Assembly (NCBI GenBank): GCA_001304015.1
Contig: LJUY01000001.1
Coordinates: 141,520 to 205,519 of the forward strand
Direction of reading: 5' to 3'
Length of the DNA stretch: 64,000 nt
From: a candidate division Zixibacteria bacterium SM23_81
GTDB taxonomy: Bacteria; SM23-81
Shown: piece by piece, positions 1-64,000 of the stretch
Position numbering within the stretch: position 1 is the stretch's first letter
Layout of the letters: the number at the start of each line of letters is the position of its first letter
Translations under genes and position numbers: made by a program
Notes under the pieces: generated by a model
Seen by the model: the letters and a program-made list of their open reading frames with translations, nothing else
Told to the model about the DNA's origin: nothing
The model's database searches: none

Positions 1-442
1 AATGATCCCCGTCGGTCGTTGCGACTCTAGCGAGCGTCGCCTGGTCACGAATCTTAGCCACAGCAGCTGCCCGGACGGATTCACTGCGGTCCGTTAATAC
101 GACTTGGATCAGGACGGCGTTGTCTGTCAGTCTCTCGACGGCAGAAATGCGAACAGCATCATTGTCGTCGGTTGTGGCAGCAAAAGCCAGGATAGCCTGG
201 TCATTAACTCTCCGGATAGCCGCCAGTCGCACTTCAGAATCGCTGTCGGTCTTAGCGATTGCCGATAACAGGCTCTCGCGCGTTAGCTTTTTCACGGCGA
301 TTCTGCGGATGATCCAATTGGTATCCGTGGTGGCAATTTGCTCTAGTATATTTTGGTCAGAGAGGTCCTCCACTGCGGGTTTGCGGACCTCCAAATCAGC
401 GCTCTGCCATTTCGGGTTAGACGAATCTTTTCTCGCACGCAT
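1..442 (-). CDS. HEAT-like repeat protein, partial (3' end off the left edge)
   Basis: The reading frame starts at ATG 442 with GGAGGT 7 nt upstream and stays open to the window edge, so only the N-terminal ~147 residues are seen. After ~25 residues the protein becomes a tandem array with a 26-residue period: each unit has a pattern close to 'L-T-D-Q-x-L-L-x-x-I-A-x-T-D-x-(4)-V-R-x-x-A-V-x-K'. At least four and a half units are visible. This pattern is typical of compact HEAT/PBS-lyase-like alpha-helical repeats, which act as protein-binding scaffolds; no catalytic motif is visible and there is no signal peptide, so a cytoplasmic scaffold is the best inference. The partner and the process are unknown. 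The regularity suggests recent repeat amplification. Confidence 0.75.
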   Translation of the reverse strand, partial: MRARKDSSNPKWQSADLEVRKPAVEDLSDQNILEQIATTDTNWIIRRIAVKKLTRESLLSAIAKTDSDSEVRLAAIRRVNDQAILAFAATTDDNDAVRISAVERLTDNAVLIQVVLTDRSESVRAAAVAKIRDQATLARVATTDGDH

Positions 443-824
443 AGATTTGACCTCCATCTTTCACTAATAGCGTTTAGTTGCTGCCGTGAGTATATGCCAT
501 GACGGCACGCGACCGTCTTGTAGTCGACGACTTGACAATTAAGATTGCGACAGAGTCGCCACATTACGAAGTCATGATATCATAAATCTAAGAAATTGTC
601 AACAAGAAATGCGCTTAGAAAAACCAAAGAATACAAAAACGCTCATTACTTCAAAAGGAGGGCACTTAATAACATAACATTTTGTCTTAATGTTGATTAT
701 GTTTATAGCAACGGACTAAAAATCCGTTTTTTGCTTCCAATTTGTTTCCAAATCATGGTCAAATATGGTCAATTTTGGTAATTTATCGTGCGATGCTTAA
801 TCTGTTGAACAGACAATAAAAAGA
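443..824. other. AT-rich stretch without a supported gene
   Basis: About 380 bases clearly more AT-rich than the flanking genes. The short open frames here have no recognisable product. It contains a 5-bp stem with a 7-nt loop at 711-727 (ACGGA/TCCGT) followed by T's; positions 712-726 differ at one base from the anticodon arm of the tRNA-Leu(UAA) gene found at 60424-60513. It also carries two pairs of short direct repeats (731-772) and ends beside a truncated tRNA. A remnant of an integrated element is a reasonable inference but no integrase gene is visible. Confidence 0.5.
731..772. repeat. Paired short direct repeats in AT-rich stretch
   Basis: TTGCTTCCAA (731-740) and TTGTTTCCAA (742-751) lie 11 bp apart, followed by two exact copies of ATGGTCAA (755-762, 765-772) 10 bp apart. 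Helically phased pairs of this kind are seen at protein-binding sites, for example recombinase arm sites; that reading is inference. Confidence 0.5.
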
Positions 825-861
825 GGGAGTTGCATAAATCACAAAGACTTACGTAACTCCC
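817..861 (-). terminator. Rho-independent terminator-like hairpin
   Basis: On the minus strand a ~15-bp imperfect stem (GGGAGTT at its base pairing with AACTCCC; one mismatch and two G-U pairs) with a short loop is followed by CTCTTTTTATT. It lies just downstream of the truncated tRNA-Arg, so it probably ended that transcription unit or a unit carried by the sequence that replaced the tRNA 3' half. Confidence 0.6.
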
Positions 862-871
862 CTTTAGACGA

Positions 872-910
872 TTAGGAATCCCTTGCTCTATCCGCCTGAG
901 CTACGGGGGC
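872..910 (-). pseudogene. 5' half of a tRNA-Arg(CCU) gene, truncated after the anticodon loop
   Basis: Reading from 910 downward, the sequence has a seven-base acceptor strand GCCCCCG, a normal D arm (GCTC...GAGC), the 5' strand of the anticodon stem AGGGA and the loop TTCCTAA with anticodon CCT. The following bases (TCGTC) do not complete the anticodon stem, and no T arm or 3' acceptor strand (expected CGGGGGC) follows. The break falls at the 3' edge of the anticodon loop, a usual crossover place for tRNA-targeting integrases, and the sequence beyond it is AT-rich. It is most likely an integration or excision scar; a functional tRNA cannot be made from this copy alone. Confidence 0.75.
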
Positions 911-1082
911 ACAAAGAGTTATAGGGTTTTGTTATTAATTTGTCAGTTAAATATTGCCAAAAACATGGGTAAAATCAAGTCTTTTTTTCCTCCTCTCCCC
1001 CATTGTGTTGAAGAGGCAATATATCGAGAGGACTTCGCGGAGTAGGTTCCTTTTGCTCTATGTATTCAGGTCACCATCGAAC

Positions 1083-1625
1083 TCAAAAGTGGAACACACC
1101 AGATGCAGTCCAGAGCGTGGCCTTGTCGACATCCACGTTGGCTTGATCATATTCAAGCTGAACGGAGAACTTAGCTGAGGCATTGAAGGCTGCTCCGAGT
1201 CCCCAGGCAAAATCGTTGCCATTTGCGGACCACGATGACGGTGCGAAGCCAAAGAGGGTCCGGGTCGCATCGAGTTTCCAGTGTACCAGCCCTGCCTTGG
1301 CAAAGAGCCCAAACTGAGGGTGAACCGGCAGGATGCCTTTGGCCCACGCGCCTAACTCCCAGAGGTCATACTCGCCCCTGATCCCAAAGAAATCCTCTTC
1401 GAGCTTGCCGAAGTTCATGTATGCCGCTTCGACAGCAAAGTGCTTATGCATACGGACTCCCCCAAAGAACTTGAATGCGCCGCCTATTGAGTCAAAGCCG
1501 CTATCCTCGATCTCCGATATTCCTAAGCCGACCCCAATGTACTTATCTGCAGCAAATACGGCAGGAGAGACAAGAAGGCCGGCTAGGAAACTTGCTGAAA
1601 GCACTACAGTGCTTAATACTCTCAT
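1083..1625 (-). CDS. Outer-membrane beta-barrel protein, small porin-like
   Basis: A 180-residue protein beginning at ATG 1625, chosen because GGAGGA lies just upstream and the next residues form a signal peptide (MRVLSTVVLSASFLAGLL, cleavage after AVFA near residue 26). The mature part alternates hydrophobic and polar residues, is rich in Gly and aromatics (for example IGVGLGISEIEDSG, AVEAAYMNFGKLEEDFFG), and ends in VFHF. A terminal Phe after alternating residues is the known recognition signal for the Bam machinery, so insertion as an 8-stranded outer-membrane barrel is the likely fate. The overall pattern fits OmpA/OprW-like small barrels. It appears to stand alone, and its ligand or role is unknown. 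Confidence 0.75.
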   Translation of the reverse strand: MRVLSTVVLSASFLAGLLVSPAVFAADKYIGVGLGISEIEDSGFDSIGGAFKFFGGVRMHKHFAVEAAYMNFGKLEEDFFGIRGEYDLWELGAWAKGILPVHPQFGLFAKAGLVHWKLDATRTLFGFAPSSWSANGNDFAWGLGAAFNASAKFSVQLEYDQANVDVDKATLWTASGVFHF

Positions 1626-1775
1626 GGTTTTCCTCCATAATATAACGGTGGCGTGATGCTGCTCGCAAAAATCTAAAGCCTCACATCCCATATTTCCTTA
1701 AAAACAACTTCGGTCTTAGGCTTTTCCTCCTCTCATTTGATCAGCAACATCCTGAAGGTCTTATCATGGTGGGGC

Positions 1776-3182
1776 TCATTTAAGTTTCTTTTGATCAATG
1801 AGCCGCTTGGCCAGCTCGATGCCCTCCTCGAGGGTGAAAAACTGCCCCTCGATCTGCGCCTGGTAGCAAGCCTCTAGGATTCTCCCAAAGTGAGGACCGG
1901 GCTTGAGTCCCAGCTTGATGAGATGTCTCCCCAGCACGATCGGCCTGGGCGCAGAATCTTCGACTTCTAGGGCGCGAGCCCGTTCGAGAAGCCATTGGCC
2001 GGCTGGAAAGCCATCGAAAGGCATCTGCGGACGTCCCAGCTGATCCGCCCGAGCCACGCGAACGAGGCGATCGATACGACCGACATGACGAGCAAGGCGG
2101 CGGATGGCAGTGTCGCCCGCCTGCGCATCGAAAAGCTCCTTGGGCCGAAGGTGTGCAGAAACGAGTGGCACAATAGCCTCGATGAGATCCTGCTGATTGG
2201 TCATGCGATCGAGGAACGATCTGGTAAGCTCCTCCCCCGCTTTCTCATGCCCTTTCGAACGAGTCTTGCCCTCTTTAAACTCTGTCTTCACCGGCTTGCC
2301 AAAGTCGTGGCAGAGAACGGCGAGCCCAACGACCAGGTCTTCCAGATCGTCCCCGGTGCGTTCCTGAGCGAAGGCGTCCATGCAGTGCAATGTATGTATC
2401 CAAACATCACCCTCAGGATGCCAACCGGGATCTTGAGGGCAGCCAACTAGCGACTCCAGTTCAGGGTAATAGCGGATCCACCCGCAATCGAGCAGAAAAG
2501 AGAGCCCACGCGACGGCCGAATGCCTTTGAGGATCAGTTTCCGCCACTCATCGAAGATCCGCTCGCGGGCCAGTCCCTCGGATTCAATAGTTCGACTTAG
2601 AGCTATCGTCTCAGGTGCTACTTCCAGGTCAAACCTGGCTACGAACTGCATGCCTCGTAGCACCCGAAGAGGGTCCTCCACGAATTTCTCTCCGGTGTGT
2701 CTCAGCACCCCCTCCTTGAGATCCCTGAGACCACCGAAAGGATCGATAATCTCACCGGTGAGAAGATCGAGGACCATCGCGTTGATTGTGAAGTCGCGAC
2801 GCGATGCGGCTTCCTTGAAAGCCATTTCAGGATCAGAGAGAATCGTAAAGCCCTTGTGTCCCAGACCGGCTTTTGACTCCCGCCTGGGAATTGAAACGTC
2901 AATGGGCAAACCGTAAATCTTGATGACGCCAAAGGCCTTCCCGACGAGATCAATCCTGAAGTGCTGGGAGAGAATCTCAATAAGAGCATCCGGTTTTACC
3001 CCATAAACCTCGATATCGAGATCCTTGGCGGGGATGCCGAGCGCAGCGTCCCGGACGCATCCCCCTACCAGATAGGCACGTCCGTCCGCAGCCGCGATGG
3101 CCTTGGAGATCGCTTCTTGCGCCTTCCGAAGCGCCACATCCTCTATGCGCAGCTTTATTTTCTCTGGTGCACTCATCTCCAC
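1776..3182 (-). CDS. cca: CCA-adding enzyme / tRNA nucleotidyltransferase (class II) with HD domain
   Basis: Adds or repairs the 3' CCA end of tRNAs. The N-terminal ~140 residues hold the poly(A) polymerase-like head: YLVGGCVRDAALG followed by DLDIEVYG, whose Asp pair binds the catalytic metals. The neck follows with RDFTINAM and the RNA-binding motif DPLRVLRGMQF. An HD phosphohydrolase domain (LCHDFGKP) lies in the middle, as in the longer bacterial class II enzymes that also have 2',3'-cyclic phosphatase activity. At ~468 residues the length fits. The start is uncertain: GTG 3182 or the in-frame ATG 3176. At least one tRNA in this window (tRNA-Arg, 43835-43908) lacks an encoded CCA, so the enzyme would be needed for maturation as well as repair. 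Confidence 0.9.
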   Translation of the reverse strand: MEMSAPEKIKLRIEDVALRKAQEAISKAIAAADGRAYLVGGCVRDAALGIPAKDLDIEVYGVKPDALIEILSQHFRIDLVGKAFGVIKIYGLPIDVSIPRRESKAGLGHKGFTILSDPEMAFKEAASRRDFTINAMVLDLLTGEIIDPFGGLRDLKEGVLRHTGEKFVEDPLRVLRGMQFVARFDLEVAPETIALSRTIESEGLARERIFDEWRKLILKGIRPSRGLSFLLDCGWIRYYPELESLVGCPQDPGWHPEGDVWIHTLHCMDAFAQERTGDDLEDLVVGLAVLCHDFGKPVKTEFKEGKTRSKGHEKAGEELTRSFLDRMTNQQDLIEAIVPLVSAHLRPKELFDAQAGDTAIRRLARHVGRIDRLVRVARADQLGRPQMPFDGFPAGQWLLERARALEVEDSAPRPIVLGRHLIKLGLKPGPHFGRILEACYQAQIEGQFFTLEEGIELAKRLIDQKKLK

Positions 3183-3309
3183 GGTTCTTTTCTTATCGGC
3201 CTTAAATAAGAGAACGAGACAACATGTCCAGAACTATCCCCTTTAAACGGGAGATAGAACAATCTCCTCCTATTGCTTCGATCGCCTTTCAAAAATTGTT
3301 ACCTCGTTC

Positions 3310-4749
3310 TCACTTCAAAAAAACACATTTTCTAATTTCTTTGTAATCACCAGCGATGATCTGGTAAAGATAAATACCTGAACTTAGTTTGGTCGCATCC
3401 CAATCTACAATGTGATACCCAGCACTCTTCTGCCCGTTGACAAGTGTCTCAACCATCTGACCTTGCACATTGTAAACTCGTATCTCAACATGACTCGATT
3501 TTGGCAAACTGTATCGAATGGTCGTTGTGGCATTAAAGGGATTGGGGCAGTTCTGATGAAGCGCATGGGCTGATGGTATCCCTTCTGATAAGGTCTCTTC
3601 GACCACCCCCGTTTCGTTCCTCAGGAACGTGACCTCCATGAGAAAAACATTGTAAGGCCCAAACTGAGACATGAGGAAATAGACGATTTCACCACTGTTT
3701 GCTATGTAGTTGTCATGCATAAAAGCCCCGTATAAAGCGGGATAGTCGTTTGCGCTAGCCACCTGCCATGGCGCGCTCCAGGGCCCGATGGGCTCATGAG
3801 CTTCACGCACCTCTATGCTTGCCGTGCTCTCGTTCAGGTACATCATGATCCAACGTTGAAGATAAGGGTTCCACAGGACGGAAAGTTCACCCACCGGCGG
3901 GTCCACGATGAAGATGGCATCCGCTTCATCAGTGCTCCAACCTGTTCCCATATAGTACTGATAAGCTGCTCTATCCAGGACATCCGCTGGCAAAACCCTG
4001 GCGAGCTTTACCCCGCCGAATCGGCCTGCCGGGATACCCCAGAAAAGCAGATATCCTGATTGCTCCGCGCTGGCCACCTGAATGAAATTGCTGCTTCCCG
4101 ACCACTGCGTTCCAGAGAGGAACCATGACTCTCCATCATCATCGGAATAGGCTATTTCAGAGTAGTTCACCTCCCACTGTCCCGGCGTTCCCCACTGTTT
4201 CACAGACATGAACCATAGAAATTGTCGCTCTCCAAAGCTCCAGCCCGCAGAAGGAATTTTAGTCACCTCTCCAGAACCATCGTTGGGATCGTGGTTACCC
4301 TCAACCACAGCCTTAGCCTGACCTGAAAGATCACAAATCCAGCCATCAAATGTAATGCCATCAGAAGCCACCATGTCGGTGGTGTAAGCCATAGTGTTGG
4401 AACGCCAGTCGCCTGAACCCGGCGTGCCCGGAGGACCGAACGTATCTCCGAAAAGGAAATAGATACGGCCATCGCTATGCAAAAGCATGCTTCCCAAATC
4501 GGTGCCATACACATTCACCTGACCGGTGTTGTTCATAGAAGGTTGACCAGTGAGCTGTCCAATCTGCCTGACCGATGCAATAGCCCGGATACCCCCATCG
4601 TTCTCATTTCTAGCGGCAAGCGTGACGTTCTGCTCATAGCCAGCATGAGCATGAGCTATAATGAGAGCGTAGCTGTATGTCGTCTTGATTATCATTTGAG
4701 CACACAATGGCCCTGTAAGAAGGAGGAGAATTATGATAGTCTGCTTCAT
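3310..4749 (-). CDS. Secreted DUF4185-like beta-propeller protein with C-terminal sorting domain
   Basis: A ~479-residue exported protein. ATG 4749 gives a compact signal peptide (KQTIIILLLLTGPLCAQ); a second in-frame ATG lies at 4767. The central part contains GTDLGSMLLHSDGRIYFLFG followed by a DT motif, then WRSNTMAYTTD, resembling DUF4185, a five-bladed propeller relative of glycoside hydrolases. The last ~85 residues form an Ig-like sorting module: QNCPNPFNATTTIRYSLP, then VEIRVYNVQGQ, SSGIYLYQI and a basic end KCVFLK. In Bacteroidetes such domains direct type IX secretion, and related domains are common across FCB candidate phyla. A strong promoter lies upstream at 4822-4850. Substrate unknown; a carbohydrate-related role is only suggested by the fold. 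Confidence 0.75.
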   Translation of the reverse strand: MKQTIIILLLLTGPLCAQMIIKTTYSYALIIAHAHAGYEQNVTLAARNENDGGIRAIASVRQIGQLTGQPSMNNTGQVNVYGTDLGSMLLHSDGRIYFLFGDTFGPPGTPGSGDWRSNTMAYTTDMVASDGITFDGWICDLSGQAKAVVEGNHDPNDGSGEVTKIPSAGWSFGERQFLWFMSVKQWGTPGQWEVNYSEIAYSDDDGESWFLSGTQWSGSSNFIQVASAEQSGYLLFWGIPAGRFGGVKLARVLPADVLDRAAYQYYMGTGWSTDEADAIFIVDPPVGELSVLWNPYLQRWIMMYLNESTASIEVREAHEPIGPWSAPWQVASANDYPALYGAFMHDNYIANSGEIVYFLMSQFGPYNVFLMEVTFLRNETGVVEETLSEGIPSAHALHQNCPNPFNATTTIRYSLPKSSHVEIRVYNVQGQMVETLVNGQKSAGYHIVDWDATKLSSGIYLYQIIAGDYKEIRKCVFLK

Positions 4750-4821
4750 TTTTAAGTTGTAGAACATTGTCAGGTGGCGTGGATGTTATGCTTTATCCAA
4801 ATTGAGAGATGAACTGCCTCT

Positions 4822-4850
4822 ATTTTACCAAAGATGTTACCTCTTGTCAA
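4822..4850 (-). promoter_or_regulatory. Sigma-70 type promoter of the DUF4185-like gene
   Basis: TTGACA (4850-4845) and TAAAAT (4827-4822) are separated by exactly 17 bp and point to the gene starting at 4749. The -35 box is a perfect match to the consensus and the -10 box matches five of six positions. Confidence 0.75.
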
Positions 4851-4995
4851 GAATAATTCAAATGGAGCCCCTTCAGTTCAAATAATAAAACCGAATTGAT
4901 CCAAGAGCGCATAAGGATGCGTATGAATGCTTCTGGTTTACCGCACAGGGTCTGGTCTGAAGGCAGCACGATCCTCTTTCGGAGCCAGCATTGGA
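4851..4995. other. Divergent intergenic region between 4749 and 5180
   Basis: The gap between the divergent genes spans 4750-5179. It holds the minus-strand promoter (4822-4850), the A-rich repeats (4996-5022) and the plus-strand promoter (5032-5060). No coding potential was recognised in the part between the two promoters. Confidence 0.6.
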
Positions 4996-5022
4996 AAATC
5001 ATAAGAAATCATAGAAATCATA
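4996..5022 (+). repeat. Three phased AAATCATA repeats upstream of the ompA-like promoter
   Basis: Exact copies of AAATCATA occur at 4996-5003, 5006-5013 and 5015-5022, 10 and 9 bp apart, ending 9 bp before the -35 box at 5032. The helical phasing and A-richness fit either an UP element contacted by the RNA polymerase alpha subunit or a bend or operator for a regulator; the sequence alone does not decide. Confidence 0.6.
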
Positions 5023-5031
5023 AAATAAGAG

Positions 5032-5060
5032 TTGACAAGAGAATTGTATGACACTATATT
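5032..5060 (+). promoter_or_regulatory. Sigma-70 type promoter of the OmpA-like gene
   Basis: TTGACA (5032-5037) and TATATT (5055-5060) are separated by 17 bp. Transcription from it would give a ~115-nt leader before the GTG start at 5180, which is preceded by GAGGAGGGA. Confidence 0.8.
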
Positions 5061-5179
5061 TGCGAAGTTTCTCTGAAACTGCTGAAAGATGTCCTAGGAT
5101 AGAGGTCCACCGAGAACTTATTTTGTCCATTTAGAGAGTTCTAAAAATCTAAGCGGGTAGCTGAGAGGAGGGATCTATC

Positions 5180-6562
5180 GTGAAGAGAGTGGCATTGATT
5201 TTGGTGGTAATGGCTTTAATTGGTTTACTGGCTGCACCTGCAGTGGCTTACAACGTGGCTCATAAAGCTGGCGTGGGGTTCAATGTCGGAGTTGCACGAT
5301 ATCGTGGAGAAAAGAGCTATACTGAGAATTCAAAGTTCGGATTTGCCAGGGAGCTGTCCATTGGCTATGGATTGACGTCTAACATCTCCACAATTTTTAA
5401 TTATGGCTTTCTTGATTTAGGTGCCGACGACCATTTCGATACGGAAATCAGCCCCGCTCTGTCCTTCAAGCTGCAATTCTCCGCGTTTCCCGAAAAGAGG
5501 ATTCATCCCTTTGTATTTACAGGCGCAGGTCTCATTGCTTTTACTCCCAAGGATCCTCAAGGCCGTAAGATAGATATAGAAGACGAGGAGGACCGGATGA
5601 CGATGGTCCTCCTGGGCACTGGAGCTGAGATCTTTTTTAATGAGCATGTGGCCTTGAATGCGTTTGTTGATGCCCATGCACCTTTTACCGATCAGCTGGA
5701 TGGCCTAGTGGCCGGAGATTGGGATGATTGGTATTGGGGGGTTAAAGCTGGGTTGACTTTCTATGTCGGCGATACAGACACAGATGGTGACGGGATACCG
5801 GACAAACAGGACCTCAGCTTGAAATATGCCGAGGATTTTGATAGTTTTCAGGACGGAGATGGAGCACCTGATTACGATAACGACCAGGACGCCATCCCCG
5901 ATATCTACGACCGCGCTCCCAATGCTCCCGAGGATGAGGACGGTTTTCAGGACTGGGACGGGGCGCCCGACGAGGACAACGACGGCGATGGCATCCCCGA
6001 TGTATGGGATAAAGCTCCCAATCAGCCGGAGGACTTTGACGGCTATGAGGACAGTGATGGCGAGCCGGATTATGACAACGACGGCGATGGTGTGCCCGAC
6101 ATCTATGATGGAGCTCCCAACGAGCCTGAGACGGTGAACGGTTATATGGATTGGGACGGAATTCCCGATGGAGAAAAGAAACCCGAACCCGTTAAAACCG
6201 ACATCATGCCCCAAAAAGTAGGAGAAAAGGTCATTCTACGTGGTGTGAATTTCAAAACAGCTTCGGCTCAGCTGTCACTCAACTCATACGTTATTCTCGA
6301 CGATGTGGTGGAGATTCTCAAGGAACACACGGAGATCCAGCTTAAAATTGAAGGACATTGCGACAGCAGAGGAGAAGACGCCTATAATCTGGATCTCTCC
6401 CAGAGACGGGCCGATTCCGTTAGAAACTATTTGCTACAGCAAGGCATTGAGGGGCATCGTCTGGAGGCCATCGGTTATGGTGAAAAGCATCCCATAGCTT
6501 CCAATGAGACGGTAGATGGCCGAGCACAAAACCGGAGGGTTGTGTTTCTAAGGACGCAATAG
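5180..6562 (+). CDS. OmpA-family outer-membrane protein with thrombospondin type-3 repeats
   Basis: A 460-residue envelope protein that probably links the outer membrane to peptidoglycan. Residues 1-23 are a signal peptide ending APAVA. Residues ~24-195 show the alternating pattern of an 8-stranded barrel. Residues ~198-335 are Asp-rich calcium-binding repeats (DTDTDGDGIPD), including three near-identical 33-residue units and a partial fourth. Residues ~350-460 are the OmpA/MotB peptidoglycan-binding domain: GVNFKTASAQL, then EGHCDSRGEDAYNLDLSQRR with the usual GH..S.G and NxxLSxxRA motifs, and RAQNRRV. The GTG start at 5180 follows a strong GAGGAGGGA. A strong promoter with A-rich upstream repeats suggests high expression. 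Such OmpA-TSP3 fusions are common in FCB and other two-membraned phyla. Confidence 0.9.
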   Translation: MKRVALILVVMALIGLLAAPAVAYNVAHKAGVGFNVGVARYRGEKSYTENSKFGFARELSIGYGLTSNISTIFNYGFLDLGADDHFDTEISPALSFKLQFSAFPEKRIHPFVFTGAGLIAFTPKDPQGRKIDIEDEEDRMTMVLLGTGAEIFFNEHVALNAFVDAHAPFTDQLDGLVAGDWDDWYWGVKAGLTFYVGDTDTDGDGIPDKQDLSLKYAEDFDSFQDGDGAPDYDNDQDAIPDIYDRAPNAPEDEDGFQDWDGAPDEDNDGDGIPDVWDKAPNQPEDFDGYEDSDGEPDYDNDGDGVPDIYDGAPNEPETVNGYMDWDGIPDGEKKPEPVKTDIMPQKVGEKVILRGVNFKTASAQLSLNSYVILDDVVEILKEHTEIQLKIEGHCDSRGEDAYNLDLSQRRADSVRNYLLQQGIEGHRLEAIGYGEKHPIASNETVDGRAQNRRVVFLRTQ

Positions 6563-6679
6563 CAGAATTGGCATAGGACGTTGTAAAATTATTTGACAAA
6601 GCTTCTGCGACTTAAAAAAGACATATTATTTCTCTATGGGAAATGAGATTTCCCAATTCTTGTGGTAGTTAATCTCGAA

Positions 6680-6720
6680 GGGATCCGCACTCTGCACAGG
6701 CTGGGCGACGGGTCCCTTTT
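6680..6720 (+). terminator. Rho-independent terminator after the OmpA-like gene
   Basis: GGGATCCG (6680-6687) pairs with CGGGTCCC (6709-6716, one G-U pair) and is followed by TTTT. The loop is long (21 nt), which lowers confidence, but the position between two plus-strand genes fits. Confidence 0.5.
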
Positions 6721-6756
6721 CCCGTTTCAACCAAGTTTCTTGCGGCCAGTCCGGAT

Positions 6757-7431
6757 ATGTCAGGACCTATGGGTCATATAATTGATATTGATACGAATGA
6801 AAAATTGCTGGTTCCCAAAGTCATTTGTGTGGGCCGCAACTACGCTGCTCACGCACGGGAAATGAACGCAGAAGTCCAGGAGGTACCTGTCCTGTTTTTC
6901 AAGCCCTCCACCTCGATCCTGCATCAGGGCGCAAACATCCCGTATCCCCCTTATACTTCGAATCTTCAACATGAAGTCGAATTGGGAGTCGTCATGGCTA
7001 AGGGGGGTAAAAAGATCCAACCGGAAGAAGTTCAGGGCAAGATGTACGGCTATCTTCTCGCTTTGGATATGACTTTACGAGACAGGCAAAACGAGGCTAA
7101 AAGGGAAGGAAAACCGTGGGCTGTTTGCAAGGGATTCGATGGCTCTCTGCCCATTTCCATGGTTGTGGGTACGAATAACCTAGCAGATATTCAGAATTTG
7201 GATATCAAACTCTGGGTCAATCAGCAATTGCGCCAGAGCGCGAGTACCAGTGATATGATTTTTTCAGTTGAGAGGCTGGTGAGTTACATTTCGGATTTCT
7301 TCACCTTGGAGAGAGGTGATCTTATTTTGACGGGCACTCCAGCGGGAGTCTCCGCCATTGAGCCAGGCGATCTCGTGGAGGCTCAGTTGGGTTCCAGATT
7401 GAAAATAAGTTTTCTGGTCGAAAAAAAATAA
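6757..7431 (+). CDS. Fumarylacetoacetate hydrolase (FAH) family protein
   Basis: A short 224-residue member of the FAH family, whose members hydrolyse or decarboxylate acylpyruvates, oxaloacetate or related beta-dicarbonyl compounds with a bound divalent metal. Visible family features are VGRNYAAHAREMN near the N terminus, KPSTSI, the metal-ligand stretch LQHEVELGVVM, YLLALDMTLRD, KGFDGSLPIS, and the C-terminal LILTGTPAGVSAIEPGD. The length and layout are closest to FAHD1/YcgM-like acylpyruvases, but the exact substrate cannot be told from sequence. Two in-frame ATGs are possible (6757 and 6769); the second has AGGA closer to it. No catabolic partner gene is adjacent. The gene stops inside a bidirectional terminator. 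Confidence 0.85.
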   Translation: MSGPMGHIIDIDTNEKLLVPKVICVGRNYAAHAREMNAEVQEVPVLFFKPSTSILHQGANIPYPPYTSNLQHEVELGVVMAKGGKKIQPEEVQGKMYGYLLALDMTLRDRQNEAKREGKPWAVCKGFDGSLPISMVVGTNNLADIQNLDIKLWVNQQLRQSASTSDMIFSVERLVSYISDFFTLERGDLILTGTPAGVSAIEPGDLVEAQLGSRLKISFLVEKK

Positions 7432-7456
7432 AGCCCTTGTGAGTTCCAAGGGCTTT
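7430..7456. terminator. Bidirectional rho-independent terminator
   Basis: A perfect 10-bp stem, AAAGCCCTTG (7430-7439) with CAAGGGCTTT (7447-7456), and a 7-nt loop. T-runs follow on both strands (TTTATTT on plus, TTTATTTTTTTT on minus). It separates the convergent FAH-family and apt genes. Confidence 0.85.
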
Positions 7457-7497
7457 ATTTGGATAGCTTTTCCATTTTTTAAGAAATTGTGTTTCCT

Positions 7498-8022
7498 TTA
7501 TTCGCTGTCATAATGAATCAGTGACAATAGTTCATAGCCGTTGAGCTTTTTTCTTCCCCTTAAGAAATCCAGCTCGATGAGAAAGGCGATGCCCACAATC
7601 TCCCCCCCCACTTTCTCCACCATCTGACAGGTCGCCGCCACCGTTCCACCGGTAGCCAGAAGATCATCGACGATCAAAACTTTTTGCCCTTTTTCAATGG
7701 CGTCCCGATGGATTTCCAAGGCATCTGTGCCATACTCCAATTCATACTCCACCCGCAGAGTTTCCGCTGGCAACTTTCCGGGCTTGCGCACTGGCACCAC
7801 GCCGACTCCGAGTTTATAGGCCAGGCTCGATGCGAGCAGAAATCCCCTGGCTTCTATGCCCACCACCACATCAACGGAACGATTTTTATAGTGGTCATAG
7901 AGGGTCTCGATCACTTGACGGTAGGCGACCTTGTCCTTCAGCAGGGTCGTGATGTCTCGGAAAACAATTCCCTTCTTGGGGAAATCGGGCACGTTTCGGA
8001 TAAACTTTTTAAAGTCCTTCAT
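7498..8022 (-). CDS. apt: Adenine phosphoribosyltransferase
   Basis: Converts adenine and PRPP to AMP in purine salvage, in the cytoplasm. The 174-residue protein carries the PRPP-binding motif VLIVDDLLATGGT at ~115-127, the N-terminal PDFPKKGIVFRDITTLL signature, GIEARGFLLA, and the flexible-loop region RKPGKLP. ATG 8022 was chosen because GAGGAA lies ~8 nt upstream and the family signature then starts at the usual place; another in-frame ATG at 8037 lacks such a site. It is the last gene of a minus-strand run with the acylphosphatase and SLOG genes, and a strong terminator follows. Confidence 0.95.
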   Translation of the reverse strand: MKDFKKFIRNVPDFPKKGIVFRDITTLLKDKVAYRQVIETLYDHYKNRSVDVVVGIEARGFLLASSLAYKLGVGVVPVRKPGKLPAETLRVEYELEYGTDALEIHRDAIEKGQKVLIVDDLLATGGTVAATCQMVEKVGGEIVGIAFLIELDFLRGRKKLNGYELLSLIHYDSE

Positions 8023-8042
8023 GAGTAGTTTCCTCATCTGTG

Positions 8043-8318
8043 CTAAAAATGGACTTGAAAATCGACGAATTTACCCTGGGGTTCATGCCACTTCACTTGA
8101 ATGTCAGTGACATGAGCCGAGGGTGGACCCACGCGAATTTCCTTGACAAACTCCAAGATCAAGGCTTTCTCCCCCTCCACTTCCAACTCCACCTCACCTC
8201 GGTACAGGTTGCGAACGTAGCCTCTCAGTCCCATTTTCCGTCCACGCATGAGGACGAAGTAGCGGTATCCTACGCCCTGTACCACCCCGGAGACCAGGAT
8301 ATGAGCGGCAGACTCCAT
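8043..8318 (-). CDS. acyP: Acylphosphatase
   Basis: A 91-residue enzyme that hydrolyses carboxyl-phosphate bonds such as those in acetyl-phosphate or 1,3-bisphosphoglycerate. It has the family signature GVVQGVGYRYFVLMRG, with the phosphate-binding loop and catalytic Arg in GYRYF, and GLRGYVRNLYRGEVELEVEG with the catalytic Asn in VRN. The start ATG overlaps the stop of the upstream SLOG gene by one base (TAATG), indicating translational coupling. Confidence 0.95.
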   Translation of the reverse strand: MESAAHILVSGVVQGVGYRYFVLMRGRKMGLRGYVRNLYRGEVELEVEGEKALILEFVKEIRVGPPSAHVTDIQVKWHEPQGKFVDFQVHF

Positions 8319-8794
8319 TAGATCCTACCGATAAGTTCCAGGGCTCTATCGACGGCTTCCTTAGCGGTTTTGGCGGAGACCAAACCCGATATGTCCCAGG
8401 TCTTTAGGCCTACCACCGGGATACCTATAGCCAGTCCCAGGGCGATTTCAGAAAGAGTGCCGTATTGACCGTTTATGGCGATGATGGCATCTGCGGAGCG
8501 GACAACGATGGCGTTACGAGCATGGTTTAGGCCTGTAACGATCGGGATACTCACGTACTCATTGGCATCTCCAGCGTTGAAGCCCGGAAGAATACCCACA
8601 GTCAGCCCGTTCGCAGACTTAGCCCCCTTGCAAGCAGCCTCCATGACGCCGCCCAGGCCTCCAGTGACCACGACACAGCCCTGCCCAGCCAACTCCCGGC
8701 CCACTTTCTCCGCCAAGGCGGCTATCTGACTTGAACATTGGCCACCGCCGACAACAGCAACACGCAATATTTTTCTCGATTGTGAGGATGTCAT
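8318..8794 (-). CDS. SLOG / TIGR00725-like Rossmann-fold protein
   Basis: A 158-residue protein. The true start is ATG 8794; the frame is open further upstream only because it runs through the tRNA-Pro gene. It begins with a nucleotide-binding strand-loop (VAVVGGGQCSS), has VTGGLGGVMEAACKGA, and a late NGQYGTLSEIALGLAIGIPV motif that corresponds to the PGGxGTxxE loop of LOG-like proteins. The family (TIGR00725, SLOG superfamily) is predicted to bind nucleotides or nucleotide derivatives; no reaction has been assigned from sequence. It shares an operon with acylphosphatase and apt, which may hint at nucleotide metabolism. Confidence 0.8.
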   Translation of the reverse strand: MTSSQSRKILRVAVVGGGQCSSQIAALAEKVGRELAGQGCVVVTGGLGGVMEAACKGAKSANGLTVGILPGFNAGDANEYVSIPIVTGLNHARNAIVVRSADAIIAINGQYGTLSEIALGLAIGIPVVGLKTWDISGLVSAKTAKEAVDRALELIGRI

Positions 8795-8827
8795 CTTATG
8801 GCTGGAGGTTGAGGGAGAAAAAATTTG

Positions 8828-8905
<78 letters not shown>

Positions 8906-8913
8906 ATGAAGTG

Positions 8914-9393
8914 CTAAAGCGTCCACAGGGTGATCACGCCCAGAGAGGCCAGGGTGACCACGGTGCCGGCCAGCAAAATGCCAAGAATAATGGCTGGAAG
9001 TGCATACTTGAAGCGAACTCCGAACAGAAAAGTGGCCACTGTTCCGGTCCATGCTCCTGTTACCGGCAATGGAATAGCTACGAAAAGAATCAATCCTAAC
9101 GCTTCATATCGCTCCACCAACCGGCCCCGCCTTCGTGTTCTGGCGAATAACCAGCCAAAAAAGCGCTGACAGTGGGGATACCTACGGCTCAGAAGGTTTG
9201 AAACAGGCTCTAAAAATAACAGCAGGGGAATGACTGGTACGGAATTGCCCACCACGGAAAAGAAATAGGCTTGCTGCCAGCTCATCCCGCGCCCCAAGGC
9301 GTAAGGAATGGCTCCTCGGAGCTCAAAGATAGGCAGCATGGCGATGAGTACGGTGCACAGCTCACGGGGTATATGGCTCAGGTTGAGCGCCAT
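8914..9393 (-). CDS. Small multidrug export-family membrane protein
   Basis: A 159-residue integral membrane protein with about four hydrophobic segments. It carries the family hallmarks of PF06695 (putative small multidrug export protein): MLPIFELRGAIPYALG near the start, FFSVVGNSVPVIPLLLF, and late IPLPVTGAWTGTVATFLFG. The function of the family is poorly established despite the name. GGAG lies 8 nt before the ATG. It follows pcm with a short gap and precedes the tRNA-Pro, suggesting one transcript. Confidence 0.8.
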   Translation of the reverse strand: MALNLSHIPRELCTVLIAMLPIFELRGAIPYALGRGMSWQQAYFFSVVGNSVPVIPLLLFLEPVSNLLSRRYPHCQRFFGWLFARTRRRGRLVERYEALGLILFVAIPLPVTGAWTGTVATFLFGVRFKYALPAIILGILLAGTVVTLASLGVITLWTL

Positions 9394-9396
9394 GAT

Positions 9397-10041
9397 CTAC
9401 TCCTGTTTCCAACCATGATTACCGATGAGGGGCACAAAGGTACAACCGCAGACCTCCTGGCTCTTGAGTTTAGAGCCTTTTCTTTCGATGCACATCAGGT
9501 TCTGAAAGGATGAACTACCTACAGGTACTACTAATCGGCCACCGTCCCGGAGTTGTTCCTGCAGGGGTTGAGGTACGACAGGAGAACCCGCGGTAACGAT
9601 AATGCCATCAAATGGAGCGAATTCTCTCCATCCTAAGGTTCCGTCACCCACCTTGATGATAACATTCACATAATTGAGCTCGTTAAGTAGCTCGCAAGCC
9701 GCTCGAGCCAAATGTGGGTCTCGCTCGATGGAGTAAACTTTGTCGGCAATTTCCGCCAGAATAGCAGCCTGATAGCCCGAGCCAGTGCCCACTTCGAGAA
9801 CCTTCTCACCACCTTTCAGCTGCAGGCATTCAGTCATCAGAGCCACCATGTAAGGCTGAGAGATCGTCTGTCCACCGAAGATAGGAAGAGGGTAATCATT
9901 ATAGGCTTGCTCCTGGAGAGACTCCTCAACGAATCGATGCCTGGGTACCTTACTCATGGCCGCCAACACAAATTCGTCTTTAATCCCTTTGCCTCGAATT
10001 TGTTCCTCCAGCATTTTATTTTTCATGTCAGCGAAATCCAT
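9397..10041 (-). CDS. pcm: Protein-L-isoaspartate O-methyltransferase
   Basis: Repairs isoaspartyl residues in aged proteins by SAM-dependent methylation in the cytoplasm. It has a 214-residue class I methyltransferase layout: the pre-SAM region (VPRHRFVEESLQEQAYNDYP), GGQTISQPYMVALM, then SAM motif I VLEVGTGSGYQAAILA near residue 80 and the acidic residue in YSIERD. The gene lies 7 bp after surE, the classical pcm-surE stress-survival pair known from many bacteria. No truncation is seen. Confidence 0.95.
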   Translation of the reverse strand: MDFADMKNKMLEEQIRGKGIKDEFVLAAMSKVPRHRFVEESLQEQAYNDYPLPIFGGQTISQPYMVALMTECLQLKGGEKVLEVGTGSGYQAAILAEIADKVYSIERDPHLARAACELLNELNYVNVIIKVGDGTLGWREFAPFDGIIVTAGSPVVPQPLQEQLRDGGRLVVPVGSSSFQNLMCIERKGSKLKSQEVCGCTFVPLIGNHGWKQE

Positions 10042-10048
10042 CTCTCTT

Positions 10049-10810
10049 CTAGATCCCCTTTAAAACTGGAAAATCCCAACCAGACAGCACCTTTATGGCC
10101 CGATAATTCGTCGCATCCAAATGCAGGGGGGTGATGGAGATTTTGTTAGCCTCGATGGCACTGAAGTCAGTCTTGTCTCCCCCTTCCCAGGAGGGAGGAG
10201 GCCCACCTATCCAGAAAAAAGCATTGCCCTTCTCATCGGTCTTCTTCTCCACTGCGTCGCGGTAAATCCGCTTCCCCAGACGGGTGATCTCCACCCCACG
10301 GATATCCCTCGTATCTACATAAGGAATATTGATGTTGAGGTACGTATCCTCAGGCAATCCTTGTTGTAATACCACTTGACAGATCCCCGCCGCCGTCTCT
10401 GCGGCCTGAGAAAAATCTATGGGCTTCCAATCTGCTAGGGAAACAGCCATGGAGAGAATTCCTAGCATGGTTCCCTCGATAGCAGCAGCCACCGTGCCAG
10501 AGTAACTGACATCGTCACCGAGATTAGGACCATGATTGATTCCCGACAAGACAATATTCGGCTTTCGTTTCATCAGAGAACGGATGGCCAGCATGACACA
10601 ATCGGTGGGGGTTCCCTGAACGGAGAAGACCTTTTCCTCAAGTTGATTTACTCGCAACGGTTGAGAGAGGGTCAGGGAATGGCTGGTGGCACTCTGATCT
10701 CTGTCGGGTGCCACCACATAAACCTCCCCTCCCAACTTGGTGAGTTTGGTCTTCAAGGCTTGAAGTCCCTTGGCGCCGATGCCATCATCATTGGTGAGCA
10801 AAATACGCAT
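10049..10810 (-). CDS. surE: 5'/3'-nucleotidase SurE
   Basis: A metal-dependent nucleoside monophosphatase of 253 residues. The metal-binding N-terminal motif RILLTNDDG starts at residue 2, followed by VVAPDRDQSATSHS and SGINHGPNLGDDVSYSGTV, all diagnostic. ATG 10810 is selected because AGAAGGA lies upstream and the motif requires that start. It is paired with pcm. GT2-family and pcm genes flank it in the same direction. Confidence 0.95.
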   Translation of the reverse strand: MRILLTNDDGIGAKGLQALKTKLTKLGGEVYVVAPDRDQSATSHSLTLSQPLRVNQLEEKVFSVQGTPTDCVMLAIRSLMKRKPNIVLSGINHGPNLGDDVSYSGTVAAAIEGTMLGILSMAVSLADWKPIDFSQAAETAAGICQVVLQQGLPEDTYLNINIPYVDTRDIRGVEITRLGKRIYRDAVEKKTDEKGNAFFWIGGPPPSWEGGDKTDFSAIEANKISITPLHLDATNYRAIKVLSGWDFPVLKGI

Positions 10811-10834
10811 AAACAATCCTTCTCTGGAGTGCTT

Positions 10835-11608
10835 TTAAAAGTTAAAGAGGTTTCTCATGACCAGCAGGATGAACCTCAGGGTATCCCTCATGGGCCGGAT
10901 GGCGCTTTTTTCCTCCCCGTAAATGGAGCTGATGGGAACAGAATCGATTCGATATCCTTTCCGTCCAGCCTGCATCAATATCTCCGACTCGGTTTCATAA
11001 TGGGAAGTTCTTAAGCGAAGCACTTTGAGCACATCTGTTCGGATATATCGATAGCCCGACTGGCTGTCCGGAATTTTCTGCCCAACCAATGCGGAAATGC
11101 AGGCCGAGGTGATCCTATTGGTCAGCACTCGGATCCAGGGCATCTGGCCCACCAGGTCCATCCTCGACCCAATCAGAATATCCGCTTTCTTCTGGAGGGC
11201 AATTTGAAGAAAAAGGGGGATAAAACGCTCATCGTGCTGTCCGTCGGCGTCAAGTGAAATGACTCCGTGATAACAGCCGTCCATAACGTGTCGAAAACCA
11301 GTTTTAAGCGCTTCCCCCTTGCCCCTATTCTCCCGGTGACAAAGCACCACCGCACCAGCCTCTCGGGCCAAGCAGCTGGTGTTATCGCTGGACCCATCGT
11401 CAACGACGATGATATTCTGAAGCTCGATAAGTTTTGCTATCCGCCGAACGAGTTCGAAAATGGTCCGGGAGGCGTTGAAGGCGGGAATCAATACGGCCAC
11501 TTTCAAAGGAGCGATCAGGTTCTCCCCCACCTTAGGCCAGTAGTTGACATCTTGAGAAGGATTGAAAGATGAACCATTGATCTGGATACATAGCGACGTA
11601 TCATTCAA
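10835..11608 (-). CDS. Family 2 glycosyltransferase (DPM1/DPG-synthase-like)
   Basis: A cytoplasmic GT-A fold transferase. The core begins VAVLIPAFNASRTIFELV, continues with IIVVDDGSSDNT (nucleotide-sugar binding) and the metal-binding DxD-type motif SLDADGQHDE, then GSRMDL and PDSQSGYR. This set is typical of polyprenyl-phosphate mannosyl/glucosyl transferases. There are no C-terminal membrane segments, so it resembles the soluble DPM1 form. The reading frame can begin at TTG 11608, preceded by AAGG; an internal GTG or TTG about 26-34 codons later is an alternative, since the first ~35 residues are not family sequence. Its likely use is loading a lipid carrier for envelope glycan synthesis. 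Confidence 0.85.
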   Translation of the reverse strand: MNDTSLCIQINGSSFNPSQDVNYWPKVGENLIAPLKVAVLIPAFNASRTIFELVRRIAKLIELQNIIVVDDGSSDNTSCLAREAGAVVLCHRENRGKGEALKTGFRHVMDGCYHGVISLDADGQHDERFIPLFLQIALQKKADILIGSRMDLVGQMPWIRVLTNRITSACISALVGQKIPDSQSGYRYIRTDVLKVLRLRTSHYETESEILMQAGRKGYRIDSVPISSIYGEEKSAIRPMRDTLRFILLVMRNLFNF

Positions 11609-11898
11609 TGACCTTTAGCAATCAGGAGGTGTACTCTCAAAGATCTTGGCCCAAATTGCTACTGGATTTTAAAAAGAAAATCTTCAAGAACCATTTTATA
11701 ATCGTATTGACCATCTTGGATGACAAGGCCTGGGACGAAAAAGGCACCTCTTTTAAGGCCAAATTCGCCAGCCTGGTGAAAAACAAGCTGATTTCCCGAA
11801 AAGAGGCATGTGTTGGAGACAGCAAGTTCCTAGACGATAGTGACACAAGCCTCTCATGATGGTCTTCATGAGATTCACTGATCGGGCTATAATGAAAA
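11609..11898. other. Intergenic stretch, no gene recognised
   Basis: Open frames exist on both strands but none resembles a known product, and the minus-strand one only extends by reading through tRNA-Pro. A possible weak promoter toward the glycosyltransferase is TTGTCA (11726-11721), 17 bp, GATTAT (11703-11698). Confidence 0.4.
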
Positions 11899-11975
11899 TG
11901 GTCGGGGCGACTGGATTTGAACCAGCGACCACTAGCCCCCCATGCTAGTGCGCTACCAGGCTGCGCCACGCCCCG
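11899..11975 (-). tRNA. tRNA-Pro (anticodon GGG)
   Basis: Complete cloverleaf: acceptor CGGGGCG/CGCCCCG, anticodon stem CTAGC/GCTAG around loop ATGGGGG (anticodon GGG), T arm CTGG TTCAAAT CCAG, discriminator A and encoded CCA (11899-11901). The acceptor stem is identical to that of the CGG tRNA-Pro at 8828-8905. Confidence 0.95.
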
Positions 11976-12076
11976 ACCCATCTCAGATTATGGCAACATC
12001 TCGGGAGTATCACCTTAGAGATTGTCACGTTAATTTATGGAATCATGAAAGAGAAATCAAGCAAAAAATCCCCGTG

Positions 12077-12442
12077 CTACGAAGCTGTCCGTAGTAAAAC
12101 GAGCAGTTCTTTAAGATCCTGTCTTATGGAGGTCAAGAGGTCTCTTAGGAGAGCTTCTTCAAAATTCATCTCCAGCTGGCTCGAGAAGGGATTCCGACGA
12201 ATTTGCTGAAGCTTCCTCTTAGCACCAGCTATGGTATAGCCCTCCTCGTGAAGGAGACGCTTAATTGTCAAAATCGACCTAATGTCCTTGACCCGATAGG
12301 CTCTATTGCCGGCGCGATTCTTAGGAGGAGCTAACGTGGGAAACTCATCCTCCCAATACCGCAGCACATGGGGTTTGAGATTGGTCAATTCGCAAACCTC
12401 ACTGATGCTGTAGTACATCTTCGTTGGAGAAAGTTTGACCAA
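12077..12442 (-). CDS. MerR-family transcriptional regulator
   Basis: A 121-residue DNA-binding protein with a MerR winged helix at the N terminus: YYSISEVCELTNLKPHVLRY, then WEDEFPTL, NRAGNRAYRVKDI and LLHEEGYTIAGAKRKL. No effector domain follows beyond a short helical tail, so the signal is unknown. The start is probably TTG 12442: AGGAGG (12456-12451) lies exactly 8 nt upstream, while the in-frame GTG at 12451 overlaps that ribosome-binding site. It is downstream of gpsA and upstream of none of the known MerR targets; similar small MerR genes are widely conserved near housekeeping genes. Confidence 0.9.
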   Translation of the reverse strand: MVKLSPTKMYYSISEVCELTNLKPHVLRYWEDEFPTLAPPKNRAGNRAYRVKDIRSILTIKRLLHEEGYTIAGAKRKLQQIRRNPFSSQLEMNFEEALLRDLLTSIRQDLKELLVLLRTAS

Positions 12443-12529
12443 TAGAACCACCTCCTGATTAGGTAAGCCAAGTGGTTAAAGGATCATCGTCTCTATTTGC
12501 AAACAGCCACAAGGATCCGCCAGATTCAG

Positions 12530-13531
12530 CTACCACCAGATCTCAGCCTTGGCCACTCGATTCATGAGATCGTTGACAGCCTGGCGAGGATTTTTATCTT
12601 CAAACAGCACCAGATATACCTGTTCGGTTATGGGCATTTCGACTTTTTTCACATTGGCCAATGACCGGGCGGAAACGGTGGTGTTGACCCCCTCAGCGAC
12701 CATCTCCATAGAGTCCAATACCTGCTTCAATTTCATACCCCTTCCCGCCTGTTCTCCCACATATCGATTGCGGCTATGTTTGCTCACGCAGGTAGTGATC
12801 AAATCACCCATTCCGGAAAGGCCGGCAAAAGTCTGAGCGCGGGCGCCCATAGCAATACCCAGACGACTGATCTCGGCCAATCCTCTAGTGAGCAAAGCCC
12901 CTTTAGTATTGTCTCCATAATTCAAACCATCGCAGATTCCGGCGGCAATGGCGATGACATTTTTGAGCGAGCCAGCGAGCTCAGTGCCGATGAGGTCGTC
13001 GTTGGTGTATACTCGAAAATAGGAGGTCATAAAGGTCATCTGAATCTGAAGATTCATGTTTTCATCGGGAGAGGCAACCACGACGGCCGTGGGGATGCCT
13101 CTGCTTACTTCTTCGGCGTGACTTGGTCCAGAAAGTGTGGCAATTCTGATACCTCGGGGCAATTCCTCTTGGAGTACCTGCGACATCCTTTTTAATGTCC
13201 TTCTCTCTAATCCCTTGGCCACATTCACCGAGATTATCTGGTCCGTGAGATGTGGGGCCGCCAACTTTGCTACATTCCTCATGGTGTGTGATGGCAGGGC
13301 AAAGACGATGATACTGACATCCTCTAGGGCCTTACATATATCATCAGTGATGTCGATCTCTCTGGGCACGGCCACTCCTGGAAGAAAAAGAACGTTTTCG
13401 CGGGTCCGTTGAAGTTCATGAGCCCTTTCGCCGAAAAACTCCCACAGGGATACTGTATGGCCGTTACCATGCAGAAGTATGGCCAAAGCGGTGCCCCAGC
13501 CACCAGCCCCTAAAACGGCGATTTTCCTCAT
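12530..13531 (-). CDS. gpsA: NAD(P)-dependent glycerol-3-phosphate dehydrogenase
   Basis: Reduces dihydroxyacetone phosphate to sn-glycerol-3-phosphate for phospholipid synthesis. The 333-residue protein has the Rossmann motif IAVLGAGGWGTALAILL at the N terminus, ISVNVAKGLE, LSGPSHAEEVSRGIPTAVVV, the catalytic Lys region ELAGSLKNVIAIAAG, and the substrate-binding motif near FAGLSGMGDLITTC. The start overlaps the stop of plsY by four bases (ATGA), so the two successive steps of phosphatidate synthesis are translationally coupled. Confidence 0.97.
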   Translation of the reverse strand: MRKIAVLGAGGWGTALAILLHGNGHTVSLWEFFGERAHELQRTRENVLFLPGVAVPREIDITDDICKALEDVSIIVFALPSHTMRNVAKLAAPHLTDQIISVNVAKGLERRTLKRMSQVLQEELPRGIRIATLSGPSHAEEVSRGIPTAVVVASPDENMNLQIQMTFMTSYFRVYTNDDLIGTELAGSLKNVIAIAAGICDGLNYGDNTKGALLTRGLAEISRLGIAMGARAQTFAGLSGMGDLITTCVSKHSRNRYVGEQAGRGMKLKQVLDSMEMVAEGVNTTVSARSLANVKKVEMPITEQVYLVLFEDKNPRQAVNDLMNRVAKAEIWW

Positions 13532-14178
13532 GACGATTTCCTCGGTGAGCCCGAGCGCCTAAGGGTGAATTTGTTTTCCGTTCCCGCCAACAGCCTTCTG
13601 ATGTTAGCATGATGGCTGATCAGAACGACGATAGCAAGTACCGCACCAAAGGATATCAGCGCTCTCCCAGGGTCACTTCCCAAAGCCAATTTCTCAAAAG
13701 CCATTAGCACAGGCACACAAACGGCCGCTGCCATGGAGGCCAAAGAAATATATCGCGTAATGACCACGATAATGATCCACAAAATCAGGACACAAAGGGT
13801 TATTATAGGTGCCAGAGCGAATAGCACACCAGCTCCGGTGCCTACTCCTTTTCCCCCGCGAAAGCTCAGAAAGATGGAAAAGATATGACCCACTATAGCA
13901 CAACCTCCAGTCAGAACACGGATCATATTTATGTCAGTGGTGCAGCTCGGCTCTGCGATCTTAGAGACCAACAGAACGGCCAGTAGCCCTTTGGCCATGT
14001 CCAATACCAGGACCAAGAGACCGGCTTTGAGGCCCAGTACTCTGAAAGCATTTGTAGCGCCGGCGTTTCCGCTGCCATGTTCTCTGATATCGATACCACG
14101 AGTGGCTTTCCCCAACCATACGGATATTGGAATGGAACCCAGAAGGTAACTGACCACCAAGGCCAAAGCCAGCCACAT
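13528..14178 (-). CDS. plsY: Acyl-phosphate:glycerol-3-phosphate acyltransferase PlsY
   Basis: An integral membrane enzyme that transfers the acyl group from acyl-phosphate to glycerol-3-phosphate, giving lysophosphatidate. Its three conserved motifs are visible: LLGSIPISVWLGK, GSGNAGATNAFRVLG, and SFRGGKGVGTGAG. About five hydrophobic segments in 216 residues agree with the family. AGGAGG lies upstream of ATG 14178. It sits between der and gpsA in a compact operon and supplies the next step after gpsA. Confidence 0.97.
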   Translation of the reverse strand: MWLALALVVSYLLGSIPISVWLGKATRGIDIREHGSGNAGATNAFRVLGLKAGLLVLVLDMAKGLLAVLLVSKIAEPSCTTDINMIRVLTGGCAIVGHIFSIFLSFRGGKGVGTGAGVLFALAPIITLCVLILWIIIVVITRYISLASMAAAVCVPVLMAFEKLALGSDPGRALISFGAVLAIVVLISHHANIRRLLAGTENKFTLRRSGSPRKSS

Positions 14179-14185
14179 TCTCCGA

Positions 14186-15508
14186 TTATCCTCCTCTCTT
14201 GCGGACTAAAAGCTTTATGGGGGTACCTCTGAAGCCAAAAGCACCTCTGAGTTGGTTGGTTAAATATCTAAGATAAGAGGCGGATAGTCCTCTAGGATGG
14301 TTGGTGAAGAAGATAAAAGTAGGCGGATGAACTTTTTGTTGGGTAACGTAATAGATTTTCGTTTGCTTGCCAGCGATAGATGGAGGCTGTTTTCGAGCCA
14401 CAGTTGAGACCACAAATTTGTTGAGGCGTCCCGTCGATATCCTTTTGCTTCTCTCTCGAAAAACCATCAGGACTTGTTCCAAGATAAGAGGAACGTGCAG
14501 CCCAGTGAGCGCCGAAGCAGCAACTATGGGAACATACGACAAAGAGGGATATCGTTTTTTCACTTGCCTCTCATACTCCTCTGCCTGGGCTTCTTCTCTT
14601 TCGACAAGATCCCACTTGTTGAGAACCAGGATGATGCTCTTATACGCCTCCTGAACCTGCCTGGCGATTTTAAGGTCCTGACCCGTTGGCCCAATGACCG
14701 CATCGACCAATATAAGAGCCACATGGCATCGATCAAGACTCCTCAACGTTCGCAAAGTGCTGTAGAAATCCACCCCTCCCTTTACCTTGCTTCTCTTTCT
14801 AAGACCAGCTGTGTCAATGAGCACGAAAGTGTGACGGCCAAGGTGAAAAACGGTGTCCACAGCATCTCGGGTTGTTCCCGGAACCGCATCGACGATAACT
14901 CTTTTTTCTCCCACGATGGCGTTAACTAAGGAAGACTTGCCTACATTGGGCCGACCCAGGATGGCCACCTGTATCCCATCAACCTCAAGTTCATGAGGAG
15001 CTGTTTTGGGAAGCCGCTGAACGATCTGGTCGAGAAGCTCCCCAATGTTATGTCCGTGAAGGGAGGACAAGGCAATGCCCTCACCTAGGCCCAGATCCAA
15101 GAAGTGGGGGATGTTTTCTTTAGAATCTCTCAGGTCCGCCTTGTTCAGAACCAAGATCACTTTCTTTTTGGCCCTGTGGAGAACGTGGGCGATGTCGATA
15201 TCACCAATGGTGGGCGGCACCTGCAAATCCACCATAAAAAGGACCACATCTGCTTCGCTAATGGCCAGCTTAGCCTGGTCGGCGATGGCCACAGGAAGAT
15301 CGGCCTTTTCCGAAAACTGCAATCCTCCTGTGTCCACTAAAAAGAAATGGCAACCAGACCAATCCGTCTCGGCATAGAGTCGATCCCTGGTGATTCCGGG
15401 CTCGTCATCCACGATGGCCATTCTCTTTCGGATGATTCGATTAAACAAAGTAGACTTTCCCACATTTGGTCGTCCTATAATGGCTACCACTGGTTTTGCG
15501 GCGGTCAC
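14186..15508 (-). CDS. der: Ribosome-assembly GTPase Der (EngA)
   Basis: An essential double GTPase acting in 50S subunit maturation. Both G domains are intact: GRPNVGKSTLFNRI and later GRPNVGKSSLVNAI, with DTGG and DTAG switch II motifs and NKAD / NKWD specificity motifs. A KH-like domain ends the protein (LLVRKRGG). The GTG at 15508 is preferred: AGAGG lies 7 nt upstream, and this start overlaps the DUF512 stop by four bases (GTGA). An earlier GTG at 15514 would lie on top of the ribosome-binding site. Confidence 0.97.
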   Translation of the reverse strand: MTAAKPVVAIIGRPNVGKSTLFNRIIRKRMAIVDDEPGITRDRLYAETDWSGCHFFLVDTGGLQFSEKADLPVAIADQAKLAISEADVVLFMVDLQVPPTIGDIDIAHVLHRAKKKVILVLNKADLRDSKENIPHFLDLGLGEGIALSSLHGHNIGELLDQIVQRLPKTAPHELEVDGIQVAILGRPNVGKSSLVNAIVGEKRVIVDAVPGTTRDAVDTVFHLGRHTFVLIDTAGLRKRSKVKGGVDFYSTLRTLRSLDRCHVALILVDAVIGPTGQDLKIARQVQEAYKSIILVLNKWDLVEREEAQAEEYERQVKKRYPSLSYVPIVAASALTGLHVPLILEQVLMVFRERSKRISTGRLNKFVVSTVARKQPPSIAGKQTKIYYVTQQKVHPPTFIFFTNHPRGLSASYLRYLTNQLRGAFGFRGTPIKLLVRKRGG

Positions 15509-16800
15509 GACCACACCTCTTCGAGAGATTGGAACGGCTGCTCTCTTGGGGTGCTTTTTACTTCAACGCCCAGCTCGCGCTCCAGATCGGCCGGGCTGAG
15601 GTCATCTAAGAATAAACCTTCATCATTTAGACAGCTAGGAGGCAAGATGACGGTACCCTGTGGTGAATTATCCTGGAAGCTCTCTAAAATATCTGATCCC
15701 GTCAATAAACCGCTCACGGAGATGGCGCCACCCAAATATCTATTGGGCACGACAGCCAGATGAACTATTAGGTTCTCAATTTCCTCGAGTCGTTTTACGA
15801 CCACCTCTCGAAGGAAGGGAGCCGAGCCCAATCCGGTAATCAATGTGATCACCTTTGGGCTTTTCAATCGAACGGGATAACTCTCCTGTCTGGACGCAAA
15901 TTGGTTTAAAAAATGCCGCACCATACCCACACCATTTTCGATCTGGGCATAATCATCGTAGTAGTCCTCTGGCGGCAACTCTTTTCCAGCCATCAAGAAG
16001 ATCTCGTCAGCAAGGTAAACGAAACCGCGTCCGAAACGCTCGCGAAAGATCCGGTGCCAGATTCCCACCGTTTGGACTAAATCTCTGGCTTGGTGCGAAT
16101 CCATAGGCTGAATCCCAGGAAGTCCCTGGCGATGACCGGTAAGACCCACAGGCACAATGGCCACCGTTTGGACGGCGGGGAAAAACTCTTGCAAATCCTC
16201 TATCGATCTCCTCAGAATTTGATCATCGTTGATGCCAGGACAAACCACCAGCTGACAGTGGAGCTGGATGCCCCCCAGAGCTAACCGGGAGATCAGCTTG
16301 ATGATACTGGGAAGCTTCTGTCTGCCCAAAAGCCGCTTTCTGACACTCTGATTGGTGCTGTGTACGGAGATGAACAGGGGACTCAATCGCTGTCCAAGAA
16401 TTCGCTCAATATCCCTCTCGCCCAGGTCCGTTAAGGTGATGTAATTGCCATGGAGAAAGGAGAATCGGTAATCCTCGTCCTTAAAATACAAACCTCTCCG
16501 CATACCCGGAGGAAGCTGGTCTACGAAGCAGAAGATGCATCTGTTGTGGCATCGTCGAGGGTGCATTTCCGGTAACTCAAGGCCCAGGTCATCATCGACG
16601 GCCTTCTTGAAAGAGATGGTTCTCTTTTTTCCCGCTTTCCCGTGGACAACAACCTGTATAGATTCATCGTGGAGATAAAATTGGTAATCGATAATGTCTT
16701 CCAACGGCTGTCCGTTTATCTCAACCAGATACTCCCCTGGTCGAATACGAGCTCTTTCTGCCAGACTGCCAGGTAGGACATCTCTGATTCTCAGCGCCAT
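15505..16800 (-). CDS. DUF512 protein with PDZ-like N terminus and radical-SAM-like Cys motif
   Basis: A 431-residue protein of the DUF512 family. The N terminus is PDZ-like (GSLAERARIRPGEYLVEING). It is followed by a cysteine cluster CHNRCIFCFVDQLPPGMR, a CX3CX2C arrangement as in radical-SAM [4Fe-4S] enzymes, then LYFKDEDYRFSFLHGNYITL and LFISVHSTN. The C-terminal third is the DUF512 domain, with LITGLGSAPFLREVV and VVPNRYLGGAISVSGLLTG. The family is widespread in anaerobes and is often next to der, as here, but its reaction is not established; a role connected with ribosome or tRNA maturation is only inferred from this neighbourhood. Confidence 0.85.
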   Translation of the reverse strand: MALRIRDVLPGSLAERARIRPGEYLVEINGQPLEDIIDYQFYLHDESIQVVVHGKAGKKRTISFKKAVDDDLGLELPEMHPRRCHNRCIFCFVDQLPPGMRRGLYFKDEDYRFSFLHGNYITLTDLGERDIERILGQRLSPLFISVHSTNQSVRKRLLGRQKLPSIIKLISRLALGGIQLHCQLVVCPGINDDQILRRSIEDLQEFFPAVQTVAIVPVGLTGHRQGLPGIQPMDSHQARDLVQTVGIWHRIFRERFGRGFVYLADEIFLMAGKELPPEDYYDDYAQIENGVGMVRHFLNQFASRQESYPVRLKSPKVITLITGLGSAPFLREVVVKRLEEIENLIVHLAVVPNRYLGGAISVSGLLTGSDILESFQDNSPQGTVILPPSCLNDEGLFLDDLSPADLERELGVEVKSTPREQPFQSLEEVWS

Positions 16801-16899
16801 TTTTCCAGGCTTTCTGTGGTTCGGCTTCGGCCACGAAAGGGGCCTATGCGGCCGCTCCTAATTTGCTCATCTCTATCCGAGAGTAAATCAGCCCGGGGA

Positions 16900-17961
16900 T
16901 CATAGCTGATCCTTGAGAGCACGGACCATTTTCATGGCCATGTATCCAGTGACAACCTCATCGGGATGGAATGATCCGTCTGCGGTGGCCTCCATGATTC
17001 CTCTTGTGGTGGCCAACATGATGGCCCTAAAAGCCCAATGATTCTGGGGCACATCCGAATAGGGAGATCTCTGGGCGGCAAACCGCTCGGTCAGCCCTGG
17101 ATCTCCGGTGGCCCTGATAAGTACCTCCTCGATCGCCAGAGCACAGTGAAGTCGGGTCATCTTCTGACTAGGTCCGAAATCGCCCTCGGAGCTCACCTGC
17201 ATCAGCCCGCAGGCAACGACCTGTTGAATCTCCGAACGAGCCCAAATATCCTCTATATCTGATATGGGTACCCCTTGTGGCTCCGGACCACAAAGATCCT
17301 GGAGAGGAAGCTGATAGGCCAGAAGAGCGGCGAAATCGGCACGCGTGATCATCGGTTTTTTAACGATGATCACATATTCCTGGGGCGGTTCCCCGGGGGG
17401 TTTTCTCAGACGGACGAGACGAGCCCAGTCTTCACTTGCCTTGCTGTGCGATGGATTTCTATCCAAGGCCTTTTTAAAAGACTCCTCGGCCTGACTGTAT
17501 TGACCAAGGTTCACGTAGGTCTTGCCCATATAATAGAAAGCATCGGCATTATGAGCATCTAACTCTATGGCACGCTGAAAGTATCCAATAGCCCCTTGGT
17601 CGTCCCCCTGCGCGGACAGGACACGCCCCAGCCCAATGTAGAGAGGGGCATAGGTATCGTCCTTATGACGCCCCTCCTCAAAGTATTGGCCTGCCTTCTT
17701 GAGATCACCTCGCTCCAGCTCAACGAGGCCCATACCCTCGTAGGCAGGAACGTAGAGAGGATTCAGAGAACGAGCCAATAGGAACTGGCGAGCAGCCTCC
17801 TGGATGTCTCCCTGGCTCAACAATTGTCTCCCCTCAAGATAATGGACCTCGGGCGTATCTAATTTCTGCTCTTCCCGTTGACGCGAACCTGTGGCGCAGT
17901 TTATTGAAACAGCCAGAAATGCGAGCAACAGAGCCTGTTGGAGAAATTTCCCTTTCTTCAT
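16900..17961 (-). CDS. Exported TPR protein with C-terminal SLH-like domains
   Basis: A 353-residue envelope protein. The N terminus is a signal peptide with Cys at residue 23 (LAVSINC), a poor match to a lipobox because Asn is at -1. Residues ~35-180 form four or five tetratricopeptide repeats, e.g. YVPAYEGMGLVELERGDLKK and ADAFYYMGKTYVNLGQYSQA. The C-terminal half has S-layer-homology-like segments: PMITRADFAALLAYQL, and YSDVPQNHWAFRAIMLATTR followed by GIMEATADGSFHPDEVVTGY. SLH domains bind peptidoglycan-linked polymers, so the protein probably anchors a TPR scaffold in the periplasm. The LPP20-like gene lies 47 bp upstream in the same direction and may be its partner. Confidence 0.8.
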   Translation of the reverse strand: MKKGKFLQQALLLAFLAVSINCATGSRQREEQKLDTPEVHYLEGRQLLSQGDIQEAARQFLLARSLNPLYVPAYEGMGLVELERGDLKKAGQYFEEGRHKDDTYAPLYIGLGRVLSAQGDDQGAIGYFQRAIELDAHNADAFYYMGKTYVNLGQYSQAEESFKKALDRNPSHSKASEDWARLVRLRKPPGEPPQEYVIIVKKPMITRADFAALLAYQLPLQDLCGPEPQGVPISDIEDIWARSEIQQVVACGLMQVSSEGDFGPSQKMTRLHCALAIEEVLIRATGDPGLTERFAAQRSPYSDVPQNHWAFRAIMLATTRGIMEATADGSFHPDEVVTGYMAMKMVRALKDQL

Positions 17962-18008
17962 CCTCTATCTCCTAAAAAGGTTTCGAGATTTCTCAGGAGT
18001 CATCACCC

Positions 18009-18911
18009 TCAGTCAAGCACGATGATCACTCGGCACTGCTCCATAAAGCGGAGGTGTTCTGGCATGCTGTGCAACGTGGCCGCATTGGCATTGTCGATGA
18101 CCACATCCGTTCTGTTGGGTCCCTGAACTCTGAGACCTTTTATCACAAGCGGATTGGAGCCCACTCGTTCCCTGTTTTGAGTTGGATTTGGATCTCGCAC
18201 ATAGCCCACGATTCCTTCCTTTAAGGACTGTGACCTTTTGGCGAACTCGACACCATAAACTGTTTTACCTCTTTGGTTCACTATCTTGGGAGCTAAGGCG
18301 GATTTCAATCCTAAGCCTCTTGCATCAACCAGCAGGCCGCTGAATGGCTTCGGAAGGTCACCCTCAGGCCTGATCAACTTTAGTTCTCGAGGTACCTCCT
18401 TGCTCGCGGGCCACGGCTGTCCGCAGAGGGGACAAAGCAAACCGTCAGGGATCCTCTTACCCCCGCCCGAGGAGGGCAACAGAAGTTCCAACAGCTCACC
18501 GTACAGTGGAAGTTCCGCGTCCATCTCCACAGAGCCATCCGTCATGTAATGAATCCCGATCTCTCGGAACTTTTTTACCAACTCTCTGGCTTGACCTTGA
18601 AGAGTGCCATTATCCTTCATGATGTGATTCACTGTAATCTGAGAGGTTATGGCGATGCCCTTGAGAGTCTCCATGAGTTTTTCAATGGCATCTGCTCGAG
18701 CCGACTCTACCACGAAAGCGCGCTGGTATGCAGCGGGAACCAAGGTGTCTGAAGTCCCAACTCCGGTGCAACTGATGAGCAACTGCTCCCAATCGATGGC
18801 TCCGGCATTCTCCACCATCTGTATCGAGCCCTCAGGATGACAAGGCTTGGCGATCATACCAAGGCAACAGAATAAAAAGATGCCGGTGGCACGAAGAGCT
18901 TTTGCAAACAT
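18009..18911 (-). CDS. LPP20-like exported protein
   Basis: A 300-residue exported protein of unclear role. ATG 18911 follows GGGGGTG and gives a signal sequence (LRATGIFLFCCLGMIA). The first domain resembles LPP20-type lipoprotein domains: VVESARADAIEKLMETLKGI, ITSQITVNHIMKDNGTL, and MTDGSVEMDAELPLYGELLE. A short CPLCGQPWP segment follows. The second half has LLVDARGLGLKSALAPKIVN, then GKTVYG, a pattern often found after LPP20 domains in envelope proteins of proteobacteria and candidate phyla, and it ends with VIDNANAATLH and RVIIVLD. The SLH-TPR gene follows immediately; a joint periplasmic or outer-membrane role is inferred. Confidence 0.65.
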   Translation of the reverse strand: MFAKALRATGIFLFCCLGMIAKPCHPEGSIQMVENAGAIDWEQLLISCTGVGTSDTLVPAAYQRAFVVESARADAIEKLMETLKGIAITSQITVNHIMKDNGTLQGQARELVKKFREIGIHYMTDGSVEMDAELPLYGELLELLLPSSGGGKRIPDGLLCPLCGQPWPASKEVPRELKLIRPEGDLPKPFSGLLVDARGLGLKSALAPKIVNQRGKTVYGVEFAKRSQSLKEGIVGYVRDPNPTQNRERVGSNPLVIKGLRVQGPNRTDVVIDNANAATLHSMPEHLRFMEQCRVIIVLD

Positions 18912-19079
18912 GGAACACCCCCAAAAAGAATTTAGGCAGGCCAACGGTGAATTTTCCATGGAAGAACCAAGGCAAGGGGAAAATGAGAAATATTCACGTC
19001 ATTCACGCAGCGATTTTAACCGAAGGGTTTGACCACAAACCAGAAGAACGCCTCAGATTCCTCCTCTAAAAACCTTAGC

Positions 19080-20075
19080 TCACGCCTCAAAAGGCTGTGG
19101 AGACCAAGAGCGGCGCAATAATTCTTGACGTTTTTCCAACTCGTTCGCTTCTGGAAACTGACCAGCCCAGAGTTTCCGGATGGCAAATAGAAACTGCTCC
19201 TGTTCATTTTTGGCATGGAACCAGAAGATGTCGCCCTCTTTGCTAAACCAGGTCATCTGCCGTTTGGCGTACTGCCTGGTGTTTCTTTTCAGCTGAGAGA
19301 CGGCCTCCTTAAAATCGATCTGGCCTCTTATGTGAACGAGCATTTCCCGATATCCGATGCTGTCCAGTGCTCTCAGATCCGGAGAATACCCCCTGTAAAG
19401 CAAGGCTCGAACCTCTTCCAGAAGACCATTTGCCAGCATACTATCGATCCTCTCCCCGATGCGACGGTAAAGTCGCTCCCGTTCGAGATACAAACCCAGT
19501 TTACACCAACAAAACTGGGACTGGCAATAGGAACCCTTCTCTTGCCACCGAGACAGAGGAATACCCGTCAGCTCGAGCACCTCAAGGGCGCGAATCGTCC
19601 TCATCCGATCATGAGGGTGAATTCGCCTGGCACTCCTGGGATCTCGTTCTGTTAAACAATGATATAGGCTTCCAGGCCCCTGGCGTGATTCTTCCTCGAG
19701 CAGACTTCGCCGAATTTCCGGATCAGCACCAGGACCCTGAAAAAACCCTTCCAAAAGGGCTCGAAGATACAGGCCGCTTCCCCCCAGCACTAATGGCAGT
19801 TTTTCAGCAGCGAGAAGACGGGAGATGATGTCGCTGGCCATTCGACCATATTGAGCGGCATTGAATTCCTCCTTCGGATCGATGCAGTCCACAAGATGAT
19901 GAGGAACCCTTTGGCGTTGCTCGAGGGTCGGTTTCGCCGTGCCGATGTCCATGTAGCGGTAAATCTGTCTTGAGTCTGCGGAAATGATCTCCGCGCCCAT
20001 TTGTTCCGCCACTGGAAGCACGATTTCGGTCTTTCCCACGCCCGTAGGGCCGACCACTATGGGAACAATGACCAT
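19080..20075 (-). CDS. miaA: tRNA dimethylallyltransferase
   Basis: Adds the isopentenyl group to A37 of tRNAs reading UNN codons, giving i6A, the substrate of MiaB (also encoded in this window). The 331-residue protein has the P-loop VGPTGVGKTE, the substrate motif ISADSRQIYRYMDIGTAKP, VPHHLVDCIDP, LVLGGSGLYLRALLEG, and RQYAKRQMTWFSKE near the C terminus. ATG 20075 is chosen because the P-loop then falls at residues ~8-16 and AAAGGG lies upstream; the frame is open further upstream but that part overlaps mutL. It follows mutL by 25 bp in the mutS-mutL-miaA operon. Confidence 0.96.
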   Translation of the reverse strand: MVIVPIVVGPTGVGKTEIVLPVAEQMGAEIISADSRQIYRYMDIGTAKPTLEQRQRVPHHLVDCIDPKEEFNAAQYGRMASDIISRLLAAEKLPLVLGGSGLYLRALLEGFFQGPGADPEIRRSLLEEESRQGPGSLYHCLTERDPRSARRIHPHDRMRTIRALEVLELTGIPLSRWQEKGSYCQSQFCWCKLGLYLERERLYRRIGERIDSMLANGLLEEVRALLYRGYSPDLRALDSIGYREMLVHIRGQIDFKEAVSQLKRNTRQYAKRQMTWFSKEGDIFWFHAKNEQEQFLFAIRKLWAGQFPEANELEKRQELLRRSWSPQPFEA

Positions 20076-20100
20076 GCTATTACCCTTTGACGAATGGGTC

Positions 20101-21825
20101 CTAGCGGCCAAACTTTCTGGCCAATTCATCCAGACTCATACGTATTACGGTCGGCCTGCCGTGGGGACATGTATAAGGAGCTGAGGTGGCAAATAGCATG
20201 TTCAGAAGAGCATTCATCTCTTCCTGTGTCAGAGGATCGCCGCCCTTGATGGCTCCTTTACAGGCGAAGGAGCGAGCCAGTTTTTCCTCAGCATCCAGCT
20301 CCGTTGTCTGCTGGGTGGACAGATCATCCAGAATTTCTCGCAGAACTCTCCCATGACCTGATGACTTAAGCGCCGCTGGCTCCGCCTCCACCAAGACCGT
20401 CTTCTCGCCGAAAGGCCGCACGGAGAATCCCAACTTAGACAATAGGTCTGTATGCTGGTCCAGGACCTGAAGCTCGCTCTGAGAGAGCTCAACCACCTGA
20501 GGAAAAAGAAGCTGCTGAGAGGTGGCCGCCGTTGCTTTAAAACTCTTTTTGGCCTGTTCATAAAGCACACGCTCGTGGGCGGCATGCTGATCAACGATCA
20601 CCAAACCGCTTTTAATTGCGGCGAAGACATAGAGATTGTGCAGCTGCCAAAGGGAAATGAGTTCTCTTTCTGCGGTAGCCTCTAATGATGGGCCTGGAGA
20701 TGAAAAGGCCTTTTCCAACGGAAAAAGTTTACCCTGAGACGACCATCCATAAGAAGCGGGCGTTTCCCTAAGATGCCCCTTACGCTTGATTTTTTCGGTG
20801 GGACTCAATTCTGCCCTCAGCCGAGGCAACTCCACTGACTTGTGGAGGACTTTGTTGATGGAGAAGGCCACCAAATCATGTATTGTTCGGGGATCCTGAA
20901 ATCTGACCTCTTTTTTGGTGGGATGAACGTTGATGTCCACCAAACTGGGATCTAGACTCAGCAGAATGACGGAGTTGGGGTGCCGATCTTTGGGGAAAAT
21001 GGGCTGATAGCCCTGAAAGAGAGCGTGGCTGAGGGTTCTGTCCATCACGGGACGTCTGTTGACGATGAAAATCTGGTGTCGACGGTTGGCGCGGGAGAAC
21101 TTAGGACTGCCGACGCAGCCCTCTATGTTCATATGCGGGCTTGGCTCGGTGAAGAAGACCAGATCCTCAACGACATCCTTTGCCCATAAGTAAAAAAGGC
21201 GCTCTTTAAATCCTTGCACCGCAGGCAGGTTGAAAATGTCTCGACCGTTGTGAACCAAGTGAAATGCAATGTTCCAATGGGACAAAGCCATGTTTGAAAT
21301 CAGATCCACAATTTGGCGAAGCTCCGTTCTGGGGCTCTTTAAAAATTTCCTCCTAGCCGGAGTGTTAAAAAACAGCTTTTTGACTGTCACGGTGGTTCCC
21401 ACTGGCCTACCTACCTCTGCCACTTTCTTCAGCTTCCCGCCAACCAGCTCCACGGAAGTTCCGGAGGGAGAGGTGTTATCCTTGGAGGACAACTCCATAA
21501 TGGAGACGGCGGCGATGCTGGGAAGCGCTTCGCCCCGAAATCCCAGAGAGGTGATGGCTTCAAGGTCCTGTTCCGTTGCTATTTTGCTGGTGGCGTGTCG
21601 CTCGAAGGCCAAAGCGGCGTCTTCTCGGCCCATGCCGTGTCCATCGTCGGAAACCCGCATGAGGTCTTCTCCCCCGCCCATAATCTCCACGTGAATTTTG
21701 GTGCATTGCGCGTCAATGGCGTTTTCCACCAACTCCTTTACTACAGAAGAGGGCCTTTCCACTACTTCGCCGGCGGCTATTTTATCGACCAGAGGTCGAG
21801 GAAGGATTTTAATTTTTTGGGACAT
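20101..21825 (-). CDS. mutL: DNA mismatch repair protein MutL
   Basis: Couples mismatch recognition by MutS to strand incision. The N-terminal GHKL ATPase is intact (IAAGEVVERPSSVVKELVEN, VSDDGHGM, GFRGEALPSI). The C-terminal domain carries DQHAAHERVLYE, matching the DQHA-x2-E-x4-E endonuclease metal motif, plus ACKGAIKGGDPL and CPHGRPTV. So this MutL is probably a latent nicking endonuclease, as expected in organisms without MutH. At 574 residues it is at the short end for MutL because the linker is brief. GAGGTG precedes ATG 21825. Confidence 0.97.
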   Translation of the reverse strand: MSQKIKILPRPLVDKIAAGEVVERPSSVVKELVENAIDAQCTKIHVEIMGGGEDLMRVSDDGHGMGREDAALAFERHATSKIATEQDLEAITSLGFRGEALPSIAAVSIMELSSKDNTSPSGTSVELVGGKLKKVAEVGRPVGTTVTVKKLFFNTPARRKFLKSPRTELRQIVDLISNMALSHWNIAFHLVHNGRDIFNLPAVQGFKERLFYLWAKDVVEDLVFFTEPSPHMNIEGCVGSPKFSRANRRHQIFIVNRRPVMDRTLSHALFQGYQPIFPKDRHPNSVILLSLDPSLVDINVHPTKKEVRFQDPRTIHDLVAFSINKVLHKSVELPRLRAELSPTEKIKRKGHLRETPASYGWSSQGKLFPLEKAFSSPGPSLEATAERELISLWQLHNLYVFAAIKSGLVIVDQHAAHERVLYEQAKKSFKATAATSQQLLFPQVVELSQSELQVLDQHTDLLSKLGFSVRPFGEKTVLVEAEPAALKSSGHGRVLREILDDLSTQQTTELDAEEKLARSFACKGAIKGGDPLTQEEMNALLNMLFATSAPYTCPHGRPTVIRMSLDELARKFGR

Positions 21826-21888
21826 AGCTGCACCTCAGGGAGGGCGTTATCCCGCCCAGTCAGAGAAAAAGATGAAAGGGCATGTCCT

Positions 21889-24504
21889 TCAGCTTGAGTT
21901 CATTTTGTCCATCAATTGGTGCAAGATATTCAAGGCTTCCAGCGGCGTGATTTTGTTAATCTCCAGCTTCTTGATTTCTCTTATGACCGGATGTTCCTGG
22001 TGAACAAACAGGCTCAGCTGAGGAGATGAGGCCATAGGGGGAGCGTGAGGACCTATGGCCAGCTTGGGAATCTTGTTGGGGGTCAGCTCTTCGTCTTCCA
22101 GATTGGCAAGTACCTCTTGGGCCCTTTCGATGACCTCATTGGGCAAGCCCGCCAACCGCGCCACCTGGATACCATAGCTGTGATCGCAACTCCCCTCGAC
22201 GATCTTTCTTAAAAAGACGATATGATCTTGCCATTCTCGCACGGCCACGTTGTAGTTCTTCACTCGAGGCAAAATCAGGGCTAACTCTGTGAGCTCATGA
22301 TAGTGTGTGGCGAATAAAGTTTTGGCTGAAACAGAGGGAGTGTTATGGATATACTCAGCAACAGCCCAGGCAATGGATAGCCCATCAAAAGTGCTGGTGC
22401 CACGGCCAATCTCGTCCAATAACAAAAGACTTCTGGGAGTGGCGTTATTGAGGATGTTGGTCGTTTCGTTCATCTCCACCAGGAAGGTGCTTTCACCTGT
22501 GGCCAGGCTGTCCATAGCCCCGACTCGGGTGAAAATACGATCCACAATTCCGATTTTTGCTTCCTTGGCAGGCACGAAAGAACCCATTTGAGCCAGAAGG
22601 ACGATGAGCCCCACTTGACGTAAATAGGTAGATTTTCCAGCCATATTGGGGCCGGTAATAATCAGGATCTGATCGCTGTGATGGTCCATTTGGGTATCGT
22701 TGGAGATGAACTCCTCACCCTGCATAAGCTTTTCTACCACAGGATGACGGCCATCGCGAATGCTGATCTGGTCTTCATCGTTCACAGTGGGGCGCCTATA
22801 GTCATTCTCCACGGCCACTGTGGCAAGAGAAGCCAAAACATCCAACCGCGCTAACAGACGGGCATTCTGTTGAATTTTGTCAGCAGCTTCTGCGATTTGA
22901 GATCTTACCTGAACGAAAAGATCATACTCCATGCTTTTTATGCGGTCTTCAGCCCCTAGGACTTTCGCCTCCTGCTCCTTGAGCTCCGGAGTGATAAATC
23001 GCTCGGCATTGGCCATGGTCTGCTTGCGAAAATAATCGTCGGGCACTAGAGAAAGATTCGGTTTCGTGACCTCGATATAGTAGCCGAAGACCCGGTTATA
23101 TCCAACCTTCAAGGACTTAATGCCGGTCCTGCCCCTTTCGCGTCTCTGCAATTGAGCAATCCAATTCTTGCCATCTTTACTGATCTGTCGCAATTGATCA
23201 AGCTCCAAGTGGTATCCTGCCCTAATCAAGCCCCCTTCGTTCATCGCCAAAGGCGGCTCATCTACAATGGCCTGCTCGATCTTTTTGACCACAGCAGTCA
23301 CAGCATCTAACTCCTGGCCAATCTCTTTCAGAATCTGGGACGAGCAGACCTTTAAAAGAGTTTTCATCTCAGGTATAATCTTAAGAGAGCATTTTAACGC
23401 ATTTAAATCACGTGCATTAGCTCTTCCGCAACCTACACGAGCAACGAGCCTCTCCATATCAACGACTCGTTTCAAAGACTGCGCTATATCCAGCCTCAAA
23501 GAAACGCTTTTGGCCAGCTCTTCAACTCCCTCCAGACGGGAGTTAATCTGAATTCCGTTCAAAAGAGGCTTTCGAAGCCATTTGCTAAGAAGGCGTGTCC
23601 CCATGGGAGTTTTCGTGCGGTTCAATACTGAGAAAAGAGTCGCTTCCTTTAACTCTTCCCGAAGTGGCGCAAGAACTTCCAGGTTCCTGAGGGTAGTCGC
23701 ATCCAGCATCATGTAGTCCGATGGATGTACCGTTGCCAGGCCTCTAATGTGAGATAAAGCTGCTTTCTGGTTTTCCTTCAGGTAATTCAAAGCGGCTCCA
23801 GCCGCCCCAACAGCCATTTTAAGATTCTCGCAGCCAAAGCCCTTCAGCGAGATGGTCTGGAAGTGACTGATGAGCGACTCGTAAGCGTCGTCGTAAGAAA
23901 AACGCCAATCGTCCATTGTAGTCACTGTCACTGCGGGCAAAAGACGCCGGAGTTTAGGCACCAGATCTCGTTCCCTGCTGGAGGGAAGCAGTATTTCCGC
24001 CGGGAACAGGCGCTGCAGTTCGTCCGTCAATCCCCGATCGTTCATCTCTTCCAGCTCGAACTCTCCAGTGGACAAATCCACGATGGCTAAACCCACAGTC
24101 CCGTCCTCTTGATTGATGGCCAGCAAGTAGTTGTTTTGGTCATGAGAAAGGATGCGCTCAGACACCGTCGTTCCGGGTGTAACCACCTGCACCACTTCCC
24201 TTTTTACGATGCCCTTGGCTCGAGCAGAATCCTCCACCTGTTCACAGATGGCCACTTTATAACCGGCCTTGATAAGACGAGCCAAGTAGCCCTCAGCGGC
24301 ATGCCATGGAACACCGGCAAGAGGAATTTTTTTAGCTTTGCCATGGGAGCGAGAGGTGAGAGTAATTCCCAGAATTCGAGATGCAATCTTAGCGTCCTCA
24401 TTGAACATCTCGTAGAAATCGCCCATGCGGAAAAAGAAAATGCAATCCTTATATTTGCGTTTCAATCTGTTATATTGCGCCATCATGGGCGTTAAATCGG
24501 CCAT
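21889..24504 (-). CDS. mutS: DNA mismatch repair protein MutS
   Basis: Recognises mismatches and small loops. The mismatch-binding domain starts early with FFFRMGDFYEMF (the FxE motif that stacks on the mispair). The C-terminal ABC-type ATPase has GPNMAGKSTYLRQ, STFLVEMNET, LLLLDEIGRGTSTFDG and LFATHYHELTEL. 871 residues is normal for MutS1. ATG 24504 is preceded by GGGAGG; upstream codons in frame lack support. A near-consensus promoter is at 24551-24579. It is the first gene of mutS-mutL-miaA. Confidence 0.97.
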   Translation of the reverse strand: MADLTPMMAQYNRLKRKYKDCIFFFRMGDFYEMFNEDAKIASRILGITLTSRSHGKAKKIPLAGVPWHAAEGYLARLIKAGYKVAICEQVEDSARAKGIVKREVVQVVTPGTTVSERILSHDQNNYLLAINQEDGTVGLAIVDLSTGEFELEEMNDRGLTDELQRLFPAEILLPSSRERDLVPKLRRLLPAVTVTTMDDWRFSYDDAYESLISHFQTISLKGFGCENLKMAVGAAGAALNYLKENQKAALSHIRGLATVHPSDYMMLDATTLRNLEVLAPLREELKEATLFSVLNRTKTPMGTRLLSKWLRKPLLNGIQINSRLEGVEELAKSVSLRLDIAQSLKRVVDMERLVARVGCGRANARDLNALKCSLKIIPEMKTLLKVCSSQILKEIGQELDAVTAVVKKIEQAIVDEPPLAMNEGGLIRAGYHLELDQLRQISKDGKNWIAQLQRRERGRTGIKSLKVGYNRVFGYYIEVTKPNLSLVPDDYFRKQTMANAERFITPELKEQEAKVLGAEDRIKSMEYDLFVQVRSQIAEAADKIQQNARLLARLDVLASLATVAVENDYRRPTVNDEDQISIRDGRHPVVEKLMQGEEFISNDTQMDHHSDQILIITGPNMAGKSTYLRQVGLIVLLAQMGSFVPAKEAKIGIVDRIFTRVGAMDSLATGESTFLVEMNETTNILNNATPRSLLLLDEIGRGTSTFDGLSIAWAVAEYIHNTPSVSAKTLFATHYHELTELALILPRVKNYNVAVREWQDHIVFLRKIVEGSCDHSYGIQVARLAGLPNEVIERAQEVLANLEDEELTPNKIPKLAIGPHAPPMASSPQLSLFVHQEHPVIREIKKLEINKITPLEALNILHQLMDKMNSS

Positions 24505-24550
24505 CTTGACCTCCCACGACCTTCTGAGGTGGTACCATTGGAGTGTCCCC

Positions 24551-24579
24551 AAAATATCACAATTCCCCCTTTAAGTCAA
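24551..24579 (-). promoter_or_regulatory. Sigma-70 type promoter of mutS-mutL-miaA
   Basis: TTGACT (24579-24574), a 17-bp spacer and TATTTT (24556-24551) lie upstream of mutS. The transcript would start about 40 nt before the ATG at 24504. Confidence 0.7.
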
Positions 24580-24656
24580 GACAAAATTTGGGATTTAATG
24601 GCCTCTTTTAAACAAAAATCACACGTGCGAGCGCTCACATTTCGCGGATAGGCAGT

Positions 24657-24689
24657 AAAAAAGCCCTTTAGCGGACGCTAAGGGGCTTT
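24657..24689 (-). terminator. Rho-independent terminator of the lapA-lapB operon
   Basis: A 13-bp stem with one G-U pair, AAAGCCCTTTAGC pairing with GCTAAGGGGCTTT, loop GGAC, followed on the minus strand by TTTTTT. It lies downstream of the SPOR gene and upstream of the mutS promoter. Confidence 0.85.
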
Positions 24690-24715
24690 GCAACATCAGA
24701 TTTAACTTGAGCCAT

Positions 24716-25768
24716 TTATTTCCTGATGATATGGTACGGCAATTCCCTTTGTCTTTCGAGTATTTTGGCCTCTCTCAAGGCCTCCTCTCGGCTCTGGTAG
24801 CTTCCCACCCACACCAGATAGAGAACGCGGTGACGGTCCTCTTTCTTGACTACCTCTGCTTGATAGCCCAGCGTGATGAGCTCGGCCTGCAAGTTCAGGG
24901 CGTTGAGCCTGTTGCTGAAGGCCCCCACCTGCACCGCAAAAGTGTTCTCTTGCTTCCCTCGATTCGCCTCCCGTCGATCACCAGTCCAACCCCACTCCGT
25001 GAGTTGGCGTCGCGCCTGTTCGTTTTGAAAGGTGGTCGGTTCACTCTGCAACAACCGTTGTAAGATCTCTTTCGCTTTTTCCCTCTCCCCCAAAGCCTCA
25101 TGTATTTCGGCTAGTCGGTATAAGGCTATAGGTAGCAAAACACTATCAACATGATATTCCATAAAAGCTTGACATTGAATCCGGGCTTGATGAAAATCTT
25201 GGCCGATGAAATAAGCATCCACCAGACCCAACTTGGCCCAGGGCACCATAAGAGACTGACCATGTTCCTCCAAGATACGACGGAAGTAGATACTGGCAGA
25301 ATCGGCGGCTCCAATGGCCAACTTGGAACTGGCCAGCCAATAAAGTGCATCCGGTACCAGAGACGAGTTTGGGTAAGTCCTTATAAGCCTTTGATAATCT
25401 TTTGCTGCCGTCAGGTAATATCCGAGAGCAAAGTTGTACTGTGCCACAGCGTAAAGGACCTCATCGGCTTTGGGATGATGAGCATGGAGGGACAGGAATC
25501 TCCGCTGGTACTCTAAGGATTTGTCTGCGTTGGGCTCCAGTTTCCCCAGATAATAAAGAACATCTGCTGCACTGTTATCTTTTCTGTAGAGTTCCTGAAA
25601 TTTCTGCCGAGCTTCTCCATAATGGCCCCGCTGGTATAATTGAATAGCCTCATCCGTCGGTGTCTGGCCTACCAGAGAGATGGGAGAAAGAAGAACCCAA
25701 AGAACACACAGAAGCAGGAGCGCATCTCTCTGGAACCCGAATGGGCATCTCAGCTCTCTTGATTTCAT
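24716..25768 (-). CDS. Exported TPR protein with C-terminal SPOR domain
   Basis: A 350-residue periplasmic protein. The signal peptide includes ALLLLCVLWVLLSPISLVGQ. Residues ~25-260 are TPR/Sel1-like helices resembling the YbgF/CpoB and BamD type (YYLTAAKDYQRLIRTYPNSS, PDALYWLASSKLAIG). The last ~75 residues form a SPOR domain (FAVQVGAFSNRLNALNLQAE to YLVWVGSYQSREEALREAKI), known to bind denuded glycan strands at division sites. ATG 25768 overlaps the stop of lapB by four bases (ATGA). A role in envelope maintenance during division is inferred. Confidence 0.85.
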   Translation of the reverse strand: MKSRELRCPFGFQRDALLLLCVLWVLLSPISLVGQTPTDEAIQLYQRGHYGEARQKFQELYRKDNSAADVLYYLGKLEPNADKSLEYQRRFLSLHAHHPKADEVLYAVAQYNFALGYYLTAAKDYQRLIRTYPNSSLVPDALYWLASSKLAIGAADSASIYFRRILEEHGQSLMVPWAKLGLVDAYFIGQDFHQARIQCQAFMEYHVDSVLLPIALYRLAEIHEALGEREKAKEILQRLLQSEPTTFQNEQARRQLTEWGWTGDRREANRGKQENTFAVQVGAFSNRLNALNLQAELITLGYQAEVVKKEDRHRVLYLVWVGSYQSREEALREAKILERQRELPYHIIRK

Positions 25769-26925
25769 GGGATATAAGTTCTCCACTGGTCACAGTGAGG
25801 ACAACGCCACAATGGCTCCTGGGATTCATGCCCGCAGTTCCGGCAGAGAAAACGATTGGGAGTCACCTGGGCAGAGTTAATCAGGGTCTCTAAATTCTCC
25901 ATAACCTTCGCCTGATCTCCCCTCTGCTGGTAAAATTTGACCAGCAACTGACGGGCAACATGGGAGGTCGCATCGACCTGCAAGGCCCTCTGACAGGTTC
26001 GAATAGCCTCATCCAAGTTGCCCTTTTTATCATAGAGGGTGGCCAAAGCCAGAAGAGCACGGAGATTATCGGGATCTCGCTCCAGGAGATCGCGGTAAAT
26101 TTTGGCTACCTCACCGAACTGCCCCTTTTCGTAAAGGACTCTTTCCAGCCGCTCGAAGGCCAAGTAGGCTTTTTCAGGAACCTTTTGCAATAGCTCCTTC
26201 CAGCTTTCAAGAGCCTCGTCCAGACGTCCTTCCTGCTGGAAGGCATCTCCCAAGTCCAGGTAAGCGGGAACGCAGAGACGATCACGTCGCAGAGCGTCTT
26301 TGTACTTCAGGCGTGCCTTGTGAAATTCCTTCTGGTCTGCCCATTTGTGTCCTATTTGAACCTCATAGAGGGCCAAGAGAGAATCGTCCTTCTGGCCGGT
26401 GATCTTGAAAATTGTTTCTTGAGCTGAGAGAGCTTGAGACCAATCTTTTTGTCTCTCAAACTGACGAAGGAGCTGTTGATGACCCCAGAGGTCCTTCTTG
26501 TCCAGGGAGATGAGCTCCTTCAGCTTGGCGATGGCTTGCTCATTCTTGTTGCTTTCCATGTAATCTAAAGCCAGACTCTTGAGCAACTCCATCCTGGTGC
26601 GCGTGTTTAAATCGTTTCGGACCGTGAGCTGCCGGTGAATTTGTAAGGCCCTGACGACCTCTCCCCTTCGTCGGAAGATATCGCCCAATTTCAGGTAGGC
26701 GTCGGTGTTGGCTGTGTCCTCCTTCACGACCCGTTTCAGATGGCGAAAGGCGCTCTCTTCATCTCCTCTTATCAGATCCTTCAAAGCTTCCACGTAAGAA
26801 CCAGCGGACCTGAGACGCTGAGATCGTCTGTACCGCACGATCAAAAGGATGGCCACAATGAGAATTGCGGCCACACAGATCAAGGTCAGCACCAAGAGCG
26901 GAAACTCCTCGATATAAAATTTCAT
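25765..26925 (-). CDS. lapB: LapB/YciM-like TPR protein with C-terminal metal-binding knuckle
   Basis: In E. coli LapB acts with FtsH to control LpxC and so the amount of LPS. Here a single N-terminal membrane helix (LLVLTLICVAAILIVAILLI) is followed by about nine TPR units (VVKEDTANTDAYLKLGDIFR, LLERDPDNLRALLALATLYD) and a C-terminal rubredoxin-like knuckle CRNCGHESQEPLWRCPHC (CX2C...CX2C), the full LapB architecture in 386 residues. The adjacent upstream gene encodes a LapA-type protein, the same pair as in proteobacteria. This supports a lipid-A containing outer membrane. Confidence 0.9.
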   Translation of the reverse strand: MKFYIEEFPLLVLTLICVAAILIVAILLIVRYRRSQRLRSAGSYVEALKDLIRGDEESAFRHLKRVVKEDTANTDAYLKLGDIFRRRGEVVRALQIHRQLTVRNDLNTRTRMELLKSLALDYMESNKNEQAIAKLKELISLDKKDLWGHQQLLRQFERQKDWSQALSAQETIFKITGQKDDSLLALYEVQIGHKWADQKEFHKARLKYKDALRRDRLCVPAYLDLGDAFQQEGRLDEALESWKELLQKVPEKAYLAFERLERVLYEKGQFGEVAKIYRDLLERDPDNLRALLALATLYDKKGNLDEAIRTCQRALQVDATSHVARQLLVKFYQQRGDQAKVMENLETLINSAQVTPNRFLCRNCGHESQEPLWRCPHCDQWRTYIP

Positions 26926-26973
26926 TGCTCATGTCCTCTCAGCGAAAATCTCAGATTTGGAGCTAAGTTCCTA

Positions 26974-27285
26974 TCAGCTCTCCTGCGTGTTTTCCTCCTC
27001 TTCCAGAGGCAGATTTCTCAGAGCTGTGAGTTCAGATCGCAATTTTTTGTTTTCTTTCCGGATGCGGCGAATTTCAGAGCGTAATTGAAGGTCGTGAAAG
27101 ATAGCTACTAAAAACCATACAATCAGTCCCACCACGAAGGCCTCGAAGAGGAATAGAATCAGAGGCAATTCGACGGACTCCCAGGTGTAGAAACGAACCA
27201 CCGTCCTCTGTTCCAAATTCTGGAGGGCAAAGGCAAGGACTAAGATCATCACTATGGCGATAAAAAGCCAACGTAAAATCCACAT
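26974..27285 (-). CDS. lapA: LapA domain (DUF1049) membrane protein
   Basis: A 103-residue inner-membrane protein with two hydrophobic segments (WLFIAIVMILVLAFALQN and LILFLFEAFVVGLIVWFLVA) and a cytoplasmic coiled-coil tail (LRSEIRRIRKENKKLRSEL). The residues between, NLEQRTVVRFYTW, are typical of the LapA family. ATG 27285 has GGGAGGTG upstream. It heads the lapA-lapB-SPOR operon and has its own probable promoter at 27339-27367. Confidence 0.85.
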   Translation of the reverse strand: MWILRWLFIAIVMILVLAFALQNLEQRTVVRFYTWESVELPLILFLFEAFVVGLIVWFLVAIFHDLQLRSEIRRIRKENKKLRSELTALRNLPLEEEENTQES

Positions 27286-27338
27286 GGGGCACCTCCCACA
27301 GCTCAGGGTTGAGCAATTGTCGTTTCCCAAACTGGCAT

Positions 27339-27367
27339 AGGATAAAAAACTTTTAGACCAAAGTCAA
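27339..27367 (-). promoter_or_regulatory. Probable sigma-70 promoter of lapA-lapB
   Basis: TTGACT (27367-27362), 17-bp spacer, TATCCT (27344-27339). The -10 box is a weaker match than others in the window. Confidence 0.5.
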
Positions 27368-27405
27368 GCCAAAAGGCGAATGAAGCTTACAGACTCTGAA
27401 AGGCT

Positions 27406-28791
27406 TCACTTTCTTGAGGGGAGCGAGATGGTATTCCGCTTCACCTCTGCCCGTCTGGTCGCTTCGAACTTATTCCCGGATGCTTGCTGTCCCCATGCCG
27501 TTCCGCTCTGGGCTCTTTTTACACGGACCTTAACCAGTGTGCCTATCAGCTCCTGACCTCCAGGAAAGTTCACCACTTTGTTGGTCCGGGTCCTGCCTGT
27601 GAGCTCTTGGATATTTCTTTTGCTTCGGCTCTCCACCAAAACCTCTTCGGTGTGACCGACGAGACCCTGATTGAGTTTATGAGTGATCTCTCGTTGAAGG
27701 GAAATGAGTCGCTCCAGCCTCCCCTGGCGCACACCTAAAGGCACTTGGTTTTTCTTCTCACCGGCGGCCGTTCCTGGCCGGTGAGAATACGCAAAGGTGA
27801 AGGCGTCGTCAAACTCCACATCTCGCATCAATCGAAGCGTCTCACGAAAGTCTTTCTCCGATTCCCCAGGAAAACCGGCGATGAGATCTGTTGTGATGCT
27901 CACACCGGGCAATATCTCCCGAGCTCGCTGTACCAAGGATCGATACTCCTCAGCTGTATACCCGCGGCGCATGGCCCGCAAGATCTTATCGGAGCCCGAT
28001 TGGAGGGGTAAATGTAGGTGTTCGCATACATTTTGACAGTCGGCCATAGCCAGGAGAATCTCCTGGTCCATGTCTCGTGGATGAGAGGTGATAAACCGAA
28101 TCCGATAGAGCCCGGATAGCTGATCGGCCTTTCTGAGCAAATCCTGAAGACCGCGGTGACCGTCTCTATAGGCATTGACATTTTGGCCCAGAAAAGTCAC
28201 CTCCCGGCAGCCCTTGACCACAAATCCCTTCACCTCCTGCAGAATCTGCTTTAGGGGACGACTCCGAGCCGGTCCGCGAAGGGCAGGAACAACACAGTAG
28301 GTACAGCGGTTATCGCAGCCCCTCATCACCGCCACGAAGGCGGAGACTCCGCCCCTGTATCTGGGGATTATTTGAGAATATGACTGCTGGGCGCAGACAG
28401 ACGTTTCCACGGTACGCAGGCCATCCGCTTGAGCTAAGAGCTTGGGCAGGTTCTTGTAGCTGTCAGTGCCCACCACCAGATCAATTCCGGGGATGAGTCC
28501 AAGAATTTCCTGCCCCATTCTTTGAGCCATGCATCCGCAGACCGCCAGCCGAGCACCAGGGCGATTCCTTTTCAATCCGGCTAATTCCCGAATGCGTCCC
28601 ATGGCTCGTTGCTCGGCATGCTCCCGAACGCTGCACGTGTTTACCAGAATCACATCTGCTTCCTCCAACGCTCTTGAAGGCCGGTAACCGGAACGCTCCA
28701 GGATGCTGGCCATGATATCTGCGTCGTAGAGATTCATCTGACAACCGTAGGATTCTATATAATAGGACTTTATCTCTGTTGCTTGGGTCAT
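27406..28791 (-). CDS. miaB: tRNA-2-methylthio-N6-dimethylallyladenosine synthase
   Basis: Radical-SAM methylthiotransferase that converts i6A37 to ms2i6A37, acting after MiaA. The 461-residue protein has the UPF0004 domain with three cluster cysteines (YIESYGCQMNLYDADIM, VNTCSVREHAEQRAMG, VCGCMAQRMG), the radical-SAM motif MRGCDNRCTYCVVP, and a TRAM RNA-binding domain near the end (GRTRTNKVVNFPG). ATG 28791 overlaps the mtaB stop by one base (TGATG) and follows GGAGAG. Having miaB and mtaB adjacent shows that both A37 methylthiolations are made. Confidence 0.96.
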   Translation of the reverse strand: MTQATEIKSYYIESYGCQMNLYDADIMASILERSGYRPSRALEEADVILVNTCSVREHAEQRAMGRIRELAGLKRNRPGARLAVCGCMAQRMGQEILGLIPGIDLVVGTDSYKNLPKLLAQADGLRTVETSVCAQQSYSQIIPRYRGGVSAFVAVMRGCDNRCTYCVVPALRGPARSRPLKQILQEVKGFVVKGCREVTFLGQNVNAYRDGHRGLQDLLRKADQLSGLYRIRFITSHPRDMDQEILLAMADCQNVCEHLHLPLQSGSDKILRAMRRGYTAEEYRSLVQRAREILPGVSITTDLIAGFPGESEKDFRETLRLMRDVEFDDAFTFAYSHRPGTAAGEKKNQVPLGVRQGRLERLISLQREITHKLNQGLVGHTEEVLVESRSKRNIQELTGRTRTNKVVNFPGGQELIGTLVKVRVKRAQSGTAWGQQASGNKFEATRRAEVKRNTISLPSRK

Positions 28792-30101
28792 CAGCTCTCT
28801 CCTGCCCAGATCGGTCGACCCCAAGTACCCTCTTTAGCAACCCGTTGGATCTTTATGGGCACCAAACAGTTCATCATCTGATCAGATCCTTTGGTCAGAA
28901 CCTTGATGTAATTATCTGAAAGGCCGGTCAGCAGTCCTGTGGCCATATCCCTACGCTGCTCCATAAGAACCGTCAGCTGGGTACCCAGGAAAGAACGTCG
29001 AAAGGCTAGGGATTTCGAACGCGTTAAGCTACGCAGCACGTGACTCCTGTGCCTACGTACCTCCGGAGACACCTGATGAGACATGGTGGAGGCCGGGGTT
29101 CCCTCTCGTCCGGAGAAGCTAAAGACGTGAAATCGGCAAATGGGAAGATTCTGAAGCATGGTACGGGTTGCTCCAAACTGCTTCTCCGTCTCGCCCGGAA
29201 AGCCCACGATGACATCTGTACCGATGGCCACTCCGGGTATTTCTCGGGCTATTCTCTCGATGAGATGGGCATACTCAACTGCCCGGTAGGGCCGGTTCAT
29301 GGCTTGAAGGATCTGATCGTCTGCGCTTTGCATGGGAATATGTAGGTGTCGGCAGACCTTCTTGGAGTAACCCAGAAAGTCGATCAGCCGGTCGGTAAGA
29401 TCTGTGGGCTCGATGGAACTCAATCGCACCCGTCCCAGATCCGATTGTCCCTCAAGCCACTGTAGAAGGTACAGAAGGTCTACCTCGGGCCGTTGGGGGT
29501 CACGATAGCGGCCCAAGTTAACACCCGTGAGCACCAGTTCCCTGTATCCGGCCTGGATGAATCCCTTCACCTGTTGAGCCACGACAGAAAACTTGCGACT
29601 TCGGCTTCGTCCTCTGGCCATGGGAACCACGCAGTAGGTACAGTGACCATCGCAGCCATCTTGAATTTTAAGAAAGGCTCTTGTGTGTCGCGCAAAACCG
29701 GTGACTTCCATCTCGGGAAAATCTCGTTGCCCTTCGATCCGCGAGACGAAAACTCCTTGCCCTCTTTGCCTGTCCACATATTCCAGCAACCTGGCCTTCT
29801 CCGCGTTTCCCAGCACCAAGTCCACTCCGGGAATTTTGAGGAGTTGTTGAGGAGCTCGCTGAGCGTAACAACCCGTGACCACCACCAGGCGTTTCCCGGC
29901 ACGCCGAGCTGCACGTCGAATCATCTGTCGAGACCGGACGTCACTTCGATGGGTCACCGTACACGTGTTGATCACGTAAACATCCGCTTCCTGATGAAAA
30001 TCGACGCTGTGGAAGCCCTTCTCCTCCAATTGTCCGCGCATCGCCTCAGTCTCATATTGATTGAGCTTGCAGCCCAGGGTGTAAAATGCAACCATCGGCA
30101 T
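28791..30101 (-). CDS. mtaB: tRNA threonylcarbamoyladenosine methylthiotransferase
   Basis: Makes ms2t6A37 in tRNAs reading ANN codons. A 436-residue relative of MiaB with FYTLGCKLNQYETEAM, INTCTVTHRSDVRSRQ, VTGCYAQRAP and the radical-SAM motif QDGCDGHCTYCVVPMARG. The 'TLGCKLNQ' start and 'NTCTVT' motif distinguish MtaB from MiaB and RimO. ATG 30101 follows GAGGTGA; the longer open frame upstream overlaps the peptidase gene and has no family similarity. Confidence 0.94.
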   Translation of the reverse strand: MPMVAFYTLGCKLNQYETEAMRGQLEEKGFHSVDFHQEADVYVINTCTVTHRSDVRSRQMIRRAARRAGKRLVVVTGCYAQRAPQQLLKIPGVDLVLGNAEKARLLEYVDRQRGQGVFVSRIEGQRDFPEMEVTGFARHTRAFLKIQDGCDGHCTYCVVPMARGRSRSRKFSVVAQQVKGFIQAGYRELVLTGVNLGRYRDPQRPEVDLLYLLQWLEGQSDLGRVRLSSIEPTDLTDRLIDFLGYSKKVCRHLHIPMQSADDQILQAMNRPYRAVEYAHLIERIAREIPGVAIGTDVIVGFPGETEKQFGATRTMLQNLPICRFHVFSFSGREGTPASTMSHQVSPEVRRHRSHVLRSLTRSKSLAFRRSFLGTQLTVLMEQRRDMATGLLTGLSDNYIKVLTKGSDQMMNCLVPIKIQRVAKEGTWGRPIWAGES

Positions 30102-30129
30102 GGATTTCACCTCAGCAAAAACATGTTCA

Positions 30130-31404
30130 CTAAGAATCGTCGCACAGATCCTCGACCGTGTAAAAGTCCTTTTCGATTGGTCCGATGGCCACCAAGGAAA
30201 GCCGTTGACGTTGGAAGAGTTCTTGGGCCACCTTCTTGACCTCCCGTGCGGAGACAGCATCGATACGCGCCTCTGTTTCGTCCAGACTCAGGGGCATGCC
30301 AAGCAGCAACTCCTGTTGGGCCAGCCGCATCATCCTGGATCCCATGCTCTCCAGACCGAGCATCAACCTCCCCTTCAGCTGAGCCTTGGCGTGTTTCAGC
30401 TCGTCTCCCTGCAGCCCATCCTCCCTGAGCAGGTCCAGTTCCCTAAGAACGGCTTTCAGGACCTCCCTTGATTTGCTGGGATCGGTAGCCATATAGATGT
30501 TGAAAAATCCGGTGTCACTGGCCAGACCTAAACATGAGTAAACGGCATAGGCTAGTCCTTTTCTTTCCCTTACGTTCTGAAACAGCCGAGAGCTCATACC
30601 ATCGCCTAGGACGGTGTTCAGGACGAGAAGAGCATATTTCCCATCATGTGCATAGGGATAAGCCAATCCTCCCAGGCAGACGTGAAGCTGTTTGATTTTT
30701 TTCGGCAGAATGGAGAGCTGCCCAGAGGATTGAAACAGGCCGCTGCGCCTTTTTATGGGATCCGAAGATCTTGGTAAGCGAAACAGTCTCTGGACTTCCT
30801 TTACCAGCCCTCGGTGGTCCAAGTTTCCAGCGGCTGCCACCACGGTGTTATCGGGTCGATAGAAGGCCACGACTTGGTCTCGTAGTCCTCTCTGGCTAAA
30901 CTGAGCCACCGTCTGGGGGATTCCAATAATGGGAAGTCCCAGAGTGTTGCCACGCCATACGTTGGCTATAATGCGTTCGTCGATGTATTCTGCGGGGGAA
31001 TCCTCTAAATCCCTGATCTCATCCTGCACCACCCGCTTCTCCTTCTCTATCTCCTGTTCGTCAAAGCGGGGATGAAGAATGAGGTCTGAAAGAACGTCTA
31101 TGGCTAAGGGAAGATGTTCATCGAGAATTCTTGCTTGATAGCAGGTTCTCTCCCGGCTGGTGAAGCCGTTCAGACCCCCACCCACCGACTCCAGGGATTC
31201 GGCAATCTGGCGGGCATCCCGGCGCCTGCTACCCTTGAACAGCATGTGCTCGATGAAGTGGAAGATACCATTGATCTCGGGAGTCTCGTCCCTCGATCCC
31301 GCCTCCACCCATACACCCATGGAGACAGACCGTACGTGAGGGACATGTTCGGTGACAACCCGCAGACCGTTGGGAAGGATGGATTTCTGATAGGAAGAAT
31401 CCAT
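30130..31404 (-). CDS. M16 family zinc metallopeptidase (processing-peptidase-like)
   Basis: A 424-residue zinc protease. The inverted zinc motif HFIEHMLFKG (HxxEH) lies near residue 50, with a downstream acidic ligand region EKEKRVVQDEIRDLED. The start (LPNGLRVVTEHVPHVRSVSM) and the late GDGMSSRLFQNVRERKGLAY motif are typical of the active M16B type. There is no signal peptide, so a cytoplasmic or peripheral location is likely. As in many bacteria it follows pnp directly in the same operon. The physiological substrate is not known; oligopeptides are usual for the family. Confidence 0.93.
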   Translation of the reverse strand: MDSSYQKSILPNGLRVVTEHVPHVRSVSMGVWVEAGSRDETPEINGIFHFIEHMLFKGSRRRDARQIAESLESVGGGLNGFTSRERTCYQARILDEHLPLAIDVLSDLILHPRFDEQEIEKEKRVVQDEIRDLEDSPAEYIDERIIANVWRGNTLGLPIIGIPQTVAQFSQRGLRDQVVAFYRPDNTVVAAAGNLDHRGLVKEVQRLFRLPRSSDPIKRRSGLFQSSGQLSILPKKIKQLHVCLGGLAYPYAHDGKYALLVLNTVLGDGMSSRLFQNVRERKGLAYAVYSCLGLASDTGFFNIYMATDPSKSREVLKAVLRELDLLREDGLQGDELKHAKAQLKGRLMLGLESMGSRMMRLAQQELLLGMPLSLDETEARIDAVSAREVKKVAQELFQRQRLSLVAIGPIEKDFYTVEDLCDDS

Positions 31405-31413
31405 AAAGATGGG

Positions 31414-33558
31414 TCAGCGATTTATTTTCGGCCTGTGCTTCGATGGCGGCCGACGGCGTTGGTGGGATTTTGTCCTCTCCGGACCTCCACCTAACAGCAC
31501 CTTTCTGCTCAGCCTGATTTTGCCCTGATCGTCGATATCCAGGACCTTCACCTGAATTTCATCGTTGAGATTAACCACATCCTCGACGCGTGCCACACGA
31601 TGGTGCTCCAGCTGAGAGATGTGCACCAATCCCTCCTTGCCTGGTAAAATTTCCACGAATGCACCAAAGCCTGTGATCTTTTTGACCTTACCAGTATAGA
31701 CCTGACCTACCTCCACATCTGCAGTCAGATTCTTGATGATCTCCAGAGCCTTGGGGCCACCTTCGGGATCAGAGGAAGCGATGGTGATGGTGCCATCATC
31801 GTCGATATCGATTTGAGCCCCCGTCTCCTCCGTGATCTTTCTAATAACCTTTCCTCCGGGACCGATGACGTCGCCGATCTTCTCGGGATCGATCACAAGG
31901 GTGAGAATCCTGGGCGCATAGACTGAGAGCTCAGCGCGGGGAGCTGAGATAGTCTTGTTCATAGCATCCAGGATGGCTATTCTTGCCTGTCGGGCTCGCT
32001 CAAAGGCCTGGCCCAATACTTCCAGTGAAATTCCTGAGATCTTCAAATCCATCTGGACGGCTGTGATGCCATTCTTCGTTCCCGTGGCTTTCAAGTCCAT
32101 ATCCCCAAGATGATCCTCTATTCCGAGGATATCGGTCAACAGCGCCACCCGATCGTCCTCCTTGACTAGACCGACGGCCACTCCCGCCACTGCCTCTTTC
32201 ATCGGCACGCCGGCATCCATGAGGGATAAGGAGCCTGCGCACACGGTGGCCATGGAGGAAGAGCCATTCGATTCCAAAATGTCAGAGACGATGCGAATGG
32301 TGTAAGGAAAGACCTCATCAGAGGGAATGACGGGCTCAATGGCTCTCTCGGCCAGAGCCCCATGTCCTATCTCACGCCGGCCCGGGCCACGGATGGGGCG
32401 TACTTCCCCGACACTAAAAGGAGGAAAGTTATAGTGAAGCATATAGCTCTTCCAAGATTCGCCCTCAAGAGCGTCGATTTTCTGTTCATCCATCTTGGTT
32501 CCCAAGGTTGTCACAGCCAGGCTCTGGGTCTGTCCTCTGGTGAACAGAGCTGATCCATGAGTACGGGGCAAAAAAGCCACATCACAGCTGATAGGGCGAA
32601 TTTCATCAAGCTTACGGCCGTCAATGCGTTGACCTCTCTCGATGATTTTGCGGCGCATGTCCGCTTTCTCTAGATCCTGAAGAGCCGTTTTCATCTCTCC
32701 CTCGCGTTCGGGAAATTCCTCGCCGAGAGCCTCTAAGGTGCTTTCCACCAGAGCTGTAAGAGCTTTCTGACGTGCCTCCTTGTCCGCTATGGTGTTGATC
32801 CGGGAAATTTCCTCAGAAGCTCGCTCCTTCACCGCTGCGACCAGCTTATCGTCCACGGGCTTGGCCTCAAATTTCTCTTTGGGCCTGCCACACACGGCAA
32901 CCAGGTCCTCTTGGAGCTGAATGACTCGGTCGAGCGTTGGGCGAGCGGCCTCGATGGCTCCCAGGAGGACCTCTTCGGAGATCTCTTTAGCTCTGCCCTC
33001 TATCATGCTGAGGGATTCGCTTGTTCCAGAGATGACGATGTCCAAGTCGCTCTCTTCCAACTGAGAAAAGGTGGGATTGACCACGTATTCATCGCCCAGT
33101 CTTCCCATGCGCACCGCGCCGATAGGTCCCTGGAAGGGACAACCAGATAAACATAGAGCCGCCGATGCGCCGATCATCCCCAGTACGTCGGCGTCATTTT
33201 CCTGATCTGCCGACAAGACCGAGACGATGATCTGAACTTCATTCATATAACCCTCAGGAAACAGAGGGCGGATTGGGCGATCTACCAGTCTGGCGCTGAG
33301 GACCTCTTTCTCCCCCGGTCGCCCCTCCCGTTTAAAGAATCCGCCGGGAATTTTCCCGGCAGCATAGGCTTTTTGACGGTATTCCACAAACAAGGGAAAC
33401 CAGTCTTGCTCCCTGGGCTCATCAGAAACTACCACTGTGGCCAATATCATAGTGTCTCCGTATTGAACAGAAACTGCTCCCAGGGCCTGTTTGGCCACTC
33501 GACCGCTCTCAAGGGTAAGATTCCTGCCGCCTACCTCGGCCTCTACTTTATGAATCAT
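31414..33558 (-). CDS. pnp: Polyribonucleotide nucleotidyltransferase
   Basis: 3'-to-5' phosphorolytic exoribonuclease for mRNA turnover. The 714-residue protein has two RNase PH domains (ILATVVVSDEPREQDWFPLF; GSALFTRGQTQSLAVTTLGT), the catalytic-region DAGVPMKEAVAGVAVGLV, a KH domain (DVIGPGGKVIRKITEETG) and an S1 domain (GQVYTGKVKKITGFGAFVEI). ATG 33558 has GAGGTA upstream; codons upstream in frame are not family sequence. It follows rpsO, the widely conserved rpsO-pnp order. Confidence 0.97.
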   Translation of the reverse strand: MIHKVEAEVGGRNLTLESGRVAKQALGAVSVQYGDTMILATVVVSDEPREQDWFPLFVEYRQKAYAAGKIPGGFFKREGRPGEKEVLSARLVDRPIRPLFPEGYMNEVQIIVSVLSADQENDADVLGMIGASAALCLSGCPFQGPIGAVRMGRLGDEYVVNPTFSQLEESDLDIVISGTSESLSMIEGRAKEISEEVLLGAIEAARPTLDRVIQLQEDLVAVCGRPKEKFEAKPVDDKLVAAVKERASEEISRINTIADKEARQKALTALVESTLEALGEEFPEREGEMKTALQDLEKADMRRKIIERGQRIDGRKLDEIRPISCDVAFLPRTHGSALFTRGQTQSLAVTTLGTKMDEQKIDALEGESWKSYMLHYNFPPFSVGEVRPIRGPGRREIGHGALAERAIEPVIPSDEVFPYTIRIVSDILESNGSSSMATVCAGSLSLMDAGVPMKEAVAGVAVGLVKEDDRVALLTDILGIEDHLGDMDLKATGTKNGITAVQMDLKISGISLEVLGQAFERARQARIAILDAMNKTISAPRAELSVYAPRILTLVIDPEKIGDVIGPGGKVIRKITEETGAQIDIDDDGTITIASSDPEGGPKALEIIKNLTADVEVGQVYTGKVKKITGFGAFVEILPGKEGLVHISQLEHHRVARVEDVVNLNDEIQVKVLDIDDQGKIRLSRKVLLGGGPERTKSHQRRRPPSKHRPKINR

Positions 33559-33646
33559 GAGTCTTTTTACCTCGATTTCTTGACCTAATGACTTAGTTCT
33601 GGCAATTACTCCTTGATAAACCACCAGCTAGCCCCATAACGAGGAG

Positions 33647-33916
33647 CTAACGCCTGAGACGAAGGGTCTTGACCAAGTTTCTATATCGCTCCATGTCCTG
33701 AGACATCAAGTAATTAAGAAGTCTTCGTCGCTTGCCTACCAGCATCAATAGACCCCGACGGGAGTGATGATCCTTTGGGTGCTCCTTGAAGTGTTGGGTT
33801 AAGTCGTTGATCCGTTTGGTGAGCAGAGCAACCTGAACTTCAGTCGAGCCGGTGTCCTTGTCGTGTCGTCGATGCTTCCCGATAAGCTGCTTTTTTCCGG
33901 TCGTGCTCAATGGCAT
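33647..33916 (-). CDS. rpsO: 30S ribosomal protein S15
   Basis: An 89-residue primary 16S rRNA-binding protein of the small subunit. It shows [40 protein letters not shown] and [17 protein letters not shown], all highly conserved. GGAGGTG precedes the ATG. S15 often represses its own mRNA through the leader; the 35-nt gap to ribF is too short to judge this here. Confidence 0.98.
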
Positions 33917-33951
33917 AACTACGACACCTCCATAAAGTGAAAACCCAGCAG

Positions 33952-34881
33952 TTAATCTGGCGCCAACAGGCGTCGAGCGACCTCCTCGTCTTTCCTGATT
34001 TGCTCGCTCAGCCTAGCGCCGTCTTCGAATCTCTCCTCGTCCCTAATTTTCTCTATTAACTTGATACTAAGCTCTTGACCATAAAGCGATTGTTGAAAAT
34101 CAAAGAAATGAATTTCAAGCCTTCGGGTTGTGCCTCCGAATGTGGGACTCACGCCCACATTGAGCAGTCCTCGCAATGCAGAAACTGTGAAATCCGAGAC
34201 CACAGCGTATACTCCATTGCCCGGGATTAACTTCTCAGAATGTACTTCCATGTTCGCCGTGGGATAGTTTAAAAATCTGCCGCGTCCATCTCCAGGGACA
34301 ACCCGGCCCGCAAGGCTGTAGGGTCGCCCCAACATCTCCGCAGCTTCTCTTACTTTGCCTGCCAAGAGCTTACTGCGAATCCCGGTGCTGCTGATGGGCA
34401 CGCCACGGCACAGGATAGATTCCACGGCTTCTACCTGGAAACCCAAACTGGGGCCCATTTCCTCCAGCGTCTCCAAACGTCCCTGGCGATCCCGACCAAA
34501 GGTATGGTCATGACCGATGATCACTCGCCAAGCTTTAAGCTTCTGGTGAAGGATCTTTTCTACAAATTCACGAGCCTTCATTTGGGCCAGCTGTCTTGTG
34601 AAGGGCAGAATGACAACCACATCAAGCCCCAGACCAGTGAACATCTCTATTTTTTCTCTTTCAGTGGTCAATAGAGGAGGAGCCGTCTGGGGGTCAAGCA
34701 GGCTCTGGGGATGGGGCTTAAAGGTGACCACTAAGCTAGTTCCTGCCTCCGACCGTGCCCTTTCGACGACTTTCTCAAGAATGGCGATATGAGCCAGGTG
34801 AACCCCGTCGAAGGTGCCCACAGTCAACACTGGGCGCTCTAATTCCTTGAGCTTATCAGAGGTGAGCGAAAGGACATACAT
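33952..34881 (-). CDS. ribF: Bifunctional riboflavin kinase / FAD synthetase
   Basis: Makes FMN and then FAD from riboflavin. The N-terminal FAD synthetase domain has [13 protein letters not shown] and [15 protein letters not shown] plus a late [13 protein letters not shown]. The C-terminal riboflavin kinase domain has [40 protein letters not shown] and [20 protein letters not shown]. At 309 residues the length is normal. It lies between truB and rpsO, a common position. Confidence 0.96.
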
Positions 34882-34891
34882 CGTTATATTC

Positions 34892-35872
34892 TCAGCTCAG
34901 AATTTGCAGCGACCGGCAGATACGATCCGAAAATGTGAGGCTAGTGAGTTGGTCGGTATGAACCAAGAGTTCAGCCATGGCCAAAAGCTTTCCCTCCGTA
35001 TCCTCTATCCTAATTGCATCGCCCTTTTTAGCCCCTATGTCCACCTCCCGGAAGATCTCCCTGGTCATTGGCTGTCCATGGATGACTCTGGATACTTCTC
35101 GGGGTCGCACAACGAACCGAGGATACGTTATCAACCCCTGGCCGACGGGCAATAGAAACTGCTCAAGCTGCTCGAGTTGGGCCAATTCCACGACCCGAGC
35201 CAATGGCAAAGCATCGCCATCCCGAAAGGGGCCAAGACGCGTCCTTTTTAGCTCTAGGAGGTAAGCCCCACAACCCAGCTCCTTGCCGATGTCTGCCGCT
35301 AAAACCCGAATATAGGTTCCCGAAGAACAGCTAATCTGGAGGATAACTTGCGGCAAATCAATATGACAAATTTCCAAAGATCGGATGAAAACGGGACGCG
35401 GATGACGTGCAACCGTTTTGCCTTGTCGAGCAAGTCGATACAGGGGTTGGCCTCGATGCTTCACAGCCGAGAACATGGGCGGTATCTGCTCCTGCGTTCC
35501 TAAAAAACGATCGCAAACCTTGCGCATCTCCGCCATTGAGACCTTGGGAGATTCGTTTGAGAGTGATATTTGACCCTGAGCATCCAGTGTGTCACTCTCC
35601 CCCCCCAACATTATGGTCGCTCGGTATTCCTTTTCCAGACCTACCAAAAAGCGAGCCATCTTTGTGGCTCTGCCAACACAGAGCAGCAACACCCCTGTGG
35701 CTATGGGATCGAGCGTGCCGGTGTGCCCGATCTTCTGAATCCTCAAGGCCCGGCGCACTTTGGCCACCACGTCGTGCGAGGTCCACCCGGATGGCTTGTC
35801 GATGTTTAAGAGACCGCTAAGCTCTGATCGTTGCTGAATTCCCGAATTCCGGCGAGTTTCCCCTATAGCCAT
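34892..35872 (-). CDS. truB: tRNA pseudouridine-55 synthase
   Basis: Makes pseudouridine 55 in the T loop of tRNAs. It contains LLNIDKPSGWTSHDVVAKVR, the catalytic-Asp motif GHTGTLDPIATGVLLLCVG, QIPPMFSAVKHRGQPLYRLA and SSGTYIRVLAADIG, followed by a C-terminal PUA-like region. The first ~20 residues are not conserved, and the ATG overlaps the end of nrnA by ten bases, so translation is probably coupled. 326 residues is normal with the PUA domain. Confidence 0.96.
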   Translation of the reverse strand: MAIGETRRNSGIQQRSELSGLLNIDKPSGWTSHDVVAKVRRALRIQKIGHTGTLDPIATGVLLLCVGRATKMARFLVGLEKEYRATIMLGGESDTLDAQGQISLSNESPKVSMAEMRKVCDRFLGTQEQIPPMFSAVKHRGQPLYRLARQGKTVARHPRPVFIRSLEICHIDLPQVILQISCSSGTYIRVLAADIGKELGCGAYLLELKRTRLGPFRDGDALPLARVVELAQLEQLEQFLLPVGQGLITYPRFVVRPREVSRVIHGQPMTREIFREVDIGAKKGDAIRIEDTEGKLLAMAELLVHTDQLTSLTFSDRICRSLQILS

Positions 35873-36822
35873 TTCTTGATTTCCATAAGAGCCCGATCCC
35901 GGACCATAGACAGAGAGCCTTTCGCTCGATAGCCCGCAGCGTTTGGATGACCACCACCACCCAGAGCCTCAGCGATTTTATTGGATTTGATGGCACCACG
36001 AGACCGAAGGCTCACCTTCACGGTATCCGAAGACTCTTCTCGTATCAAAACGCCCACCAGGCAGCCTTTCAGGGAAAGAAGATGGTCCGCGATACCCGCC
36101 GCTCCATCGGGGTGCGCTTGGCATTCCTCCATGTCCCTCCGATCCAGGCAGACCAGTCCGACGCGATTGTTTTCTAATGTTTCTATCTTGCCCAAGGCGC
36201 GGCCCAGGAGTTTTAGGCTGGAAGCAGAGCGCTGCTCGTAGACCTGGGCGGCTATAGAGTCAGGCTTAGCCCCTTCAGCGGCCAACTCAGCGGCCACAGC
36301 GAGGCATTTGGCTGAGGTGTTGGGAAAACGAAATCCACCAGTATCAGCTATGATAGCCGTGTAGAGCTGAATGGCTCGTTCCCGTCCTATGGGTATCTCC
36401 AGATCTTTGAGAAGGTCGACGATTAATTCTCCCGTAGAAGATGCCTTGGGTTCTAGGTAGGTTGGATCTTCAGGTTTCGATAAGTAAGGATGATGATCGA
36501 TAGTGATGACCGTCGCATCGGGCGCGATAAAATCTCTCACTGTGCCAAGCCGATCCAAAGTGGAGCAATCCAGCATAGCCACAGTGTCGGGTCGAAAACC
36601 AGCGGGCAATTGATCCCGAATGAGTCCACAGGAGTCCAGAAATTTATATCTGGCAGGAACGGGATCCTGATTCACGATGGCCACTCCCTTTCCCAGATCT
36701 CTCAGGATGCTGGCCATGGCCAGCTGAGATCCAACGGAGTCTCCATCTGGCTCAACATGAGAGCAAACCATCACATGGTGGCTTTCCCTAATCGCCTGTA
36801 CGACCCCCCTCAGATTCTTCAT
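35863..36822 (-). CDS. nrnA: DHH/DHHA1 phosphoesterase (NrnA-like)
   Basis: A 319-residue DHH-family enzyme, probably nano-RNase and/or 3'-phosphoadenosine-5'-phosphate phosphatase. Metal motifs are visible: VCSHVEPDGDSVGSQLAM, LDCS, the DHH motif ITIDHHPY, ADTGGFRFPNT, and the DHHA1 C-terminal motif GGGGHPNAAGYRAKG. The gene lies between rbfA (35-base overlap) and truB (10-base overlap), the usual rbfA-nrnA-truB order. It ends in TAG, showing that amber is used as an ordinary stop here. Confidence 0.93.
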   Translation of the reverse strand: MKNLRGVVQAIRESHHVMVCSHVEPDGDSVGSQLAMASILRDLGKGVAIVNQDPVPARYKFLDSCGLIRDQLPAGFRPDTVAMLDCSTLDRLGTVRDFIAPDATVITIDHHPYLSKPEDPTYLEPKASSTGELIVDLLKDLEIPIGRERAIQLYTAIIADTGGFRFPNTSAKCLAVAAELAAEGAKPDSIAAQVYEQRSASSLKLLGRALGKIETLENNRVGLVCLDRRDMEECQAHPDGAAGIADHLLSLKGCLVGVLIREESSDTVKVSLRSRGAIKSNKIAEALGGGGHPNAAGYRAKGSLSMVRDRALMEIKKWL

Positions 36823-37168
36823 CCCGTCCTTCTTGTAACGTTTTTATGATCTTACTGATTCGGAGTCCACGCTCAAGGGATCGATCCCTCTGGAAAGAAA
36901 GCTCCGGCGTGTATTTTAACCGCAAGCGACGGCCAATCTCTCCCTGTATGAAGAACTTGGCACTGTTCAAGCCCCGTTCGGTCTCTTCCTGGATGCTTCG
37001 ATCGCCGAAAATGCTGATAAAAACCCTCGCATGCCGCAAATCATCGCTCATCTCCACAGCGGTAACCGTGGCAAGTCCTATGCGAGGGTCTTTCAGCTCC
37101 CTTTCGATGATCTCACCGATTTCCCTTTTAATGAGGTCCCCAACCCTTTCAGATCTTTTCACACCCAT
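36788..37168 (-). CDS. rbfA: 30S ribosome-binding factor A
   Basis: A KH-fold factor for late 30S maturation near the 16S 5' end. The 126-residue protein shows RVGDLIKREIGEIIERELKD, PRIGLATVTAVEMSDDLRHA and the KH-signature ARVFISIFG, followed by RRLRLKYTPELSFQRDRSLE. The 3' end overlaps nrnA by 35 bases. It is one of the infB-operon genes. Confidence 0.95.
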   Translation of the reverse strand: MGVKRSERVGDLIKREIGEIIERELKDPRIGLATVTAVEMSDDLRHARVFISIFGDRSIQEETERGLNSAKFFIQGEIGRRLRLKYTPELSFQRDRSLERGLRISKIIKTLQEGRDEESEGGRTGD

Positions 37169-37187
37169 GGCCTCGAGCTCTCACCGC

Positions 37188-37469
37188 CTATCTTATCTCA
37201 AGCGCCCATTGGAGAATTTCCGCCCTGGGTTCCTTTCCAACGAGGTCCACCACTTTGTTCAAAACCCGATTGGCAAAACGGACGTCAGTGCTGACGATGG
37301 CCACTCCCAAGGTAGCCCTCTGCCACAGGTCATGATGGTCGATCTCAGAGACAGAGACGTTGAAGTCGCTCTGAATTCTGTCCTTGATGGCTCGGAGGAT
37401 CTGTCTTTTAGACTTCAAAGAGCCACTTTCAGCCAGATACAGATCGATGGTACAGACGCCGATGATCAT
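37188..37469 (-). CDS. DUF503 family protein (YlxP-like)
   Basis: A 93-residue protein with the family pattern VCTIDLYLAESGSLKSKRQI, LRAIKDRIQSDFNVSVSEID and DLWQRATLGVAIVSTD. DUF503 proteins (YlxP) are regularly encoded between infB and rbfA, as here, and are thought to relate to ribosome assembly or translation, but the biochemical role is not settled. Confidence 0.92.
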   Translation of the reverse strand: MIIGVCTIDLYLAESGSLKSKRQILRAIKDRIQSDFNVSVSEIDHHDLWQRATLGVAIVSTDVRFANRVLNKVVDLVGKEPRAEILQWALEIR

Positions 37470-37488
37470 CTGCAGCTCGTGCTTCCGA

Positions 37489-39693
37489 CTATTTAGGTAC
37501 CTCTTTCAGCTGATAGGTCTCCAGGACATCTTTCTCTTGCAGGTCATTGAACTCTTCCAGCCCAATCCCGCACTCAAAGCCCGATTGAACTTCTGCGACG
37601 TCGTTTTTGAAGCGCTTCAGGGAGGAAATTTTACCATCGTGCACCACAGTTCCGTCTCGTATAACCCGCACTCTGGCGTTTCTCTTTATCTGGCCCGATT
37701 GAACGAAAGATCCGGCGATGACTCCCACCTTAGAGACTTGAAACAGCTCCCGAATCTCCGCTGTACCCAAAATTTCCTCTTCGTACTCGGGTTCCAGAAG
37801 GCCCTTCAGAGCAGATTCGATGTCGGAAACAGCCTCATAGATGACATTGTAGCGACGAATGTCCACTCTTTCCCGAGAGGCGAGCTCTTGGGCTCGAAGG
37901 TCGGGTCCGACGTAGAAACCGATGACGATGGCGTTAGAGGCGGCAGCCAAGAGAATATCGGAGACGTTGATGGTCCCCACACCCTTGTGAATGACCACCA
38001 CCCGGATTCCCTCCACATCAAGCTTTTCCAGAGAGTCGCTCATGGCCTCCACGGAACCGTCTACGTCTCCTTTAATGATAAGACGAAGCTCTTTTTCCTC
38101 TCCAGATTTGATCTGCTCGTATATGTCCTTCAATGTTAATCGCTTGGTGGCGCGGCGAAATTCCTCCTCTCGCTTGAGCTGCTGTCTTTTAAGGCATATT
38201 TCCCGAGCCTCTCGCTCGCTATCCACAACATAAAAGGGGTCACCCGCTTGAGGTACGCCGGTAATTCCAGTAACCTGAACGGGAGCAGAAGGTCCCACCT
38301 CCTGTACAGCAGTTCCCCATTCGTTTGTCAGCGTACGCACCTTTCCATAACAGAGACCGGTAACGAAGGGCATGCCAACTCTCAGAACTCCTCGCTGTAT
38401 GAGTACTGTGGCTATGGATCCCCGCCCCTTATCGAGGCGAGATTCGATGATGACGCCCTGAGCTTTTCCCCTAACGTTCCCCTTTAGCTCTAAGAGCTCT
38501 GCTTGGAGAAGTATCAACTCCAGTAACTTATCGATACCTTCCCCAGTCTTGGCAGAAATCTCACAGGCGATGGTGCGACCACCCCATTCTTCAACAGTAA
38601 GTGCATGTTTTTGTAGCTGTTGCTTGATGGCCTCGGCGTTTGCATTGGGCAGATCGATTTTATTGATGGCCACGATGATGGGAACGCCCGCCGCCCGAGC
38701 GTGGTCAATGGCCTCGATGGTCTGAGGCATGATGTTGTCATCGGCGGCAATGACCAACACAACGATATCAGTAACTTGGGCTCCCCGGGCTCGCATGGCG
38801 GTGAAAGCCTCATGGCCCGGCGTATCCAGAAAGGTAATTTCACCCCCGGGCTGATGGACCTCATAAGCCCCGATATGCTGAGTAATGCCACCAGATTCTC
38901 CAGCAATGACGTCGCTTTGGCGGATGTAGTCCAACAGGGAGGTTTTTCCATGATCTACGTGACCCATAACCGTCACAACGGGGGCTCGCGGTTGAAGATC
39001 CTCTTCTACCTTCTTCTCTTCAACCATCTCCTCGAGACCGTAGCCCTCAAGCTGCTCAACCTCGTATCCGAACTCATCTGCCACCATTGTGATGGTGTCC
39101 ATATCCAATCGCTGATTGATGGTCACCATAAGGCCAAGTTCCATGCACTTAGAAATCACCGCGGCAGGAGTGGCCTCCATCTGTTCGGCCAGTTCTGCTA
39201 CTGAAATGAACTCGCTAACCCGAACCACTTTACCCTCTTCTACCTCCACCTCACCCCCCTTATCGACCTTCTTTCGGCGGCGACGACCTGGTTTCCTTCC
39301 CTCCATACTGGCCAAGGTCCTCTTCACACTCTCGGCTACCTCTTGTTTGTCTATGGTGGGCTTAGGCTGACGCCGCTTCCTTCTCTTTTGGGATGTCCTG
39401 GGGAGCCTTTTCTTGGCCTTTTCACGCCTGCGCCTCTTCTTGATATCCTTCTCTTTTTCCTCTTTGCGGGCGATCTCTTCGTGTTTTTCCCGTTTACGCT
39501 CGTCTCTCTTCTTAACCTCCTCTTTCTGTTGCTCGAATTTCTTGCGAATATCGGCCACCATCTTGTCGTCTACGACGCTCATATGGCTACGAACGTCATA
39601 ATTGAGGCTTTTGAGCAACGAGACGAGCGCTTCGCTGGATACTTTAAATTGCTTGGCAACCTCGTAGATTCTTCGCTTTTCCAATCTCAACAC
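37489..39693 (-). CDS. infB: Translation initiation factor IF-2
   Basis: GTPase that brings initiator tRNA to the 30S subunit. The start is taken as GTG 39693 because the conserved IF2 N-terminal subdomain begins there ([20 protein letters not shown]) and the frame before it overlaps nusA; a G-rich stretch precedes it. A long charged linker ([20 protein letters not shown]) follows, then the G domain with [40 protein letters not shown] and NKIDLP, and the C-terminal C1/C2 domains. 734 residues is normal. Confidence 0.96.
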
Positions 39694-39718
39694 CCCCCCA
39701 TTGGGTGAGGGTCCCCGT

Positions 39719-41365
39719 TCAATTTGAGATCTCGTCCTGACCTTGCAGCTCGGGCTGCTCCTCTCCCTGAGCCTCGCCCCTCTCCACATCTTCTTTATGA
39801 CTTCGATTGTCGCTCTCTTCAGCCTTAGTCTGGCGGGCTATCGAATGCTCCTCACGCTGCTGAAGTCTCTCTTGGGCTGCTTCCAGAAGCTTCTTGGCGG
39901 TGGCAGGACCAACTCCCGTCACTTGCAGGAGCTTCTCCTCCTTAAGCATGACCAGATCCTGAACGCTCTCCACGCCAATTTTCTCCAATTCCTGGACCAG
40001 TTTGGGACCAATACCTCTCAGCTCAGCGATGTCCAAAGATGAGGCAACCGCATCGATACTCGTCTCCACTTCCCGCAGCTCTTCAGCCTTGGCTTGGCGA
40101 ATCCTCAAGCGCTCCTCCTGCTGCTGCTCAAGCCTCTGCTTGGCCGCCTTCAGAAGCTTCTTGGCGGTGGCAGGGCCAACTCCCGGCACTTGCAAGATTT
40201 TCTCCTCCTTGAGCATGACTAGATCCTGAACGCTCCCCACGCCAATTTTCTCCAATTCCTGGACCAATTTGGGCCCAATCCCACTCAGTTCTGAAACATC
40301 CAAGCGCATGGCAGCCATTTCCTCGGCGCGCCGCACATACTCTGTCTGTGAAAGTATGTCGATCTTCCAGCCGGATAATTTGGCCGCCAACCTGACGTTC
40401 TGACCAGCTCGACCGATGGCCAGAGAGAGCTGATCGTCCTCTACAACGAGTATCATTTTATGCTCTTCCTCATCGGTCTCTATACGCGATACCTTTGCCG
40501 GCCCAATAGCCTTGGTGACGAAGGTGGCAGGATCAGGGCTCCAGGGGACAATATCTATACGCTCGTTGCTTAGCTCGCGCACGATGTTCTGAACACGAGT
40601 CCCCTTTAAACCCACACATGCTCCCACGGGATCCACACGAGCGTCATGGGAGACGACGGCCACCTTAGATCGGTCTCCAGCCTCTCGAGCAATGGCTTTG
40701 ATCTCCACGATCTTCTCGTAAATTTCCGGAACTTCCAACTCAAAGAGCTTCTCCAAAAATCCTGGATGAGTTCGGGACAGAAGAATCTGAGGTCCCTTAG
40801 TGGTTTTTTGTACGTCTAATAAATACGCTCTGATGGTGTCACCCTGCCGATAACGCTCCCTGCGAATCTGTTCCTGAACGGGCACGATGCCTTCTGGTCG
40901 GCCTAAATTGACGATGAGATTGCCCCGATCCACTTGCTGAACTGTACCGGTGATGATCTCTCCGATTCGATCCTGATAGTCCACGAAGATCTTCTCCCTT
41001 TCCGCCTCGCGAATTCGCTGGATGAGAATTTGTTTGGCGGCCTGGATAGCGTTGCGCCCAAAATCCTGAAAACTCAGCTGCTCCTGGATTTCCTTACCCA
41101 CTCGTGCACTAGGATCGATGAGTTTGGCATCGGCTCGAGAAATTTCAAGGGCCTTATCTTCCACCTCTTTCACCACCTTCTTGGTGGCGAAGATGGAAAT
41201 TTCCCCCGTATTTCGATCTATGGTCACCGTGATGTTGTCACAGGTGCCAAACTTCTTTTTGGCCGCAGACTTTAAGCCCGCTTCTAAGGTCTCTAGGACC
41301 AGATCTAACTCCACGTGTTTCTCTCTGGTTATCTGACCCAGGGCTTCAAGAACCTCGTAGTCCAT
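39719..41365 (-). CDS. nusA: Transcription termination/antitermination factor NusA with duplicated HhH module
   Basis: Binds RNA polymerase and nascent RNA. The NusA N-terminal domain (1-~125), S1 domain (GEIITGTVQQVDRGNLIVNL) and two KH domains (VDPVGACVGLKGTRVQNIVR; LAIGRAGQNVRLAAKLSGWK) are intact. The C terminus is unusual: residues ~355-410 and ~444-499 are two almost identical helix-hairpin-helix modules (ELSGIGPKLVQELEKIGVGS against ELRGIGPKLVQELEKIGVES) offset by 89 residues and separated by a charged linker, followed by a ~40-residue acidic tail. The duplication is also evident at DNA level. It lies in rimP-nusA-infB order. Confidence 0.96.
   Translation of the reverse strand: MDYEVLEALGQITREKHVELDLVLETLEAGLKSAAKKKFGTCDNITVTIDRNTGEISIFATKKVVKEVEDKALEISRADAKLIDPSARVGKEIQEQLSFQDFGRNAIQAAKQILIQRIREAEREKIFVDYQDRIGEIITGTVQQVDRGNLIVNLGRPEGIVPVQEQIRRERYRQGDTIRAYLLDVQKTTKGPQILLSRTHPGFLEKLFELEVPEIYEKIVEIKAIAREAGDRSKVAVVSHDARVDPVGACVGLKGTRVQNIVRELSNERIDIVPWSPDPATFVTKAIGPAKVSRIETDEEEHKMILVVEDDQLSLAIGRAGQNVRLAAKLSGWKIDILSQTEYVRRAEEMAAMRLDVSELSGIGPKLVQELEKIGVGSVQDLVMLKEEKILQVPGVGPATAKKLLKAAKQRLEQQQEERLRIRQAKAEELREVETSIDAVASSLDIAELRGIGPKLVQELEKIGVESVQDLVMLKEEKLLQVTGVGPATAKKLLEAAQERLQQREEHSIARQTKAEESDNRSHKEDVERGEAQGEEQPELQGQDEISN
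39867..40300 (-). repeat. Tandem duplication of the HhH-coding segment in nusA
   Basis: Two DNA copies, roughly 40130-40300 and 39867-40030, offset by 267 bp (89 codons). Long stretches are identical, for example AGAAGCTTCTTGGCGGTGGC and CGCCAATTTTCTCCAATTCC read on the plus strand, so the duplication is recent or kept uniform by conversion. Confidence 0.8.
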
Positions 41366-41384
41366 GGAAAGCCTCCAACAAAGG

Positions 41385-41846
41385 CTAAAATTTCGGCTTC
41401 AGCTTGGTCTTCACGATCTCGTTCTGCGGTATAAACACCCCTTTGCCTCCTACATCCAGAGTAATTCCCTCCTCCCTCCAGGAGGAAAGATTCCCCACAA
41501 TCGTGCGCTTGCTGCCGGAGGATTTAAGAGCGGTCACTTGAACAAGACGGCCCAAATTTCTTCGAAAATCTGATGGCTCGCATAGGGGACGATCAAGGCC
41601 CGGCGAGGAGACTTCCAAGGTATAGCGGTGAGGAATGAAATCGTTAACATCCAGCAGGTGAGACACCTCTTTGCTCACAACGGAACAATCCTGCACGGTG
41701 ACTCCACCTGGCTTGTCAATGTATAGACGCAAAATCCGTCGACCACGCTCAACCAAGAAGCGGATCTCCACGAGCTCAATGGCCGTGCCTTCCCACACGG
41801 GCTGAACGACCTTTCTGACCTGCTCTACAAGGTCGGCGGAAACCAC
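41385..41846 (-). CDS. rimP: Ribosome maturation factor RimP
   Basis: A 153-residue factor for early 30S assembly. It shows the two-domain layout: GTAIELVEIRFLVERGRRIL, LRLYIDKPGGVTVQDCSVVS, and the strongly conserved YTLEVSSPGLDRPL motif, with an SH3-like C-terminal domain (EGITLDVGGKGVFIPQNEIV). The start is GTG 41846. Next gene nusA follows by 19 bp, the canonical rimP-nusA-infB order. Confidence 0.93.
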   Translation of the reverse strand: MVSADLVEQVRKVVQPVWEGTAIELVEIRFLVERGRRILRLYIDKPGGVTVQDCSVVSKEVSHLLDVNDFIPHRYTLEVSSPGLDRPLCEPSDFRRNLGRLVQVTALKSSGSKRTIVGNLSSWREEGITLDVGGKGVFIPQNEIVKTKLKPKF

Positions 41847-41885
41847 TTCCCAAACTCCCCTGACTCAGCGTAAGGGCTTGATACA

Positions 41886-41911
41886 TAAAAGAGTGGGCTT
41901 AGACCCACTCT
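41886..41911 (-). terminator. Rho-independent terminator after proS
   Basis: On the minus strand AGAGTGGG and CCCACTCT form an 8-bp stem with a 6-nt loop, followed by TTTTATG. It sits between proS (ends 41958) and rimP (starts 41846), so it may attenuate rather than fully stop reading into the rimP operon, for which no separate promoter was recognised. Confidence 0.7.
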
Positions 41912-41957
41912 CAAATTTCAATATAGTGCATGTGAACCTCGAATGCAAGCGAAAACT

Positions 41958-43694
41958 TTATTTTTTTGCCGATACGTTTTCGATGGCCGATCGTTCTTTA
42001 TGAATCAATTTGACTACGTGAGCTACTGCTTTATCTTGATCAATTTTCAACACCTGATCATCTCGGCGAAGCTTCAGCTCCACTTTACCCTCTTCTAGGG
42101 ACTTCTCTCCCACCGTGAGCCTCAGCGGTATCCCAATCAGGTCGGCGTCTTTAAATTTGAATCCCGCTCGCTCGTCCCGATCGTCCATCAATATCTCCAA
42201 CCCAGCCTCACTTAAAGTCTCATAGAGCTGTTCCGCAGTGGCTATTGTTTTCTCGTCGTCCACATTAAGGGGGAGTATCAACAGCTGGTACGGGGCAATG
42301 GTTATGGGCCAGATGATCCCGCCTTCATCGTGATATTGCTCTATGGCTGCAGCCACCGTCCTGGTGATGCCAATCCCGTAACAGCCCATAATAAAAGGCA
42401 ATTCCCGTCCGTCTTGATCTAAGAATGTGGCTCTCATTGAGGTGCTGTATTTGGTGCCTAGCTTGAAGATCTGGCCCACTTCGATCCCACGACGGGAGGT
42501 GAGGGGTTTTCCGCAGGCGGGACAAAGATCTCCAGCCTGAGCCATATGAAGGCTTTCAAAACTGTCGATGGCGAAATCCCTGGGGAAATTGGTGTTGATC
42601 AAGTGGGCCTGATCCTCATTGGCGCCCACGACCACATTGACCAAGCCTTGCAGGGACTTATCAGAGATCAACTCCACGCCTTTCAGGCCCACAGGCCCTG
42701 TGAATCCCACGGGAGCCCCGGAGACTTTGAGAATTTCTTCTGGCGTGGCCATCTCCAGTTTGGCACATTCACGCGAGCGGCGAACCTTGGCCTCGTTGAT
42801 GTCCCGGTCGCCCCTGATGAGCACAGCCACGACTCTATCGTCACACCGGTACAGGATGGTTTTGATCAGCCGTTTGGCATCCACGTTGAGAAACTCGGTG
42901 ACCTGCTCCACGGTGTGAGCCCCCGGTGTGTTCACTTTCTCTAGGGGCTTGGCTTTTTCCTCTATGCTGTACGGGGGAATGAGAGATCGGGCTCCCTCTC
43001 GGGTGGCTGCATATCCGCACTCGCAGCTGAGAATCTCTGATTCTCCGTTGTCGGCCAGGACCATAAATTCATGAGTTACATCGCCTCCGATGACACCAGA
43101 ATCCGCTTGCACCGGGGCAGTGGACAGCCCGCAGCGCTGAAAAATGCGAGCATAAGCCTCATACATACGCTGATAGGTCTTGTCCAGAGATGCCTCGTTT
43201 TCATGAAAGCTATAGGCGTCTTTCATGACGAACTCGCGGGCACGCATCACCCCGAAGCGCGGTCGAATTTCATCACGAAACTTGGTCTGAATCTGGTAAA
43301 AAGTTAGTGGCAATCTTCTGTACGAGCGAATGTGGTTGCGGAGTAAGTCGGTGATCACCTCTTCGTGGGTGGGGCCCAGGGCGAAATTTCGCTGATGCCG
43401 ATCTGTGACCTTCATGAGCTCTTTACCATAGAGATCCCATCGACCACTCTCTTGCCATAGCTCGCCCGGATGCAAAATGGGCATAAGTAATTCCAAAGCC
43501 CCGGCCCTGTTCATCTCCTCCCGAACAATCTGTTCCACCTTCTTTATGGCCCGAAGGCCCAAAGGCAGATAGGTGTAGACCCCGGAGGTCAGTTTTCGCA
43601 TCAGCCCCGCGCGCACCATGAGTTTATGGCTGATGACCTCCGCCTCAGTGGGATCTTCTTTATGTGTGGGAATGAATGTCTCCGTCCAACGCAT
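41958..43694 (-). CDS. proS: Prolyl-tRNA synthetase (bacterial type)
   Basis: Charges tRNA-Pro. The 578-residue class II synthetase has motif 1-3 elements (PILHPGELWQESGRWDLYGK, FALGPTHEEVITDLLRNHI, then FRDEIRPRFGVMRAREFVMK and GCYGIGITRTVAAAIEQ), the inserted editing domain (EQVTEFLNVDAKRLIKTILY; RGDRDINEAKVRR), and a C-terminal anticodon-binding domain. The editing insert marks the E. coli type. ATG 43694 follows AGGAAA; the frame upstream runs through the tRNA-Gly gene and is not coding. Two tRNA-Pro genes are elsewhere in the window. Confidence 0.97.
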   Translation of the reverse strand: MRWTETFIPTHKEDPTEAEVISHKLMVRAGLMRKLTSGVYTYLPLGLRAIKKVEQIVREEMNRAGALELLMPILHPGELWQESGRWDLYGKELMKVTDRHQRNFALGPTHEEVITDLLRNHIRSYRRLPLTFYQIQTKFRDEIRPRFGVMRAREFVMKDAYSFHENEASLDKTYQRMYEAYARIFQRCGLSTAPVQADSGVIGGDVTHEFMVLADNGESEILSCECGYAATREGARSLIPPYSIEEKAKPLEKVNTPGAHTVEQVTEFLNVDAKRLIKTILYRCDDRVVAVLIRGDRDINEAKVRRSRECAKLEMATPEEILKVSGAPVGFTGPVGLKGVELISDKSLQGLVNVVVGANEDQAHLINTNFPRDFAIDSFESLHMAQAGDLCPACGKPLTSRRGIEVGQIFKLGTKYSTSMRATFLDQDGRELPFIMGCYGIGITRTVAAAIEQYHDEGGIIWPITIAPYQLLILPLNVDDEKTIATAEQLYETLSEAGLEILMDDRDERAGFKFKDADLIGIPLRLTVGEKSLEEGKVELKLRRDDQVLKIDQDKAVAHVVKLIHKERSAIENVSAKK

Positions 43695-43732
43695 CGCTTT
43701 TCCTGCCCTAGTCGGGCTTCCATAAACAAAAA

Positions 43733-43807
43733 TGGAGCGGGCGAAGGGAGTCGAACCCTCGACGTCAAGCTTGGGAAGCTTGCATTCTACCGCTGAATTA
43801 CGCCCGC
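43733..43807 (-). tRNA. tRNA-Gly (anticodon CCC)
   Basis: Acceptor GCGGGCG/CGCCCGC, D arm ATTC...GAAT, anticodon stem CAAGC/GCTTG around loop TTCCCAA (anticodon CCC), T arm GAGGG TTCGACT CCCTT, discriminator T, encoded CCA (43735-43733). Confidence 0.95.
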
Positions 43808-43834
43808 ACCACTTTTTTAGGTCCAACTTTGAGG

Positions 43835-43908
<74 letters not shown>

Positions 43909-43928
43909 GCAACCTTCTTGTGGCTTTT

Positions 43929-43957
43929 AATTTAATGTCCGGAAGGGAATTTGTCAA
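43929..43957 (-). promoter_or_regulatory. Sigma-70 type promoter of tRNA-Arg / tRNA-Gly / proS
   Basis: TTGACA (43957-43952), 17-bp spacer, TAAATT (43934-43929), about 20 bp before the mature 5' end of tRNA-Arg. Confidence 0.8.
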
Positions 43958-44077
43958 CCTTTATTTGAATACTTGAAGGATCGGACTAATAGAAACGTCG
44001 TATATCTTTGCTAACATATATATTATGATAACTACTTAATGTTTTACTTAAATCTGATTGAATCGAAGTACGATGAA

Positions 44078-46909
44078 TTAATCTCGGGGGGATGTGGGGC
44101 TCTTCTTACTGCTTATTGCCTCCTGCCTCCTGCCGGCTGCCACTTGGGTGGATCCGGAAGGAAGGAAGCCACCCCGCTTCACCCCGGTCAACTGCCGATC
44201 GAACTCTCCCACCTGATACGACCCTTCCGACCTGTTGCCCACGCCATCCACTGCCTTTAGGGTATAATAATGCTGAACGCCTGGATCGCCCACCGCTGCG
44301 CTGTCAACAAAGGCCGTCTCCATCGTTCCAGCCAGAGAATCACCCAGCAGTCCCGGGTAAAAGCTGCGGTAAATGATGTAGCGCTCGATCCCCTCGCTGT
44401 TCTCCGGCTCGGTCCAGCCGAGATGAATGTTCCCGGAGGACGACTTGGTCGATCCCTCGAATAGGATGGTCACATCATCCACAGCCTTGGGCGGCATGGT
44501 GATGGCGATCTTTATGGCATCGGCCCTGAGAACATCTCCCTGAGTACTCTCTCCGGTATCCTCAACTCGCACCTCCACATTCTGTCCCGAGGCGAATGGG
44601 CGGTTCCAAAGATGAACCCAGGAACCGCTCCCGGTGTTCTGATTGACGAACACCGAATCGGCATCTATGCCCTCGACGCTCAGCATGTACAACGCGTGAT
44701 TGGTGGCATTGGCGGTATTGGGGACTATCTCATAGATCCGGTAGATGCCCTGTTCTGAGAGGGTGCCTTGGAAACGAGCTTTGGCACCGGGAACCTGATT
44801 GAGGGGTGCCCACCGGCTGCTTGGTCCATAGGCCTGAGCCACGCTGGTGTGCCAGGTGCCCTCCTCCTGATAGTAGAGCGAGTCGTCATTATCGACGATG
44901 ATGAAGTAAGGCTGCACATCTGCGGTGACCAAGATGGGAGCCATGGGCTCGATGGGGTCGTCGCTGTATAGGAACATCTCATCGCTGACCGGACCAATTT
45001 CCTGGGCGTGAAAATGGACCGGCATCTCAATGGACCCCATCCCCGGGATGACCACCGGAAAGCTGACCGGGATGGTCACCTCAGGCAGCAGAGAGCCTAT
45101 TCCCGTGATGGTCAAATCTCCGTAGCCGAGATTTCTCAACCGCAGGTCCAGGGATGCGCTGTCCTCCTTGGGTACGGCCCCGAAGTCCAGGACTTGGTCC
45201 ACAACGAAAAGATCCCTCTCACGCACCAGGGCTGAGAACTTAGCCACATCTGCGCACAGGACCCTTCCTTCCTGGCCATCGCCGCTGGCCTGCAACTGAA
45301 GATAGGTCCCAGCGCCCGGCATCAAATACGAGGTGCTTAGATAGACCCACTCGGCGGCCGGCAGCGGGCTGGTGAACTGAATAGTGTTCACGCAGGTGCC
45401 TTGCTTGAAAACCTTGTAGGTAATCTGCTCGGCGGGATTGGACATCTCCGGGATCTGAACGAAGATATTGAAGGTGGCGGAGTCCTCAAGGTCCGGATAC
45501 CACCGGGCCATAGCCGTATCGCCAGCAGCCAGGGTGGTTACCCGAGAGTCCAGACCCCAGGAGGACTCCCAGGAGCTCGACCAGCTCTTCTGGATTTCAA
45601 CATATCCGGAGTCGACGTTGTCCACAAAGATATCACCGGGTAAAAACTCGATAAATTCCATCGCCTGATTGCCCAGCGTGTCGCAGACCACCACACCCAC
45701 CTTGGCCAGCTGATCCCTGGACAGAGATTCGGTCGTCTCCCATTGATTCGCGCCCGTCGATTGGCAGGGAATCAGCAGATACTCCTCGTAGACATTCTTT
45801 ACAGCCACGAAGGGTACCGGTTGAAAGATCGGCTCGTCGCTGCTGATGCCGAAGGACACCTGGTCTCCTGAAGGAATCTCCCACAGAGCCAGATCTGGGG
45901 CCGTCGTATCGGGCGTTCCCCGCCAGCGCTGCATGGCCTCGATGGCCGTGCAGTAGCGGAAATTCACATCCGGATACATGGCCGCGGCCTCATGGGCCAG
46001 GCTATCGATCTTAGCGATGTCGGTGAGAAACGGCGTCTCCGGAAGATGAGACCATATACAGGCTACTTGGTCGATGCCGGCATTCGCCTGGGCGAAGATG
46101 TTCTCCAAGTTATTACTGCTAATCACCGATCCAAAATAGCGGCAGCGGACATTCCAGCCGGGACCATCTCCGGGAAGTTGATAGTTCACCGGCGAGGGGT
46201 GGTAGGGAACATACTCCAAAGTGGCCTGGGACCAGTCGTAGTTGTTATCAGTTGGCTCCGTCGTGTCGCTGTGAACGCTGGGCGAAGCATTGTGCATGCT
46301 ATAGGGCAGGACGCTGTCCAGTACGGTCTGCCAACCGTTGTCCATGTAATGCCAGCCGCTGCGGAAGGAAACAGGAAAAATCTGTTCTTCCAGCAGAAAC
46401 TGGGCCAGGGTGAAGTTCCAGTCGTCATAGCACTCCATGAAGGTCTGGGATTGGTTCCAGTAGTAGAGCCCGTCGCCGTTGTAGTCGGTCCAGGCGAAGG
46501 TGTGGTAGTGCAGGGACAGCTCGTCGCCATTGATCTGGACGTTGTCGCCGTGGTACTTCTTCATCAGATATAGGGTCATGATGTTGGGCACTGGCACGTT
46601 GGTGTTTGTGGCATATCGGAAGATGTTGCCAGCCATCATCCACCAGGTCATCTTCAGCGGCTGCCCGTAGGAATCGACGAACTGGGCTCGGAAAGCCGGG
46701 TTCATGACCCCGTAAGCATTCCGGGAGGGATTGGTGTACAGGTCGATGTTATAGGTGCAGTGATACGTGCTGGTGCTCATCCCCTCCCAAATGGCCGTGT
46801 CGGAGCCCATCACCAGATAGACCTCGCCTGCCGTAAAGCCCGCCTTGGGTATGAAAAGCATCAAGCAAACGGCGAGCAAAGCTGCTCGTGTTTCCTCCTT
46901 AAAATTCAT
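44078..46909 (-). CDS. Large secreted protein with golvesin-like, ASH-like and FN3 domains
   Basis: A 943-residue exported protein (signal AALLAVCLMLFIPKAGFTAG). Residues ~30-350 form an uncharacterised catalytic-looking region with HYHTFAWTDYNGDG, SFRSGWHYMDNGWQ and CIWSHLPETPFLTDI, reminiscent of polysaccharide-deacetylase-like folds, though the metal triad cannot be assigned. Two golvesin/xanthan-lyase-C-like modules follow (~445-575; ~695-830, FIIVDNDDSLYYQEEGTWHT, LRADAIKIA) around an ASH-like beta domain (LDFGAVPKEDSASLDLRLRN). The end is an FN3 module (IERYIIYRSFYPG, VGEFDRQL) shared with the amidase gene at 49207-51639, then an odd basic tail encoded by heptamer repeats. No PNPFN-type sorting domain is present. 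Probably acts on extracellular glycans; substrate unknown. Confidence 0.7.
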   Translation of the reverse strand: MNFKEETRAALLAVCLMLFIPKAGFTAGEVYLVMGSDTAIWEGMSTSTYHCTYNIDLYTNPSRNAYGVMNPAFRAQFVDSYGQPLKMTWWMMAGNIFRYATNTNVPVPNIMTLYLMKKYHGDNVQINGDELSLHYHTFAWTDYNGDGLYYWNQSQTFMECYDDWNFTLAQFLLEEQIFPVSFRSGWHYMDNGWQTVLDSVLPYSMHNASPSVHSDTTEPTDNNYDWSQATLEYVPYHPSPVNYQLPGDGPGWNVRCRYFGSVISSNNLENIFAQANAGIDQVACIWSHLPETPFLTDIAKIDSLAHEAAAMYPDVNFRYCTAIEAMQRWRGTPDTTAPDLALWEIPSGDQVSFGISSDEPIFQPVPFVAVKNVYEEYLLIPCQSTGANQWETTESLSRDQLAKVGVVVCDTLGNQAMEFIEFLPGDIFVDNVDSGYVEIQKSWSSSWESSWGLDSRVTTLAAGDTAMARWYPDLEDSATFNIFVQIPEMSNPAEQITYKVFKQGTCVNTIQFTSPLPAAEWVYLSTSYLMPGAGTYLQLQASGDGQEGRVLCADVAKFSALVRERDLFVVDQVLDFGAVPKEDSASLDLRLRNLGYGDLTITGIGSLLPEVTIPVSFPVVIPGMGSIEMPVHFHAQEIGPVSDEMFLYSDDPIEPMAPILVTADVQPYFIIVDNDDSLYYQEEGTWHTSVAQAYGPSSRWAPLNQVPGAKARFQGTLSEQGIYRIYEIVPNTANATNHALYMLSVEGIDADSVFVNQNTGSGSWVHLWNRPFASGQNVEVRVEDTGESTQGDVLRADAIKIAITMPPKAVDDVTILFEGSTKSSSGNIHLGWTEPENSEGIERYIIYRSFYPGLLGDSLAGTMETAFVDSAAVGDPGVQHYYTLKAVDGVGNRSEGSYQVGEFDRQLTGVKRGGFLPSGSTQVAAGRRQEAISSKKSPTSPRD
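44100..44141 (-). repeat. Degenerate heptanucleotide tandem repeat at the 3' end of a gene
   Basis: Six consecutive 7-mers on the minus strand: GGCAGCC, GGCAGGA, GGCAGGA, GGCAATA, AGCAGTA, AGAAGAG. They encode part of the basic tail of the 943-residue protein. Such (GGCAGGA)-type short repeats are scattered in many bacterial genomes and are usually intergenic. Confidence 0.75.
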
Positions 46910-46949
46910 CTAGCTCTTCTCCTCGCTGTGAAAAGTCGTTCCCATCTTT

Positions 46950-46978
46950 ATTGTATCAAATTACGGAGGTTATGTCAA
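46950..46978 (-). promoter_or_regulatory. Sigma-70 type promoter of the 943-residue exoprotein gene
   Basis: TTGACA (46978-46973), 17-bp spacer, TACAAT (46955-46950), about 40 bp before the ATG at 46909. Confidence 0.8.
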
Positions 46979-47008
46979 GAAGTTTGCGTCTGCTGCTTCT
47001 GGCTCCAC

Positions 47009-47035
47009 AAAAAAACCTGGGGTTTGCCACCCAGG
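47009..47035 (-). terminator. Rho-independent terminator after the DUF72 gene
   Basis: On the minus strand CCTGGG pairs with CCCAGG (6 bp, 8-nt loop), followed by TTTTTTT. It separates the DUF72 gene from the promoter at 46950-46978. Confidence 0.8.
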
Positions 47036-47093
47036 ACCATCGGTTATTCACCTTCTTTCATTCAGAAAAAGGATTCTTCCATCATTCGAAAAT

Positions 47094-48041
47094 CTATGGT
47101 TTCTCCTCTCCGAACAAATCACCGGTGAACAGGCTGTCCTCATCCTCTACCCGAATGGGAAGCTCCCCGAGCTCGGGGTATTCTTCCACCAGTCCCCTCC
47201 AGAAGACCTTGTCGATGGGCAAATCCAGCTTGTACCTGAGCATGACGGCGTTGGCCACGGCCTTAGCCCGGTAATGGTTGTTCATATAAACATAAACCGT
47301 CTTGGTCAGCTCTTTAACCTGATTCAAGCCGCCCACTAAGGGATTCAGCTCGTCAGAGGAATATAGGTAGTTATACTTCTCTGCGGCGGTTTTGTGCCGG
47401 AACCATTTCTCGATATTCCGTCCGTGCATGCGCAAGTAGAAGATGGGGCCGATGGGCTTGAAGGACTGATGGATGGAAAAGCGAAACTTAGGCTCATCGA
47501 TGTACACCAGGCTGGCTTTATATCTTTTCAGAACCTCCTCAGTGGCCCTTAGGTTGTCGCTCCAACCCCTATGGCGCAGCTCCACCGCCATGGGAAACTC
47601 CTGGAAGGCGTTTAATGTTCTGTCCAGGTGATCTAAATTCTTCTCTTCAAAATAAAAGCGAGGGGGAAATTGCACCAGCAGACACCCGAGCTTCTTGGCC
47701 TTGACAAGGGGCTCCAGTCCCTTTTTGAACAGATCCACGTCGGCCTCTGTGACGCGTGAATCCCGTCCTGTGGTCTGGGCGAACATCTCCGGGTGGGTGA
47801 ATTTCTGCCAGAGTTTGATGGTAAAATCGAAGTTGGCCGGCGTCTTCATGGCCCAGTTATGCACCACGTTTGGAACTGGGGGACGATAGAAGGTCGAGTT
47901 TACCTCCACGGTATTAAACCGATCTGAATAGTAGCTCAGCTCATCCACTTTGCCGGGAGGATAAAAGACGCCATTCCAGCTGCCCTCGCCATAGGTGCGG
48001 TACGACCAGCCAGAAGTGCCAATGCGCAAACTCTCATTCAT
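47094..48041 (-). CDS. DUF72 family protein (YecE-like)
   Basis: A 315-residue TIM-barrel-like protein. Family motifs: LRIGTSGWSYRTYGEGSWNG at the start, YYSDRFNTVEVNSTFYRPP, FDFTIKLWQKFTHPEMF, LLVQFPPRFYF, AVELRHRGW and YVYMNNHYRAKAVANA near the end. The molecular function is not established; a link to DNA repair has been suggested for some members. A consensus promoter is directly upstream and AGGGGTG precedes the ATG, so it is transcribed alone. The insertion sequence at 48216-49070 lies just upstream but leaves the promoter intact. Confidence 0.9.
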   Translation of the reverse strand: MNESLRIGTSGWSYRTYGEGSWNGVFYPPGKVDELSYYSDRFNTVEVNSTFYRPPVPNVVHNWAMKTPANFDFTIKLWQKFTHPEMFAQTTGRDSRVTEADVDLFKKGLEPLVKAKKLGCLLVQFPPRFYFEEKNLDHLDRTLNAFQEFPMAVELRHRGWSDNLRATEEVLKRYKASLVYIDEPKFRFSIHQSFKPIGPIFYLRMHGRNIEKWFRHKTAAEKYNYLYSSDELNPLVGGLNQVKELTKTVYVYMNNHYRAKAVANAVMLRYKLDLPIDKVFWRGLVEEYPELGELPIRVEDEDSLFTGDLFGEEKP

Positions 48042-48069
48042 CTTTCACCCCTGTCACGAAGGCACATTT

Positions 48070-48098
48070 ATGATAGCACAAATGCGAAAAATTGTCAA
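48070..48098 (-). promoter_or_regulatory. Sigma-70 type promoter of the DUF72 gene
   Basis: TTGACA (48098-48093), 17-bp spacer, TATCAT (48075-48070), ~30 bp before the ATG at 48041. Confidence 0.8.
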
Positions 48099-48215
48099 CA
48101 ATTAAATAGCTATTATAATAGTGACAGCTCAAATCGATGCGGTCCGGTAGAAAATGAAGACGGCAGCGGTGAGAATGCATGGGGACATTTCATCTGGGCT
48201 TCTCTTTAAATTTTT

Positions 48216-49070
48216 GGTAAATCCCCATCAAAAGTGCACTAATTTGGCTCTTTGATAACCGGTTGTTGGAGATATTTTCGCAATATTGGAATCAGGTTTT
48301 CATTGCGATGATTGAATCGCCACTCGGTCTCTTTCAGAGAGAGATGGAAATACTGTTTGGGAACGCCTCTGTAATGATAGAGCCAGTGTTTGGCATAGGA
48401 CCAGAAGCCTTCGATACTGTTGATGTGATCTCTACCTTTGGGGCGCCCCTTGTCTTTACTAATGACCACGTGATTGCCTCGGATATCCAGAAAAGTATAG
48501 GCGTGCCAGTCGTCGGTGTAATACAGGCTGCCCGGCTTGGTGTAGGTGGTCATGAGAGGACCTATTTGCTGGATGCCCCGGTTGCTGATGGGGAAGGTTA
48601 ACACCTTGCCATTGCGTTGATAAATGCCAAAGACGATATGTTTGCCAGAGGCTGCCCAACCACGTTTGCCAGGTCGATAACCACCAAACATGGTCTCGTC
48701 CATCTCAATCTCACCGGAGAGCTCTGAGAGCTGCTGGATCTGTTGATCGTAGACAGCCTCTCTTAGGATCCGAAACCAACGCTCGATCGTCTTCTGATTG
48801 AGTGGAACCTGAAAACGAAGCCGATAGGCTGGGACCCCCAGGCAAAAATACTCCACCAGCCGGCCCTTCCAGTATGGAGCGATGCGGGTCGATTGCCACA
48901 GACTCCTGGTCCGTTTTCTGGTTAATCCGCATCGTTGACAGCGCCATTGACCAGTGGAAAGCTGCCAGAATTCATGATGATCGCAGCGAGGACATTTTTT
49001 CATGGCTGAAAGATAACGCTCTCTCAGCGAGTTATCAAGATATTTAGTGCAACTTTAATGGGGTTTTACC
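48216..49070 (-). mobile_element. IS1595-family insertion sequence, 855 bp
   Basis: The ends are inverted repeats: GGTAAATCCCCATC... (48216-48242) and, read on the other strand, GGTAAAACCCCATT... (49070-49044), matching at 23 of 27 positions and both containing TGCACTAA. A similar CTTTGATAAC / CTTGATAAC follows inside each end. The single gene is an ISXO2-type transposase whose stop lies inside the left repeat. No convincing 8-bp target duplication is seen next to the ends, so the flanks may have decayed or recombined. Confidence 0.85.
48239..49003 (-). CDS. IS1595-family (ISXO2-like) transposase
   Basis: A 254-residue DDE-type transposase. The N terminus is a zinc ribbon (CPRCDHHEFWQLSTGQWRCQ, then RCGLTRKRT), usual for this family. 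The catalytic domain has EMDETMFGGYRPGKRGWAAS (first Asp), SLYYTDDWHAYTFLD (second Asp) and HINSIEGFWSYAKHWLYHYR, the N-x2-E-x-FW-x3-K/R block typical of ISXO2. The frame is intact and full length, so the enzyme could be active. The ribosome-binding site is weak, usual for IS genes. Confidence 0.92.
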   Translation of the reverse strand: MKKCPRCDHHEFWQLSTGQWRCQRCGLTRKRTRSLWQSTRIAPYWKGRLVEYFCLGVPAYRLRFQVPLNQKTIERWFRILREAVYDQQIQQLSELSGEIEMDETMFGGYRPGKRGWAASGKHIVFGIYQRNGKVLTFPISNRGIQQIGPLMTTYTKPGSLYYTDDWHAYTFLDIRGNHVVISKDKGRPKGRDHINSIEGFWSYAKHWLYHYRGVPKQYFHLSLKETEWRFNHRNENLIPILRKYLQQPVIKEPN

Positions 49071-49206
49071 TTTCGTTTTAATAGAAAGTTATTTTAGATG
49101 GACTCGCATACTCCCCTTGTTCGGATTTTGAGTGCTCGCGGTTATTAAACTCGACCCTTCCAGACCGCAATTTCACATCAGCCTTAACTGTTTTCTCTTT
49201 TTTCCT

Positions 49207-51639
49207 CTATTCACCGTTGCTAAGACTTTTATCCATCTCTCCCACCCCATTGGACGGTTCAGACTTGTTCTCCGCGCCGTCCGCGGATTTCACCGTGTAA
49301 AAGTAGTTGGTCACCGCGTCTCCAACAAGCCCCACATCTGTATAGTCAGTATTTACTGTGCCGGCTAAAGAATCCCCTGGTGAACCCGGATCTGTGCTGC
49401 GGTAGACTACATAACGGAGCACCCCTTCCCCATCGTAAGGCTGGGACCAGGAGAGATAAAGATCGTCCCCCGATTTGTATGAGGCCAGATCATCGATAGC
49501 TTCCGGCGGTGAAAGATCGGCGCCCAGCTGGGCTACCCGGAGATCGTCCAGGTAGTATGTTCCGTTAGGATTACCCTCGGTGCTATTATAGGTCATCTGG
49601 AAGCTGTCCACCCGCATCTCCCCTTCCAGGATTCCATTGCCGATCCAGCTGCCCACAGGATCGGAGCCTAAATCCCACTTGACCAGCCGCCAGCCCTTCC
49701 AATCCACGGTCAGCCACTGGCTCACCTCGTGGTAGCTAGCGCCGGTGGCTGGCAGGTTGTCGTCCACGCAGAAGCGGAACTTGTTGCCCAATCCGTCTCC
49801 GTACAGGTAGACCTCCAGCGTATAGCTGGTGTCGAAGTGCAGCGGGTCGGATGGAAAGTACTCCCGGATCAACCAACTGCCGGCCCCTGTGTTCCACAGG
49901 TAATCCAGCTCTCCCGAGGCGGCGCTGCCGGTTACGGGATTGGTTACCGAAAGTTCCGTGGAAAAAGAGGTGCTCTCCGGCACAGTGCCGGTGGTGCTGC
50001 CGCTGCCCTCCGGGTCCCACCATGGTGGAACGCCGTCATCGAAATTATCGATGATTGTTAGAGAGTAAGCCCGATCCCGAGTGGAAAAAGACCACTGATA
50101 GTCCGACTCCAGATTGTTCAGGAAGGGATCTTGTATCCCAGTGGTCACGGTGGCCGTATAGGTCTCGGATGGATCCAGGTAACCGGTGACGTAGATCAAG
50201 GCAAAGCCGTGATTGTCCAGCTCCACATACTCCACGGTGCGGGATACGCTGGTCATATCGCTCTTGCGAAGAGTGATGTTGGAGGTATTCACCGTGCCGG
50301 GATTCAGGAACTCGTCGAACTCGACCACCACGATCACGTCCGTCTCAACACTTTCTTCATAGGCGACGGGTTCAGTGGACACCACTTGCGGCGGCACGGT
50401 GTCGGAGCGAGACGTCTTGAAATCGAATGTATAGGCATCTCCCCCAACGCCATTCCCGTCCCCATCCAGGGGATGACCGTAAGTATCTGTGGCCGTGGCC
50501 CCGATGGTCACCTGGTAAACCGTAGAGTGCTGCATGTACGAGTCGGGATCAAAGGTCATCTGCTGACCATGTGGATCCCATCTGAAAACTCCCGTCGTTG
50601 CGGGAAGGATGCTGAAAGCATTCTCAGTGCTGCTCTGGTTCATCCGTCGGCTGAAACCCACTACGATATCCTCATACACGAAAATACCGGTATCCCCAGA
50701 ATCCGGCATAGTGGCCACCACTGTGGGAGGTGTCTGGTTGATGAGCTGGAAGTCTAGACGCTGGAAACTGTTGGCAGATACCATCACACTATTTGTATCA
50801 GCAGAGTAGTTGGCTTTCTCCACCGTTATCGTGTATATGTCGGGAGTCAGGTCATCGAATATGTACAAGCCGTTGGCGGAATCGTCGGTGACATAGATCA
50901 GGCTATCGGGCCATAGAGTGCAGGTGACCCCGTTGATAGGCTCCCCCGTCTCATCATCGGAGACGATCCCGGAGAGATTTCCGGTGGTCAGGGGATCGGC
51001 ATCGAAGTAATCCAGAAAGGAGGTGAACAGAGCTCGGGCCTCCATCTTCAGGTACTCGTCGTTACGCAGCCGGTTCTTCTCCGGTATGAAGTCGAAGAAG
51101 GAAGCCTCGGTGAGCTCTCCTGGCATTATAAGGTCGTTCAAAACACCCAAATTAAATCCCAGAAAGCTCAAGTCCCCCTCCACCCGATAGTGCGTGGTGC
51201 GCATGGCGTGCCAGAGATCATCGGCCATGATGTTGCTCATGGTCACCGCCTCGGGCCATTCTGGTGTGCCACCGGGAAGCTCCTCGTAGAGGACCAGTGT
51301 GTAGTTGGTGACGCCCTGAAAAGCGTTGTGGTGGATGGAGTTGAACCAGTCCACGTTGTTGGAGTTGGCGATCTGCTCCCGCTCGCTGAGGGTGGGATTG
51401 TCGATGTTGTTGTAGCGTGTCAGGATGACAGTATCCGCGTTGGCCGACTCCAGGTAGTCCTTGAGGAAAAAGGCCACCTGTAGGTTGATGACGCACTCGA
51501 AGGGTTTCTCGTATGGATAGTTGCCGTGGCCCGGATCCAAACAGAACTTCAAGCCGCTCAGGTCTGCTGACCAGACAGGAGAAGCCAGGATAAATCCGCA
51601 CAGAGCCATGACAACGATCATATGCTTCAATGGGATCAT
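49207..51639 (-). CDS. Secreted N-acetylmuramoyl-L-alanine amidase with Big_5, CBM-like and FN3 modules
   Basis: An 810-residue exported cell-wall hydrolase. A signal peptide (MIVVMALCGFILASPVWSA) is followed at ~30-215 by an Amidase_3 domain: FCLDPGHGNYPYEKPFE with the zinc His and Glu, VILTRYNNIDNPTLSERE, and FNSIHHNAFQG with the next zinc His. A carboxypeptidase-regulatory-like domain (GIVSDDETGEPINGVTCTLW) comes next, then two Ig-like Big_5 domains (ATMPDSGDTGIFVYEDIVVG; STEPVAYEESVETDVIVVVE), a jelly-roll-like region, and an FN3 module ending YFYTVKSADGAENKSEPSNG, VGEMDK. That last module is shared with the exoprotein at 44078-46909. AAGGAGA precedes ATG 51639. It may act on the organism's own wall or on other cells; this cannot be decided here. 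Confidence 0.85.
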   Translation of the reverse strand: MIPLKHMIVVMALCGFILASPVWSADLSGLKFCLDPGHGNYPYEKPFECVINLQVAFFLKDYLESANADTVILTRYNNIDNPTLSEREQIANSNNVDWFNSIHHNAFQGVTNYTLVLYEELPGGTPEWPEAVTMSNIMADDLWHAMRTTHYRVEGDLSFLGFNLGVLNDLIMPGELTEASFFDFIPEKNRLRNDEYLKMEARALFTSFLDYFDADPLTTGNLSGIVSDDETGEPINGVTCTLWPDSLIYVTDDSANGLYIFDDLTPDIYTITVEKANYSADTNSVMVSANSFQRLDFQLINQTPPTVVATMPDSGDTGIFVYEDIVVGFSRRMNQSSTENAFSILPATTGVFRWDPHGQQMTFDPDSYMQHSTVYQVTIGATATDTYGHPLDGDGNGVGGDAYTFDFKTSRSDTVPPQVVSTEPVAYEESVETDVIVVVEFDEFLNPGTVNTSNITLRKSDMTSVSRTVEYVELDNHGFALIYVTGYLDPSETYTATVTTGIQDPFLNNLESDYQWSFSTRDRAYSLTIIDNFDDGVPPWWDPEGSGSTTGTVPESTSFSTELSVTNPVTGSAASGELDYLWNTGAGSWLIREYFPSDPLHFDTSYTLEVYLYGDGLGNKFRFCVDDNLPATGASYHEVSQWLTVDWKGWRLVKWDLGSDPVGSWIGNGILEGEMRVDSFQMTYNSTEGNPNGTYYLDDLRVAQLGADLSPPEAIDDLASYKSGDDLYLSWSQPYDGEGVLRYVVYRSTDPGSPGDSLAGTVNTDYTDVGLVGDAVTNYFYTVKSADGAENKSEPSNGVGEMDKSLSNGE

Positions 51640-51698
51640 GGGAATCTCCTTATGGACGATATACCAAGCAATCTGAATAAATCCTTATCTACTTTATT

Positions 51699-51727
51699 AT
51701 TCTACCATACTGCGGACAAGATGTCAA
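51699..51727 (-). promoter_or_regulatory. Sigma-70 type promoter of the amidase gene
   Basis: TTGACA (51727-51722), 17-bp spacer, TAGAAT (51704-51699), ~60 bp before the ATG at 51639. Confidence 0.8.
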
Positions 51728-51773
51728 GGGGTTTTGTGGCTTTTTCCATAGCCGACGCCTTTCCTGACAGCGG

Positions 51774-51802
51774 AAAAAAAGCCCAGAGCGAAATCTCCGG
51801 GC
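51774..51802 (-). terminator. Rho-independent terminator after the 514-residue exoprotein gene
   Basis: On the minus strand GCCCGGAG pairs with CTCTGGGC (8 bp with one G-U pair, 6-nt loop) and is followed by TTTTTTT. Confidence 0.85.
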
Positions 51803-51852
51803 GAATTTGCTTGCTTCACTTGATCAAGAGGATATAAATCCCCAGCTTCGTT

Positions 51853-53397
51853 TCACCTCAGCAAAACCATCTTCCTGGTCTCTCTATATCCCGTCGCTTT
51901 GAGGCTGTAGAAATAGACGCCGCTTGCTACGCTCCTACCTAGGCTATCTCGTCCATCCCAAGTCACCCGGTAGCAGCCAGCGTTCCGATAGCCATGCATC
52001 AGCTCTCGAAGCAGCTGTCCGCTTACGTTGTAGATGCACAAGCTGACCAGCCCAGTTTGGGGGATTTCAAAACGAATGGTTGTTTTTTCGTTAAAGGGAT
52101 TGGGGGAGTTCTGGTATAGACGATGGCGGGCAGGACGAACTGCATATTCCCCGGTCCTCTCCACCGATGTGAGAGTATCGTAGAAATTCTGCACCCAAGC
52201 GTCAGCGGAACGAAGAGATGCAACGGCGTCCAGGTGATCGGCTCCCTGGGCGATGATTTTCGCCCCCACCACAACCTGAGTATCTCCCGGCGCAAAGGTG
52301 AAGGGTCCGGAGGACATCAAAAACCACCGATCGCCGGTCCAGTCGTCCAGATCCCCGGTGCCCGTCACCGGATCGCCCGCACAGGGAAACTTGGTTTCCT
52401 CGCCCAGATGGTTGAAATACGGCACCCCATGATCGCCATAACCCCTCATGGCCAGGTGGGCCTCCAAGGCGGTCTCTGGATGGTCGTAGTATTCGTGGAT
52501 GATAAAGTGAACAAAGGCCGTCATGGGCAGGTGATTGCCACTCCCCAGGGGCTCTTCCGGGCCTTGGAGGAAGTCAAAGCCGAGAGCTGGTGGCGTTGCG
52601 CCGTAAACACTATCGTATGGGTCAGCGTTATAACAGTATCCTATGTTCAGCGTGGTATCGCATCCGATATGGTCATCGGTTGCATCGCCCAAGTCTGGGT
52701 CGTCCCACAAGCCCACAAAACAGGAATCGAACTGCTGAGTACCACGGTTGATGATCTCCCATTTGATGAACATGGTGTTGCCCAGGGGCTCATCGTGATC
52801 GAACCCGAAAACGATATAGCGAATTTCCACGTCCATTGGTGGCGAGCTAAATACCCAATGATGGGCACTGTCGCCATCGTTGGACACCCAGAAGAGGGTT
52901 TGGTCACCCAGAATCAGAGGTTGGCCGTTCTCGCTGGGAGCGCCCTGATCAATGGGCCAGGTATCCCAGTCGCCGGTGCCATCGCTGTTGATCTTATAGA
53001 TTCGGTAGGCCTCATCTTCGGGATCTCCTCCCCAGAGACCGGGCACCAGATCGCTGCAGTACTCGCTGCAGGCCGTGTGGATCAAGCTGTCATCATGACC
53101 GATGCCTGCCAGCCAGAGGCCCGAGTTGTATTCGATGGTTTTGCCGGTGCCCTTGGGCCACTGCATTCCGGCGGAGCCGGTGACTCTATGGTCGACGATC
53201 ACACCGTCGTTGGTCATGATGCAGTCGATGGCGTTGCCGTCGAAGTGCTCGTGGTTGATGACGGTGGGCTTGGAAATGGGACCTTTTCCTGTCGTCGATT
53301 TAGCGTCTGGAGCCTTCCGGGACACTCCAAACAGTTGAAAAGCAAGCATAAGCGCTAATGATGAGCACATCGTATAGATGGCGCTTTTGCGACGCAT
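51853..53397 (-). CDS. Secreted protein with PNPFN-type C-terminal sorting domain
   Basis: A 514-residue exported protein of unknown function. ATG 53397 is chosen because GAGGAA lies ~9 nt upstream; a GTG at 53406 is too close to that site. The signal peptide (IYTMCSSLALMLAFQLFGVS) is followed by a large beta-rich region with TIEYNSGLWLAGIGHDDSLI, PGLWGGDPEDEAYRIYKINS and SSGPFTFAPGDTQVVVGAKI, a layout shared by abundant uncharacterised exoproteins in FCB candidate phyla. The last ~85 residues are an Ig-like sorting module: LYQNSPNPFNEKTTIRFEIP, ...SLCIYNVSGQLLRE, ASGVYFYSLK, ending RKMVLLR. Surface display or release by a type IX-like route is inferred; no such secretion genes are in the window. 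Confidence 0.75.
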   Translation of the reverse strand: MRRKSAIYTMCSSLALMLAFQLFGVSRKAPDAKSTTGKGPISKPTVINHEHFDGNAIDCIMTNDGVIVDHRVTGSAGMQWPKGTGKTIEYNSGLWLAGIGHDDSLIHTACSEYCSDLVPGLWGGDPEDEAYRIYKINSDGTGDWDTWPIDQGAPSENGQPLILGDQTLFWVSNDGDSAHHWVFSSPPMDVEIRYIVFGFDHDEPLGNTMFIKWEIINRGTQQFDSCFVGLWDDPDLGDATDDHIGCDTTLNIGYCYNADPYDSVYGATPPALGFDFLQGPEEPLGSGNHLPMTAFVHFIIHEYYDHPETALEAHLAMRGYGDHGVPYFNHLGEETKFPCAGDPVTGTGDLDDWTGDRWFLMSSGPFTFAPGDTQVVVGAKIIAQGADHLDAVASLRSADAWVQNFYDTLTSVERTGEYAVRPARHRLYQNSPNPFNEKTTIRFEIPQTGLVSLCIYNVSGQLLRELMHGYRNAGCYRVTWDGRDSLGRSVASGVYFYSLKATGYRETRKMVLLR

Positions 53398-53463
53398 AAT
53401 GCTCACTTCCTCTCAGTAAAAGAATAGTCCAACGGTACTAGTAAATGCCATATGTTTCTGATC

Positions 53464-54345
53464 CTACTCAAGAATGCCCAATTCTCTTTCAAGCTCACTA
53501 TAGCTTCTTTTTCTTACCAGCAATTCTTCCACTTTTAAACAATCTATGAATTTCAATCTATCACGAACCTCGTGAAAGGAACCATCTAACAAATGGCGAG
53601 CTGTATTTAATTGCTTCTGTGGAGATACAAAGAACACATGGCTATTCCAAAGATCATATGCATGTTTCAACTTCGTCAGCGCCTGATAGAGATTGCCGCT
53701 CATTTGAATTTCGTAAACATAAGTAGGCACTGATTTCTCAACGCGTCTCCACACGACGTCCAGCCTACCAAAGTCAAATGGATACTCTGATTCTGCAATA
53801 AAGCTCTGAAGTCTTCCGATTTCCACGAGAGCTTCTTGAACAGTATTATGATTAGGCAAAACCTCCTCTGGTTTTTCGTCTGGCGGGCTATACTCTTCTG
53901 CTGATTCTCTCGTCATGGAGGGCTTAGAGGGCGGGATTGCAGCCACAAGATTACTGATAGTGGAGATCAATTGTTCTGCTCGCTCTAGATCTAGCAACTG
54001 GAATCCTGCTCTTACAAATAAATCCTTGGTATCTAGTCTTCTCGCTTTCCATTTATCAGGTGGCAAACAGTAATCCACATCAAATTCGAATCTCAGGGGC
54101 CAGATTATCCGGTTTTCTTTTATCTCCTGGGGCCAAAGCGGCTGATTTTGCCTGAATTTGGTGCGCACTCTACCATATCCAATTATCCCACTTACTGGAT
54201 TGGTTGCATAAAAAAGGAGCACGTCGTTTTCCTGTAAGCCTTCCCATAAGCGCTGTTGAGACACCTTCAGACCCCAGATGTTTCCATGTTCAAAAGCAGT
54301 CACCCAATTCTGAGGATTTCCAACCACTAACCAACAATGAGCCAT
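53464..54345 (-). CDS. EVE-domain protein fused to a nuclease-like C-terminal domain
   Basis: A 293-residue protein. Residues ~1-135 are an EVE/PUA-like domain: HCWLVVGNPQNWVTAFEHGN, IWGLK, ENDVLLFYATNPVSGIIGYG and IWPLRFEFDVDYCLPP. EVE domains recognise modified cytosine or other modified bases, often as readers in modification-dependent restriction. After a Pro-rich linker (~140-165) the C-terminal part has RLQSFIAESEYPF, LDVVWRR, VPTYVYEIQMSGNLYQALTK and LKHAYDLWNSHVFFVSP, a pattern resembling PD-(D/E)xK nucleases with D...ExQ in place of ExK. The gene is more AT-rich than its neighbours. It ends the GtrA/CDP-alcohol/ferredoxin cluster, 15 bp after the ferredoxin gene, with GGAGGAG before its ATG. 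The nuclease assignment is inference. Confidence 0.7.
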   Translation of the reverse strand: MAHCWLVVGNPQNWVTAFEHGNIWGLKVSQQRLWEGLQENDVLLFYATNPVSGIIGYGRVRTKFRQNQPLWPQEIKENRIIWPLRFEFDVDYCLPPDKWKARRLDTKDLFVRAGFQLLDLERAEQLISTISNLVAAIPPSKPSMTRESAEEYSPPDEKPEEVLPNHNTVQEALVEIGRLQSFIAESEYPFDFGRLDVVWRRVEKSVPTYVYEIQMSGNLYQALTKLKHAYDLWNSHVFFVSPQKQLNTARHLLDGSFHEVRDRLKFIDCLKVEELLVRKRSYSELERELGILE

Positions 54346-54360
54346 TTTCTCCTCCGAATA

Positions 54361-54912
54361 TCAGTCCTTACGAACCATCTCGATACACTCCTCTGGACAC
54401 ACTTCCGGGCACAACGCACACCCATAACACTCTTCCCGGTTGACGACCAAGTCATCCCGCTCCATCTTCCGGGCACCAAAATAACACGCCTCCACGCACG
54501 TTCCGCAGTTGCAACACTCTTCTGTTTGAGTCTTTTCAATCAGATTACCCTTGTCGCAGACCTCATCTGGGTCCAGAAAGTACCCACAACAGTCGTCACA
54601 ACAAAAGCATATGCCGTCTATGCGGGTCTTGGTCTCCTCATCCCAAAAGGGTCTGGTCACCAGGTGCTTTTCCTCGGCCTCCTGGAAGATCTCCTCCATT
54701 TCGGAACGACTCGCCTCTTTCATTCCCGTCCCGCTGGGCTCCAGGTCATCGCGGAACATCAAGCAAAGATCCGTGCGCGAGCGCTGGCATTGGACGTCTC
54801 GACCCTCTCGGCAACCGCAATTGGAGACCCAGAATCGCCCGAATTTGTTGACAAGATTGCGGGCTTGATCTCGGGTACACACAAAATGGAAGGCCGCCTC
54901 TGTGTTGTTCAT
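54361..54912 (-). CDS. Cys-rich protein with C-terminal 2[4Fe-4S] ferredoxin domain
   Basis: A 183-residue cytoplasmic iron-sulfur protein. The C-terminal ~55 residues are a two-cluster ferredoxin: CCNCGTCVEACYFGAR and CYGCALCPEVCPEECIEMV, each a CX2CX2CX3C set. The N-terminal two thirds hold further cysteines (VSNCGCREGRDVQC, GICFCCDDCCGYFL) that could bind extra metal, a layout found in uncharacterised ferredoxin-like proteins of anaerobes. Redox partner unknown. It lies 20 bp after the CDP-alcohol phosphotransferase gene. Confidence 0.8.
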   Translation of the reverse strand: MNNTEAAFHFVCTRDQARNLVNKFGRFWVSNCGCREGRDVQCQRSRTDLCLMFRDDLEPSGTGMKEASRSEMEEIFQEAEEKHLVTRPFWDEETKTRIDGICFCCDDCCGYFLDPDEVCDKGNLIEKTQTEECCNCGTCVEACYFGARKMERDDLVVNREECYGCALCPEVCPEECIEMVRKD

Positions 54913-54932
54913 CGCTTCTTCTTTATGAATAA

Positions 54933-55619
54933 CTATTTATCTTCCCACCTAACCCGATCCAGCCGATCTAGCTTGATGGCATCCCTGATGGACGAGATCA
55001 CGAAGATGATGACGAAAAGGACCCCAAGGGCAAGCCCTGCCAAGTCCAGGGCGGTGATGGGAGCGCCTCGAAAAGAAACCACACGGGGATTCCAGAAGAT
55101 CAAAACGATGTTGATGGCAAATATGAACATCCTCACCTCGGTGGGGCCGAGCCGGCCGTAAGATATTCTGAAAATCCCGCTGGTGTATGCCATGATGTGC
55201 ACATATATGTTCAACAGGAAGTAGCCGATAACCAGGAACAAGGCGACTCTCATATCCATCAAGGGCGATGCTCCCATGCCCAGACAAATTATCAAGATGG
55301 CCCAGGCATCGCTGATGTGGTCCACAAAGTAGCCGTATTTTTCTCGTTCCCTGTGACGGACTCTGGCCAAGGTGCCATCCAGACTGTCGCCGTACCAGTG
55401 CACCACCAGTCCGAAATTCGACAGCCACAGCCACCAGGTAGAGAATCTGGTCAGGACATATCCGACACCGATCACAAAGGCCGCGATGATTCCCAGAAAC
55501 GTGAGATGGTCAGAGGTAATCCAACCGGGTAATGCCTCAGCCATTTTGGGCAAGTTGCGCTTTTCCCATGGACCGGTGAGGGTATCGATGACCCGCTTGG
55601 CCTTCTTGTCATCATCCAT
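54933..55619 (-). CDS. CDP-alcohol phosphatidyltransferase family protein
   Basis: A 228-residue integral membrane enzyme. The defining motif DG-x2-AR-x8-G-x3-D-x3-D is fully present in DGTLARVRHREREKYGYFVD followed by HISD, and several hydrophobic segments follow (ALFLVIGYFLLNIYVHIMAY; GLALGVLFVIIFVISSI). Such enzymes join a CDP-activated alcohol to a second alcohol in phospholipid, phospho-inositol or archaetidyl-type lipid synthesis; the substrate cannot be read from sequence. AGGAGGT precedes the ATG. It lies 13 bp after the GtrA-family gene, suggesting lipid-linked glycan or headgroup modification. Confidence 0.9.
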   Translation of the reverse strand: MDDDKKAKRVIDTLTGPWEKRNLPKMAEALPGWITSDHLTFLGIIAAFVIGVGYVLTRFSTWWLWLSNFGLVVHWYGDSLDGTLARVRHREREKYGYFVDHISDAWAILIICLGMGASPLMDMRVALFLVIGYFLLNIYVHIMAYTSGIFRISYGRLGPTEVRMFIFAINIVLIFWNPRVVSFRGAPITALDLAGLALGVLFVIIFVISSIRDAIKLDRLDRVRWEDK

Positions 55620-55632
55620 GAATACCTCCTAT

Positions 55633-56049
55633 CTATGCTTGGCCATCGATGGGGGCCTTGTGGCGGAAAATTAGAAACTCGTTGGCCAAAAACTTCAAAA
55701 TAGGTCCCGCCAGCATTCCGATGATGTTGGCCACCAGGTAGTACACGCCGAAATACTTCGTCAGGACATAGAGCACCGTCAGATTCACCACAAAATCTAT
55801 CGACGCAGTGACCAGATTGTATTTCACAAGTCGTAAACAATAATCCCTGACCGTATGAGGAACCCTCTCACGCCAGGTGAGGAAATAATGCCATGTGAAA
55901 TTGTGGATGATGGCCAGCTCGATGGCGCATGCCCCTGCAATCATCAGGGGCACGTCCAGGAGACCCTTAAGTACCCAGAGAGTGCCCATATTAACCAGGG
56001 TTCCGATCCAGGCTACAAATTGAAATTTTATGATCCGCCGAAAATTCAT
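55633..56049 (-). CDS. GtrA-family membrane protein
   Basis: A 138-residue protein with four hydrophobic segments and the family motifs RRIIKFQFVAWIGTLVNMGT, LAIIHNFTWHYFLTWRER and LKFLANEFLIFRHK. GtrA-like proteins are thought to flip or help move polyprenyl-phosphate-linked sugars across the membrane. It is the first gene of a four-gene run with the CDP-alcohol phosphotransferase, ferredoxin and EVE genes. Confidence 0.9.
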   Translation of the reverse strand: MNFRRIIKFQFVAWIGTLVNMGTLWVLKGLLDVPLMIAGACAIELAIIHNFTWHYFLTWRERVPHTVRDYCLRLVKYNLVTASIDFVVNLTVLYVLTKYFGVYYLVANIIGMLAGPILKFLANEFLIFRHKAPIDGQA

Positions 56050-56231
56050 GGGAGGAACTCTTCGAAGAGATCTATCTGTGGTCGCCAGTTGTCTTCTATT
56101 CGAACACCCTCCAATTTACCCTTTGTTCTTATAAATATCAAGAGTTTTCTCAAATGCCCCCCTTGTCGAGCCAGGGGGAAAGCTATGAGCCCAAAACTGA
56201 GGCAGTTTTTGCAACCGCTATCCTGGCCGAT

Positions 56232-56268
56232 GAAAACAGCCCTCCTGAAAGGTTCAGAAGGGCTGTTT
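56232..56268 (-). terminator. Rho-independent terminator after ppsA
   Basis: AAACAGCCCT (56234-56243) pairs with AGGGCTGTTT (56259-56268); after one mismatch the stem continues with CTGAA/TTCAG around a 3-nt loop. On the minus strand it is followed by TTTTCATC. Confidence 0.8.
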
Positions 56269-56288
56269 GCGTTTTCTATCCTTTATCA

Positions 56289-58697
56289 TCATCTTTTGCG
56301 TTTCTTACGCCTCTTTAGCTTCTGCTCAACCTTAGCGATTCGTTTCTTCACCCCAATCACGCTATCGGGATTCAGGGAGATGGAGTCGATGCCTTGCTCA
56401 ACGAGAAAGGCAGCGAAATCGGGATAATCGCTGGGCGCCTGACCACATATGCCGACCTTCGTCTTCGCTTTATGCGCCTCCTTGAGCACACTTCTGATCA
56501 ATCTCTTGACCGTCTCGTTTCTCTCGTCGAACAGGTCGGCCAGCTGTGAAGAATCCCGATCCACACCCAAGGCAAGCTGGGTAAGGTCGTTGCTGCCGAT
56601 GGAGAAGCCGTCGAAGCGCTTGGCAAACTGATCCGCCTGGACCACATTTGATGGGATCTCGCACATCACATAGACCTCAAGCCCATTTTTGCCGCGCTTT
56701 AGCCCGTTTTTGGCCAGAACGGCCAGCACCCGATCTGCCTCCTTCACAGTTCTGCAGAAGGGAATCATGATGAGAACGTTGGTCAGACCGATCTGCTCAC
56801 GAACGCGCCGGATGGCACGGCACTCCAGCTCAAAGCCCTCCCTATAGCCCTCGCTGTAATACCGGGAGGCACCCCGCCAGCCGAGCATGGGATTTGACTC
56901 CTCTGGCTCGAATTGCTTTCCGCCGATGAGGTTGGCGTACTCGTTGGTTTTGAAATCGCTCATTCTCACGATGACCGGGTGGGGGTATTGCGAGACGGCG
57001 ATCTTGGCGATGCCCCGGGCCAGATGATCCACAAAATATTCCGTCTTGTCCTTGTATTGCCAGGTCATCTCCTGGATTTGCTTGCGGGTGTCCCTGTCCT
57101 TCAGCTCATTGAAGTGAATCAGGGCCATGGGATGGATCTTGATGATGTTGTTGATGATGAATTCCATCCTGGCCAGGCCCACACCCTCGGTGGGAAGCCG
57201 CCACCAACTCATGGCCGCCGAGGGGCTGGCGATGTTCAGCATGACCTGTGTCTTGGTCTTGGGGACATCGAGGCTGACCTGCGTTTCCTGGAATGCCAGG
57301 ATGCCATCATAGACATACCCCTGATCACCCTCGGCGCAGGAAAGGGTGATTTCCTGACCGTCCTTCAGGACTTTGGTGGCCTCCCCGGTTCCCACAACGG
57401 CCGGTATGCCCAGCTCGCGGCTGACGATGGCCGCATGGCAAGTGCGCCCACCGTAGTCGGTTATAATTCCCGCCGAACGCCTCATGATGGGCACCCAGTC
57501 CGGGTCGGTCATCTCGGTGACCAGCAATGAACCATCTTTAAACTGGTCGATGTCATCGGAACTTTTTATCAGATTGACCTTGCCCACGGCGATGGCCTCG
57601 CCAATGCTAAGCCCGGTGAGAAGCCTTTTCCCTTTCTCCTTCAACGTATAGCTTTTCAGGGAAGATGCCTCCCTGAGGGACTGGACGGTTTCGGGACGGG
57701 CCTGGACGATAAACAAGCCGCCGTTTTTCCCGTTCTTAGCCCACTCCATGTCCATAGGCTTGCCATAGTGTTTCTCGATGTCCACCGCCCACTGGGCCAA
57801 TTGCAGGATTTCCTTATCCTTCAATACGAAAGACTGCCGCTCCTGCTGCGTGGTGCGGACATTCTCGACGGCTCTCCCACCGCGCGCGCTGTAAATCATC
57901 TTTTTGGCCTTGCCTCCCAGGTTCTTCTCGATGATGGGCGTGAGTTGCTTCTGTCTCAACACGGGTTTGAAGACGACGTATTCGTCTGGAGTGATGGAGC
58001 CCTGAACGACATTCTCCCCCAATCCCCAGGCGCCGTTGATGACCACCACATCGGGAAAACCGGTCTCCGTGTCGATGGAGAACATCACCCCTGCACTGGC
58101 CTTGTCGGAACGGACCATCTTCTGAACGCCGATGGAAAGGGCCACATCCATGTGATCGAATCCCTTTTCTTCACGGTAGCTTATGGCCCGGTTGGTAAAT
58201 AACGAGGCATAACATTTACGGCAGGCTTCTATCAATGCCTTCTCGCCTTTTACGTTCAGGAAAGTCTCCTGTTGCCCGGCGAAGCTGGCCTCAGGAAGGT
58301 CCTCCGCCGTGGCGCTGCTTCTGACGGCCACGTCCACATTTTTCATGCGGTAGCGTCTGCCCAGCTCTCGGTAGGCAGCCCTGATCTGCTCAGCGATCTC
58401 ATCGGGGAATTGAGAGTCCAGAAAAAGCCGCCGAATCGATTTACCCACCTGACTAAGGGATTTTGACCCGCTTTGCAGGTCTTTTACTATGGCGTGGACT
58501 TTTTCCCTTATCTTGTTATCATCTAGGAATTTCCAATAGGCCGCAGAGGTGGTGGCAAAGCCATTGGGCACGCTGATGCCCTTCTTTTTTAAGGTGGAAA
58601 TCATCTCTCCCAATGATGCGTTCTTCCCTCCCACCGCGGGCACATCTTTGGACCTCAAGTCTGCGAACCAGCGAACATAGATTTTTTTCTTGGCCAT
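56289..58697 (-). CDS. ppsA: Phosphoenolpyruvate synthase
   Basis: Makes PEP from pyruvate and ATP, giving AMP and phosphate, for gluconeogenesis. The 802-residue protein has the ATP-grasp-like N-terminal domain (VPAVGGKNASLGEMI, VAVRSSATAEDLPEASFAGQ), the phosphohistidine domain with the swivelling His in GGRTCHAAIVSRELGIPAVV, and the PEP/pyruvate barrel with GSNDLTQLALGVDRDSS and the acid-base Cys in VGICGQAPSD. Length and order match PpsA rather than PPDK. The C terminus is a very basic tail (KRRKKRKR). It has its own promoter and terminator. Confidence 0.96.
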   Translation of the reverse strand: MAKKKIYVRWFADLRSKDVPAVGGKNASLGEMISTLKKKGISVPNGFATTSAAYWKFLDDNKIREKVHAIVKDLQSGSKSLSQVGKSIRRLFLDSQFPDEIAEQIRAAYRELGRRYRMKNVDVAVRSSATAEDLPEASFAGQQETFLNVKGEKALIEACRKCYASLFTNRAISYREEKGFDHMDVALSIGVQKMVRSDKASAGVMFSIDTETGFPDVVVINGAWGLGENVVQGSITPDEYVVFKPVLRQKQLTPIIEKNLGGKAKKMIYSARGGRAVENVRTTQQERQSFVLKDKEILQLAQWAVDIEKHYGKPMDMEWAKNGKNGGLFIVQARPETVQSLREASSLKSYTLKEKGKRLLTGLSIGEAIAVGKVNLIKSSDDIDQFKDGSLLVTEMTDPDWVPIMRRSAGIITDYGGRTCHAAIVSRELGIPAVVGTGEATKVLKDGQEITLSCAEGDQGYVYDGILAFQETQVSLDVPKTKTQVMLNIASPSAAMSWWRLPTEGVGLARMEFIINNIIKIHPMALIHFNELKDRDTRKQIQEMTWQYKDKTEYFVDHLARGIAKIAVSQYPHPVIVRMSDFKTNEYANLIGGKQFEPEESNPMLGWRGASRYYSEGYREGFELECRAIRRVREQIGLTNVLIMIPFCRTVKEADRVLAVLAKNGLKRGKNGLEVYVMCEIPSNVVQADQFAKRFDGFSIGSNDLTQLALGVDRDSSQLADLFDERNETVKRLIRSVLKEAHKAKTKVGICGQAPSDYPDFAAFLVEQGIDSISLNPDSVIGVKKRIAKVEQKLKRRKKRKR

Positions 58698-58990
58698 GGA
58701 TCTCTCCTCCTAAACACAAGTGAAAATTTGTAAAGATAACGCCATTGTCCTTTCATTCATCTTTATTAAAATTATATATTAACTACTCACAGAACCATAT
58801 TCAAGGGAAAAGTGTGGGGCAAGCAAGTTTTTTGTTCTAGATGCCGTCTCTCGGTTCCATCCTCTTAACACCAGTTGATGCATGCTATTCGAAGATCACA
58901 TCCGTCACTTCTGGAAAGGCCTCACTGGGATTTAAAGGCTCTCCCCGCCCATCCGCGAGGAGTCGACATAACCCTCACCATAAGTCCCCA
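58698..58990. other. AT-rich intergenic region upstream of ppsA
   Basis: About 290 bases between the disulfide oxidoreductase gene and ppsA. It contains the ppsA promoter (58776-58804) and no recognised gene. Confidence 0.6.
58776..58804 (-). promoter_or_regulatory. Sigma-70 type promoter of ppsA
   Basis: TTGAAT (58804-58799), 17-bp spacer, TAATAT (58781-58776), in a very AT-rich stretch ~80 bp before the ATG at 58697. Confidence 0.6.
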
Positions 58991-59641
58991 TCAAGAGCCC
59001 TTTTCCAAATTCAAAGCCATCAATACTTTAGCCACGAGGGTTGTCTCCGGCTGGGTGCCCTCGAATTGGATCTCCTCGTTTATAACCGTTTTGGGCACTG
59101 CCATGAGACGATATTTATTTACCAGATGGGGAAATTCGCCCGCGCTGACCATGTTGGCCGCGATTAGATCCGAGGCGATAGCCAGTTTGTGAGCCAGCGA
59201 CACCGCTGGCGAACAGTAGGGTCAGGTGGGAGTGACGAAAACCTGGATATGCACCGGCCGGTTCAGCCTGGAAAGCTGCTGCAAACTCTCGGCACTTAGC
59301 GCTGGCTCACCGGAAGAGACAGTTTTAATGGCCTCCAAAAGAGAGGCGAATTCGTACCATGCCGGCAAACCGTAAAAACGCACTCCATAGTCTTTTTTGC
59401 CCTCTACGACGATGGCGGGAATTTTATCAATATGGTATTCCTCGGCTTTTTCTTTGTCTATCTGGAAGTTATAGGTTTCCAGAGCGATTGAATCAGAAAG
59501 AGAGGCCGTCTCTTTGGCCAGCTACGTATTTTGGGCGCAGGTGGGACACTTGATCTGCTGGGTGAAGACCACCAGTTTCACATTCTCAGAGAGAGATTTG
59601 AGATCACCCTCTACCTGTTGGCGGACCTTTTCGTCTAACAT
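58991..59641 (-). CDS. Two-thioredoxin-fold protein disulfide oxidoreductase, candidate selenoprotein; in-frame TAG also present
   Basis: One frame from ATG 59641 to 58991 encodes 216 residues related to PDO / glutaredoxin-like proteins. Fold 1 has VVFTQQIKCPTCAQNT with CPTC at codons 32-35, then IDKIPAIVVEGKKDYGVRFY. Fold 2 has VHIQVFVTPT, then TGA (59224-59222, codon 140), then PYCSPAVSLAHKLA and AVPKTVINE. TGA stands exactly where the first Cys of CPYC is expected, giving a UPYC redox centre if read as selenocysteine; a SECIS-like hairpin follows. A second stop, TAG (59524-59522, codon 40), lies five codons after the first CxxC, where relatives have a polar residue. So either the gene is a pseudogene or the TAG is a point mutation or base error in a true selenoprotein gene. 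AGGAGGT lies ~12 nt before the ATG. Confidence 0.75.
59193..59224 (-). promoter_or_regulatory. Candidate bacterial SECIS element with its TGA codon
   Basis: After TGA (59224-59222) come 11 bases, then GCCAGCG (59210-59204), loop GTGT (59203-59200) and CGCTGGC (59199-59193): a perfect 7-bp GC-rich stem. The apical loop starts 18 nt after the TGA and opens with GU, as in known bacterial SECIS elements such as that of E. coli fdhF, where a GUCU loop lies at a similar distance. Confidence 0.65.
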
Positions 59642-59724
59642 GATGACGGGGATACCTCCTCTGGAGACTGTCTGTGATGTAATGAAATATTGTTAGTTTC
59701 TAAAGTATTTTCTCATATGAAATC

Positions 59725-60042
59725 TCAACCCAGCACACCATCCAGCCATGACAGGTAGTCCTTGCTCCCCTGGTTTATGGTCATGGCCAGTATCTCCGGA
59801 ACCTCATAGGGGTGCTTCTCCCCGATGGCCGCCTCCACCTTGTCGTAAAGATCTTGCCGAGTCTTGATCAGGCACAGCCACTCCTGGGTGGTCTCCACCT
59901 GGCCTTTCCACCGGTAGGTGCTAAAGATAGGCCCTACCACCTGCACGCAGGCCGCCAGGGAAGATTGCACCAGTCTTTGGCCCAGCTCTCGGGCCCCCTC
60001 CTCGCTGTCCATGGTTGTCGAAACAACCAAGTATTGTCCCAT
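59725..60042 (-). CDS. cutA: Divalent-cation tolerance protein CutA
   Basis: A 105-residue trimeric PII-like protein. It shows the family features YLVVSTTMDSEEGARELGQR, LAACVQVVGPIFSTYRWKGQ, EWLCLIKTRQDLYDKVEAAI and HPYEVPEILAM. ATG 60042 is chosen because AAGGAAA precedes it and the conserved sequence starts there. Despite the name its cellular role is not well established. The disulfide oxidoreductase gene follows 83 bp downstream. Confidence 0.93.
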   Translation of the reverse strand: MGQYLVVSTTMDSEEGARELGQRLVQSSLAACVQVVGPIFSTYRWKGQVETTQEWLCLIKTRQDLYDKVEAAIGEKHPYEVPEILAMTINQGSKDYLSWLDGVLG

Positions 60043-60072
60043 TATGCTGCCATTTCCTTGTGTATGTTTGAG

Positions 60073-60123
60073 AAAAAAAGCGACGCAAGTTGGCAGATCC
60101 TTGCGCTCTGCTCCTTGCGTCGC
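60073..60123 (-). terminator. Rho-independent terminator after the ferredoxin gene
   Basis: GCGACGCAAG pairs perfectly with CTTGCGTCGC (10 bp, 24-nt loop) and is followed on the minus strand by TTTTTTT. Confidence 0.75.
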
Positions 60124-60169
60124 AGAAAAGGTCACACAGTGAGAGAATAGTGTTGCCGCACGTTGTCAG

Positions 60170-60358
60170 CTATTCCTCAATGGTGATGGCCTCGCTGGGG
60201 CAATCCTCCGCGGCCTCACGAGCCGTATCCTCAGCATCCTCGGGAACCTCACCCACCTTGACCGTAGCGATATCATCACTCATCTCGAAGACCTCTGGAC
60301 AGGTCTCAACACACAGCTCACAGCCAGTGCACAATTCTTCGTCAATAATAGCTTTCAC
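60170..60358 (-). CDS. Small [4Fe-4S] ferredoxin
   Basis: A 62-residue single-cluster ferredoxin. The start is GTG 60358, with AAGGAGG 6 nt upstream; the open frame before it is not conserved. Cluster ligands are in CTGCELCVETCP (residues 10-20) and a distant Cys in DCPSEAI, the pattern of one-cluster Thermotoga/Desulfovibrio-type ferredoxins. The protein is strongly acidic. It probably carries low-potential electrons for radical-SAM or other anaerobic enzymes; no redox enzyme is adjacent. Confidence 0.93.
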   Translation of the reverse strand: MKAIIDEELCTGCELCVETCPEVFEMSDDIATVKVGEVPEDAEDTAREAAEDCPSEAITIEE

Positions 60359-60423
60359 GAAATCCTCCTTATGAAAGCTGTTGAAAGTAAACAAGGCACA
60401 GTCACCTTGTGCCGCTTTTCCGA

Positions 60424-60513
60424 TGGTGCCGAGGGCCGGACTCGAACCGGCACGGAAGATAACTTCCAGCGGATTTTAAGTCCGCTGCGTCTACCAGATT
60501 CCGCCACCCCGGC
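60424..60513 (-). tRNA. tRNA-Leu (anticodon UAA)
   Basis: Class II tRNA with a long variable arm. Acceptor GCCGGGG/CCTCGGC, anticodon arm AGCGGA/TCCGCT around CTTAAAA (anticodon TAA), T arm GCCGG TTCGAGT CCGGC, discriminator A and encoded CCA (60426-60424). Confidence 0.95.
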
Positions 60514-60534
60514 GGGGTTTATCTTTGACTGAGT

Positions 60535-60563
60535 AATGTAACACCTAGGAGTCGTTTTGTCAA
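60535..60563 (-). promoter_or_regulatory. Sigma-70 type promoter of tRNA-Leu and ferredoxin
   Basis: TTGACA (60563-60558), 17-bp spacer, TACATT (60540-60535), ~22 bp before the mature tRNA-Leu 5' end. Confidence 0.7.
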
Positions 60564-60639
60564 GAAAATGTTGGCGCGCGATGACAATTTTAAATCGACA
60601 GTTGGAATCTGTCCCCCCTCGATAATCCTACGCCTTATA

Positions 60640-60733
60640 AAAAGGGCGGATGCCAAAGCTCTGGTTCCAGAGGTGAGGAAACGCTTCCTCAGGCTCTAAA
60701 CTTGAAAAAGCCACCTCAAAGATTCGGCACCCG
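60640..60733. other. Intergenic region with consecutive short hairpins
   Basis: Within the 255-bp gap between the tRNA-Leu promoter and the repeat protein gene, palindromes follow one another: CGCC...GGCG (60641-60658 region), CTCTGGTTCCAGAG (60659-60672) and TGAGGAA-ACGC-TTCCTCA (60674-60691). The last is a perfect 7-bp stem with a 4-nt loop. No gene is recognised. Confidence 0.45.
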
Positions 60734-60771
60734 CCAAAACTGAACGCTGGCCTATTTCGGCCACTTCAGTT
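60734..60771 (-). terminator. Terminator-like hairpin after the repeat protein gene
   Basis: AACTGAA (60738-60744) pairs with TTCAGTT (60765-60771) and TGGCC with GGCCA, separated by a small internal loop; TTTT follows on the minus strand. Confidence 0.55.
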
Positions 60772-60818
60772 AGCTTTGTATTCCTCTACCTTTTCAATTC
60801 CACAGGTTCAAGAAGAGT

Positions 60819-62486
60819 CTATTGTTCTTCAGTCGCGCCTGCTGGTCTGAGCCGTTTTCTCTCTCTGTGTTTCGCTTCCATCTTCTCAGCCTTAGGCTCG
60901 GCCCTTGACCTGGCCGCCTCGAGCTCTGCCAGCTCCTGTTCAGAAGTGGGGATCTTCAGGGCCAACTTTTTTTCATAACCTTTCCTACGACCTATGGCGG
61001 TCCAATCGAACTCCACGTCCAATGCCCCCGTCTCTGAGCGAACTGTGAAGCCATCGACCGATCTTTCAGCAATATAGATCCCACTCCACTTCCCCGATGG
61101 AGTGATCGTAATCTTCAGCGGCACGCGTGGGGAAATGGCGTCTGAGAAAAGAGGCTCGAAAGAGATATGTGCTTCACCATTGGAGAGCCTTCCGGTCCCT
61201 GAGGCCATTATCTCCTCGTAAGGTGTGCAGAGAGTCGAAACGGCTTCTCTCCCGTGTGAGGTTTGGACGACCTTTGACACAGTGCCAGTAATGACCGCAT
61301 AGCCGTTAACATAGAGTCCTGGATAGAGGCTGTCCAGGTTGGTCGCATATAAAGCGTATGTCGTGCCGTTCGATGTGTGAAAATACCCTCCCCTCCCACT
61401 GGCGAATGTCACGTGCACCCCGTCACCACCTGAGGCCATGACGCTCACTCCGTTATCAACATGATCTCTTATGTCTATGCCGTCGTCGGTGGGACTATAA
61501 ATGTATACGCCATCTTCGTGAGGATCCCAGATGCCCACTCCAAACCGGCCAGAGGTTTGGATAGCTACGCCATCATTGGCAGAGGCCTCAACGTATATCC
61601 CATCTGTGCCAGAATTCCAGACACCTAATCCCACATTGGCCACGGAATCTATTTCCACGCCGTTGGATCCACCATCCGTAATCCAAACTCCATTGCCGCC
61701 AGGCTTCCTGATCCACGCACCAACATCGATTGGGGTATCGACATACAGCCCATCGTAACCAGGATTCCATATGCCTATTCCTAACCGGTTGGGAGCTACG
61801 ATCTGCAACCCATCATAGGTGACCACGGAGTCTATAAAAACCCCGCTGGATACAGCATCCGAGATTTTCACTCCATAACCGCCAGCGTTTTGGATATGTA
61901 TACCATTTTCGGCAGGAGCATCAATGTACACCCCATCTTTGCCAGATGAGTTGATGCCGATATCGCCAGCCACGTGTAGCCTGTATCCTGGAAGTGACGT
62001 GCCGATGCCCACGGAATCGGTGCCAGTTTCCAGTCTAACCACTGTGCCCTCATCCACCCAACCGCCACTCGCACCACCCCCTCCGCTGCGGGCATACACG
62101 GCGGTATCTGCTTCTTCAGCCCGGTAGGAGTATCCCACCGACGCAATTCGCTGCCGTGGCTCAAGCTCCGGATCGCCGCCAACTTGAATTCCCAGCCAGC
62201 GCTCAGGCTCTGTGAAGACCGTATCCTGGATGCTATTTACTCTGCCTAGAAGAACGTTGAACAGCCCTTTGTCAACTTCAACAGCCGTTTGTGTCTCGGT
62301 CCATACCTGTATTCCTCCTGTGGAATCGTTATAAATGGAAAAAGTTATGGAAATTGTGGTGTCCAGAGCGACACCACCTCCATCGGTGAGTGTGCCCTGG
62401 TAGTTGATCAAGCCGGGCACTTCAGCCATCGCCGCCATCGATAGCATCACCAAAGACGACACAAGCACAAAAGCGATTGCTCTCAT
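60819..62486 (-). CDS. Secreted protein with ~16-residue beta-helix-like repeats
   Basis: A 555-residue exported protein (signal IAFVLVSSLVMLSMAAMAEV). The N-terminal domain (INYQGTLTDGGG ... GLFNVLLGRV ... ERWLGIQVGGDPELEPRQRI, ASVGY) is common in exoproteins of FCB candidate phyla. Residues ~175-390 are a run of about a dozen degenerate 16-residue repeats of the form (x)DGVYI(D)x-(9), e.g. GVYIDAPAENGIHIQ, GVWITDGGSNGVEID, GVGIWDPHEDGVYIY, expected to form a beta-solenoid fibre. A compact beta domain follows (SFEPLFSDAISPRVPLKITI) and the C terminus is a charged helix (EQELAELEAARSRAEPKAEK). No PNPFN sorting domain is present. It probably forms a surface fibre or tail-spike-like structure; function unknown. 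The next gene upstream is a paralogue. Confidence 0.75.
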   Translation of the reverse strand: MRAIAFVLVSSLVMLSMAAMAEVPGLINYQGTLTDGGGVALDTTISITFSIYNDSTGGIQVWTETQTAVEVDKGLFNVLLGRVNSIQDTVFTEPERWLGIQVGGDPELEPRQRIASVGYSYRAEEADTAVYARSGGGGASGGWVDEGTVVRLETGTDSVGIGTSLPGYRLHVAGDIGINSSGKDGVYIDAPAENGIHIQNAGGYGVKISDAVSSGVFIDSVVTYDGLQIVAPNRLGIGIWNPGYDGLYVDTPIDVGAWIRKPGGNGVWITDGGSNGVEIDSVANVGLGVWNSGTDGIYVEASANDGVAIQTSGRFGVGIWDPHEDGVYIYSPTDDGIDIRDHVDNGVSVMASGGDGVHVTFASGRGGYFHTSNGTTYALYATNLDSLYPGLYVNGYAVITGTVSKVVQTSHGREAVSTLCTPYEEIMASGTGRLSNGEAHISFEPLFSDAISPRVPLKITITPSGKWSGIYIAERSVDGFTVRSETGALDVEFDWTAIGRRKGYEKKLALKIPTSEQELAELEAARSRAEPKAEKMEAKHRERKRLRPAGATEEQ

Positions 62487-62626
62487 GGCGCACGTCCTTG
62501 GTTGTGAGAAGAAAGGGGTTGTTACTTCAAAGACTACCGCATGACGGAATTCGCTAGGTTAATCCCCACAACATCTCACTTACAATAACCTTCTTCAGCT
62601 TTTTCCTGATCTTAGCTCCAAGGGTC

Positions 62627-64000
62627 TTACGGATTCAGTTTATCGATTGTGTACGTTATCTTGCATCCAAAAAAGCGCATGTTAAAGGACTCCGTGTTAT
62701 GTTGATCCCAGAAGACGCTCACAAGATATTGATAAGGTGAGTTATCTATTGTCGGTGAATCAATCGTATTATCAGATGAGGATTGAACCGAGGTGGAAGA
62801 TCCACTAGTTGTAAGGGTAATCTGTGCCATTTGAGTTGTTAACATCGACTCATAATTATGCCTGCGAACTAAGCGCGCATTCACGTCTATATCCTCACCA
62901 GCCTCATTATCGTAGTAATAGACTCTAAATTCTGTAACGGTTGCTCCATCAGGTAGGTGTACGGGGCTGTAAAGGGTCGTTACATATGGTAATGCATCAC
63001 CGAAGACAAATCCACAACCCCACTCGTGGAGAACATAGTAATCGTCGTCACCTGCATCGGCCTGTTGGAATTCACAGGCTGGCATGTTCAAGTAATGTGT
63101 TTTGGTTGTTGAATAACGATAAGCTCCGCTAACCCTTGCGTCTCCTGATACATCAAGTTCCTCGTCCGGGCTGGTTATTCCGATACCCACGCTCCCCTGG
63201 AAATAGTTGCGGCCGCCGGTGAAGTATCCTGCATGACCATTGGGATTATCGGTGTGGCCCCATACGCCGCGGTTGTTCCCCCCGGTGTTTGTGGCTTCTC
63301 CATAGACGCCAGCGGCTCCGTTATCGCCGTCCGTGCGGCCGTACACGCCGATGCCGGTGCTGTACTCATCGCCGTTATCCGCGAGTCCGTAGATGGCAAT
63401 GCCGTTGGGGCTGATATTCTCGCCGTAGAAAGCATAAGCGTTGCCCGATTCCGACTCGTTGAACCCATACACCGCGATCCCCGTTGGACTAGAGGAATAA
63501 GCGTCCACCCCGTAGCCCGAACTCCCCGTTGCATAGGCGCGCACGGCGGTGCCGCTCGAGTTGCGAACCTCCAGGGCACAGCCGGGAGTGAGGGTCCCGA
63601 TGCCGACCTTGCCATAATTTACAAGAACATCGCCATACTGGACAAGGACATCGCCAGTCTGAAATCGAGCCGCCGGCCCTGTGCTGTAGTTTCTGGCATA
63701 AAGAGCCGCCAATGTGGCGTGGTCGTTCTCGACATAAATCCCTATACCACCCGTCGTCTGAACATCCAGTTTTCGTGCTGGAGTCGCTGTCCCAATGCCC
63801 ACATTGCCCGACACAGCAGAATAGATGTTGCTGCCCGAAATGGTCCAGTCGCCATCATCGACAGCCAGTGCCTTCCGGCTATAGTCGGCCGTATCGGCCT
63901 CGGCAGCCTGAAAGGCATAGCCCACACTGGCTATCCGCTGCCGGGGCGCCAGCTCAGGATCAACTCCCACCTGAACGCCGAGCCAACGTGACGCACCATT
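62627..64000 (-). CDS. Paralogous repeat-containing exoprotein, partial (5' end off the right edge)
   Basis: The frame is open to the window edge, giving the last 457 residues. The visible start, RWLGVQVGVDPELAPRQRIA, SVGYAFQAAEADTADYSRKA, matches the same N-terminal domain as the gene at 60819-62486. Then come 'GNVGIGTATPARKLDVQ', 'GKVGIGTLTPGCALEVRNSS' and 'GSVGIGITSPDEELDVSGDA', the repeated VGIGT.(S/T)P..L.V module seen in tail-fibre-like and trimeric surface proteins, with Gly-rich repeats between (GIAVYGFNESESGNAYAFYG, GIGVYGRTDGDNGAAGVYGE). A C-terminal beta domain carries VTEFRVYYYDN and YQYLVSVFWDQ. It is probably a surface fibre related to its neighbour. Confidence 0.75.
   Translation of the reverse strand, partial: NGASRWLGVQVGVDPELAPRQRIASVGYAFQAAEADTADYSRKALAVDDGDWTISGSNIYSAVSGNVGIGTATPARKLDVQTTGGIGIYVENDHATLAALYARNYSTGPAARFQTGDVLVQYGDVLVNYGKVGIGTLTPGCALEVRNSSGTAVRAYATGSSGYGVDAYSSSPTGIAVYGFNESESGNAYAFYGENISPNGIAIYGLADNGDEYSTGIGVYGRTDGDNGAAGVYGEATNTGGNNRGVWGHTDNPNGHAGYFTGGRNYFQGSVGIGITSPDEELDVSGDARVSGAYRYSTTKTHYLNMPACEFQQADAGDDDYYVLHEWGCGFVFGDALPYVTTLYSPVHLPDGATVTEFRVYYYDNEAGEDIDVNARLVRRHNYESMLTTQMAQITLTTSGSSTSVQSSSDNTIDSPTIDNSPYQYLVSVFWDQHNTESFNMRFFGCKITYTIDKLNP

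Follow-up and report, generated by a model that had tools for sequence, protein, structure and literature searches.

A gene on the minus strand of the window (the whole 64-kb stretch of DNA that was analysed), flanked by genes for a CutA1 protein and a PEP-synthase/PPDK-type enzyme, is by its predicted product a protein disulfide oxidoreductase (PDO) of family TIGR02187, and probably a genuine Sec-type one (Table 1). With X substituted at codon 40 and C at codon 140, its profile score is 258.7 bits against a curated cut-off of 185, which upholds the two-unit thioredoxin-fold protein proposed in a preliminary description of this DNA. Both redox motifs are present, CPTC in the first unit and UPYC in the second, and the conserved proline of each unit is kept as P75 and P183. 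Homology to the solved PDOs 1j08, 1a8l, 2ayt, 2ywm and 2hls extends over both units, with E values down to 3e-43, and where 1j08 has CPYC as its second motif, the window gene has UPYC. Homologue searches returned no relatives closer than 61% identity, and the only other genome of the same family that was examined is without a copy of the gene.

Table 1. Features of the PDO locus, in window positions.
Feature	Position	Strand	Basis
CutA1 divalent-cation tolerance protein, upstream neighbour	59725..60135	-	PF03091
Probable ribosome-binding site AGGAGGT, 12 nt before ATG 59641	59654..59660	-	sequence
PDO gene of 216 codons and a terminal TGA (58993-58991), encoding two thioredoxin-fold units	58991..59641	-	TIGR02187, 258.7 bits; best homologues 51-61% identical
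First redox motif CPTC, codons 32-35	59537..59548	-	translation; both Cys at least 97% conserved
In-frame TAG, codon 40, just behind CPTC	59522..59524	-	translation and alignment
TGG (Trp), codon 95	59357..59359	-	all other aligned homologues that have a residue here carry Gly
Second redox motif UPYC, codons 140-143, putative Sec codon TGA 59224-59222	59213..59224	-	homologue comparison
SECIS-like hairpin GCCAGCG-GTGT-CGCTGGC, whose loop begins 18 nt past the TGA	59193..59210	-	sequence, shuffles, homologue comparison
PEP-synthase/PPDK-type enzyme, 802 aa, downstream neighbour	56289..58697	-	PF01326/PF02896/PF00391

By translation and alignment, the TGA takes the place of the leading Cys in the second CPYC, as had been reported. 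When about 110 homologues were compared, the exchange between Cys and Sec that the preliminary description proposed to look for was seen at this exact codon, which is TGA in 11 other genes and Cys in about 100. The Sec forms are scattered over the tree, where well-supported branches force at least six changes; the window gene is placed, without strong support, near Cys forms, and its nearest relative in the tree, from Poribacteria, has Cys at codon 140. In one Chloroflexota homologue (L089, near 1079-1081) it is the second Cys of the motif, not the first, that TGA replaces (CPYU), which could reflect Sec, decay or error.

The hairpin behind the TGA was likewise found as first described, with a 7-bp stem beginning 11 nt past the codon and a GTGT loop beginning at 18 nt. 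Approximately one in 2000 synonymous-codon shuffles matches it at the same position with G at the start of the loop (p_syn 0.0005); under looser criteria, accepting 7 bp anywhere 6-24 nt downstream, 6% of shuffles suffice. Hairpins were also scored across the homologues, counting those that begin between 8 and 15 nt past the codon and whose loop of 3-7 nt has G among its first two bases. Among the 12 TGA genes, 8 scored at least 14, as did 7 of the 100 Cys genes (Fisher p = 5e-6, from several score thresholds that gave p values from 0.03 to 5e-6, and with the relatedness of the genes only partly corrected). In half of the 12 TGA genes a stem six or seven pairs long starts at exactly offset 11, formed by differing sequences (GCCAGCG/CGCTGGC, CCGGGC/GCCTGG, GCAAGC/GCTTGC and CCAGGC/GCCTGG). 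It is this position- and loop-specific hairpin only that separates Sec from Cys genes, and not energy: the folding energy of the 42 nt downstream, taken alone, does not distinguish them. The published mark of a SECIS element is a small apical loop containing G (PMC1088965), and the GTGT loop of the window gene contains G, as expected of a Sec-type PDO.

The genome search suggested in the preliminary description recovered selC, selB, selA and selD, all four in one cluster within about 6 kb of a single contig. This contig matches the window in tetranucleotide composition at 0.91-0.93, against 0.68-0.77 for other genomes, and its SelD has an in-frame TGA of its own, within the motif GUAAK. Because the full Sec machinery is present, TGA occupies the same codon in 11 homologues and SECIS-like hairpins are enriched behind it, the original proposal that UGA-140 at the redox site is a Sec codon is well supported by sequence comparison.

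Two other genes beside the sel cluster contain in-frame TGA codons. An HdrA gene has one at 47604 (C7, minus strand; L046), giving MDCSIUILGPKM with a CxxU motif, a known Sec form of HdrA, and a strong hairpin follows. A UshA-like gene has one at 45324 (C7, minus strand; L046), giving MEPSGURGCRYGG; it scores 138 bits against NCBIfam NF041198 (UshA_like_PCGU), below the cut-off of 275, and its PSGU-containing product is predicted to be a divergent relative of this known selenoprotein family.

Contrary to the earlier claim, the frame of the PDO gene is not continuous. The UAG at codon 40, which the preliminary description overlooked, would halt translation once 39 residues are made, and the sequence gives no ground for inferring an intact selenoprotein; the open frame that marks a Sec-type PDO is therefore lacking. 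The genome search likewise listed one TGA and one TAG within the gene. At codon 40, 49 of 107 aligned rows have Gln and 22 have Glu, and none of the 106 other rows has a stop there. Since Gln is commonest and stops are otherwise absent, a change from CAG to TAG, from a presumed Gln ancestor, is the simplest history. The Trp at codon 95 is a second oddity; among 94 similarly divergent rows, just 4 show any change at columns that are at least 99% conserved.

Pyrrolysine or general recoding of UAG was considered and rejected. The best match to PylS in the genome scores 19.8 bits against a cut-off of 178, a CUA anticodon is absent among the tRNAs found (in a draft without some tRNA species), so that neither component of pyrrolysine decoding was detected, the MttB-family gene has no in-frame TAG, and long frames elsewhere are clean. 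Decoding of UAG-40 by tRNA-Sec is ruled out by its anticodon, UCA, which reads UGA.

Apart from the stop at codon 40 and the Trp at codon 95, the gene shows signs of constraint: coding bias and GC3 are normal, there are no frameshifts or indels, and both units have the usual conservation, with an N/C identity ratio of 0.92 that lies inside the family range, so the N-terminal unit has diverged no more than usual. The normal coding bias and GC3 and the absence of indels indicate that the gene was under constraint until recently.

We therefore favour, with a probability of about 0.62, a genuine Sec-type PDO gene that was selected until recently and is now interrupted by a nonsense mutation. The N-terminal CPTC unit and the C-terminal UPYC unit would have formed a cytosolic dithiol/selenol-disulfide relay, with UGA-140 presumably decoded until recently through SelB, tRNA-Sec and the hairpin at 59210-59193. 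The nonsense change at codon 40, most simply CAG to TAG, would stop translation after CPTC, and the copy is thus most likely freshly inactivated. The redox motifs, the two stop codons, the sel genes, the pattern across the family and the hairpin were observed directly; Sec decoding in vivo, the Gln ancestor and the loss of function of this copy are inferred. Against this reading, a single base error in the draft, or sequence from a minority strain, would yield an identical TAG, one stop with one odd residue amounts to little decay, and the sole other PDO copy in the genome is not an obvious cytosolic substitute.

The first of these leads to the main rival, to which we give perhaps one chance in four: that the TAG stems from the assembly, the consensus or a minority strain, and that the organism itself has an uninterrupted, working Sec-PDO of the known kind. 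The source is a draft genome of 99 contigs, 92.6% complete and probably a MAG; across about 50% protein divergence nothing else breaks the frame, none of the four active-site positions has been lost, coding bias is normal, and CAG, a common codon of homologues at position 40, is one step from TAG. Yet no further interrupted gene turned up when the 64-kb window was scanned for coding bias, which suggests that base errors are uncommon here, and G95W would be a second odd change. Widespread base errors in the window were dismissed on the same scan, in which four of the five in-frame stops flagged were antisense shadows or belonged to adjacent genes.

It is unlikely that the C-terminal UPYC unit is translated alone, for instance from GTG-130 (59254) as an 87-residue single-domain Sec thioredoxin, or that some readthrough of UAG-40 occurs. 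GTG-130 coincides with the first strand of the C-terminal unit, residue 130 is also where the alignment with the 85-aa single-domain thioredoxin 1fo5 begins, and this unit and the hairpin are intact; against this, ribosome-binding-like sequence ahead of internal starts is weak, the N-terminal unit is not over-diverged, and for readthrough no suppressor tRNA or pylS was found. Similarly little credence is due to the related proposal that the gene is expressed despite UAG-40, whether by programmed UAG readthrough with Sec then inserted at UGA-140, or from GTG-130 as an independent Sec thioredoxin domain derived from a two-unit PDO. Least probable of all is simple decay of a Cys gene in which TGA never encoded Sec, since, for all that one gene has two stops and the Poribacteria relative has Cys, the TGA occupies the single codon at which it recurs in 11 other genes, the hairpin is rare among synonymous shuffles, the genome decodes Sec, and nothing else disrupts the 216 codons.

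A two-fold PDO-type selenoprotein is not, as had been supposed, unusual. The NCBIfam model TIGR02187 is named "PDO_seleno_TRX", the family is listed with UxxC as 'homolog of AhpF N-terminal domain (Grx-like)', e.g. ABB15282.1, in reviews of prokaryotic selenoproteins (PMC9312934, PMC13188914), and a 2006 paper (PMC1794560) described members from Carboxydothermus and Symbiobacterium. The window gene shares family, UxxC form and two-unit layout with these selenoproteins, and differs from them in the extra UAG at codon 40 and the Trp at invariant Gly-95. It is one more member of the known Sec-PDO family, probably disrupted, and one more lineage in the scattered distribution of Sec. Gain and loss of bacterial selenoproteins have been described previously (PMC1794560), and the locus may offer a snapshot of a selenoprotein gene under loss, its Sec codon and SECIS still fresh. 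It is also a warning that searches for in-frame TGA can overlook a further, ordinary stop codon within that frame.

The paralogue in the same genome (C38:23534-24160) is 48% identical to the window gene and uninterrupted, with the motifs CQYC and CPYC; unlike the window gene, it is without Sec and has an N-terminal extension resembling a signal peptide. Judged by eye from this extension it appears to be exported, and so may not replace the cytosolic Sec copy. The paralogue (L045 2424-3164) adjoins a gene that resembles, by eye, the rubrerythrin type.
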